NCBI GenBank assembly: GCA_944414825.1
Contig: CALYBN010000081.1
Span: forward strand, 1-34,481
From: an uncultured Rikenellaceae bacterium
GTDB taxonomy: Bacteria; Bacteroidota; Bacteroidia; Bacteroidales; Rikenellaceae
Reading direction: 5' to 3'
Length of the DNA stretch: 34,481 bases
Made by a program: the position numbers and the translations under genes. Below the pieces are notes generated by a model. The model ran no database searches. It was not told the origin of the DNA and worked only from the letters and a program-made list of their open reading frames with translations. Position 1 is the first letter of the stretch. Each line of letters begins with the position of its first letter. Below, in pieces: positions 1 through 34,481 of this stretch.

Positions 1-2
1 TC

Positions 3-239
3 GACAAGACCAACACCACGACGCCCCAAGGTCATATCCTGGGCTACGGCGATCTGATGCTCGAAAGCGCCGTCACAACCTGGACCGAAGTGGAGATTCC
101 GATCATCTATCGGGAACAATACAACGACGAGGAACCGAACGTACTGATCCTGACCGCAGCGGCCAGCTACCGAGGCGATTATTTCGAAGGTGAGGTGGGG
201 AGCACCATGTTCCTGGATGACGTGGAATTCGTATATTAG
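3..239 (+). CDS. PCMD-domain surface protein, C-terminal fragment (5' end outside window)
   Basis: An open frame enters from the left edge and encodes the last 78 residues of a protein. It matches the C-terminal end of the complete gene at 1977-3611: both share a G-Y/E-L 'gel' strand, a W-x-E/F-x-x-I-x-I strand, an LILTAAASYRGDYFEG-type segment (VVCSASRYGDYYIG in the paralog) and a closing M-F/W-L/V-D-D-V/F-E-F/L motif. This is the end of a putative carbohydrate-metabolism domain (PCMD), a family common in Bacteroidota surface lipoproteins. The function is not established; binding of glycans at the cell surface is a family-based guess. The stop lies 10 bases before the next gene, so the two are probably co-transcribed. 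The signal peptide and N-terminal domains would lie left of the window. Confidence 0.75.
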   Translation, partial: DKTNTTTPQGHILGYGDLMLESAVTTWTEVEIPIIYREQYNDEEPNVLILTAAASYRGDYFEGEVGSTMFLDDVEFVY

Positions 240-249
240 TATTCGGTTC

Positions 250-1068
250 ATGAGAATCGGGAAGATTTTTGCACTATTGGTTCTAAGCCTCTGTGTGGCG
301 AGGACGTCGGCAAAAGAGTTGCCGGCGTCCGACGTCGCAGCACCCGAAGCTCCGAACTCCACAACGCTGGAGATTGATCCGAAGCGTCCGCTCAAGGCAA
401 CGCGCGGTCTGACCAGCATGTCCAATCTGTTCGTACCGAAGGGCCAATGGATCGCAGGAATCACCGGATCATTCTCAACACATTCGAACAACAACTACAC
501 GTTCGTCGTCATCGACGGGATCAATTCCGAGGGACACACCATCCGACTCTCTCCCATCGTGGCCTATGCCTTCGGGAACAACACGGCTCTCGGCGCCCGG
601 TTCTACTATACCCGTACTTTTCAACGGATCAACAGCGCCAGTCTCCAACTCGGAGATGAAGAAACAGGAATCGACCTGAGCGTCGACAACTACTATTCGC
701 TGAAGCATACCTACGGAGGAGCCCTTTTATGGCGTCAGTACATACCATTCGGCACCAATAAACGTTTTGCTCTGTACAGCGAAGTGCAACTGGGAGTGGG
801 AGGCTCGCAGGCGAAATTCGCCATGGACACCCCGGTCAAGGGAACTTATGAGACCGGAACATCTGTCTCACTGGGAATTACGCCAGGGCTGGTGGCCTTT
901 GCGACCAACAACATGGCTTTCGAAGTCAATGTGGGCGTGATGGGTCTGACTTACAACAGCGTCAAGCAGGTCCATAATCAGGTCACCACAGGCAAAAGGT
1001 CGAGCAGTATGATGAACTTCAAGGTCAACATCTTCTCTATCGGAGTAGGGATGGCATTTTATTTATGA
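250..1068 (+). CDS. Outer-membrane beta-barrel protein (paralog 1)
   Basis: Encodes 272 residues. The start at 250 is chosen because it begins a clean signal peptide (MRIGKIFALLVLSLCVARTSA); an in-frame ATG at 190 would overlap the upstream gene and add a non-signal leader. After a Pro/Thr-rich linker the mature part alternates hydrophobic and polar residues and contains repeated aromatic strand ends. It finishes with a typical outer-membrane terminal strand (FSIGVGMAFYL). It is a paralog of the next gene, with matching K-G-x-W/M...GI, L-x-P-x-x-x-Y and LG-R-F-x-YTRT blocks. The stop overlaps the next ATG. It lies between two PCMD genes, so it may work with those lipoproteins at the surface. 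The substrate is unknown. Confidence 0.8.
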   Translation: MRIGKIFALLVLSLCVARTSAKELPASDVAAPEAPNSTTLEIDPKRPLKATRGLTSMSNLFVPKGQWIAGITGSFSTHSNNNYTFVVIDGINSEGHTIRLSPIVAYAFGNNTALGARFYYTRTFQRINSASLQLGDEETGIDLSVDNYYSLKHTYGGALLWRQYIPFGTNKRFALYSEVQLGVGGSQAKFAMDTPVKGTYETGTSVSLGITPGLVAFATNNMAFEVNVGVMGLTYNSVKQVHNQVTTGKRSSSMMNFKVNIFSIGVGMAFYL

Positions 1069-1958
1069 TGGTACCACGTATGAATACACGGCTTTTTTTG
1101 ACGATACTGGCAACTACCGTACTGACGGTATCGAAGGCTGCATCCGGGATTTCGGCCCCGGACAGCACGACCCGTGTGTCGACCCTCCCACCCGATACGG
1201 TAGAAACGGCCACAATCCTCCCGGCCGAGAAGTCGGCCTCACAGGCCTCGGAACGGAAACCGTTCCTTCCCACCCGTCGTCGCATCGACCGAGAAATCAA
1301 TAAAATAAAATACGTCTATAAGGGAGAAATGGCCGTAGGGATTGCCGCATCATACGGCACCCTCACCAGCGACGATACCGATCTGTTGCTAATCATCGAC
1401 AACATCAAACTCGACGGAAGTATTTTCACGCTGAATCCGTCGTTCGGGTACTTCCTCAAAGACAACCTCTGCCTGGGTCTCCGGTTCGGTTACACACGCA
1501 CCGATGGCCATCTGGACAACGCTGCCCTCAATCTGGGGGAGGCAAACGACGTAAACATCTCCTTTGCGAATCTCAGTCTGAGCAGCCATGTCTCCTCGTG
1601 GGGTATCTTCATGCGATCTTATGCAGGCATCGACCCCAAAGGGCATTTCGGTCTGTTCAGCGAAATCGAAACCGCGCTGAAGTACGGATCGTCGAAATTC
1701 GCCTACGAATCCAATGGAGAGCTGAAACACACCAACAGCAACAGCCAACAGTTCAAGGTATCGTTCAGCGGAGGCGTCGCCGTCTATCTTTTCCCGAATA
1801 TATGCAGTACGATCTCGTGCAGCCTGGGCGGCATACAGTTTAACAACATCACCCAGAAAAATGAAAAAGGAGAGATCATCGGCTCTCGCAAGGTGTCGAA
1901 AATGCGATTCCGGCTGAACCTGCTCGGCATCCAGGTCGGCGTGAATATCCATCTATAA
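1065..1958 (+). CDS. Outer-membrane beta-barrel protein (paralog 2)
   Basis: Encodes 297 residues from the ATG that overlaps the upstream stop (ATGATG at 1065-1070). A third in-frame ATG at 1080 gives the more conventional signal peptide, MNTRLFLTILATTVLTVSKA, and may be the true start. A Thr/Pro/Ala-rich linker of about 55 residues precedes a barrel-like region that ends in LNLLGIQVGVNIHL, an outer-membrane C-terminal strand. It is related to paralog 1 across the barrel but clearly diverged, so this is an old duplication. The overlap suggests translational coupling. The next gene, a PCMD lipoprotein, starts 18 bases downstream. No enzymatic motif is visible and the function is unknown. Confidence 0.78.
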   Translation: MMVPRMNTRLFLTILATTVLTVSKAASGISAPDSTTRVSTLPPDTVETATILPAEKSASQASERKPFLPTRRRIDREINKIKYVYKGEMAVGIAASYGTLTSDDTDLLLIIDNIKLDGSIFTLNPSFGYFLKDNLCLGLRFGYTRTDGHLDNAALNLGEANDVNISFANLSLSSHVSSWGIFMRSYAGIDPKGHFGLFSEIETALKYGSSKFAYESNGELKHTNSNSQQFKVSFSGGVAVYLFPNICSTISCSLGGIQFNNITQKNEKGEIIGSRKVSKMRFRLNLLGIQVGVNIHL

Positions 1959-1976
1959 AACAAAAGGCAGCAATCC

Positions 1977-3611
1977 ATGCGTAGATTCAGTCGTTTAGTG
2001 ATATTACCGCTCTTGATTCTCGTATCATGCATACGGAACGATATTCCGTATCCGGTGGTCGAACTGGAGATTCTGGGCGTGACGGGCGAAGGATTTACGT
2101 GTGCCAGTTCCGATATCGACACCAAAAACCGCATCGTGACACTCCATCTGGAGGAGACCACCGACATCAGTTGTGTGAAGATCTCGGAAATTACCATCAC
2201 GGAAGGCGGCAGGGCCTCCGTACCAGTCTCGGGGGAGTTCGATCTGCGGGCCGAACAAACCATCGTCCTGTCACTCTATCAGGATTACGTCTGGACCCTC
2301 CGGGCAGAGCAGACGATTGAACGCATCTTCTCGGTCGAATCACAGATCGGAACCGCCGAATTCAACACCGACCAGCATACCGCCACAGCCTATGTTCCCC
2401 TCGGGACCGACTTGAACAACATCCGGATCAAACAGCTCAAACTGGGCCCGGAAGGAATCACCCAGATGGATCCCGATCCGGAAACGCTGACCCAGTTCGA
2501 GACCTATCGGACAGTCGACATCAGCTACCACTCCTTCCAGGAGCGTTGGAAACTGTTCGTTATCCCGACTGATATCAAAGTCGAATTTACGCAAACGGAT
2601 GTCTGGTCGCGCCTCATCTGGCTCTATGCGCAAGGGCTCAGCGGCACGGAGTTGGGATTCCGCTATCGGAAACAGGGGACAGGCCAATGGATCGACGTTC
2701 CTTCCGACCAAACGGAGATCTCAGGCGGCGCCTTCTCAGCCTGTTTGACGGGACTCGACCCGGAAACCACCTATGAAGTGGTGGCCTTCTCGGGTGAGGA
2801 TCTTTCGCCGATCCGCGAATTGACTACCGAACCTGAACAACAACTGCCCAACTGCAACTTCGAAGAGTGGTGTGAAGAGAACAAAATTGTCTACCCGGGC
2901 CTGACAAAAGACGGAGCCTTCTGGGGTACGGGAAATCCCGGAGCCGCCATTGCCAACTCGACCCTCACCAATAAGACTACAGAAACTCGTCCCGGCTCAC
3001 AAGGGCAATATGCCGCCAGCCTTGAATCAAAACTGGCCGGAGTGGCCGGTGTCGGGAAGCTAGCCGCAGGAAATCTCTTTACAGGGCGTTTCGTGGGAAT
3101 CCGCGGCACGAACGGCATCGTCGGGTTCGGACGCCCCTTCTCGCTTCGACCTACGGCCCTGCATGGATGGGTGAAGTACAACTGTGGCAGCATTACCGAT
3201 ATCGGGACCTTGCAACCATCCGGCGTCAACATCCAAAAAGGAGACCCGGACAATGGCATCATCTACATTGCCCTGGGGACTTGGACCCCGGAGGAGTATG
3301 GCGTCTGTGAAAAAGAGGACGGCAATCCGTTGCTCGGCACACAGGAAGTTCCGATCTGCGTCGACACGCGCGACAAGAATACCTTCTTCAATCCAAATTC
3401 ACCGGCGGTAATCGCCTACGGAGAACTGGTCATGAAGGAGTCGACTGACGGCTGGCAAGAGTTCACGATCGAGCTGAAATACAATGCCACCAATCTCGTC
3501 CCCACGCACATCGTAGTAGTATGCTCGGCCTCGCGTTACGGAGACTACTACATCGGCAGCCGCGAAAGCAGGATGTGGGTCGATGATTTCGAACTGTTAT
3601 ACGACAAATAG
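1977..3611 (+). CDS. PCMD-domain lipoprotein
   Basis: Encodes 544 residues. The N-terminus carries a lipoprotein signal with lipobox L-V-S-C (Cys18), so the protein is lipid-anchored and probably surface-exposed. Residues about 25-195 look like two small beta domains of the kind that precede PCMD in Bacteroidota. Residues about 200-285 resemble an FN3 module (W-x-R-L...Y-R-K...L-x-P-x-T-x-Y-E-V). The PCMD domain runs from about residue 290 (N-x-N-F-E-E-W) to the end (W-V-D-D-F-E-L). It is the full-length relative of the truncated gene at the left edge. It is the last gene of the cluster and is followed by a hairpin terminator. Glycan or surface-polymer binding is plausible from the family but unproven. 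Confidence 0.82.
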   Translation: MRRFSRLVILPLLILVSCIRNDIPYPVVELEILGVTGEGFTCASSDIDTKNRIVTLHLEETTDISCVKISEITITEGGRASVPVSGEFDLRAEQTIVLSLYQDYVWTLRAEQTIERIFSVESQIGTAEFNTDQHTATAYVPLGTDLNNIRIKQLKLGPEGITQMDPDPETLTQFETYRTVDISYHSFQERWKLFVIPTDIKVEFTQTDVWSRLIWLYAQGLSGTELGFRYRKQGTGQWIDVPSDQTEISGGAFSACLTGLDPETTYEVVAFSGEDLSPIRELTTEPEQQLPNCNFEEWCEENKIVYPGLTKDGAFWGTGNPGAAIANSTLTNKTTETRPGSQGQYAASLESKLAGVAGVGKLAAGNLFTGRFVGIRGTNGIVGFGRPFSLRPTALHGWVKYNCGSITDIGTLQPSGVNIQKGDPDNGIIYIALGTWTPEEYGVCEKEDGNPLLGTQEVPICVDTRDKNTFFNPNSPAVIAYGELVMKESTDGWQEFTIELKYNATNLVPTHIVVVCSASRYGDYYIGSRESRMWVDDFELLYDK

Positions 3612-3627
3612 AGAAACGATAGCAGCA

Positions 3628-3636
3628 GGGGGGGGG
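3628..3636 (+). repeat. Nine-G homopolymer tract
   Basis: An uninterrupted run of nine G lies 17 bases after the PCMD stop and just before the terminator hairpin. A second nine-G tract lies at 13657-13665 in the same kind of position. Such tracts are prone to slippage. Confidence 0.9.
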
Positions 3637-3646
3637 AGTCCCGCAA

Positions 3647-3700
3647 AATAATAAGGGGAGAGAGAAATCTTATGTAATTTCTCCCTCCCCTTTTATTATT
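3647..3700. terminator. Bidirectional terminator between PCMD gene and yebC
   Basis: The arms at 3647-3668 and 3677-3700 are complementary except for one mismatch and a two-base bulge. A G/A-rich arm pairs with a C/T-rich arm, and A/T ends give T-tracts on both strands. It lies between convergent genes ending at 3611 and 3796. Confidence 0.85.
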
Positions 3701-3795
3701 TGGAGGCAGATCACTCGTCCGGCTAATCGGAGCACACCGAGGTTCCTAGCCAGACTGCAGTACCTTTCTCCTCCTCTCTCTCTGATTGGTCTCTT

Positions 3796-4536
3796 TTACT
3801 CTGCGGCCTCCTCGTCGTCCTCCTCGCGCATGGTGGTGAAGACATTGGTCACATCGTCGTCCTCCTCCAGCTTCTCGACCAGTTTATCGATCGATTCGCG
3901 CTGTTCGGGCGTCAACTCCTTGGTATCGGTCGGAATGCGGACAAACTCTCCGCTGATGATCTCGATGCCATGATCCTCCAGGTATTTCTGGATCGCACCA
4001 TACGACTCGAACGAACCGTAGATCTGGATATTCCCCTCCTCGTCCTCAAAGAGTTCATCCACGCCGAAGTCGATCAGATCGAGCTCCAGTTCTTCCGGAT
4101 CAATGCTCTCCGTCTTGGCAATTTTAAAAACGCATTTATGCTCGAACAGGAAACTTACGCTGCCGCTGGTTCCCAGCTGGCCGCCGCACTTGTTGAAATA
4201 GCTGCGAACGTTGGCTACAGTCCGGGTAGTATTGTCCGTTGCGGTCTCCACAATGATAGCAATACCATAGGGGCCATATCCCTCGTAGATCATCTCCTTG
4301 TAATCGGCAGCGTCTTTCGAAATGGCGCGTTTGATAGCCCGCTCCACATTATCCTTGGGCATATTCTCCGCCTTGGCATTCTGCATCAACACCCTCAGGC
4401 GCGTGTTGCCCGCCGGGTCGGGGCCTCCGGCCTTGACGGCGATTTCGATCTCCTTACCCAGTTTGGTGAACGTGCGGGCCATGTGTCCCCAACGTTTCAG
4501 TTTACGTGCCTTGCGGTATTCAAATGCTCTTCCCAT
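3796..4536 (-). CDS. yebC: YebC/PmpR family protein
   Basis: Encodes 246 residues. The start at 4536 gives MGRAFEYRKARKLKRWG, the usual Bacteroidota N-terminus of this family; the ATG four codons upstream is not needed. Family features visible are the TK-x-x-K-E-I helix, the AGGPDP-x-x-N-x-R-L motif, MPKDNVERAIK, and YEGYGPYG-x-A-I. The tail is very acidic (REEDDEEAAE). The family was long annotated as transcriptional regulators; recent work links members to relief of ribosome stalling at proline-rich stretches. The gene is alone, divergent from the threonylcarbamoyl-AMP synthase, with a TTTG-N20-TAGCTTTG promoter. Confidence 0.93.
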   Translation of the reverse strand: MGRAFEYRKARKLKRWGHMARTFTKLGKEIEIAVKAGGPDPAGNTRLRVLMQNAKAENMPKDNVERAIKRAISKDAADYKEMIYEGYGPYGIAIIVETATDNTTRTVANVRSYFNKCGGQLGTSGSVSFLFEHKCVFKIAKTESIDPEELELDLIDFGVDELFEDEEGNIQIYGSFESYGAIQKYLEDHGIEIISGEFVRIPTDTKELTPEQRESIDKLVEKLEEDDDVTNVFTTMREEDDEEAAE

Positions 4537-4573
4537 GATTGCGGTCATTTTATCTGAATTTCGAAATGTGTTG

Positions 4574-4605
4574 CAAAGCTATAACCTTTTTAGAAAAAAG
4601 ACAAA
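4574..4605 (-). promoter_or_regulatory. yebC promoter
   Basis: On the minus strand a -33 TTTG (4602-4605) and a -7 TAGCTTTG (4574-4581) are separated by 20 bases, matching the Bacteroidota consensus. The leader to the ATG at 4536 is about 30 bases. Confidence 0.75.
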
Positions 4606-4612
4606 AAAATAT

Positions 4613-4620
4613 TAATTTTG
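4613..4620 (+). promoter_or_regulatory. -7 box for the threonylcarbamoyl-AMP synthase gene
   Basis: TAATTTTG fits TAnnTTTG. An in-frame TTG at 4618 lies inside this box, so translation must begin further downstream, at the ATG at 4648. No clear -33 element is seen. Confidence 0.6.
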
Positions 4621-4647
4621 CCGGATTCCGATTCTAAAAACAGTACG

Positions 4648-5211
4648 ATGAAAGAACAGATCGAAAAAGCCCTGGATGTACTCCGCAAAGGCGGTCTCAT
4701 TCTCTACCCTACCGATACGGTGTGGGGAATCGGTTGCGACGCCACAAATGCAGAAGCCGTGGAGCGAATCTACAAATTGAAACGTTCCGAAAATAAAAAA
4801 AGCATGCTGGTGCTGGTCGATTCGGCCGACCGGGCGGCTTGTTACGTGGGACGGGTACCCGACGTGGCATGGCAGTTACTGGAGGTAGCAGACAAGCCGC
4901 TGACGCTGATCCTGCCCAATGCCTGTGGTGTGGCCGAGAACCTGATCCCGGAGGAGGGTACGCTGGGAATCCGCATCCCCGACCACGAGTTCTGCCACGG
5001 ACTGTTGCGCCGATTCGGGAAACCGATCGTATCCACCTCAGCCAACATCAGCGGAGAACCGGCACCCACACGCTTCGAAGAGATCGCACAAGAAATCAAA
5101 GATGGGGTCGACCTGGTGGTAGATCCGCAATGCGAAGGCCGTTCGACCCATAAACCCTCGTCGATCATCCTGCTGGGCGAAAACGGAGAGGTCAAAATCA
5201 TCCGAGAATAG
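4648..5211 (+). CDS. L-threonylcarbamoyladenylate synthase (TsaC/YwlC type)
   Basis: Encodes 187 residues of the YrdC/Sua5 family. It makes threonylcarbamoyl-AMP from threonine, bicarbonate and ATP, the first step of the t6A37 modification of ANN-decoding tRNAs. Visible motifs are YPTDTVWGIGCDA near residue 24, the K-R-x-x-x-K-K-S-M-L-V-L segment, LT-L-I-L-P, LGIR-I-P and STSANISG. At this length it is the short TsaC-type form without the C-terminal Sua5 domain. The start at 4648 is chosen because the -7 box ends at 4620. The thioesterase gene follows after 52 bases and is probably co-transcribed. Confidence 0.92.
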   Translation: MKEQIEKALDVLRKGGLILYPTDTVWGIGCDATNAEAVERIYKLKRSENKKSMLVLVDSADRAACYVGRVPDVAWQLLEVADKPLTLILPNACGVAENLIPEEGTLGIRIPDHEFCHGLLRRFGKPIVSTSANISGEPAPTRFEEIAQEIKDGVDLVVDPQCEGRSTHKPSSIILLGENGEVKIIRE

Positions 5212-5263
5212 CACCGTCCGACAAGAACTACGGCCGACAACCATCATAAAACCACAGAGAACC

Positions 5264-5662
5264 ATGTCACCAATCATCACAGTTGACATACAGATTCGTT
5301 TCGCCGACGTCGACATGCTGGGCCATGTCAACAACGTCAACCTCCAGCACTATTTCGATCTAGGAAAAACCGACTATTTCCGCCGCGTACTCAAACTCGG
5401 CATCGTATGGGACCAGTTGGGCGTCATCACGGCCAATACCAACACCTCTTACTTCGCACAGACCCGAATGACAGACCGTATTTACGTAGAAACGCGTGTG
5501 GAACGGATCGGACAAAAGAGTCTGACGGTCTACCAGCGTATCATCGAACACGACAGCGAGGAGGTGAAAGCCGAGAGCCGGACCGTCTTGGTAGCATTCG
5601 ATTTCAGCCGACAGGAATCGGTTCCGGTGCCGGAGAGCTGGCGTCAGCAGATCGGATTCTAG
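5264..5662 (+). CDS. Hotdog-fold acyl-CoA thioesterase (4HBT family)
   Basis: Encodes 132 residues. The N-terminal motif RFADVDMLGHVNNVN is the 4-hydroxybenzoyl-CoA thioesterase signature, with Asp17 at the expected catalytic position. The following N-L-Q-H-Y-F-D-L-G segment fits the central helix of the hotdog fold. It is the normal length for a single-domain, cytosolic thioesterase. The acyl substrate cannot be told from sequence. It is probably the second gene after the threonylcarbamoyl-AMP synthase. Its TAG stop overlaps the TAG of the convergent transporter gene through the shared palindrome CTAG at 5659-5662. Confidence 0.88.
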   Translation: MSPIITVDIQIRFADVDMLGHVNNVNLQHYFDLGKTDYFRRVLKLGIVWDQLGVITANTNTSYFAQTRMTDRIYVETRVERIGQKSLTVYQRIIEHDSEEVKAESRTVLVAFDFSRQESVPVPESWRQQIGF

Positions 5663-6714
5663 GTTGCCCCACCTCCCGAATTTTTGGCTGAAGGGGTCGC
5701 CGGAATCTGTTGTACGGTAGAAGACGGCAGAGGATCGGCAGAAGGAACAACGGAAGAATCCTGGACCACGCTTCGACCCGTCGACGTAAAATGACGCTGC
5801 CAGAATCTACGGATCCGCAAGACCACATTTTCGTAAGCAGCCACCACGAGAACAATTCCCAGAAAAATCAGAATGGCCGCCACGATGTTGGTCCGATCAA
5901 GTTGTTCCTGCCCGCGCCAGAGCGCCAACGAGGTTGCCACCACGGGTTGAATATAACGGTAAAGGGCTGTATGCACTGGAGTCAGTTTCTCAGTGCCGCG
6001 ATACAACAGGTAGGAGGGCAGAACCGTACCCAGAATCAAAATATAGAGGATCTCCAACATCGCCCCATAGGGCAGCGTATGGTACTCGGTAGTGAACATC
6101 TCCCGGGCAAAGAAGGGTGCCGTGAGGAGTAAGCCGATGATATAGTACCAGCCCATAACCACCAGCGTTCCCACCTTCTCGAGCACCGGTTTGATGATCA
6201 CCGTATTGATGGCCACGCTGATCACACTAATCAGTACCAGTAAATTACCAAAGGCCTCCGAGCCGTGGATCAGCACGCCGCCCTGGTCGAAAAACAAGGC
6301 TGCCGCTCCGGCCAACGACAGCAGAATCCCAATGAGGCGGACGGTCGACATGGTCTCTTTTTTTACCAAAATCGAAGCAGTGATTAGGGTAAAGGCCGGC
6401 CCCAGGGTGGCAATGATCGAAGCATCGATCGGATTGGTATAGGCAGCCCCCCACAAAAGCATGTACATGCCGCCATAAACCACCAGCAACGTAACCAGGA
6501 AAATCCGTCCGAAATCGCCCCACTGCATCCGATAGCGCCTCGAAAAGAGGGCAAAGGGAATAAAAAAAAGCGCCGACACGAAAACCTGCATGAAAAAAAG
6601 CGTGCGAAACGAAATCCAATGTTGCACGAGCGAGACCATGAACGAAAAATTGATCCCGTAAAAGAGATTCGAAAAGATCAGATCTTTATGGTATTTACGA
6701 CGTTCGGTCTGCAT
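5659..6714 (-). CDS. EamA/DMT-superfamily transporter
   Basis: Encodes 351 residues of an inner-membrane drug/metabolite transporter-type protein. About ten hydrophobic segments are visible, arranged as two EamA repeats. The first repeat contains Y-x-N-P-I-D-A-S-I-I-A-T-L-G-P and the second contains L-Y-R-G-T-E-K-L-T-P-V-H-T-A-L-Y-R-Y-I-Q-P-V-V-A. Residues from about 300 form a hydrophilic, Ser/Pro/Thr/Ala-rich tail of roughly 50 residues that is not part of the core family and is probably cytoplasmic. The substrate is unknown. It converges on the thioesterase gene with no space between the stops, so no terminator separates them. Confidence 0.88.
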   Translation of the reverse strand: MQTERRKYHKDLIFSNLFYGINFSFMVSLVQHWISFRTLFFMQVFVSALFFIPFALFSRRYRMQWGDFGRIFLVTLLVVYGGMYMLLWGAAYTNPIDASIIATLGPAFTLITASILVKKETMSTVRLIGILLSLAGAAALFFDQGGVLIHGSEAFGNLLVLISVISVAINTVIIKPVLEKVGTLVVMGWYYIIGLLLTAPFFAREMFTTEYHTLPYGAMLEILYILILGTVLPSYLLYRGTEKLTPVHTALYRYIQPVVATSLALWRGQEQLDRTNIVAAILIFLGIVLVVAAYENVVLRIRRFWQRHFTSTGRSVVQDSSVVPSADPLPSSTVQQIPATPSAKNSGGGAT

Positions 6715-6792
6715 GGCGGCAACATCTCAGGAGATTCCTCTTCCACTCTCCGGGCAACTACTGTACCAAGATCTTCCGCCAGGAGATGTGTA

Positions 6793-6817
6793 ACTCTCTC
6801 AAGCCAGGAGAGAGAGT
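6793..6817. repeat. Inverted repeat upstream of the PLD-like gene
   Basis: ACTCTCTC (6793-6800) and GAGAGAGT (6810-6817) are perfect 8-base arms around a 9-base loop. They lie just upstream of where the -33 element of the next promoter should be, so this could be an operator or a hairpin. The function is not known. Confidence 0.5.
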
Positions 6818-6842
6818 GTGGACAACCTTACGAAAAAGATAC

Positions 6843-6850
6843 TATCTTTG
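6843..6850 (+). promoter_or_regulatory. -7 box for the PLD-like gene
   Basis: TATCTTTG matches TAnnTTTG. It lies downstream of an in-frame ATG at 6818, so that ATG would not be transcribed; the start at 6884 fits a leader of about 30 bases. Confidence 0.65.
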
Positions 6851-6883
6851 CATCGCGAATCTACACTAACCCGAAACAAACCT

Positions 6884-7819
6884 ATGGCAGACTTTCTCTC
6901 CGATCAAAAACTTCGTGACAAACTCGCAGAAATCATCCAGGAGGCCAAAGATATCCTGATCATCATCACACCCTCTGTGCGTCTGGTTGCTCCAACGAGG
7001 CAACTGTTGGACAACACTCTGAAAGAGCATCCCAACGTACGGTTGTATTTCGTTTTCAGCCGTACGGCCGACCTCTCCCAACCAGGGCTCTCGGCCGAAG
7101 ATGCCGACTATCTGAAAAGCCTTCCAAACCTTTGCCTGGTCTACGACCCGAAGCTCAACGCCCGCTACTATGCCAACGAAAAAGGCGGTCTGATCACCTC
7201 CCTGACACTGGATCACTGCAACAAGGAGCTTCCAATGACCGAATACGGGGTCTATATGCCCAAATCCCTGTTGCCAAACTCCGATACGGAGGCCTTCGAC
7301 CGTACGTCGGAACTGATCAAAGCCGGAGAGGCCTTATTCGTCAAACGCCCGGTTTTCCCGCGACACCGGGGCATCGTATTGCCGGCGCTGGGTGCGCGAG
7401 AGGACAAAACGCCTCTTGCTTCAAAGATCTTCTATGATTGTACGAAAGAATTCTATGCCGGAACAAAATACACGCCCAAAAGTGTCTCCGATTTCCCCTA
7501 TGAGTTGACCAGTCCGGAGGACGGACACAACGGACGAGAGGCCTCAGCTCTGCAGAAAACCGAGTCTCGCCGACCGAAAAACTACGAATTCGGCTATTGC
7601 ATCCGTACCGGCGTGCGAATCCCGTTCGACCTGCAGATGCCCTACTGTCCGGAGGCCTACGCCGAATGGAAAAAGTATGAACGTCCCGACTGGAAGGAGC
7701 GATATTGTCACTACAGCGGCCAGCTCTCCAACGGGCTTACGTCGCTGCGCCATCCCGTTCTGCCGGAGTACGAAAGCCGTGCCGCCGAGAAGCAGAAGGT
7801 ACTCCATCCCGAGGAATAG
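6884..7819 (+). CDS. PLD-like protein with degenerate active site and Cys-rich tail
   Basis: Encodes 311 residues. Residues about 10-130 resemble a phospholipase D-like domain: an I-L-I-I-I-T-P strand, then near residue 90 a K-L-N-A-R-Y-Y-A-N-E-K...L-I-T-S-L-T-L segment at the place of the HxK...N/S signature. The catalytic His and Lys are replaced by Asn and Arg, so phosphodiesterase activity is doubtful. The C-terminal part has C239-I-R-T-G, C255-P and C275-H-Y-S-G, which could bind metal. No signal peptide is seen, so it is probably cytoplasmic. The start is set by the -7 box at 6843. The role is unknown; nucleic-acid binding is one possibility for non-catalytic PLD-like proteins. Confidence 0.7.
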   Translation: MADFLSDQKLRDKLAEIIQEAKDILIIITPSVRLVAPTRQLLDNTLKEHPNVRLYFVFSRTADLSQPGLSAEDADYLKSLPNLCLVYDPKLNARYYANEKGGLITSLTLDHCNKELPMTEYGVYMPKSLLPNSDTEAFDRTSELIKAGEALFVKRPVFPRHRGIVLPALGAREDKTPLASKIFYDCTKEFYAGTKYTPKSVSDFPYELTSPEDGHNGREASALQKTESRRPKNYEFGYCIRTGVRIPFDLQMPYCPEAYAEWKKYERPDWKERYCHYSGQLSNGLTSLRHPVLPEYESRAAEKQKVLHPEE

Positions 7820-7939
7820 GGACCGCGCATTACCACTGTACGTCTCTGTCCCTTCTGGCGGCAACGAGAATGCTACAATCGGCCGCGCACCAGGCGAATG
7901 ACGCACTCCGGGAACTACCCGAATTACGATGTCGGCAAA

Positions 7940-8971
7940 TTACTGTTTGAAACCGGGTGCGGTGAGTGTAATGTCGCTGCCATCCGGGGTCACAAGCACG
8001 GCCCCGCTTTGCTCGGAGGTGATGTGTCCGATAATGTCGATCCCGCCGATGCCTGCGACCCGATCCTGCAGAGCCAACGGAACCGTGAACAGCAATTCAT
8101 GATCGTCGCCACCGTTCAGGGCCGCCACAACCGGATCGGCATGCAGCTCTTCGGCCATAGCATAGGTTTCCCGTGCGATCGGCAACCGATCGAGGTAGAT
8201 CCGGGCCCCGCACTTCGAACTCCGGCACAGTTGCAACAGGTCGGAAGCCAATCCGTCGGTCAGGTCGATCATGGAGGTCGGTACAATCTCCGCCTCGCGT
8301 AGCGAATCAATAATATCCAACCGGGCCGACGGTTTCAATTGGCGGCGTAACAAATATTCATACCCCTCGAACTTGGGATGCGGATCAGGATGGCCTTCAA
8401 AGGCGCGTTTTTCCCGCTCCAACAGGTGGAGTCCCATATAAGCCGCACCCAGATCACCCGTCAGACAGATCAGATCATGCAGCTGAGCTCCGCTCCGGTA
8501 GGCAATCTGTTTCTTCGGCACCCGGCCCACCACCGAGAAGCTCAACACCAGCCCATTGACCGAAGCCGACGTATCGCCTCCCACCAGATCGACCCCATAC
8601 TCCCGGCAGGCCGCCCGGACACCCTCGTAGAGTTCCTCCAGCTGCTCGACCCCCAGTTTGGCCGATACCCCCAGCGACAGGGTCAACTGCTCCGGCCGGC
8701 CGTTCATGGCCAGGATATCGCCGATGGCCACCACGACCGCCTTGAATCCGAGGTGCTTCAACGGAAAATAGACCAGATCGAAGTGAATCCCCTCCAGCAG
8801 AAGGTCGGTCGAGAGCAGCAGAAAATCCTCCCCGCCGGTATCAATCACCGCCGCATCGTCTCCAACACCGAAGACAGTATGTTGGTTCACCGAGTGGAAA
8901 TTGGCCGTCAGGCGATCAATCAGGCCGAACTGCCCGAGTTCCGATATTTCAGTTCGTTTTTTATCTCCCAT
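7940..8971 (-). CDS. thiL: Thiamine-monophosphate kinase
   Basis: Encodes 343 residues. ThiL phosphorylates thiamine monophosphate to the active cofactor thiamine diphosphate using ATP. Motifs in order are F-G-V-G-D-D-A-A-V-I near residue 34, the S-T-D-L-L-L-E-G-I-H-F Mg-binding segment, A-I-G-D-I-L-A-M-N-G, V-G-G-D-T-S-A-S, I-D-L-T-D-G-L-A-S-D and N-G-G-D-D-H-E-L-L-F. The length is typical. No other thiamine genes are nearby. It is divergent from adk, with which it shares an intergenic region holding both promoters. The 120 bases between it and the PLD-like gene show no convincing terminator. Confidence 0.95.
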   Translation of the reverse strand: MGDKKRTEISELGQFGLIDRLTANFHSVNQHTVFGVGDDAAVIDTGGEDFLLLSTDLLLEGIHFDLVYFPLKHLGFKAVVVAIGDILAMNGRPEQLTLSLGVSAKLGVEQLEELYEGVRAACREYGVDLVGGDTSASVNGLVLSFSVVGRVPKKQIAYRSGAQLHDLICLTGDLGAAYMGLHLLEREKRAFEGHPDPHPKFEGYEYLLRRQLKPSARLDIIDSLREAEIVPTSMIDLTDGLASDLLQLCRSSKCGARIYLDRLPIARETYAMAEELHADPVVAALNGGDDHELLFTVPLALQDRVAGIGGIDIIGHITSEQSGAVLVTPDGSDITLTAPGFKQ

Positions 8972-8995
8972 ATTTTTATCCGTTAAATATCCTTA

Positions 8996-9025
8996 CAAAG
9001 GTAAATTATCTTTTGTTTTGGCAAA
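8996..9025 (-). promoter_or_regulatory. thiL promoter
   Basis: A minus-strand -33 TTTG (9022-9025), an 18-base spacer and a -7 TACCTTTG (8996-9003). Its -33 side overlaps the adk promoter on the other strand, so the two divergent genes share polymerase-binding space. Confidence 0.75.
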
Positions 9026-9042
9026 AATAATCCTTAATTTCG
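9011..9042 (+). promoter_or_regulatory. adk promoter
   Basis: TTTTG (9011-9015), a 19-base spacer and TAATTTCG (9035-9042), which is one base off TAnnTTTG. The leader to the ATG at 9076 is about 25 bases and A/T-rich. Confidence 0.6.
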
Positions 9043-9075
9043 CGCTTCGGTAGAGTTAATTAAAAAATTTTAAAA

Positions 9076-9654
9076 ATGCTCAATATCGTACTGTTCGGCC
9101 CTCCGGGGGCCGGGAAAGGAACCCAGGCAGACAAACTGGTGGCAAAATATGGCCTGAACCACATCTCCACCGGCGAAGTCATCCGGGAAGAGATCAAAAA
9201 TAATACCCCTCTGGGGCAAAGCGTCAAAGACTACATCGAACGCGGCGAATTGGCTCCCGACGAGTTGGTGATCAACATGATTGCCGAATATGTCAAAAAA
9301 TGCGGCGAATGTGCCGGCCATATCTACGACGGATTCCCCCGCACCACGCATCAGGCCGAGGAGTTTGACAAGATCATGAAGCAGAACGGCTTTTCGGTCG
9401 ACCTGATGTTGTCGCTCGAGGTGCCGGACGAGGAGTTGATCAAACGTCTGCTGTTGCGCGGCAAAGACAGCGGCCGGGCCGATGACTGCAACGAGGGCGT
9501 CATCCGCAACCGGATCGAGGTCTACAAGGCCCAGACAGCCATCGTAGCCGATTTCTACGACAAGCAGAACAAACACGTAGCGATCAATGGCATCGGAACG
9601 ATCGACGAAATTTTCGATCGTCTGTGCCAGGAGATCGACCGAATCAAAAAATAG
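9076..9654 (+). CDS. adk: Adenylate kinase
   Basis: Encodes 192 residues. It converts AMP plus ATP to two ADP in the cytosol. The P-loop is GPPGAGKGT at residues 8-16. The AMP-binding parts are I-S-T-G-E-V-I-R near residue 31 and D-G-F-P-R-T-T-H-Q-A near residue 86. The LID region is short: R-L-L-L-R-G-K-D-S-G-R-A-D-D leads straight into N-R-I-E-V-Y, without the inserted, often zinc-binding, LID of long bacterial forms. This short-LID form is usual in Bacteroidota. The gene is monocistronic, with its own promoter and a hairpin terminator at 9687-9728. Confidence 0.97.
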   Translation: MLNIVLFGPPGAGKGTQADKLVAKYGLNHISTGEVIREEIKNNTPLGQSVKDYIERGELAPDELVINMIAEYVKKCGECAGHIYDGFPRTTHQAEEFDKIMKQNGFSVDLMLSLEVPDEELIKRLLLRGKDSGRADDCNEGVIRNRIEVYKAQTAIVADFYDKQNKHVAINGIGTIDEIFDRLCQEIDRIKK

Positions 9655-9686
9655 ATTCCGGCCCCGGTAAGGACAGGGAAATTACG

Positions 9687-9728
9687 ACGACTTGAGCACG
9701 AATGGACGTTCACACTCAGGTCGTTTTT
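9687..9728 (+). terminator. adk terminator
   Basis: The arms ACGACTTGAG (9687-9696) and CTCAGGTCGT (9715-9724) pair with one T-G wobble. A short GAA/TTC stem sits inside, and a T-run follows. Confidence 0.8.
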
Positions 9729-9882
9729 CGTATCTTCAGCGCAGGGAGTAGCACAACGCACACGCTGCAAGCACTGCCATCGGTCCTTCCCCGGAACAAA
9801 AGCCGGCAAACCCGCCCCACCCCACCTTCACCGCGCCAGGCGCTCCTCCAAAAGAATAAACCGACGAAATGAGGCGGAAACT

Positions 9883-9913
9883 TTTGCAGATATCAAAGAT
9901 TTCCGTATCTTTG
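9883..9913 (+). promoter_or_regulatory. rpsF operon promoter
   Basis: TTTG (9883-9886), exactly 19 bases, then TATCTTTG (9906-9913), a textbook Bacteroidota promoter. The leader to the rpsF ATG is about 35 bases and shows no S6:S18 autoregulatory structure that I can recognise. The preceding stretch from 9729 to 9882 holds nothing else recognisable. Confidence 0.85.
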
Positions 9914-9953
9914 CACCCGCATTTTGCACTAAAAACCAATAAAAATCAATTTT

Positions 9954-10295
9954 ATGAACAATTACGAAACCGTTTTCATTGCCACTCCGGTTCTGTCCGA
10001 TGCACAGGCTCAGGAGCTCTTCGGCAAATTCCAAGGTGTTATCACCGAGAACGGCGGTCAGATTGTGAACAGCGAGGACTGGGGCCTGCGGAAACTGGCC
10101 TACCCGATTCAGAAAAAGACCACCGGTTTTTACTACTTCATCGAGTTCACGGGCGAAGGCAACATCGTCGAAACGCTCGAAACCCAGTACCGCCGCGACG
10201 AACGCGTAATCCGCTTCCTGACCTTCAAACAGGACAAATACGCCGTTGAGTACGCAGCAAAACGCAGGAACAAAATCAGCAAAAAGGAGGAATAA
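9954..10295 (+). CDS. rpsF: 30S ribosomal protein bS6
   Basis: Encodes 113 residues. bS6 sits in the platform of the small subunit and binds 16S rRNA together with bS18. The start [14 protein letters not shown], the G[10 protein letters not shown] block and the F-Y-Y-F-I-E-F strand are characteristic. The C-terminus is Lys/Arg-rich ([12 protein letters not shown]). It is the first gene of an rpsF-rpsR-rplI operon, with rpsR starting three bases after the stop. The promoter lies at 9883-9913. Confidence 0.98.
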
Positions 10296-10298
10296 ACC

Positions 10299-10571
10299 AT
10301 GACAGCAAACGCACAATCCGAAATCAGATACCTGAACCCTCCTACCGTAGAGGTTAAGAAGAAAAAATACTGCCGTTTCAAAAAGGCAGGCATCAAATAT
10401 GTCGACTACAAGGACGGCGAGTTCCTGAAGAAATTCCTCAACGAGCAGGGTAAGATCCTTCCCCGCCGTCTGACCGGAACCTCGCAGAAGTTCCAGAAAA
10501 AGGTGGCTCAGGCCGTGAAACGCGCCCGCCATCTGGCCATTCTGCCCTTCGTAACCGATTTGATGAAATAA
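10299..10571 (+). CDS. rpsR: 30S ribosomal protein bS18
   Basis: Encodes 90 residues. bS18 pairs with bS6 on the small-subunit platform. Family blocks seen are K-K-K-Y-C-R-F-K, I-x-Y-V-D-Y-K-D, the segment I-L-P-R-R-L-T-G-T and [14 protein letters not shown]. The single Cys in K-Y-C-R is usual in family members without a zinc site. It sits between rpsF (three bases upstream) and rplI (19 bases downstream), the standard order. Confidence 0.98.
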
Positions 10572-10590
10572 TTTTAAGGAGGAGAAGACA

Positions 10591-11028
10591 ATGGAAGTAA
10601 TTCTTTTGAAAGACGTAGAAAAACTGGGTTACGCCAACGACATCGTCAACGTACGTCCCGGTTACGCCAATAACTACCTCATTCCGCAGGGATATGCCAA
10701 GGCAGCTACCGCCTCCGCAAAGAAAGTATTGGCTGAGACCATCAAACAGCGCGCTCACAAAGAGGCCAAACTCATCGCCGACGCCGAAGCTCTCGCAGCC
10801 AAGATTGCAGAAACCTCGCTGGTGATCACCGCCAAAGCCGAGGAAGGCAAAATTTTCGGTTCAGTTACCTCGTCGAACATCGCCGAAGCTCTCGCAGCCA
10901 AAGGTATCGAGGTGGATCGCAAGAACATCTCGGTAGATGCCGTGAAGACCGTGGGTGAATACGAAGCTGCTATCAAGATCTACAAGGATATCAAAGCAAC
11001 GGCTAAATTCAGCGTCGTAGCCGAATAA
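10591..11028 (+). CDS. rplI: 50S ribosomal protein bL9
   Basis: Encodes 145 residues. bL9 is an elongated two-domain protein at the base of the L1 stalk of the large subunit. The N-terminal domain is intact: M-E-V-I-L-L-K-D-V-E-K-L-G, then V-R-P-G-Y-A-N-N-Y-L-I-P. A long Ala-rich connecting helix covers about residues 40-75. The C-terminal RNA-binding domain has G-K-I-F-G-S-V-T and I-D/E-V-D-R-K-N-I. It closes the ribosomal operon and is followed by a strong terminator. Confidence 0.98.
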   Translation: MEVILLKDVEKLGYANDIVNVRPGYANNYLIPQGYAKAATASAKKVLAETIKQRAHKEAKLIADAEALAAKIAETSLVITAKAEEGKIFGSVTSSNIAEALAAKGIEVDRKNISVDAVKTVGEYEAAIKIYKDIKATAKFSVVAE

Positions 11029-11046
11029 TCGTTAGCCGACAGAATG

Positions 11047-11082
11047 AAAAATCCTCGGGGTTATAATCCCGAGGATTTTTTT
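11047..11082 (+). terminator. Ribosomal operon terminator
   Basis: A perfect stem of about 13 base pairs (11047-11059 with 11068-11080) has an 8-base loop, and a T-run completes it. It begins about 18 bases after the rplI stop. Confidence 0.92.
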
Positions 11083-11172
11083 ATGTCCAAAGTATTGAAA
11101 TCTGACAATATTTTTGTTTATATTCGTATTTAGTTTCGATTTTTGATAAAAAACCATCAATATATGATGATT

Positions 11173-12342
11173 ATGAAAAATCTATTCCTAATCCTGTTAT
11201 GCGGTTCTTTCCTAATGGCAGGAAATGTTGCGGCCCAAAGTTCCGCCGAACCGGCCGAAGCACAAACCAAACGAGGGCCCTATCTGACCAATCGTTTCTT
11301 TGACAACATCTTCATCGGCGTGGGTGGAGGCGTCAACATCTATCATGGAAACAGCGAAAAGGGACGCTCCATCGACCGCATCCTTGCTCCGGCACTCGAC
11401 ATCTCGCTCGGCAAGTGGATCACCCCCAGCGTGGGCGTGCGTCTGCAATATGCCGGACTGAAAGCCAAAGGATGGACCGACTCCCGTAGCGCTTACGCCA
11501 CGGGCACCCCCACGGCCAGCGGAATTTACCACGAAAAGTTCAACGTCTCGAACCTGCATGGCGATTTTCTATGGGACATATCGAATGCCATCGGAGGATA
11601 CAACGCAAAACGAGTGTGGAGTTTCATCCCTTATGTCGGTCTGGGTTGGGGACGCTCCTCGGGTAACGGAACACACGCCAATGAAATCGCAGCAACGGTG
11701 GGCTTATTGAACAACCTCCGGATTTGTGACGCCCTGGACCTGACACTCGAAGCCCGCCATCTGTTCGTTAACGACCGTTTCGATGGCGTGGTGCGCGGTT
11801 CGGCATACGAAGGAATGTGGTCCGTGACGGCTGGCCTGAGTTTCAAATTCAACCGTCGTGGCTTCAAACGCGCTCCGCAGGTAGTAGTGCCGGATTACAC
11901 ACCCTACACCAACAAGATCCAAGCCTTGGAGAACGATCTCGAGGCCAAAGAGAACAAGATCAAGGCACTCAGCGATCAGTTGGCTGCCGCACAAAAGCAA
12001 AAACCAGAAACGGTCACCCAATCTGAGGTCGCCCCGATGGCCATCTTCTTTGAGATCGGCAAGGCCAATCTGACCGACAAGGAGATGATCAACCTGGGTT
12101 ACATAGCTGAGGCAATCAAGAAATCGCCGGACAAAACCTTCAAAGTGGTCGGTTCGGCAGACAAGGCAACCGGCTCAGCCAAACGCAACCAGCAATTGAG
12201 CGAGATGCGGGCACAGGCAGTGTACGATGCTCTGGTGAACAAGTTCGGAGTCAATCCAAAGCAACTGAAAATCGTCGCCAACGGCAGTGAAAAAGAACCA
12301 TTCAGCAAGCCAGTTCTCAATCGAGTCACCATTGTCCGCTAA
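11173..12342 (+). CDS. OmpA-family outer-membrane protein (tandem copy 1)
   Basis: Encodes 389 residues. The start at 11173 gives the signal peptide MKNLFLILLCGSFLMAGNVAA; ATGs at 11164 and 11167 are also in frame. The mature protein has an N-terminal beta-barrel (about residues 30-235), then a heptad-rich coiled-coil linker (Y-T-N-K-I-Q-A-L-E-N-D-L-E-A-K). The C-terminal OmpA-like peptidoglycan-binding domain has F-F-E-I-G-K-A-N-L, G-S-A-D-K-A-T-G-S and N-Q-Q-L-S-E-M-R-A-Q-A-V. It therefore probably links the outer membrane to peptidoglycan. A weak -7-like TAGTTTCG lies at 11131-11138. It is followed by a close paralog behind its own promoter. Confidence 0.92.
   Translation: MKNLFLILLCGSFLMAGNVAAQSSAEPAEAQTKRGPYLTNRFFDNIFIGVGGGVNIYHGNSEKGRSIDRILAPALDISLGKWITPSVGVRLQYAGLKAKGWTDSRSAYATGTPTASGIYHEKFNVSNLHGDFLWDISNAIGGYNAKRVWSFIPYVGLGWGRSSGNGTHANEIAATVGLLNNLRICDALDLTLEARHLFVNDRFDGVVRGSAYEGMWSVTAGLSFKFNRRGFKRAPQVVVPDYTPYTNKIQALENDLEAKENKIKALSDQLAAAQKQKPETVTQSEVAPMAIFFEIGKANLTDKEMINLGYIAEAIKKSPDKTFKVVGSADKATGSAKRNQQLSEMRAQAVYDALVNKFGVNPKQLKIVANGSEKEPFSKPVLNRVTIVR
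12037..12093 (+). repeat. 57-base identical segment, copy 1
   Basis: This stretch of the OmpA domain is identical base for base to 13320-13376, including every third codon position. The codons just downstream differ at many synonymous sites. Confidence 0.9.
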
Positions 12343-12363
12343 AAAATTGTCATAATCAGATAA

Positions 12364-12400
12364 AAAAATATCCTCAGAGGTATCATCTGAGGATATTTTT
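12364..12400 (+). terminator. Terminator of OmpA copy 1
   Basis: A perfect 15-base stem (12364-12378 with 12386-12400) has a 7-base loop. The T-tract continues directly into the -7 box of the next gene. Confidence 0.9.
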
Positions 12401-12402
12401 TT

Positions 12403-12410
12403 TATCTTTA
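12403..12410 (+). promoter_or_regulatory. -7-like box for OmpA copy 2
   Basis: TATCTTTA differs from TAnnTTTG only in its last base. The expected transcription start falls near the in-frame ATG at 12414, which favours the ATG at 12444 as the real start. Confidence 0.5.
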
Positions 12411-12443
12411 CAAATGTATAAACAGACCAAATTTCGTATAATT

Positions 12444-13625
12444 ATGAAAAAAGCACTATTTCTTTTAGTTTGTGTCTGTGCCTTAATGGAAGGAGCAGCG
12501 ATAGCCCAAACCAATACTTCTTCCGACTCTTTTGTAAAAGAGGCCCAGACCAAACGCGGTCCTTACCTAACAAACCGCCTCTTCGATAACATTTTCATCG
12601 GAATAGGAGCTGGGGTTAATGTCTATCGGGGAGAAAACGACAGTTATGGTTCCTTTGGGAAGCACCTATCTCCAGCACTCGACATCTCGGTCGGTAAATG
12701 GGTGACCCCCAGCGTAGGACTCCGTCTGCAATACGCCGGACTAAACGCCAAAGGATGGACTAACTATCAGAGTACCTTTGCAAAAGGTACGCCTGACAAT
12801 AACGGTATCTACAAAGAGAAATTCAATGTCATGAATCTTCATGCCGACGTAATGTGGAACCTCTCGAATGCTATCGGCGGCTACCGCGCAGATCGTACGT
12901 GGAGTTTCGTTCCCTATGTTGGCTTTGGTTGGGGCCGCGCTTCAGGCAATGACAATAAGAAGAACGAAATGGTTGCCAACATCGGCTTGTTGAACAATAT
13001 CCGCTTGGGTAACGTAGTTGATCTGACACTGGAGGTCCGCGACATGATCGTAAACCAACGGTTCGACGGAGTCTCGCGTGGTTCGCGTTACGAGGGAATG
13101 TGGTCCGTGACGGCCGGTCTGAGTTTCAAACTCAACCGCCGCGACTTCAAACGCGCCCCGCAGGTAGTAGTGCCGGATTACACGCCCTACACCAACAAGA
13201 TTAAATCGCTGGAAAACGACCTGGAGGCAAAGAACAACAAGATCAAAGAACTCAACGACCAACTGGCTGCCGCACGGAAGCAGAAACCCGAAACGGTTAC
13301 TCAGTTTGAAGTAGCCCCAATGGCCATCTTCTTTGAGATCGGCAAGGCCAATCTGACCGACAAGGAGATGATCAACTTGGGCTACATTGCAGAAGCCATC
13401 AAGAAGTCACCGAACAAGACCTTCAAGGTAGTCGGCTCGGCAGACAAAGCAACCGGCTCTGCCAAACGTAACCAACAGTTGAGCGAAATGCGTGCACAGG
13501 CTGTTTATGATGCTCTGGTGAACAAGTTCGGCGTAAACAAGAACCAGCTCCAGATCGTAGCCAAGGGCAGCAACGACGAACCATTTGACAAACCGGTTCT
13601 CAACCGTGTAACCATCATCGAATAG
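12444..13625 (+). CDS. OmpA-family outer-membrane protein (tandem copy 2)
   Basis: Encodes 393 residues. The start at 12444 matches copy 1 and gives the signal peptide MKKALFLLVCVCALMEGAAIA; the longer frame from 12414 would add residues with no counterpart there. The architecture is the same as copy 1: barrel, P-Y-T-N-K-I-K-S-L-E-N-D-L coiled coil, and OmpA-like domain with N-Q-Q-L-S-E-M-R-A. The barrels differ mainly in predicted loop regions (for example residues about 50-60 and 95-110), while the linker and OmpA domain are nearly the same. This suggests surface loops that diverged on a conserved periplasmic anchor. A nine-G tract and a bidirectional terminator follow. Confidence 0.92.
   Translation: MKKALFLLVCVCALMEGAAIAQTNTSSDSFVKEAQTKRGPYLTNRLFDNIFIGIGAGVNVYRGENDSYGSFGKHLSPALDISVGKWVTPSVGLRLQYAGLNAKGWTNYQSTFAKGTPDNNGIYKEKFNVMNLHADVMWNLSNAIGGYRADRTWSFVPYVGFGWGRASGNDNKKNEMVANIGLLNNIRLGNVVDLTLEVRDMIVNQRFDGVSRGSRYEGMWSVTAGLSFKLNRRDFKRAPQVVVPDYTPYTNKIKSLENDLEAKNNKIKELNDQLAAARKQKPETVTQFEVAPMAIFFEIGKANLTDKEMINLGYIAEAIKKSPNKTFKVVGSADKATGSAKRNQQLSEMRAQAVYDALVNKFGVNKNQLQIVAKGSNDEPFDKPVLNRVTIIE
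13320..13376 (+). repeat. 57-base identical segment, copy 2
   Basis: Identical to 12037-12093 in the neighbouring paralog. Confidence 0.9.
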
Positions 13626-13656
13626 GCGGTCGTAAGGCACGGAGCGAAAGCGGAGA

Positions 13657-13665
13657 GGGGGGGGG
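13657..13665 (+). repeat. Nine-G homopolymer tract
   Basis: An uninterrupted run of nine G lies 32 bases after the stop of OmpA copy 2 and before the terminator, mirroring the tract at 3628-3636. Confidence 0.9.
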
Positions 13666-13721
13666 AAGAAGTTACAAAAGATAGATTCTTCGGAAACAGC
13701 CGATTCGCCACACTACAGATA

Positions 13722-13763
13722 AAAAAAGGAACGATCCCGGATTTTCGGGATCGTTCCTTTTTT
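13722..13763. terminator. Bidirectional terminator between OmpA copy 2 and ybaK
   Basis: The perfect 18-base arms (13722-13739 with 13746-13763) surround a 6-base loop. An A-run on one side and a T-run on the other let it work on both strands of this convergent pair. Confidence 0.92.
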
Positions 13764-13792
13764 ATCTCAGACACACCAAACCGGTTCCCGTC

Positions 13793-14272
13793 TCACAGCA
13801 GATCGCATACCACGGCATGGGTATAGGCAACCAGATCACGGGGAGCAATCCGCAATTGCAGTCCCCGCATGCCGGCACTGACATAGATATGATCAAAATC
13901 CAGACAGGTAGTATGAATATAGGTCGGAAACTCCTTCTTCATGCCGATCGGCGAACATCCACCCCGGATATACCCCGTTGTGGAAAGGAGCTCTTTCATG
14001 TGGAGCATTTCCACACTTTTGTTTCCCGACACCTTGGCCGCCATCTTAAGATTCACCTCCCGATCACCCGGGATCACACAAACAAAGACCCCATTGCGAT
14101 CACCACGCAACACCAGCGTCTTAAAAACCTGTTCAATATTCTCACCCAACTGCTCGGCAACATGGATCGCTGCCAGATTCTCCTCGTCCACCTCATACGA
14201 CACCAATTCATAGGCAATCTTCGCCCGGTCGAGCAGGCGTGCAGCATTTGTCTTTGTAATTTTTGCAGCCAT
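13793..14272 (-). CDS. ybaK: YbaK/EbsC family Cys-tRNA(Pro) deacylase
   Basis: Encodes 159 residues. YbaK-type proteins act in trans to hydrolyse cysteine wrongly attached to tRNA-Pro. Family blocks are N-A-A-R-L-L-D near the start, the E-Q-V-F-K-T-L-V-L segment with the conserved Lys, V-I-P-G-D-R-E-V-N-L, G-Y-I-R-G-G-C-S-P-I-G and the closing R-I-A-P-R-D-L. The start at 14272 (M-A-A-K-I-T-K-T-N-A-A) is chosen because the -7 box at 14300-14307 makes the ATG at 14302 impossible; an ATG at 14284 remains an alternative. The gene lies alone downstream of glyA on the same strand but behind that gene's terminator. Confidence 0.9.
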   Translation of the reverse strand: MAAKITKTNAARLLDRAKIAYELVSYEVDEENLAAIHVAEQLGENIEQVFKTLVLRGDRNGVFVCVIPGDREVNLKMAAKVSGNKSVEMLHMKELLSTTGYIRGGCSPIGMKKEFPTYIHTTCLDFDHIYVSAGMRGLQLRIAPRDLVAYTHAVVCDLL

Positions 14273-14299
14273 CTTACAATTCATTTCGGATATCCGTTG

Positions 14300-14307
14300 C
14301 AAAAGTA
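14300..14307 (-). promoter_or_regulatory. ybaK -7 box
   Basis: Minus-strand TACTTTTG matches TAnnTTTG. The T-run of the glyA terminator (14309-14315) lies one base upstream. Confidence 0.6.
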
Positions 14308-14308
14308 C

Positions 14309-14352
14309 AAAAAAACAGGTGTCGTTCTCTGTTAGTTCCAGGGAACGACACC
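14309..14352 (-). terminator. glyA terminator
   Basis: The 10-base perfect outer arms (14318-14327 and 14343-14352) extend inward by four more pairs, including a wobble. Read on the minus strand, the hairpin is followed by a run of seven T (14309-14315). Confidence 0.9.
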
Positions 14353-14416
14353 CGATTTATTACACATCCGGCATGCACGACCCGCGCGCGGCCGGACTCG
14401 TCTATTCAATCAGTCT

Positions 14417-15697
14417 CTACCAAGCAAAAAGCGGATACTGAGACATCATCGCCTCCACCTCCTTGGCCACGGCTGCAATCACCTCCGAATTCTCCGGATC
14501 GCTCAGCACCCGGTCGATCAGCGCTACGATGGCATCCATCTGATCCTCCTTCAGGCCTCGCGTGGTGATGGCCGGCGTACCGACCCGGATTCCCGACGTC
14601 TGGAACGGCGACCGCGTATCGAACGGCACCATATTCTTGTTGGTCGTGATCTCGGCTGCCACCAGAGCGATCTCGGCCTTCTTACCGGTCAGTTCCGGGA
14701 ATTTCGTACGCAGGTCGATCAGCATCAGATGGTTATCCGTACCTCCCGACACGATCTTATAGCCCCGTTTCACGAAAGCGGCGGCCATTGCCTGTGCATT
14801 CTTGATCACCTGCTTCTGGTACTCCTTATAGGCCGGCGTCAGTGCCTCGCCGAAAGCCACGGCCTTGGCTGCGATCACATGCTCCAGCGGACCTCCCTGC
14901 ACGCCGGGGAATACGGCTGAATTGAGCAGTGCCGACATCTTCTTGATCTCGCCCTTGGGCGTAGTCACACCCCACGGATTGTCGAAGTCACGCCCCATGA
15001 GGATCACACCGCCACGCGGCCCCCGCAGCGTCTTGTGCGTCGTAGAGGTAACGATATGAGCATATTTCACCGGATTGTCGAGCAGTCCGGCAGCGATCAT
15101 ACCCGCCGTATGAGCCATGTCGACCATGAAGAGTGCACCCACCTTGTCGGCAATCTCGCGCATACGTTTGTAATTCCACTCACGGCTATAAGCCGAAGCA
15201 CCGCCAATGATGAGTTTAGGCTTATGCTCTACGGCCAGTTTCTCCATGGCATCGTAGTCGATCATTCCGGTATTCTCATCGAGTTTGTAGCCTACAGCCT
15301 TATAGAACAAACCGGAGAAATTGACGGGCGAACCGTGCGAGAGGTGACCTCCGTGAGCCAAGTCAAGCCCCATGAAGGTATCGCCCGGTTTCAGGACAGC
15401 CGTAAAGACAGCCATATTGGCCTGTGCACCCGAATGGGGCTGCACGTTGGCATATTCCGCACCGTAGATCTCCTTCAGGCGATCGATGGCTAGTTGTTCC
15501 ACCTGGTCAACAATCTGGCAGCCGCCATAGTAACGGGCGCCGGGATAACCCTCGGCATATTTGTTGGTCAACACAGAACCCATCGCTTCCATCACCTGGT
15601 CGCTGACGAAGTTCTCCGAGGCGATCAATTCGATCCCGCGGAGTTGGCGCTGGCGCTCCTGGCCGATCAGGTCGAATATTTTAGTGTCCTTAGTCAT
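14417..15697 (-). CDS. glyA: Serine hydroxymethyltransferase
   Basis: Encodes 426 residues. GlyA is a PLP enzyme that interconverts serine and glycine while loading one-carbon units onto tetrahydrofolate. Visible motifs are [19 protein letters not shown]-x-R-Y-Y-G-G, the cofactor-binding D-M-A-H-T-A-G-M-I and [13 protein letters not shown], whose Lys binds PLP. The open frame runs on upstream to 16345, but that part has no family match and lies opposite fabG. The start M-T-K-D-T-K-I-F at 15697 is therefore used, and family length agrees. A -7-like TACCTTTA lies at 15739-15746. Confidence 0.97.
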
Positions 15698-15738
15698 AAT
15701 TGAGTTGGATAAGTTAATTGATTGTGGTTTCGTGAGCG

Positions 15739-15746
15739 TAAAGGTA
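15739..15746 (-). promoter_or_regulatory. Probable glyA -7 box
   Basis: Minus-strand TACCTTTA is one base off TAnnTTTG. The leader would be about 35 bases. No clear -33 element. Confidence 0.4.
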
Positions 15747-15844
15747 TAAAAAAAGTATCGAACCCGAAGCATCTTGCGGAATTTAAAACAACTCTGGCGG
15801 AAATGTATTAATTTTACAGAAGGAGGCGATTCAAAAAAAATTGT

Positions 15845-15852
15845 TATTTTTG
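15845..15852 (+). promoter_or_regulatory. fabG -7 box
   Basis: TATTTTTG matches TAnnTTTG and lies about 30 bases before the ATG at 15882. It is inside the longer open frame starting at 15774, which rules that start out. Confidence 0.6.
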
Positions 15853-15881
15853 CACATTCAAACACTAAAAACCATTTGATA

Positions 15882-16628
15882 ATGAAACTACTGGAAGGAA
15901 AAGTGGCTGTCGTGACCGGCGCTGCACGGGGTATCGGCAAAGCCATCGCGCTCAAATTCGCATCGGAAGGTGCCAATGTCGCATTCACCGATCTGAACGT
16001 CGACGATAACTTCAAGAACACCGAGAAGGAGATCAACGACCTCGGAGTCACCGGAAAAGGATATGTCTCGAACGCCGCCAACTTCGAAGATACGGCCAAC
16101 GTGGTCAGCCAGATTGTGAAGGATTTCGGCCGCATCGACATCCTGGTCAACAACGCCGGCATCACGCGCGACGGTCTGATGCTCCGCATGAGCGAGCAAC
16201 AGTGGGACATGGTGATCAACGTCAACCTCAAGTCGGCATTCAACTTCATCCATGCCGTAGCTCCCGTGATGGTAAAACAGCGCAGTGGCAGCATCATCAA
16301 CATGGCTTCGGTCGTAGGTGTATCGGGCAATGCAGGACAGGCCAACTACTCGGCTTCGAAAGCCGGTATGATCGGCCTGGCCAAGTCGATTGCCAAAGAA
16401 CTCGGGCCGCGCGGCATCCGTGCCAACGCCATCGCCCCGGGCTTCATCATCACCGACATGACCAACGCGCTGTCGGATGAGGTGAAAGAGGGCTGGGCTA
16501 AACAGATTCCGTTGCGTCGTGGCGGTACGCCGGAAGATGTGGCGAATGTAGCACTTTTCCTCGCTTCGGATCTGGCCGGCTATGTAAGCGGACAGGTGAT
16601 CCACTGCTGCGGGGCTATGAACTGCTAG
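15882..16628 (+). CDS. fabG: 3-oxoacyl-[acyl-carrier-protein] reductase
   Basis: Encodes 248 residues of a short-chain dehydrogenase/reductase. FabG performs the NADPH-dependent reduction of 3-oxoacyl-ACP in fatty-acid elongation. Motifs are the T-G-A-A-R-G-I-G nucleotide loop near residue 13, N-N-A-G, the catalytic Ser in M-A-S-V-V-G and Y-S-A-S-K for the Tyr/Lys pair, then P-G-F-I-I-T-D-M. The C-terminus is [12 protein letters not shown], with three Cys in the last residues where V-C-G-G-M is more usual. No other fab genes are nearby. The start is fixed by the -7 box at 15845 and by similarity. Confidence 0.93.
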
Positions 16629-16661
16629 AAAAAAGGTACGATTCTATATCCATTACCTCAT

Positions 16662-16700
16662 AAAAAAGAGCTTCGGAAATATTCCGAGGCTCTTTTTTTT
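16662..16700 (+). terminator. fabG terminator
   Basis: The stem 16662-16678 with 16682-16698 contains one wobble and has a three-base loop. It ends in a run of T. Confidence 0.9.
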
Positions 16701-16952
16701 ATTTTCCAAAGATAAAACCACTTCGAAAGCCCTCTGGAAGGCAATCTGCCCGCCCAGAGTGGATCAATACACCATGCAAATAGAGCCATTTACGGCATCG
16801 GCACACCTAAATCGAGACATCGGGCCGTCGCATCCGGTTAGTTCCCCATGCCATGAATCCAGGGGAAGAGTATCTGCCAATCTTTCAGGCTTTAACATTG
16901 GAACGGAATTTGAAGTACCCTTACACGAAGCAACTTAAAAAATTTTATAACT
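16701..16952 (+). other. Intergenic stretch before the DUF4136 gene
   Basis: No gene is seen. Two small inverted repeats occur: CTCTGG/CCAGAG (16732-16737 and 16754-16759) and TTCCCC/GGGGAA (16842-16847 and 16862-16867). TAACATTG at 16893-16900 is one mismatch from a -7 box and could serve the downstream operon with a leader of about 50 bases. A minus-strand TATCTTTG at 16707-16714 points back towards fabG. None is convincing alone. Confidence 0.4.
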
Positions 16953-17594
16953 ATGACCATTAAAAAATTTCAATTTCTGCTGATTGTGCTACTAGGAGTC
17001 ACAATCGCATCGTGTCAGAAGGATCCATCCACTTCCGACCTTCAACAAGATTATCTGGTCTACACAGCCCACGATTCCGACGTCGATTTCGCCGACTTCA
17101 ACACCTACTACCTGCCCGACAGCATTCTTCTCATCGGCAACAGCGATCAAACCGAATATTGGAAGGATGCTGATGCTCAAGCCATCATTAATGCCGTTGT
17201 CGCAAACCTGACCACGTACGGCTTCCAGCGTTCGGCAGACAAAGAGACGGCCGATCTGGGTATTCAACTCAGCTATGTAAAAAAGGTTACCTACTTCGTA
17301 GGCTATGACTACCCCTACTGGTGGTGGTACTATCCCTACTACTGGTCACCCGGATACTGGGGCAACTGGCTGGGATGGCATTATCCGTATCAGGTATATT
17401 ATGGCTACACGGCCGGATCACTGCTGACCGAAATGGTCAATCTGGGAGCCGACCAGGAGAGTGGCAAGAAACTGCCCGTCATCTGGGACAGCTATATCGG
17501 CGGCCTGTTGACCGACTCGCAGAGCCTCAACCTCGAACGCACGCTCAATGCCGTGGATCAGGCCTTCGCGCAATCCTCCTACCTGAATAAATAA
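16953..17594 (+). CDS. DUF4136 lipoprotein with Tyr/Trp-rich segment
   Basis: Encodes 213 residues. The N-terminal lipoprotein signal ends at lipobox I-A-S-C (Cys21). The rest fits DUF4136: D-F-A-D-F-N-T-Y-Y-L-P, a helix with A-I-I-N-A-V-V-A-N-L, then A-D-L-G-I-Q-L-S-Y. A 35-residue aromatic insert follows at about residues 115-150; it contains 13 Tyr and 7 Trp and includes P-Y-W-W-W-Y-Y-P-Y-Y-W. After it come W-D-S-Y-I-G-G-L-L and a C-terminal helix. It is probably anchored in a membrane facing the periplasm or surface. The barrel gene starts 31 bases downstream, so the two form an envelope pair. The function is unknown. Confidence 0.85.
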   Translation: MTIKKFQFLLIVLLGVTIASCQKDPSTSDLQQDYLVYTAHDSDVDFADFNTYYLPDSILLIGNSDQTEYWKDADAQAIINAVVANLTTYGFQRSADKETADLGIQLSYVKKVTYFVGYDYPYWWWYYPYYWSPGYWGNWLGWHYPYQVYYGYTAGSLLTEMVNLGADQESGKKLPVIWDSYIGGLLTDSQSLNLERTLNAVDQAFAQSSYLNK

Positions 17595-17625
17595 CCGATA
17601 CAGACAACGTTAAATCAGCATCATT

Positions 17626-18258
17626 ATGAAAACATCAAAATATCTGGCCATAAAAGCGGCTCTGCTCACCGTCGTGATGATCGCAGCCTTCCAGCCCAGC
17701 AAAGCGCAGATTTTCTATAACACCTACATCAACGTCGACTGGCAGTACAACGTACCGCTGGGCAGTTCTTTCGCCGACAAATCCTCGGGTTGGGGTATGA
17801 ACTTCGAAGGCGGTTATTTCGTGACCCCTAACATCACCGTAGGTCCGTTCATCGCCTACCACACCAGCATCAAACCCATCGCACGACAGACTTTGGAGCT
17901 CTCGTCGACGGAAGCGCTGACTACCAATCAGAAACACACGTTGTTCCAATTGCCGTTTGGTGCCGTGGGACGTTACAACTTCATGACGGACCGTGTTTTC
18001 CAGCCCTACGTAGGCATGAAACTGGGTGCCAACTACGCACAAATGTCCTCTTACTATTACATCGTCAAACAATACCACGACACGTGGGGATTCTACATGT
18101 CGCCTGAGGTTGGTTTCAGCGTCTTTCCCAACCCCTCGCAACGTTTCGGTTTCCACATGGCTCTCTATTACAGCTATGCCACCAACAACGGCAAGGTATT
18201 GACCTACTCGATGGACAATATCAACAACTTCGGTATTCGACTCGGTATCTCGTTCTAG
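17626..18258 (+). CDS. Small outer-membrane beta-barrel protein
   Basis: Encodes 210 residues. A signal peptide ending near Q-P-S-K-A-Q is followed by alternating strands consistent with an eight-stranded barrel: G-W-G-M-N-F-E-G-G-Y-F, I-T-V-G-P-F-I-A-Y-H, Q-L-P-F-G-A-V-G-R-Y-N-F and F-Q-P-Y-V-G-M-K-L-G-A-N-Y. The last strand, N-N-F-G-I-R-L-G-I-S-F, ends in Phe as required by the BAM machinery. It resembles porin-fold 'outer membrane beta-barrel' families in Bacteroidota. It lies directly downstream of the DUF4136 lipoprotein and ends at a perfect palindromic terminator. The transported or bound molecule is unknown. Confidence 0.85.
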   Translation: MKTSKYLAIKAALLTVVMIAAFQPSKAQIFYNTYINVDWQYNVPLGSSFADKSSGWGMNFEGGYFVTPNITVGPFIAYHTSIKPIARQTLELSSTEALTTNQKHTLFQLPFGAVGRYNFMTDRVFQPYVGMKLGANYAQMSSYYYIVKQYHDTWGFYMSPEVGFSVFPNPSQRFGFHMALYYSYATNNGKVLTYSMDNINNFGIRLGISF

Positions 18259-18274
18259 ATACCTCAGATAGCAT

Positions 18275-18316
18275 AAAAAAGGAGGAGACCCTATATATAG
18301 GGTCTCCTCCTTTTTT
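18275..18316. terminator. Perfect 42-base palindromic terminator
   Basis: The whole segment is self-complementary. It runs from an A6 to a T6 end through a GGAGGAGACCC arm, with the loop formed from TATA at the centre. It lies between the convergent barrel gene and the deaminase, and can act on both strands. Confidence 0.93.
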
Positions 18317-18368
18317 GTATCAATGCCGTTCCGATTTTTTCCGTTTGCAAACGGCACCCTCAAAAGGT

Positions 18369-18968
18369 TTAATACTCTACCTTATCCTCCTTTTCGCTCC
18401 ACATGCGAAATGCCTTCAAAGCCTCGTCGCGGAGCATCTCCACGGCCGGGACCCGTCGGTCGGCCGGGGCCAGTTCGATCTCATCGTAAATAAACGAATC
18501 GTCGAAACCGATAGCAGCAGCATCCCGTTTCGTATTGCCGTAATAGATCTTCGTAATCCCGGCCCAATAGGCTGCGCCCAGACACATGGGACACGGTTCG
18601 CACGAGGTATAAAGCTCGCAACCGTCCAGTTTGAAATTCGAAACAACCGAACAAGCAGCACGAATGGCGCTCACCTCGGCATGGGCCGTGGGATCGTTCA
18701 GCAGCGTCACCGAATTGGATCCGCGCGCCACGATGCGCCCATCTTTCACAATCACAGCCCCGAACGGACCTCCGCCCTTCCGGACACTCTCTTCGGCAAG
18801 CGCGATCGCCTCCCGCATGAAATCTTCTTTTGTCATACCATTATTTTGAGTTAAAATTTCCGACTTTTCTGCATTTTTGGCAGAGTGGCTATCATCATGC
18901 CGTGCTGTCAAAGTCAATATAGCAATCATCACACACACGACCGCCAAGATCGAAAGCACCTTTCTCAT
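18369..18968 (-). CDS. Nucleoside deaminase (guanine-deaminase-like) with N-terminal hydrophobic extension
   Basis: Encodes 199 residues. Residues 45-199 form a cytidine/deoxycytidylate-deaminase fold: zinc ligands H96-A-E98 (Glu catalytic) and P-C126-P-M-C129. The G-G-G-P-F-G-A-V-I-V block resembles the small guanine deaminase family, which converts guanine to xanthine. The first 44 residues are unusual: M-R-K, a hydrophobic run to about residue 22, then a polar linker. This could be a signal peptide or membrane anchor. An ATG at 18836 would give the normal cytosolic length. The long start lies only 12 bases after the dehydrogenase stop, as expected in an operon. The family call is firm; the start is uncertain. 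Confidence 0.75.
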   Translation of the reverse strand: MRKVLSILAVVCVMIAILTLTARHDDSHSAKNAEKSEILTQNNGMTKEDFMREAIALAEESVRKGGGPFGAVIVKDGRIVARGSNSVTLLNDPTAHAEVSAIRAACSVVSNFKLDGCELYTSCEPCPMCLGAAYWAGITKIYYGNTKRDAAAIGFDDSFIYDEIELAPADRRVPAVEMLRDEALKAFRMWSEKEDKVEY

Positions 18969-18980
18969 CTCCTTGCCCGT

Positions 18981-20147
18981 TTAACGATACGATTGCGTAA
19001 AAATCCGGATCACATCCTCATCCGACAGCGGAGAGGGGTCATAGGCAAACAGACCGCCCATCGCATCACGGGCCAACTGCGCCATACGCGGAAAATCTTC
19101 CGGTTTGATTCCATAGTCCGACATCCGCAGATCGTCTACGCCGCAAGCAGCCTGCAGATCGCCCAGGGCATTGACAAAAGCCATCGGGCGATCCGCCTCG
19201 GCCACCCCGTTCAGATCTACACCCAGATTCTCGGCCATCTCCACGAAACGCTTCGGCGCATATTTGGCAAAATGCGTATAATAAGCCATCGAGATCATGA
19301 TCAGTCCCGCACCGTGAGGCAGACCGGGGTACATGCCGCTCATGGCATGCTCCAGCGAATGTTCCGACGTACAACTCGACGTAGATTCCACCATCCCCGC
19401 CAGCGTATTGGCCAGCGCCACCTTCTCCCGAGCCTCCAGGTTGCTGCCATCGGCCACGGCCTTGGGCAGGTAGTCGTAGATCAGCTTCATGCTCTTGAGC
19501 GCAAACACGTCGCTTACGGGTGTTGCAATATTGGCCATGTAACCTTCCGAAGCGTGAAAAAAGGCATCAAACCCCTGATAGGCTGTCAGATTGGCCGGCA
19601 CGGAGAGCATCAACTCCGGGTCGACGATCGACAGCACGGGGAAGGTTGCATCGCAACCAAACCCGACTTTCTCCTGCGTCGCCTCGTTGGTGATCACCGT
19701 CCAGGGGTCTGCCTCGGTACCGGTTCCGGCCGTCGTGGTGATCGCCACCACCGGCAGCGCCTCGGTCACGGGCTTGCCATTGATATAATCCCAATAGTCC
19801 CCGCCGTTTTTCGCCACGACGGCAATGCTTTTGGCTGAATCGATGGCACTGCCACCACCCAGTCCGATCAAAAAATCACATCCTTCTTTCCGGCAGAGTT
19901 CGGCTGCTTCGTGGACGTGGCTCTTCACCGGATTGGGGAGTACCTTATCGAAAACGACCGCCTCTACGCCGCCATTCTGCTGAAGCAGGGCGATCACGCG
20001 ATCGAGATACCCAAAGCGTTTTACGGATTTCCCATTCGTAGTAACAATCAAGGCTTTGTGGCCCGGCAATTTTGCACGGCCCAGCGCATCGAGCTGCCCG
20101 GCACCAAACAGGATCCGAGTCGGAATGTAATAATTAAACTGAGACAT
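18981..20147 (-). CDS. Iron-containing alcohol dehydrogenase
   Basis: Encodes 388 residues of a group III metal-dependent dehydrogenase, which interconverts alcohols and aldehydes with NAD(P)H. The nucleotide-binding motif G-L-G-G-G-S-A-I-D-S-A-K is near residue 95. T-A-G-T-G-T-E-A-D and the metal ligands in G-F-D-A-F-F-H-A-S-E-G-Y and H-A-M-S-G-M-Y-P-G-L-P-H-G are intact. It resembles the butanol-dehydrogenase-like branch, but the substrate cannot be read from sequence. It is the first gene of an operon with the deaminase. It is preceded by a structured leader of about 110 bases behind a TAGCTTTG -7 box. Confidence 0.93.
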   Translation of the reverse strand: MSQFNYYIPTRILFGAGQLDALGRAKLPGHKALIVTTNGKSVKRFGYLDRVIALLQQNGGVEAVVFDKVLPNPVKSHVHEAAELCRKEGCDFLIGLGGGSAIDSAKSIAVVAKNGGDYWDYINGKPVTEALPVVAITTTAGTGTEADPWTVITNEATQEKVGFGCDATFPVLSIVDPELMLSVPANLTAYQGFDAFFHASEGYMANIATPVSDVFALKSMKLIYDYLPKAVADGSNLEAREKVALANTLAGMVESTSSCTSEHSLEHAMSGMYPGLPHGAGLIMISMAYYTHFAKYAPKRFVEMAENLGVDLNGVAEADRPMAFVNALGDLQAACGVDDLRMSDYGIKPEDFPRMAQLARDAMGGLFAYDPSPLSDEDVIRIFTQSYR

Positions 20148-20261
20148 AAGCTATACTGTTTTTCATTCTCCGGCACTGGGTGAGGCATGCCCCACATGAC
20201 CGGCACCCATAATTCAACCTCTGCGCTCAATGGGCATTCATCGCCCGAGAGCGTAATCATA
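20148..20261 (-). promoter_or_regulatory. Structured leader / possible operator of the dehydrogenase operon
   Basis: On the plus strand, 20180-20195 reads GTGAGGCATGCCCCAC, a 16-base palindrome with one mismatched pair. It is flanked by the direct repeat CCGGCAC at 20170-20176 and 20200-20206, spaced 30 bases apart. Closer to the promoter, 20222-20251 can fold as CGCTC/GAGCG around GGGC/GCCC. It does not match a riboswitch class that I recognise. Confidence 0.45.
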
Positions 20262-20269
20262 CAAAGCTA
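20262..20269 (-). promoter_or_regulatory. -7 box of the dehydrogenase-deaminase operon
   Basis: Minus-strand TAGCTTTG matches TAnnTTTG. It lies after the PurF-family stop, so the operon can be transcribed independently. Confidence 0.6.
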
Positions 20270-20300
20270 CGAAAATATTATGGGAAAAACAGTCCTCTCT

Positions 20301-22172
20301 CTAACGCTTCTCGGTCTGCCCCTCGTAAAAATTCACAAAGGCACGGCTCACCAGCCGGTTTCCACCCGGCGTGGGATAATCGCCCGAGAAGTACCAGTCG
20401 CCGCCATGTGCCGGACAAGCCTCGTGCAGCCCGGCAAGGGTCTGATAGACAACCTTCATTTCACACGGGCACCCCACCGGCGTGATCATCCGTGCAATCT
20501 GGGCCGAGATCTCCTCATCCGTGAAGGGAGCATAGATCTCCTTCACATAGTTGACACACTGCTCTTTGGGCAGATTCTCCTGAGCCTTGCATTTGCTGTA
20601 CACCTCGTCGATCACCGCCTGACGGCCGCTCGCACGCAGCAGTTCGATCGCCGCACCAAAGGCAATGAACTCGGCCATGCGCGACATGTCTATACCGTAG
20701 CAATCCGGATAGCGCACCTGCGGCGACGAAGAGACCACCACGATCCTGTGCGGACGCAGTCGGCTCAGGATCTTAACGATACTCTGCCGGAGGGTCGTCC
20801 CGCGCACGATACTGTCGTCAATCACCACGATCGTATCGCGGTCCGGGGTAATCGTCCCATAGGTGATGTCATAGACGTGCGTCGCCAGGTCGTTACGCGT
20901 ACTCCCCTCTGCGATGAAGGTCCGCAATTTGATATCCTTGACGGCCAGCTTCTCCGTGCGCACCCTATGTGCCAGCAGCCGCTCGACCTCCTCCCGCGAG
21001 GGGTGTTGCAGCGCCAGGATCTGCTCTGCCTTACGGGCATTCAGGTAGTTCTCCAAGCCCTCCATCATGCCGTAGTAGGCCACTTCGGCCGTATTCGGAA
21101 TAAACGAGAAGACCGTATGGTCCAGATCATGATCCACCGCCCGCAGAATCGGTTCGGCCAGCAGGCGTCCCAGGGTCTTCCGCTCCCGGTAGATATCGCG
21201 ATCGCTACCCCGCGAAAAATAGATCCGTTCAAAGGAGCAGGGTCTGGGGTGTTCGGCCGAAAGGATCTGCGAACGACTTACCCGTCCGTCCCGTTTCACG
21301 ATCAGGCTCTCCCCCGGTGCCAATTCTCGGACCTGCTCCGCATCGACATTCATCACGGTCTGGATCACGGCTCGCTCCGAGGCTGCCACCACAATCTCGT
21401 CGTCCATATAATAATGGGCCGGACGGATTCCCCACCGATCACGGAAAATGAACGAATCACCACTACCCGTCGCACCAACGATCACAAATCCTCCGTCCCA
21501 CAGTTGCGAAGCACGGCGGATGACGCTCTCCATGTCGAGGCTGCGCTCGATCCGCTCATTGAGCTCCTGCCCGCTATATCCCTCCGCTTTGTAGTGTTCA
21601 TACCAGTGCTGCACCTCTTCGTCCAGCAGATAGCCCAGTTGTTCGAGTATGATAAAGGTATCGGCATTGTGGCGCGGATGTTGTCCCCGGGCCACGATAT
21701 CGGCAAAAACCTCGTCGACGTTGGTCAGGTTGAAATTCCCGGCCAGGCAGAGGTTACGGCTCTGCCAGTTGTTGCGTCGCAGAAAAGGATGGGTATAGGA
21801 GATGCCCGACCGTCCTGTGGTGCTATATCGCAGATGCCCCAGGTAGAGCTCTCCCACATAGGGTTGCTCCGCCTCCGGTACTCCTTCGGCAGCCGCCTCG
21901 GCCATCGCCCGATGCGCCTCGCTGAACACTTCGCCGATCGCCCCGCTTCCCAAGGCCCGGCTCCGGAAAATATACTCCGCTCCGGGAGGAGTATCGAGTT
22001 TGACACACGCCATGCCGGCACCCTCCTGCCCGCGGTTGTGCTGCTTTTCCATCAGCAAGTAGAGGTTATCCAGGCCGTAGGAGGCTCTGCCATATTTTTC
22101 ACGATAATAAGAAAGAGGCTTCAGCAAGCGGATCAGCACGATCCCGCATTCATGTTTTATCGCTTCGCTCAT
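20301..22172 (-). CDS. Amidophosphoribosyltransferase family protein, long form
   Basis: Encodes 623 residues, longer than classical PurF (about 470-510). PurF transfers the amide of glutamine to PRPP, the first step of purine synthesis. Cys9 in H-E-C-G-I-V is the predicted N-terminal nucleophile, after an eight-residue propeptide. The glutaminase part shows Q-H-N-R-G-Q-E-G-A-G and L-G-H-L-R-Y-S-T-T-G. The phosphoribosyltransferase part has V-V-I-D-D-S-I-V-R-G-T-T near residue 450, the PRPP loop. The C-terminal extension has G-C-P-C and A-C-P motifs. This long form is typical of Bacteroidota; whether it is the main purine enzyme or a second copy cannot be decided here. Its promoter is at 22202-22209. 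Confidence 0.85.
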   Translation of the reverse strand: MSEAIKHECGIVLIRLLKPLSYYREKYGRASYGLDNLYLLMEKQHNRGQEGAGMACVKLDTPPGAEYIFRSRALGSGAIGEVFSEAHRAMAEAAAEGVPEAEQPYVGELYLGHLRYSTTGRSGISYTHPFLRRNNWQSRNLCLAGNFNLTNVDEVFADIVARGQHPRHNADTFIILEQLGYLLDEEVQHWYEHYKAEGYSGQELNERIERSLDMESVIRRASQLWDGGFVIVGATGSGDSFIFRDRWGIRPAHYYMDDEIVVAASERAVIQTVMNVDAEQVRELAPGESLIVKRDGRVSRSQILSAEHPRPCSFERIYFSRGSDRDIYRERKTLGRLLAEPILRAVDHDLDHTVFSFIPNTAEVAYYGMMEGLENYLNARKAEQILALQHPSREEVERLLAHRVRTEKLAVKDIKLRTFIAEGSTRNDLATHVYDITYGTITPDRDTIVVIDDSIVRGTTLRQSIVKILSRLRPHRIVVVSSSPQVRYPDCYGIDMSRMAEFIAFGAAIELLRASGRQAVIDEVYSKCKAQENLPKEQCVNYVKEIYAPFTDEEISAQIARMITPVGCPCEMKVVYQTLAGLHEACPAHGGDWYFSGDYPTPGGNRLVSRAFVNFYEGQTEKR

Positions 22173-22201
22173 TGTTTGAGAACTTATAGATTCATTGCGT
22201 G

Positions 22202-22209
22202 CAAAGATA
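22202..22209 (-). promoter_or_regulatory. -7 box of the PurF-family gene
   Basis: Minus-strand TATCTTTG matches TAnnTTTG. The leader to the ATG at 22172 is about 25 bases. Confidence 0.65.
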
Positions 22210-22620
22210 GGTCCATTCCCTAAAATTTATCTCCTCCGATACCTGTCCCCACTAAAAATCCACCCTCTCCCTCTAAGATCAATATGCGTCCAAAACAATC
22301 TGAACAGCATCCGTTCCAAAGACTACTTCCCCTCCGCTCGGCGCACTCGATCTCAGACCAGGTATTCTCTCCGCACACCCATCGCACAAATATACATATT
22401 TTAGAAGAGCACCCCTATTTTTTCGCATATATTTTTCTAAAAAATATACATTACCATAAAGCACCCCCACAAAATTACATTAACACACAAAAATAATGCA
22501 AAAAAAAATCAACCACACTGTCTCAACGATTCGAGTCCACGGTTCGCCTCCTCGTAAAGGGCCAAAAGCCACATGCGCCCCGGTTCGGTTTCGCCCTCTC
22601 TACACAAACTCATGGTAAGT
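22210..22620. other. Gene-free stretch between glmS and the PurF-family gene
   Basis: No convincing gene, tRNA or terminator was found in these roughly 410 bases. Around 22420-22452 it is strongly A/T-rich with an imperfect inverted repeat (ATATATTTTTC / TAAAAAATATA). This is flanked by two AGCACCCC copies (22409-22416 and 22459-22466). A T-loop-like GATTCGAGTCC near 22530 does not form a tRNA arm. The rest shows nothing I can interpret. Confidence 0.4.
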
Positions 22621-22622
22621 CT

Positions 22623-22655
22623 AAAAAAAGGCAGTCAACACAAGTTTAACTGCCT
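22623..22655 (-). terminator. glmS terminator
   Basis: The arms AGGCAGT (22629-22635) and ACTGCCT (22649-22655) pair with a 13-base loop. On the minus strand the stem is followed by a run of T (22623-22628). Confidence 0.85.
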
Positions 22656-22679
22656 AATAAAATTTACGCGCTCTTATAC

Positions 22680-24524
22680 CTACTCCACTGTCACCGACTT
22701 GGCAAGATTACGAGGCTGATCGACATCTCGCCCCTTGTTCACCGCAATATAGTAGGCCAGCAACTGCAAAGGCACGGAAACGACCAGCGGCATAAGACAT
22801 TCGGGAGCTGTCGGCACCTCGATGCAATAATCTGCAATGTTACGCACCACCGTATCCCCTTGCTCCACAATGGCGATAATTCTTCCGCCACGAGCCTTGA
22901 TCTCCTGTATATTGCTGACCGTTTTCTCATAGATGCTGTCCCGCGTCGCAATCGCAACAACCGGCATCTCACTGTCAATCAACGCGATTGGGCCGTGCTT
23001 CATCTCCGCAGCCGGATACCCTTCCGCATGGATATAAGAGATTTCCTTTAATTTCAACGCCCCCTCCAAGGCTGCCGGATAGTTGTATCCCCGCCCCAGA
23101 TAGATGAAATTACGAGCATAAGTGAACATCTTCGAAAAATCCCGAATCTGCGCATCGAGCTCTACGGCCTGCTCAATCAAAGCCGGCAGGTGCAACAACC
23201 CATTTGCAATCTCTCGGAAATGCTCCTCTCCGATCGTTCCCTTCGCACGCGCCAGCGTCAGCGCCACCATCGCCATCACGGTCACCTGCCCCGTGAAAGC
23301 CTTTGTCGAGGCCACGCCAATCTCCGGCCCCACATGAATATAGGCTCCGGAATCCGTTGCTCGCGCAATCGACGACCCTACCACATTACAAATCCCGAAG
23401 ATAAAAGCACCGTTCTTTTTGGCCAGTTCGACCGCTGCCAGCGTATCGGCCGTCTCCCCTGACTGCGAAACGGCAATCACTACATCGTCGGGACCGATCA
23501 CCGGATTCCGATAGCGGAACTCCGAAGCATATTCCACCTCAACCGGAATGCGGCACAAATCCTCGATTAGGTGTTCGCCGATCAGTGCGGCATGCCACGA
23601 CGTACCGCATCCCACAAAGACAATCCGTTTCGCCTGCAGGAAGCGCTCGCAATTGGCCATTACACCCGACAGCACTACATTGCTCCCGTCGGCCGCCACC
23701 CGGCCCCGGATGCAATCCACAATGGTTTTGGGTTGTTCGTGGATCTCCTTGAGCATGAAATGCGGATAGCCTCCCTTCTCAAGTTGGCTGATACTCAGTT
23801 CCAACTTTTTAATATCAACTCGTGACTCGATATTATCGAGGTTGACAATTTTCAAAGGTTTGTTCCGATTGATGACTGCAATCTCACCGTCATTCACATA
23901 GACCACCCGGTCGGTATACTCCACAATGGGCGTAGCATCCGAAGCCAGGAAATACTCCCCTTCGCCCACACCGATCACCATCGGGCTGCTCTTGCGGGCT
24001 GCGATGATCTCATCACAATTTCCTTTCTCTACCACAGCAATAGCGTAGGCCCCAACCACCTGTTTCAACGCCGACTGTACCGCTTCGAACAACGAACAGT
24101 TATTGGTCGTCTTCACATATTCGATCAACTGCACCAACACCTCGGTATCGGTACCACTCTTAAAAGTATAGCCATTCTCAATCAGAGCGTCCTTCAGCAC
24201 ACCATAATTCTCGATAATACCGTTATGGATCAGCGCGATGTTTCCCGATTCGGAATAATGCGGATGGGCATTCACATCATTAGGTTCCCCATGCGTTGCC
24301 CAGCGAGTGTGAGCAATACCGATATGTCCACTGACATCTTTCGACACCGTGAAATTCTCCAGGTCAGCGACCTTCCCGCGACACTTCTGCACATTCAACC
24401 GACCGTCGTCGCTCACCAGAGCGACACCGGCGCTATCGTAACCTCGATATTCCAGCCGATGCAGTCCGCTGATCAAAATGGGAAACGCCTCCCGATATCC
24501 CACATAGCCTACGATTCCACACAT
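22680..24524 (-). CDS. glmS: Glutamine-fructose-6-phosphate aminotransferase (isomerizing)
   Basis: Encodes 614 residues. GlmS makes glucosamine-6-phosphate from fructose-6-phosphate and glutamine, the entry step to UDP-GlcNAc for peptidoglycan and lipopolysaccharide. Cys2 in M-C-G-I-V-G-Y is the glutaminase nucleophile. H-R-L-E-Y-R-G-Y-D-S-A-G, H-T-R-W-A-T-H-G and the N-G-I-I-E-N block complete that domain. Two SIS sugar-isomerase domains follow, with C-G-T-S-W-H-A, S-Q-S-G-E-T-A-D-T and E-G-A-L-K-L-K-E-I-S-Y-I-H-A-E. The C-terminus K-S-V-T-V-E is normal. The leader is short (about 20 bases), so there is no room for a glmS ribozyme. Confidence 0.97.
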   Translation of the reverse strand: MCGIVGYVGYREAFPILISGLHRLEYRGYDSAGVALVSDDGRLNVQKCRGKVADLENFTVSKDVSGHIGIAHTRWATHGEPNDVNAHPHYSESGNIALIHNGIIENYGVLKDALIENGYTFKSGTDTEVLVQLIEYVKTTNNCSLFEAVQSALKQVVGAYAIAVVEKGNCDEIIAARKSSPMVIGVGEGEYFLASDATPIVEYTDRVVYVNDGEIAVINRNKPLKIVNLDNIESRVDIKKLELSISQLEKGGYPHFMLKEIHEQPKTIVDCIRGRVAADGSNVVLSGVMANCERFLQAKRIVFVGCGTSWHAALIGEHLIEDLCRIPVEVEYASEFRYRNPVIGPDDVVIAVSQSGETADTLAAVELAKKNGAFIFGICNVVGSSIARATDSGAYIHVGPEIGVASTKAFTGQVTVMAMVALTLARAKGTIGEEHFREIANGLLHLPALIEQAVELDAQIRDFSKMFTYARNFIYLGRGYNYPAALEGALKLKEISYIHAEGYPAAEMKHGPIALIDSEMPVVAIATRDSIYEKTVSNIQEIKARGGRIIAIVEQGDTVVRNIADYCIEVPTAPECLMPLVVSVPLQLLAYYIAVNKGRDVDQPRNLAKSVTVE

Positions 24525-24548
24525 ACATTATTTTATTTATAATTCGTG

Positions 24549-24556
24549 CAAATATA
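24549..24556 (-). promoter_or_regulatory. glmS -7 box
   Basis: Minus-strand TATATTTG matches TAnnTTTG. It lies about 25 bases before the ATG at 24524. Confidence 0.65.
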
Positions 24557-24911
24557 CACTATTTTTGTCAGAGTACCTTTCACGAAAAGGTCAAAATATG
24601 CTCTTCACAACCACATCTCCAATACGGGCAAACCTTCTATAATCAGCACCGACGCAACAGACACAACCCCATCTTATCGAAAGGTCCAAGAAGAGAGAAT
24701 AAATAACCGGCCTGCAGAGTGTGATATTTTCAGTAAAAATGAAAAATATTTAACAAGTGTTCCGATTATCATTTTTTTGACATATATTTGTTGCGTAAAA
24801 AAGAGGGAAAATTTTTGTAATATATATTACTTTTTTGATTTTCCAGACATTTTTTCATATCTAATTGATAGTGAGTAAAATAAACAATAAACCCCTAATA
24901 TCATCGACAAA
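24557..24911 (+). promoter_or_regulatory. Upstream region of the giant PLP/P-loop gene
   Basis: No gene is seen. It becomes very A/T-rich from about 24725. TATATTTG at 24783-24790 fits a -7 box and would give a leader of about 115 bases. Inside that leader, 24817-24830 is a perfect 14-base palindrome, GTAATATATATTAC, embedded in A and T runs. It could be an operator or a weak hairpin. No -33 element is clear. Confidence 0.45.
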
Positions 24912-27900
24912 ATGAAGATAGTTGGTGAACCCAAGGCATTCTTAAGCAACGAAGCACTGCAACTGCTCGACCTGTACCGTTCGCTCGGCGAACGGGCGGA
25001 AATCTTCCTTCCACGCCACATCTACGACAACCTGACAAACTTTGTCAGCCTATGCATGGAAGAGCCCGACGACCCGGCCAAACAACAGGCCGAAATCAAC
25101 AAATATCTGCTGCGTTTTCGGGAAGACATCCCCGGATATGTGGACGTCTCGTTGATGCTCATCCCGCACAACAATTCCAAAGCGTTCGAATTAAGTAATC
25201 AGCGGGGCCGCTTCGTCCGCAAGATCGACGAATTGACCGACACCGACGGAACTACCACCGAACTGCGCACGTTACTGAAAAATATCCGCGACACGCATGA
25301 CTTCTCGGTCGGGACACCGCCCGTAAACAGTTCTCACATCGATTTCATGTCGCAATTGCAATTGGGCGGACATGTACGCGACTTGCGCAAATACCGTGAC
25401 GTGATCGGCGTAACGGGTGACCTAAATGAGGCCCATTGGAACTACATGATGGATACGCTGGAGCAGATGATCAGTCAGAGCACCCACTACACGACCAACG
25501 CCGAAAAGACCGACTTCCTGAACCGCACCTGCTGGACCGTCAATTTCAAAGGATTGAACGGTATGATCCGCACGGTCGTCTCGGGCAATGCCGACAAGGC
25601 GGTGGAGCTGCTCAAGGGCGACGTCTTCAGCAGTGCCTCTGTGGTTGTGGCAGACTCACCCTCGCCGGAAGATCTCTACGAGCGGATGACGACCGACACG
25701 ACCAGCATCTTCGTAGTAAAGGTACCGCATGTGCGCATCAACCACTACTCGGGAGAGAAGTGGTTCCCGCTGCTGACCCGTCTGGTGATCGTGGACAACT
25801 CGAAGGAGTCGCGCAGTTCGAACACCTCGCTGGTGTTCTGCTTCCACAACGGCATCATCAACACCCTGAATAAGGTACACACCAAGAAGTTGGGTTCGCC
25901 AGCCAACACGCAGTTGAACCTGCGTCTGATTCTCGAGAATGTGAACCCGTCCTACCTGAGTGAGTTCCGCGAGAAAATCGAGGCCCAGATCGCCGTCTAT
26001 GCCCGCGAGCTGGAGCAGATGCTCACCGAGCAGACGGGCAGCGTGGACAACATCGAAAAACGGATCACACTCTTCAAACTGGATGCCTTCTCGCGCCAGG
26101 TGGTGCAGGACAAATATTCGCTCGAGAAGTTGCGCGACTTCATCTTCTTCCTTGAGAATTGCCACCAGCCCGAAAGCAAGCAGATCCAGACCCAGGAACT
26201 GATCGACGAGTTTGAGAACCGGATGAAGCAGTACTTCTATGCCGGCAATAAATACATCGACATCGTGACCATCCTCGAGGGCGGCGGCCGCAACCAAATC
26301 CGCACCTTCGGGCAATACCTGCTGGGCCGCACGTTCATTGGGGCCAGCAGCAAGGTGCGTTATGCCTGTCGGCTGATCCTGGACATCATTCCGAGTTGCT
26401 ACGAGCGTACGGTGAAGAACCACTTCCACAAAAACTTCGGCATCAACCTGTTCCTTGAGAAATACAAGGAGTACATCACCAAAGTGGGCAAAGATGCCGA
26501 CAACAAGGGACGCTTCGAGAAGTTCCTGATCGACCTGGGCATCCGCGACAAATATTTCGCTCTGGGCGACGAGGACAAGGAGATCGTCAAGAACTTCATC
26601 TCGGCCTTGGGCAACCTGGACCAGACTTCAGTGTCGGACTCCGTACAGATGATCATCCGCGACCTGCTGTTCAATCCGAACGGCAGGCCCAAACCCTATA
26701 TTATCTATAATGCACAGCAGGCTTGGGAGTACAAGGACCTGTTGCCGGACGACTGCTTCGACGTCAATCCGTTCGACATCGAGATCGAAAATCACGAAGA
26801 TGGCCGGTTGGCTTACGACAGACTGGTGGACAAACTGCTGCGCATCAAATCTACGCTGTCGCTGTTCGATGAAAGCGGCTCTCTGTGGGATCTGTTCTGC
26901 GACAACACGACGATCGTAATCAACGACCCGAACAACCCGACGGGTTACACCGATTTCAACAGCGAGGCCGTCAATTCGTTCCTCAAGTTCCTCAATACGT
27001 CCAAGATCACGCTCTTCCTCGACGAGGCCTATGCCGAGAGCGTGAAGATCGAAGATCGCGAAATGCCCAAATGGAGGACCATCTCGCGCTACATCATGAA
27101 CAACATCAACGCCCAGTCGCGCATCAAGGCCATCTCGTCGCTCTCGACCACCAAGAACCTCTGCGCTACGGGTGAACGTCTCGGAGCCATCGCCACCACG
27201 CCGCAGGCCGCCGAATTCGCCGCCTATGCCCGCAAGTGCAACGAAGCGGAGCACGGCAACAACAACTCGCTGCTGATGCTCAACAACTCGCTGGAAACGG
27301 CACAGGAAGCCAAGAGCATCAAGGATACGATCGAAGCCAAGCTGCCGAAAAACGCCTCGCGCAGCAGCATCCGGAAAGTCATCGTCAACTTCATCAAGGA
27401 TCAGATTGACAAGACGGAACGCTACAACCGCAACAGCATCAGCAGCCAGCTGCACAAAACGGCCGGATTCGAAGGTTCGCCGCTCTACCTGTTCCTGTTG
27501 GACGAACTGGTGGCACTGGACAAGCTGGACGTACTGGGGCTGCCAGACGACTTCAAGTATCACGACGAGCCGTTCTTCAGTTACTACCAGAGCAAGCTGA
27601 TCAAGAACCTGAACAAGTTCCGCGTCAACAAGAACTTCCGCGAAGAGTCGCTCAAACGGCTCTCGATGGCCAAGAAGACAGCCCATCGGCTGCTGGAACA
27701 GTACGGAACGGATGCGCTGGAGGTAGTGGAGAGCGACGGCTCGTATCTGTTCAACTTCCGAATCAAGGGCCACCCGTCCTATGCCGATCTGCTGTCGTTC
27801 TGCAACTTCCTGGCCCGCAACCGCGGTATCGCAACGGTACCCTACCCCACAGGATTGGTACGTTTCGCAATCGGCGGCTACATCAGCGCCTCGAAAGAGG

Positions 27901-30900
27901 GCATGAAAATCTTCTCGGCCGAGGTGGAAGACGCCTTCTCGATCTTCATCAAATACTGGCTGCGCTTCGCCGAAATGCGAGCCGACGAGGCCAACAAGGA
28001 GGTGGATTCCAAGACGCTTCTGAGCCGAATCTTCAGCAGCGCAAAAGACAAGGAGTTCATCGAAACGGTCATCGCCGACTATGCCGCTTCGGCCAAGTAC
28101 AAAAAGGACAAGGCACCCTCGCTCCAGATCCGCGACGTGCGCTCGCTCTACCACGCCTCGCCGGAAAAGAGCGGCGTGACGATCACCACGATCGGCCGCT
28201 CGGCCAACTCGGTGATCGAACTGCACGGCGATCTGGTGGGTTCATGCTCCGATGTATTCGAATTCATCCGCAGCGCGGCCTTCACGAAGATTTACGAAAA
28301 CTTGTTGGCGCAAATTTACAAGCGCATCCCGGCGCTGGCCGACCTGGACTTCAATACGGTCAGCTCGCGCTACTCGAAGGCGGTGATTCTGAAATACATC
28401 ACCAACAAACGGACCTTCCAGCCCAATCACCACGTACTGGATAATCCGGAGGAGAAGAACATCATGCGCGAGGTGCTGATCGAGATGGAGAACCTGCTCT
28501 TCTCGGACAGCAAGATGAAGATCATGGCCATCAACGCCACCGGCAATCCGGCCCTGGACAAGGCCAAGTTGGAGGGTCTGAATGCCATCATCAAGAAGTA
28601 TATCCGCGAGATCCTGCTCCACTTCAACCTACCGTTCGAAAAGGAGAGCCTCGAACCGAGCCGCCGCGAGATCATCCGTACCGCCGGCGAATGCTTCGAG
28701 GAAATCACGGGCATCAAACTCACAGAGCTTAATCTCAACATCTGGGTCGACGAGTTCATGACTGGCCTGCGTGAGTTGCCCGAGTTCAGCAGCATCGCCC
28801 TCTCGCACAAAAGCATCGGATACATTCTCGATGCGATCGCCGACGGAGTGAACAAATCGGGTGAGGTGACCGACAAGATCCTCTACCTCTACCTGCTCAA
28901 CAACGACCATTCGTTCTACAAGATGGTATGCGCACGGCTGAAATACTTCAGCGACCGCATTGCAGCCTGTGAGGATGGCGAGATCCGGATGTTCACCGAG
29001 GAGTTCGTCACCAGCATCCTGCCCATGCAGTTGCAGGAGATCAGCAGCTACATCATGCGCAAGCGCGACATTAAGATCGCCGAAAACGAAATCTATGCCG
29101 TCAGCCGCAAGGTGGTGCGGTTCTATATCAGCCTCATCAAGCGGACCAAGGGTACGGACTACTACAACCGTTACGCCCACACGCTGGTGCGGATTGTTGA
29201 AACGGCTTTCCGCAAGCAGAACTCGAGCGTGAACGAGATGGTGCAGCACGGCATCTCGATCTACAAAGGCTTCACGATGGAGAACAAGGCACTCGAAACG
29301 TTCGAGGGAGGCCGCATCAGTTGGATCAACGAGTTGATGAGCAAGTGCGGCGTCATCAGTTCCGAGCAGCCCGTACAGGAGCACACCCGCATCGTGACCG
29401 ACGCCAAGAAGCGCGAATATCCGTTCCACAAGATCGACCGCGTGGAGCTGAAAAAACGCGAAGGCGAGCCCGATGCCGACAGTCCGGTCGACTACATCCG
29501 GTTCATCAACCCGCGTCCCGACTCGACGTTCTTCACCGAACGGCTGGCGCGCTTCGTGGCCAACATGGACTCGGACGACTATCGCTGCAAGGTGGTTAAA
29601 CACGGTATTGTGAAGGAATTGGTGATCTTCCAGAAGGGTTATCTGAAGTATCTGACCGACAACTACCGGCTCAACTACACGGAGGATATCCCGCTGGAGG
29701 CGATCCGCAATTTCGTGCCGGACGTGATCAGCCTGCTCGGCGCTCCCGAGAAATTGATCTCCTTCCCGCAGATCGGATATTTCGACATCAAGGGCCCCTC
29801 GGGCAACATCAAGACCATCGTCACCCCGCTCAAATCCGAAGCAGACTATTTCGGCGATGTGAAGAAACCGCGTCTGACCGTGATCAACGAAAAGGTGAAG
29901 GAGATGGGCGGTATTCCGCGTCACGGCTCACTGTTCCTGGTGGAGGAGAATGACGGAAGCGTCTTTGTAATCGAAATTAACGGTGACAGCGGCGTGGGCA
30001 AGAGCGAGATGATCGCAGCCTTCGTCCTCAAGTGGCTGAAGAACAATCTGGAAGGTATCCGTTCGGTGAAGATGATCGCCGGCGACATGTTCCACGAGTT
30101 CCAGGATGCCGAGGGAAATCTCTACGGCATCGGCACCGAGGTAGGCGACTTCTCCCGCACAACAGATTTCGACCCAGATTATATCAAATATTACAAATAT
30201 CTGTTCGAGAGCAGTGCCGACAGCAATGCCAGCGACCTGAACAAGCGCAGCACGGTGAGCGGCATGTGCGACATCACGATGCCCTATAAAATCGACATCA
30301 TGCTCAGCGCCAGCAACTACTCGAAGCAGGAGGCCGGCATCACCCGCGTGGACAATCCGGAAAACTTCCTGCTCTACATCGACGCCCACGGCGAACGCAA
30401 GGAAAAAGCGACCAGCAGCGACGGCCCCAACTTCCAGCGGACCTTGAAACGCTATACGGCCGACAAGAACATCGTCGATGTAATCGCCCGCCACGGCAAC
30501 TATCTGGACGATATCCTCGACTGGGATTTCAATCCGGCCGACCGGAACTACTACCTGGCCTCGTCATTCAAACTGCTCGACAAGATCGACGTGACGGAGG
30601 TCGTGAAGATGATCTTCGTGGGCAAGGAGTTCGCAGCCAACGGATTCAGGTATACGATCAAAGACGTGGCGTTCGACATGATCCAGAACCGGTTCATCGC
30701 CACCGTCTCCTACAAAGAGGGCGAAGAGGAGTTCGAAACCGACATGCTGCTCGACCGCAAGATCTTCAGTTCGATCTTCGACTCGATCGCCAGCACGCCG
30801 GGCGGACAGCCCTTCATCGCTGAAGAGGGTCAAGTGGAGTGCGTGAAGTCGCTGATCGACTGTCTGCGCGGCGGCAAGGACGGCAAGGGCAAGGCACGGT

Positions 30901-31610
30901 TCATCCAATGCGGCGTCCTCTCGACCGAGATCGGCAAGAAGGGCCGCGAGATCACCGGTCCGCAAAAAGCTGCCGCAGCCCTGAAGCAGTTGATCCAGGA
31001 GGTGCGTGTGAACAAACCCGAGATCAACGAGGGTAAGATCAAGGTGAAACGCCTGCTCAACGAGAAGTATCACCACATCTTCGGCGGCAACATGAACAGC
31101 AGCGAATTGTGGCGCTACAACTTCTACCTCTACCAGTTGGAAAACATGCGCAAGGCCGATCTGCGCCGCATGGACAACAAGAGCAAGCGGGTGGACATCA
31201 GCAATCTGGTGGATTTCGTGCCCGTGGACAAGAACAAGGAGTTCAGTCCGCTGTTGGTCAACCCCAACCTGAACATTGAGTTGAGCAGCTTCAGCGAGAC
31301 GTTCGAAGAGTTGATGAGCCTACCGAACTATCCGGATTTCGCCGAGGAGTTCGCAGCCCGTGTCGACAAACTCTATATCGCCGAAGGATACAGTCGCGAG
31401 ACCAACATCAACAACATGATCGTACAGTTGCTCATGATGGAGGATTACGTCTCGTCAGACGACATCGCACGCGGCAGCGTGATCGAGAAAGTGAACCGCG
31501 AAACGATCGCAGCAGCCAAATACGCCGTCGTACAGTTCCTCGCCGCAAAGGAGGCTGCCGAACCGAAGGTAAAAACAGAAACGGCTAAAAACGGAAAATC
31601 GAAAAAATAG
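24912..31610 (+). CDS. Giant PLP aminotransferase-like / HprK-PEPCK-like P-loop protein
   Basis: Encodes 2232 residues with no signal peptide or membrane segment, so it is probably cytoplasmic. Residues about 570-1000 match a fold-type-I PLP aminotransferase: N671-D-P-N-N-P-T-G, D704-E-A-Y, S-L-S-T-T-K748 (candidate PLP lysine), G-E-R756-L-G and R984 at the place of the carboxylate-binding Arg. Near residue 1691, I-N-G-D-S-G-V-G-K1697-S-E matches the HprK-type Walker A, followed by A-G-D in the place of an acidic metal ligand. Residues 1-570, 1000-1640 and 1900-2232 are mostly helical and unassigned; the tail is Lys-rich. Codon use is strongly biased to C/G-ending codons, suggesting good expression. 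The gene stands alone. The function is unknown. Confidence 0.85.
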   Translation: MKIVGEPKAFLSNEALQLLDLYRSLGERAEIFLPRHIYDNLTNFVSLCMEEPDDPAKQQAEINKYLLRFREDIPGYVDVSLMLIPHNNSKAFELSNQRGRFVRKIDELTDTDGTTTELRTLLKNIRDTHDFSVGTPPVNSSHIDFMSQLQLGGHVRDLRKYRDVIGVTGDLNEAHWNYMMDTLEQMISQSTHYTTNAEKTDFLNRTCWTVNFKGLNGMIRTVVSGNADKAVELLKGDVFSSASVVVADSPSPEDLYERMTTDTTSIFVVKVPHVRINHYSGEKWFPLLTRLVIVDNSKESRSSNTSLVFCFHNGIINTLNKVHTKKLGSPANTQLNLRLILENVNPSYLSEFREKIEAQIAVYARELEQMLTEQTGSVDNIEKRITLFKLDAFSRQVVQDKYSLEKLRDFIFFLENCHQPESKQIQTQELIDEFENRMKQYFYAGNKYIDIVTILEGGGRNQIRTFGQYLLGRTFIGASSKVRYACRLILDIIPSCYERTVKNHFHKNFGINLFLEKYKEYITKVGKDADNKGRFEKFLIDLGIRDKYFALGDEDKEIVKNFISALGNLDQTSVSDSVQMIIRDLLFNPNGRPKPYIIYNAQQAWEYKDLLPDDCFDVNPFDIEIENHEDGRLAYDRLVDKLLRIKSTLSLFDESGSLWDLFCDNTTIVINDPNNPTGYTDFNSEAVNSFLKFLNTSKITLFLDEAYAESVKIEDREMPKWRTISRYIMNNINAQSRIKAISSLSTTKNLCATGERLGAIATTPQAAEFAAYARKCNEAEHGNNNSLLMLNNSLETAQEAKSIKDTIEAKLPKNASRSSIRKVIVNFIKDQIDKTERYNRNSISSQLHKTAGFEGSPLYLFLLDELVALDKLDVLGLPDDFKYHDEPFFSYYQSKLIKNLNKFRVNKNFREESLKRLSMAKKTAHRLLEQYGTDALEVVESDGSYLFNFRIKGHPSYADLLSFCNFLARNRGIATVPYPTGLVRFAIGGYISASKEGMKIFSAEVEDAFSIFIKYWLRFAEMRADEANKEVDSKTLLSRIFSSAKDKEFIETVIADYAASAKYKKDKAPSLQIRDVRSLYHASPEKSGVTITTIGRSANSVIELHGDLVGSCSDVFEFIRSAAFTKIYENLLAQIYKRIPALADLDFNTVSSRYSKAVILKYITNKRTFQPNHHVLDNPEEKNIMREVLIEMENLLFSDSKMKIMAINATGNPALDKAKLEGLNAIIKKYIREILLHFNLPFEKESLEPSRREIIRTAGECFEEITGIKLTELNLNIWVDEFMTGLRELPEFSSIALSHKSIGYILDAIADGVNKSGEVTDKILYLYLLNNDHSFYKMVCARLKYFSDRIAACEDGEIRMFTEEFVTSILPMQLQEISSYIMRKRDIKIAENEIYAVSRKVVRFYISLIKRTKGTDYYNRYAHTLVRIVETAFRKQNSSVNEMVQHGISIYKGFTMENKALETFEGGRISWINELMSKCGVISSEQPVQEHTRIVTDAKKREYPFHKIDRVELKKREGEPDADSPVDYIRFINPRPDSTFFTERLARFVANMDSDDYRCKVVKHGIVKELVIFQKGYLKYLTDNYRLNYTEDIPLEAIRNFVPDVISLLGAPEKLISFPQIGYFDIKGPSGNIKTIVTPLKSEADYFGDVKKPRLTVINEKVKEMGGIPRHGSLFLVEENDGSVFVIEINGDSGVGKSEMIAAFVLKWLKNNLEGIRSVKMIAGDMFHEFQDAEGNLYGIGTEVGDFSRTTDFDPDYIKYYKYLFESSADSNASDLNKRSTVSGMCDITMPYKIDIMLSASNYSKQEAGITRVDNPENFLLYIDAHGERKEKATSSDGPNFQRTLKRYTADKNIVDVIARHGNYLDDILDWDFNPADRNYYLASSFKLLDKIDVTEVVKMIFVGKEFAANGFRYTIKDVAFDMIQNRFIATVSYKEGEEEFETDMLLDRKIFSSIFDSIASTPGGQPFIAEEGQVECVKSLIDCLRGGKDGKGKARFIQCGVLSTEIGKKGREITGPQKAAAALKQLIQEVRVNKPEINEGKIKVKRLLNEKYHHIFGGNMNSSELWRYNFYLYQLENMRKADLRRMDNKSKRVDISNLVDFVPVDKNKEFSPLLVNPNLNIELSSFSETFEELMSLPNYPDFAEEFAARVDKLYIAEGYSRETNINNMIVQLLMMEDYVSSDDIARGSVIEKVNRETIAAAKYAVVQFLAAKEAAEPKVKTETAKNGKSKK

Positions 31611-31624
31611 CTCACTTGTGGGGC

Positions 31625-31672
31625 AATAAATGCAGAAGGCGTCGGCTAATGCCGACGCCTTCTGCATTTATT
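31625..31672 (+). terminator. Long hairpin after the giant gene
   Basis: The arms at 31625-31646 and 31651-31672 are perfectly complementary over 22 bases around a TAAT loop. The stem starts 15 bases after the stop. There is no separate T-run, but the A/T ends form part of the stem. Confidence 0.85.
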
Positions 31673-31705
31673 AATCACCTGCACATGGCAGGGAAGAACA
31701 TAAGG

Positions 31706-31763
31706 AAAAAGGCGACACTACAGCAATCCAAGAGGAAATTCTTGTTCCTCGCAACGTGTCGCC
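31706..31763 (-). terminator. Terminator of the YtxH/holin-like operon
   Basis: The outer arms GGCGACAC/GTGTCGCC (31711-31718 and 31756-31763) enclose an inner GAGGAA/TTCCTC stem (31732-31737 and 31745-31750). On the minus strand a T5 run follows (31706-31710). Confidence 0.8.
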
Positions 31764-31794
31764 TGCACGGATCTAAGCCCCGTGCGACCGCCGG

Positions 31795-32118
31795 CTATCC
31801 GACAGACGCCTTGCCGGAAGTCCGAGCGGCAGTAGTAGACTCTGCAGAACCCTCTTCAGGCACTGGCCGACAAAACAGGCTTTTTACAAATCGGATAAAC
31901 CCAGAGATGCGGCACACCAGTTCCTGCCAAGAATCGAAATGACGGGAAACAGCGCCTGTCAAATAGGTAAACGAAAACACACCGCGCAATTGTTGCCCAT
32001 CTTCAAGAAGTCGAGCCTCCTGCATCTCGATCAGCATCGAGAGCCGGAATCGTTCGGCTCGGAGTTGTTCGAGAGTCCGGATACGAGAATAGTCACTGCT
32101 ACAGCCGGTCATCTTCAT
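31795..32118 (-). CDS. Small hypothetical protein, third gene of the YtxH/holin-like operon
   Basis: Encodes 107 residues with no recognised domain. The first 40 residues are rich in Arg, Leu and Glu and look helical (R-I-R-T-L-E-Q-L-R-A-E-R-F-R-L). A middle part contains F-D-S-W-Q-E-L-V-C-R-I-S-G-F-I. The tail is Ser/Thr/Ala-rich. It overlaps the end of the holin-like gene by 20 bases, which argues that it is real and translationally coupled. Similar three-gene sets (YtxH, holin-like, small protein) are common in Bacteroidota. An internal ATG at 32112 is an alternative start. It may act with the two membrane proteins, but this is only context. Confidence 0.65.
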   Translation of the reverse strand: MKMTGCSSDYSRIRTLEQLRAERFRLSMLIEMQEARLLEDGQQLRGVFSFTYLTGAVSRHFDSWQELVCRISGFIRFVKSLFCRPVPEEGSAESTTAARTSGKASVG

Positions 32119-32479
32119 TCTCCTTTCGGTTACTGAAAAACATTTTGCTGAACATCGCCACCATCCGGTCAGCGAACATTCGCCGCCGCAATGCGAAAAA
32201 AATCATCGCAAGCAGCAGAAAGAAAACTCCAACCAACAGGCAGGCCAACAAAAAAGACCCGGTTACCACACCCAACCACAACGTCAAAGCCGCCGAAAAA
32301 AGCACCAGCGCAATCATCCCCAGTGCCAGCCCAAACAACAGGCCGAAACCGTCGCAGAAGATCTCGGAAAGGTTCTCCACAACAGCAAGTTTCGCGGCAT
32401 TGACTCGCAGGTTGACATACGAGACCAGATCCTTGGTGAGTTTCTCAGTCAGGTTTGGATTATCCGTCTCAGTCATCAT
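32099..32479 (-). CDS. Holin-like (phage holin superfamily) membrane protein
   Basis: Encodes 126 residues. An N-terminal amphipathic stretch (residues 10-40, L-T-E-K-L-T-K-D-L-V-S-Y-V-N-L-R) precedes two transmembrane segments at about 44-66 and 70-97, then a basic/acidic tail (R-K-E-N-E-D-D-R-L). This matches the chromosomal 'phage holin family / YqjE-like' inner-membrane proteins, which are not lysis proteins and are often found next to YtxH/YqjD-type proteins. Its ATG overlaps the YtxH stop and its end overlaps the next gene, so all three are one operon. No phage genes are nearby. Confidence 0.8.
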   Translation of the reverse strand: MMTETDNPNLTEKLTKDLVSYVNLRVNAAKLAVVENLSEIFCDGFGLLFGLALGMIALVLFSAALTLWLGVVTGSFLLACLLVGVFFLLLAMIFFALRRRMFADRMVAMFSKMFFSNRKENEDDRL

Positions 32480-32661
32480 TGTTTCGCATTCTCGGCAACG
32501 TGTTCCAGTCTGCCCTTGAGTTCTTCGCCTTTCTGGACGCCCTTGTCGATAAAGACCTTGATCTTACGACGCGTCTCGTCCCCACTGTCCGGAGCCAGCA
32601 ACAATGCAATCGCAGCACCGGCTACGGCGCCGCCCAAAAATGCCAAAATACCTGCTTTCAT
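32476..32661 (-). CDS. YtxH-domain small membrane protein
   Basis: Encodes 61 residues. One hydrophobic Gly/Ala-rich segment (G-I-L-A-F-L-G-G-A-V-A-G-A-A-I-A-L-L-L) is followed directly by A-P-D-S-G-D-E-T-R-R-K-I, the YtxH signature, and a charged helix. It is short but complete, and probably inserts in the inner membrane with its helix in the cytosol. YtxH proteins are linked to general stress responses in some bacteria; the exact role is unknown. It is the first gene of the operon, with its stop sharing bases with the holin-like start. No clear -7 box was found upstream. Confidence 0.85.
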   Translation of the reverse strand: MKAGILAFLGGAVAGAAIALLLAPDSGDETRRKIKVFIDKGVQKGEELKGRLEHVAENAKQ

Positions 32662-32810
32662 AATCCAACCTTTTAAATTGATTAATAAGAAAATTTGTTA
32701 CAGCACGAAGAAGTACAAATATGATTCCAAACCCTGCATCTGATGGATCAACCTTGACAAATAGGGTAATTATTTCGGCAGAGGAAAGTATCAATCACCG
32801 CTTATTACCG

Positions 32811-32818
32811 TATCTTTG
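32811..32818 (+). promoter_or_regulatory. -7 box of the YpsA/SLOG-family gene
   Basis: TATCTTTG matches TAnnTTTG. It overlaps an in-frame ATG at 32816, so translation must start downstream at 32849 or 32852. Confidence 0.65.
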
Positions 32819-32848
32819 TTTCTTACAACAAACTCGGCCCCTACACAC

Positions 32849-33364
32849 ATGATGACGCCTAATTTAAAATCCGTGGCCTTCACCGGCCACCGCACCTTCA
32901 AGATGCAGCGAGGTGCACCTTCACTTTTCGATCGGCCCGAAAGTCCACAAGCATTACGCGAACGATTATCGCACCTGTTACGAGGTCTGATCGAGCAGGG
33001 TTACACCCGATTTCTGAGCGGCATGGCCGAAGGGTTCGACCTGCTGGCAGCAGAGGCGGTGCTGGCCCTGAGAGTTGAGTACCCCAACATTCAATTGGTA
33101 GCTGTGATTCCCTTCGCGGGACAGGCGCAACACTTCGCTCCGGAGGTCCGCAAACGTTACCAGGCAGTGCTGGAACAAGCCAACCAAACCATTACCCTGT
33201 CGCAACACTACTCTGCAGATTGTTTCCACCGCCGCAATGACTATCTGGTCGAACAGGCCGATCTGTTGGTGGCTTACTACAACGGCACGCAAGGAGGTAC
33301 GGCTTATACTGTCCGACTGGCGAATCGGCACGGCATCACCGTCATCAATCTTGCCTCTGCCTAA
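32849..33364 (+). CDS. YpsA/DUF1273 SLOG-family protein
   Basis: Encodes 171 residues. Motifs are V-A-F-T-G-H-R-T-F, G-Y-T-R-F-L-S-G-M-A-E-G-F-D-L-L-A-A-E near residue 50, V-I-P-F-A-G-Q and the C-terminal V-A-Y-Y-N-G-T-Q-G-G-T-A-Y-T-V segment. Together they define the SLOG Rossmann-like fold, which binds nucleotides or nucleotide-derived ligands. In Bacillus the relative YpsA affects cell division, but the biochemical role is unclear and need not be the same here. The gene is isolated, with its own promoter and a terminator shared with gapA. Two adjacent ATGs (32849 and 32852) are equally possible starts. Confidence 0.85.
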   Translation: MMTPNLKSVAFTGHRTFKMQRGAPSLFDRPESPQALRERLSHLLRGLIEQGYTRFLSGMAEGFDLLAAEAVLALRVEYPNIQLVAVIPFAGQAQHFAPEVRKRYQAVLEQANQTITLSQHYSADCFHRRNDYLVEQADLLVAYYNGTQGGTAYTVRLANRHGITVINLASA

Positions 33365-33415
33365 ATTTACATAGCGCCACAACAAGAGATCCGGATCACC
33401 AAAAGACTCTATAAG

Positions 33416-33452
33416 AAACGGGGAGTTACCCTTACGGATAACTCCCCGTTTT
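33416..33452. terminator. Bidirectional terminator between the SLOG gene and gapA
   Basis: The perfect 13-base arms (33416-33428 with 33439-33451) have a 10-base loop, and A/T runs on both sides suit both convergent genes. Confidence 0.9.
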
Positions 33453-33471
33453 AAAATATGATTCTTTCGAA

Positions 33472-34479
<1,008 letters not shown>

Positions 34480-34481
34480 AA

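Follow-up and report, generated by a model that had tools for sequence, protein, structure and literature searches.

The described systems closest to the protein reported here are the class I/II aminotransferases of fold type I (PF00155), the ATP-dependent phosphoenolpyruvate (PEP) carboxykinases of the PckA type (PF01293), the PPi-dependent PEP carboxykinase and HprK, which acts as a kinase/phosphatase on HPr. To our knowledge, the PPi-dependent enzyme has no PLP half, and we know of no organism in which one polypeptide converts an amino acid to an enol-phosphate. Here we describe a giant protein from an uncultured Rikenellaceae bacterium that joins an aminotransferase half to a PEP carboxykinase (PEPCK)-like module and is both a new combination and a variant of known folds. 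No published equivalent of this pairing was found in the open-access literature, in agreement with the original prediction that no characterised enzyme shows it.

The gene was analysed within a stretch of 34,481 nt (from here: the window). It is delimited by the following features:

24912..31610, + strand: whole coding sequence of the giant protein, a single intact ORF of 2,232 aa with an ATG start
24783..24790, + strand: candidate Bacteroidetes-type -7 promoter box TATATTTG, 121 bp 5′ of the ATG, a consensus match only
31625..31672, no strand assigned: perfect 22-bp inverted repeat with a 4-nt loop immediately 3′ of the stop, likely a terminator hairpin

The ORF has zero internal stops. Its GC3 of 0.80, compared to 0.60–0.74 across ten neighbouring genes, bears out the strong C/G-ending codon bias noticed at the outset, and the lack of any membrane-like segment in the protein (the 19-residue Kyte-Doolittle mean peaks at 1.25) agrees with the cytoplasmic location assigned to it. 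The assumption that the gene possesses its own promoter and terminator stands in part: the inverted repeat and the -7 box speak for it, whereas a sigma-70 scan found promoter-like sites no more frequently than expected by chance. No Rfam family matched in the window.

For structure prediction, the N- and C-terminal halves were modelled separately. The N-terminal half was predicted with confidence (pLDDT 83.7, pTM 0.83). According to the computed model, residues ~75–1022 form a complete fold-type-I, class I aminotransferase fold that is split by an insertion of ~370 residues. The aminotransferase domain had initially been placed at residues ~570–1000 only, a division that has to be revised accordingly. 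The relevant segments and residues are:

25134..25478, + strand: first aminotransferase segment, residues 75–189; the structural alignment begins at ~72–81 in most of the best rows
25479..26591, + strand: ~370-aa insertion, residues 190–560, with the invariant motifs EGGGRxQI (456–463) and NHFHKNFG (503–510)
26592..27986, + strand: main aminotransferase segment, residues 561–1025, based on the Pfam match, structure model and structural alignment
26922..26945, + strand: PLP-ring motif NDPNNPTG, residues 671–678; N675 corresponds to N194 of aspartate aminotransferase (AspAT)
27153..27155, + strand: K748, the Schiff-base lysine position, with S745 and R756 at the expected spacing
27861..27863, + strand: R984, counterpart of the alpha-carboxylate-binding R386 of AspAT, an equivalence taken from motif order
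27987..29252, + strand: middle region, residues 1026–1447, mostly helical and without a family match

The PLP fold around K748 is supported by a PF00155 (Aminotran_1_2) match at residues 667–797 (E 2.4e-9, 37.3 bits against a cut-off of 19.7) and by the best structural alignment, which was to class I aminotransferases (1x0m; VIA Z 15.1, rmsd 3.2 Å, 382 residues). The Pfam domain was matched in 47/47 N-half relatives scanned, and the leading Foldseek matches include the aspartate/tyrosine/phenylalanine aminotransferase 2x5f and other aspartate aminotransferases. Within the first segment, the sequence HDFSVGTPP resembles by inspection the class I N-terminal S-x-G-x-P motif. The residues N671, N675, D704, Y707, S745, K748, R756 and R984 are invariant among 60 homologues; these comprise all five of the PLP residues (N671, D704, K748, R756 and R984) from which a near-complete set had been proposed. 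By correspondence, K748 would be the Schiff-base lysine, D704 would contact the pyridine N and N675 and Y707 would contact O3′, with R756 as the phosphate and R984 as the carboxylate arginine. The strongest NCBIfam match was GntC, a PLP cyclodehydratase, with a score far under the cut-off. An identity as aspartate 4-decarboxylase was rejected: TIGR03801 was not among the NCBIfam matches, and the hhalign E value of 2e-4 against AspD, compared to 2.5e-8 against ordinary aminotransferases, indicates nothing beyond general aminotransferase similarity. A free-standing form of the insertion was not found in 295 class-level genomes, a sample in which the insertion occurs only with the giant protein.

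The C-terminal half contains the second catalytic module:

29253..31022, + strand: PEPCK-superfamily module, residues ~1448–2037, assigned from the structure model and profile comparisons
29847..29867, + strand: Y1646-FGDV-K1651-K1652, equivalent to Y207/K212/K213 of PckA by profile alignment and invariance
29922..29924, + strand: H1671, equivalent to the Mn ligand H232 of PckA by profile alignment and invariance
29982..30005, + strand: Walker A motif GDSGVGKS, residues 1691–1698, equivalent to the PckA kinase-1a motif GLSGTGKT
30081..30086, + strand: G1724-D1725, equivalent to D268-D269 of PckA; the Mn ligand is retained, and Gly takes the place of the Mg-associated Asp
31023..31607, + strand: C-terminal helical region, residues 2038–2232, of which the final ~100 aa also exist as short separate ORFs

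Confidence in the C-half model was modest (pLDDT 73.6, pTM 0.59), and the conserved stretch 1744–1838 was poorly modelled. The best 50 Foldseek matches were all PEPCKs. Over model residues 436–992, PEPCK 9e32 was aligned across both lobes (Z 7.3, rmsd 4.2 Å, 271 residues aligned), whereas HprK 1knx (Z 6.8) fitted merely 129 residues at 10.8 Å. The giant protein had no Pfam match to PF01293; the best PDB profile match of the module was ATP-PEPCK over Y-G-K-K...H...P-loop, at an E value of 0.4–1.9 that is evidence of register only. Models and profiles thus place residues ~1448–2037 in the PEP-carboxykinase superfamily. PEP carboxykinase is a closer relative of the module than HprK, given that the alignment covers both PEPCK lobes and that all three Mn ligands are retained. 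The original prediction had described an HprK-type P-loop. Its Walker A (G1691-D-S-G-V-G-K-S-E, K1697 invariant) and a PEPCK/HprK-superfamily fold around K1697 were recovered, but the HprK-type label reflects a resemblance in the Walker A, and the complete module is of the PEPCK type; an identity as HprK was rejected.

The closest relative of the module is a free-standing family of ~580 aa (L077-L082, L084, L085), to which it is securely homologous (hhalign E 2e-23 and 6e-25), and in which PF01293 gave sub-threshold matches only. Profile alignments through this family, together with invariance in 60 sequences, were used to derive the PckA equivalences. The giant module keeps equivalents of E. 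coli PckA Y207, K212, K213, H232, K254, T255 (as Ser), D269 and R333, with the Mn ligands K213/H232/D269 and the P-loop K254 corresponding to K1652, H1671, D1725 and K1697. The P-loop, the metal-ligand triad and the phosphoryl-transfer residues are invariant. The position of PckA D268 is occupied by G1724 in 60/60 giant sequences, and PckA R65, which binds oxaloacetate/the substrate carboxylate, aligns to the invariant E1485 in the single alignment obtained, which is weak in this region; the nearby invariant R1493 could serve instead. Because of these two positions, the module need not be an oxaloacetate site.

In the genomes G133 and G019, one free-standing copy each is located just upstream of, and codirectional with, a PEP carboxylase gene, and second copies adjoin a fructose-bisphosphate-aldolase-like gene. 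These neighbours tie this type of module to PEP/oxaloacetate metabolism and gluconeogenesis. The giant gene showed no association with PEP carboxylase in any of the giant-carrying Bacteroidales genomes tested. Giant and free-standing forms were never found together in one sampled genome, in numbers too small to carry meaning.

About 60 relatives match the giant protein in length and architecture at 48–93% identity, and every full-length relative carries both modules in one chain. They occur in Rikenellaceae, including a complete Alistipes genome, in Odoribacter, in environmental Bacteroidales and in a few genomes elsewhere in the phylum. The distribution is patchy (29/200 family genomes, 17/295 order genomes). 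The two catalytic modules have the highest shares of invariant residues (21% and 27%; 60 sequences) and are both subject to purifying selection within a single conserved chain, and the view of a functional chromosomal gene was upheld. A phage origin was rejected, as viral contigs contained no relatives in a scan sensitive to close peptide matches only; a viral structure library returned generic PLP-fold matches only. Nearly all well-sampled relatives that carry the giant gene also have a canonical PckA. Therefore, the giant protein was rejected as a substitute for a missing PckA, and any PEPCK activity of it would be redundant.

From this architecture and its constraint we infer, as a tentative leading model, a soluble, bifunctional metabolic enzyme that would pass a 2-oxo acid, perhaps oxaloacetate, from the PLP site to the ATP/metal site. 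The PLP site would convert an amino acid to the corresponding 2-oxo acid and back. The PEPCK-like site, using ATP and Mn2+/Mg2+, would phosphorylate the enol form of the 2-oxo acid handed over to it, whether or not CO2 is released, or catalyse the reverse reaction. The simplest pair would be aspartate ↔ oxaloacetate ↔ phosphoenolpyruvate, i.e. the combined reactions of aspartate aminotransferase and PEP carboxykinase with channelling between them. Both the ~370-residue insertion and the helical middle region would tether the two active sites to each other and may provide a binding site for an effector. Passage of the 2-oxo acid through a protein channel, turning an amino acid into an enol-phosphate, is the more speculative part of this proposal. 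Initially, an ATP-driven modification, a switch or a scaffold had been suggested, an open-ended choice to which we consider a bifunctional metabolic enzyme preferable.

The giant gene is solitary. A comparison of gene neighbourhoods yielded no partner common to different clades, which speaks against the leading model. In one clade, an AsnB-like gene, indicative of aspartate chemistry, is located 137–310 bp upstream and a RidA-like gene just downstream, an arrangement that supports it.

A biosynthetic enzyme whose PLP module makes an unusual amino or 2-oxo acid that the PEPCK-like module then phosphorylates, involving neither aspartate, oxaloacetate nor PEP, is possible, if doubtful. The D268 to Gly replacement and the uncertain R65 equivalent mean that the protein may have lost the classical oxaloacetate pocket; the coexistence of PckA, the patchy distribution, which suits an accessory pathway, and GntC as top NCBIfam match point in the same direction. 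However, biosynthetic neighbours are not conserved. A nutrient-sensing regulator, with a PLP site that senses an amino acid and a PEPCK/HprK-type site that acts as protein kinase or phosphatase, appears unlikely. HprK is a member of this P-loop superfamily and appears in the list of structural matches, the giant has large non-catalytic regions, and the free-standing relatives could regulate the adjoining PEP carboxylase, but the far better fit of PEPCK and the complete Mn-ligand triad argue against it, and a pure sensor would not need all catalytic PLP residues to be invariant. A protein made of two degenerate enzymes that serves as a scaffold or for storage, as great size and loss of D268 might suggest, is very improbable: both active sites keep their catalytic positions unchanged in 60 sequences that diverge at as many as half of all residues, and invariant residues concentrate in the catalytic modules.

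Under the bifunctional-enzyme model, a conserved giant enzyme family of gut and environmental Bacteroidales would combine amino-acid chemistry with PEP-type chemistry in a single chain and, if the activity is confirmed, add a step at the amino-acid/PEP/oxaloacetate node of gut anaerobes. The giant protein also points to a divergent lineage within the PEPCK superfamily that carries no name and includes free-standing members adjoining PEP carboxylase.

Compared to known systems, the giant shares fold and motif order with the PF00155 aminotransferases, with AspAT-type N194/D222/Y225/S255/K258/R266/R386 corresponding to N675/D704/Y707/S745/K748/R756/R984. It differs from them by the insertion, by the greater distance from the lysine to the C-terminal arginine and by the fused P-loop module. 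With ATP-dependent PckA it shares the PEPCK fold over both lobes and most active-site residues; it departs from PckA in lacking a Pfam-level match, in the Gly at D268, in the uncertain R65 equivalent and in the fused PLP enzyme. The free-standing ~580-aa family is homologous to giant residues ~1552–1837 and has the same motifs, but keeps the DD pair and lacks the PLP half. HprK, of the same P-loop superfamily and with a similar Walker A, is a small catalytic domain alone, without the second PEPCK lobe or a PLP half. The PPi-dependent PEPCK (PDB 8e1u) is, like the giant, large and of PEPCK fold (structural alignment Z 6.3, 331 residues aligned), and was set aside as a relative with no sequence similarity detectable at E up to 10.

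The open reading frame at 24912-31610 on the plus strand is intact, with an ATG start and no internal stops, and encodes the single protein of 2,232 aa that had been predicted. Within this one conserved chain we find two complete-looking active sites, one in an aminotransferase N-terminal half and one in a C-terminal half resembling the PEP carboxykinase (PEPCK) superfamily. The giant gene is single copy in its own genome (1.9 Mb, 64%-complete). Relatives were found at 59 loci in a bacterial genome collection, and the majority match along the entire protein. Best-segment identity ranges from 48 to 56% among the environmental Bacteroidales and from 74 to 93% among Rikenellaceae and Odoribacter; no relative turned up in viral contigs. 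At full or near-full length the protein occurs in 17 of the 295 genomes in a systematic sample of the order; it was present in 29 of 200 genomes in a sample of the family drawn in the same manner and in two of the 395 genomes of a phylum sample, both from one other family. Branches of the midpoint-rooted gene tree mostly cluster related taxa, and the two genomes of the other family are placed, tentatively, among environmental Bacteroidales. This nesting suggests, likewise tentatively, that the gene was to some extent transferred horizontally. In the alignment of 60 sequences, 395 positions of the window protein are invariant.

The gene likely has its own promoter, judging from the sequence of a candidate promoter box (TATATTTG at 24783), and a strong hairpin follows its stop codon, in agreement with the earlier proposal of a separate promoter and terminator. 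The bias towards codons ending in C or G is indeed strong, with a GC3 of 0.80 versus 0.60-0.74 in ten neighbouring genes, among them that for GAPDH, which is often highly expressed. The Bacteroidetes -7 box TANNTTTG is over-represented in the window (29 sites observed versus 12 expected).

Neighbours of the giant gene in the window
22680-24524, minus strand, GlmS-like
32816-33364, plus strand, YpsA/DprA-like protein
33472-34479, minus strand, GAPDH

A 623-aa protein with only weak class II glutamine amidotransferase matches (20301-22172, minus strand) adjoins the GlmS-like gene. The SHMT reading frame at 14417-16345 on the minus strand is listed with 642 aa and its SHMT match starts at residue 218; its true start is probably later than listed. 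Neighbours of the giant gene differ between clades. In one environmental clade the giant gene is preceded on its own strand by an AsnB-like gene, at a distance of 137-310 bp, and closely followed by a RidA-like gene; the AsnB and RidA identities, like that of the aldolase mentioned below, denote N-terminal sequence resemblance only. Canonical ATP-dependent PEP carboxykinase (PckA) is also present in genomes with the giant gene, and PEP carboxylase is absent from the tested genomes of the order that carry it. Short open reading frames of 88-105 aa at two other loci (L083, 1480-1794, minus strand; L033, 17307-17570, plus strand) match no part of the giant protein except its final ~100 residues. 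The one in L033 sits near a second RidA-like gene, which suggests a duplication remnant.

In the N-terminal half, a PF00155 match covers residues 667-797. The AlphaFold2 model of residues 1-1060 (pLDDT 83.7, pTM 0.83) adopts the class I aminotransferase fold around K748 (Z 15.1, rmsd 3.2 A, 382 residues aligned), and the near-complete set of PLP residues originally read from the sequence is borne out: N675, D704, K748, R756 and R984, and with them Y707 and S745, are invariant in 60 of 60 sequences. Structural alignment places the aminotransferase boundaries at ~75 and ~1022; the enzyme is therefore split by an insertion at roughly residues 190-560. This insertion includes an alpha/beta part (about 210-345) and a helical part, carries the invariant motifs EGGGRxQI and NHFHKNFG, and was found only alongside the giant protein in the 295-genome class sample. 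Model confidence is low at the highly conserved stretches 496-526, 673-678 and 706-721; these may require the C-terminal half, but the small depth of the alignment would explain the low values just as well.

The model of residues 1045-2215 is poorer than that of the N-terminal half (pLDDT 73.6, pTM 0.59). Its best 50 Foldseek matches are nevertheless all PEPCKs (9e35 at E 4.5e-4), and VIA-align superposed it on PEPCK 9e32 with Z 7.3, a value below 8 that taken alone gives middling support, over 271 residues at 4.2 A rmsd. The assignment to PEPCK follows from the uniform Foldseek matches and from a fitting residue pattern. Of the HprK/PEPCK-like P-loop module in the original prediction, the P-loop with its invariant K1697 and the PEPCK superfamily stood, and the HprK label fell, HprK itself aligning over 129 residues at 10.8 A rmsd.

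Further evidence comes from free-standing PEPCK-superfamily proteins of ~580 aa that lack the PLP half.

Free-standing family in other Bacteroidales
L077, 1294-3021, minus strand
L078, 1294-3027, minus strand
L136, L137 and L138, further loci

Sequence profiles make these proteins secure homologues of the giant's module (hhalign, E 2e-23 and 6e-25). Around the P-loop, canonical PckA aligns in register with the family (E 2.7e-4) and with the giant protein itself (E 1e-3), both single-comparison values. In two genomes one copy each of the free-standing gene lies immediately upstream of PEP carboxylase, confirmed by a PF00311 match; second copies adjoin an aldolase-like gene. The family is a candidate for an uncharacterised PEPCK or a PEP carboxylase partner.

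PckA residues and giant equivalents, each invariant in 60 sequences (via free-standing family and PckA alignments)
Y207, Y1646
K212, K1651
K213, K1652
H232, H1671
K254, K1697
T255, S1698
D269, D1725
R333, R1779

PckA residues are given in E. coli numbering, with which the offset to the PckA alignment is consistent. The free-standing family keeps the DD motif intact (PckA D268-D269), whereas the giant protein has glycine (G1724) at the position of D268, and R65 aligns with E1485 in a weakly aligned stretch.

We infer that both sites are catalytic and would work in sequence, with a 2-oxo acid, for example oxaloacetate, as the metabolite between them. Canonical PEPCKs use oxaloacetate and PEP and the aminotransferase matches include aspartate aminotransferases; aspartate-oxaloacetate-PEP would thus be the simplest substrate pair. 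Action on another substrate is nearly as likely, favoured by the glycine at D268 and the uncertain equivalent of R65. A protein-kinase regulator is less likely, since the features retained are specific to PEPCK instead of HprK. Both folds of the two-site protein are already known; the fusion, as anticipated for this pairing, the large insertion and the PEPCK branch are undescribed as far as the searched libraries show, and the giant protein is therefore a new variation on existing types rather than a system of an entirely new category.
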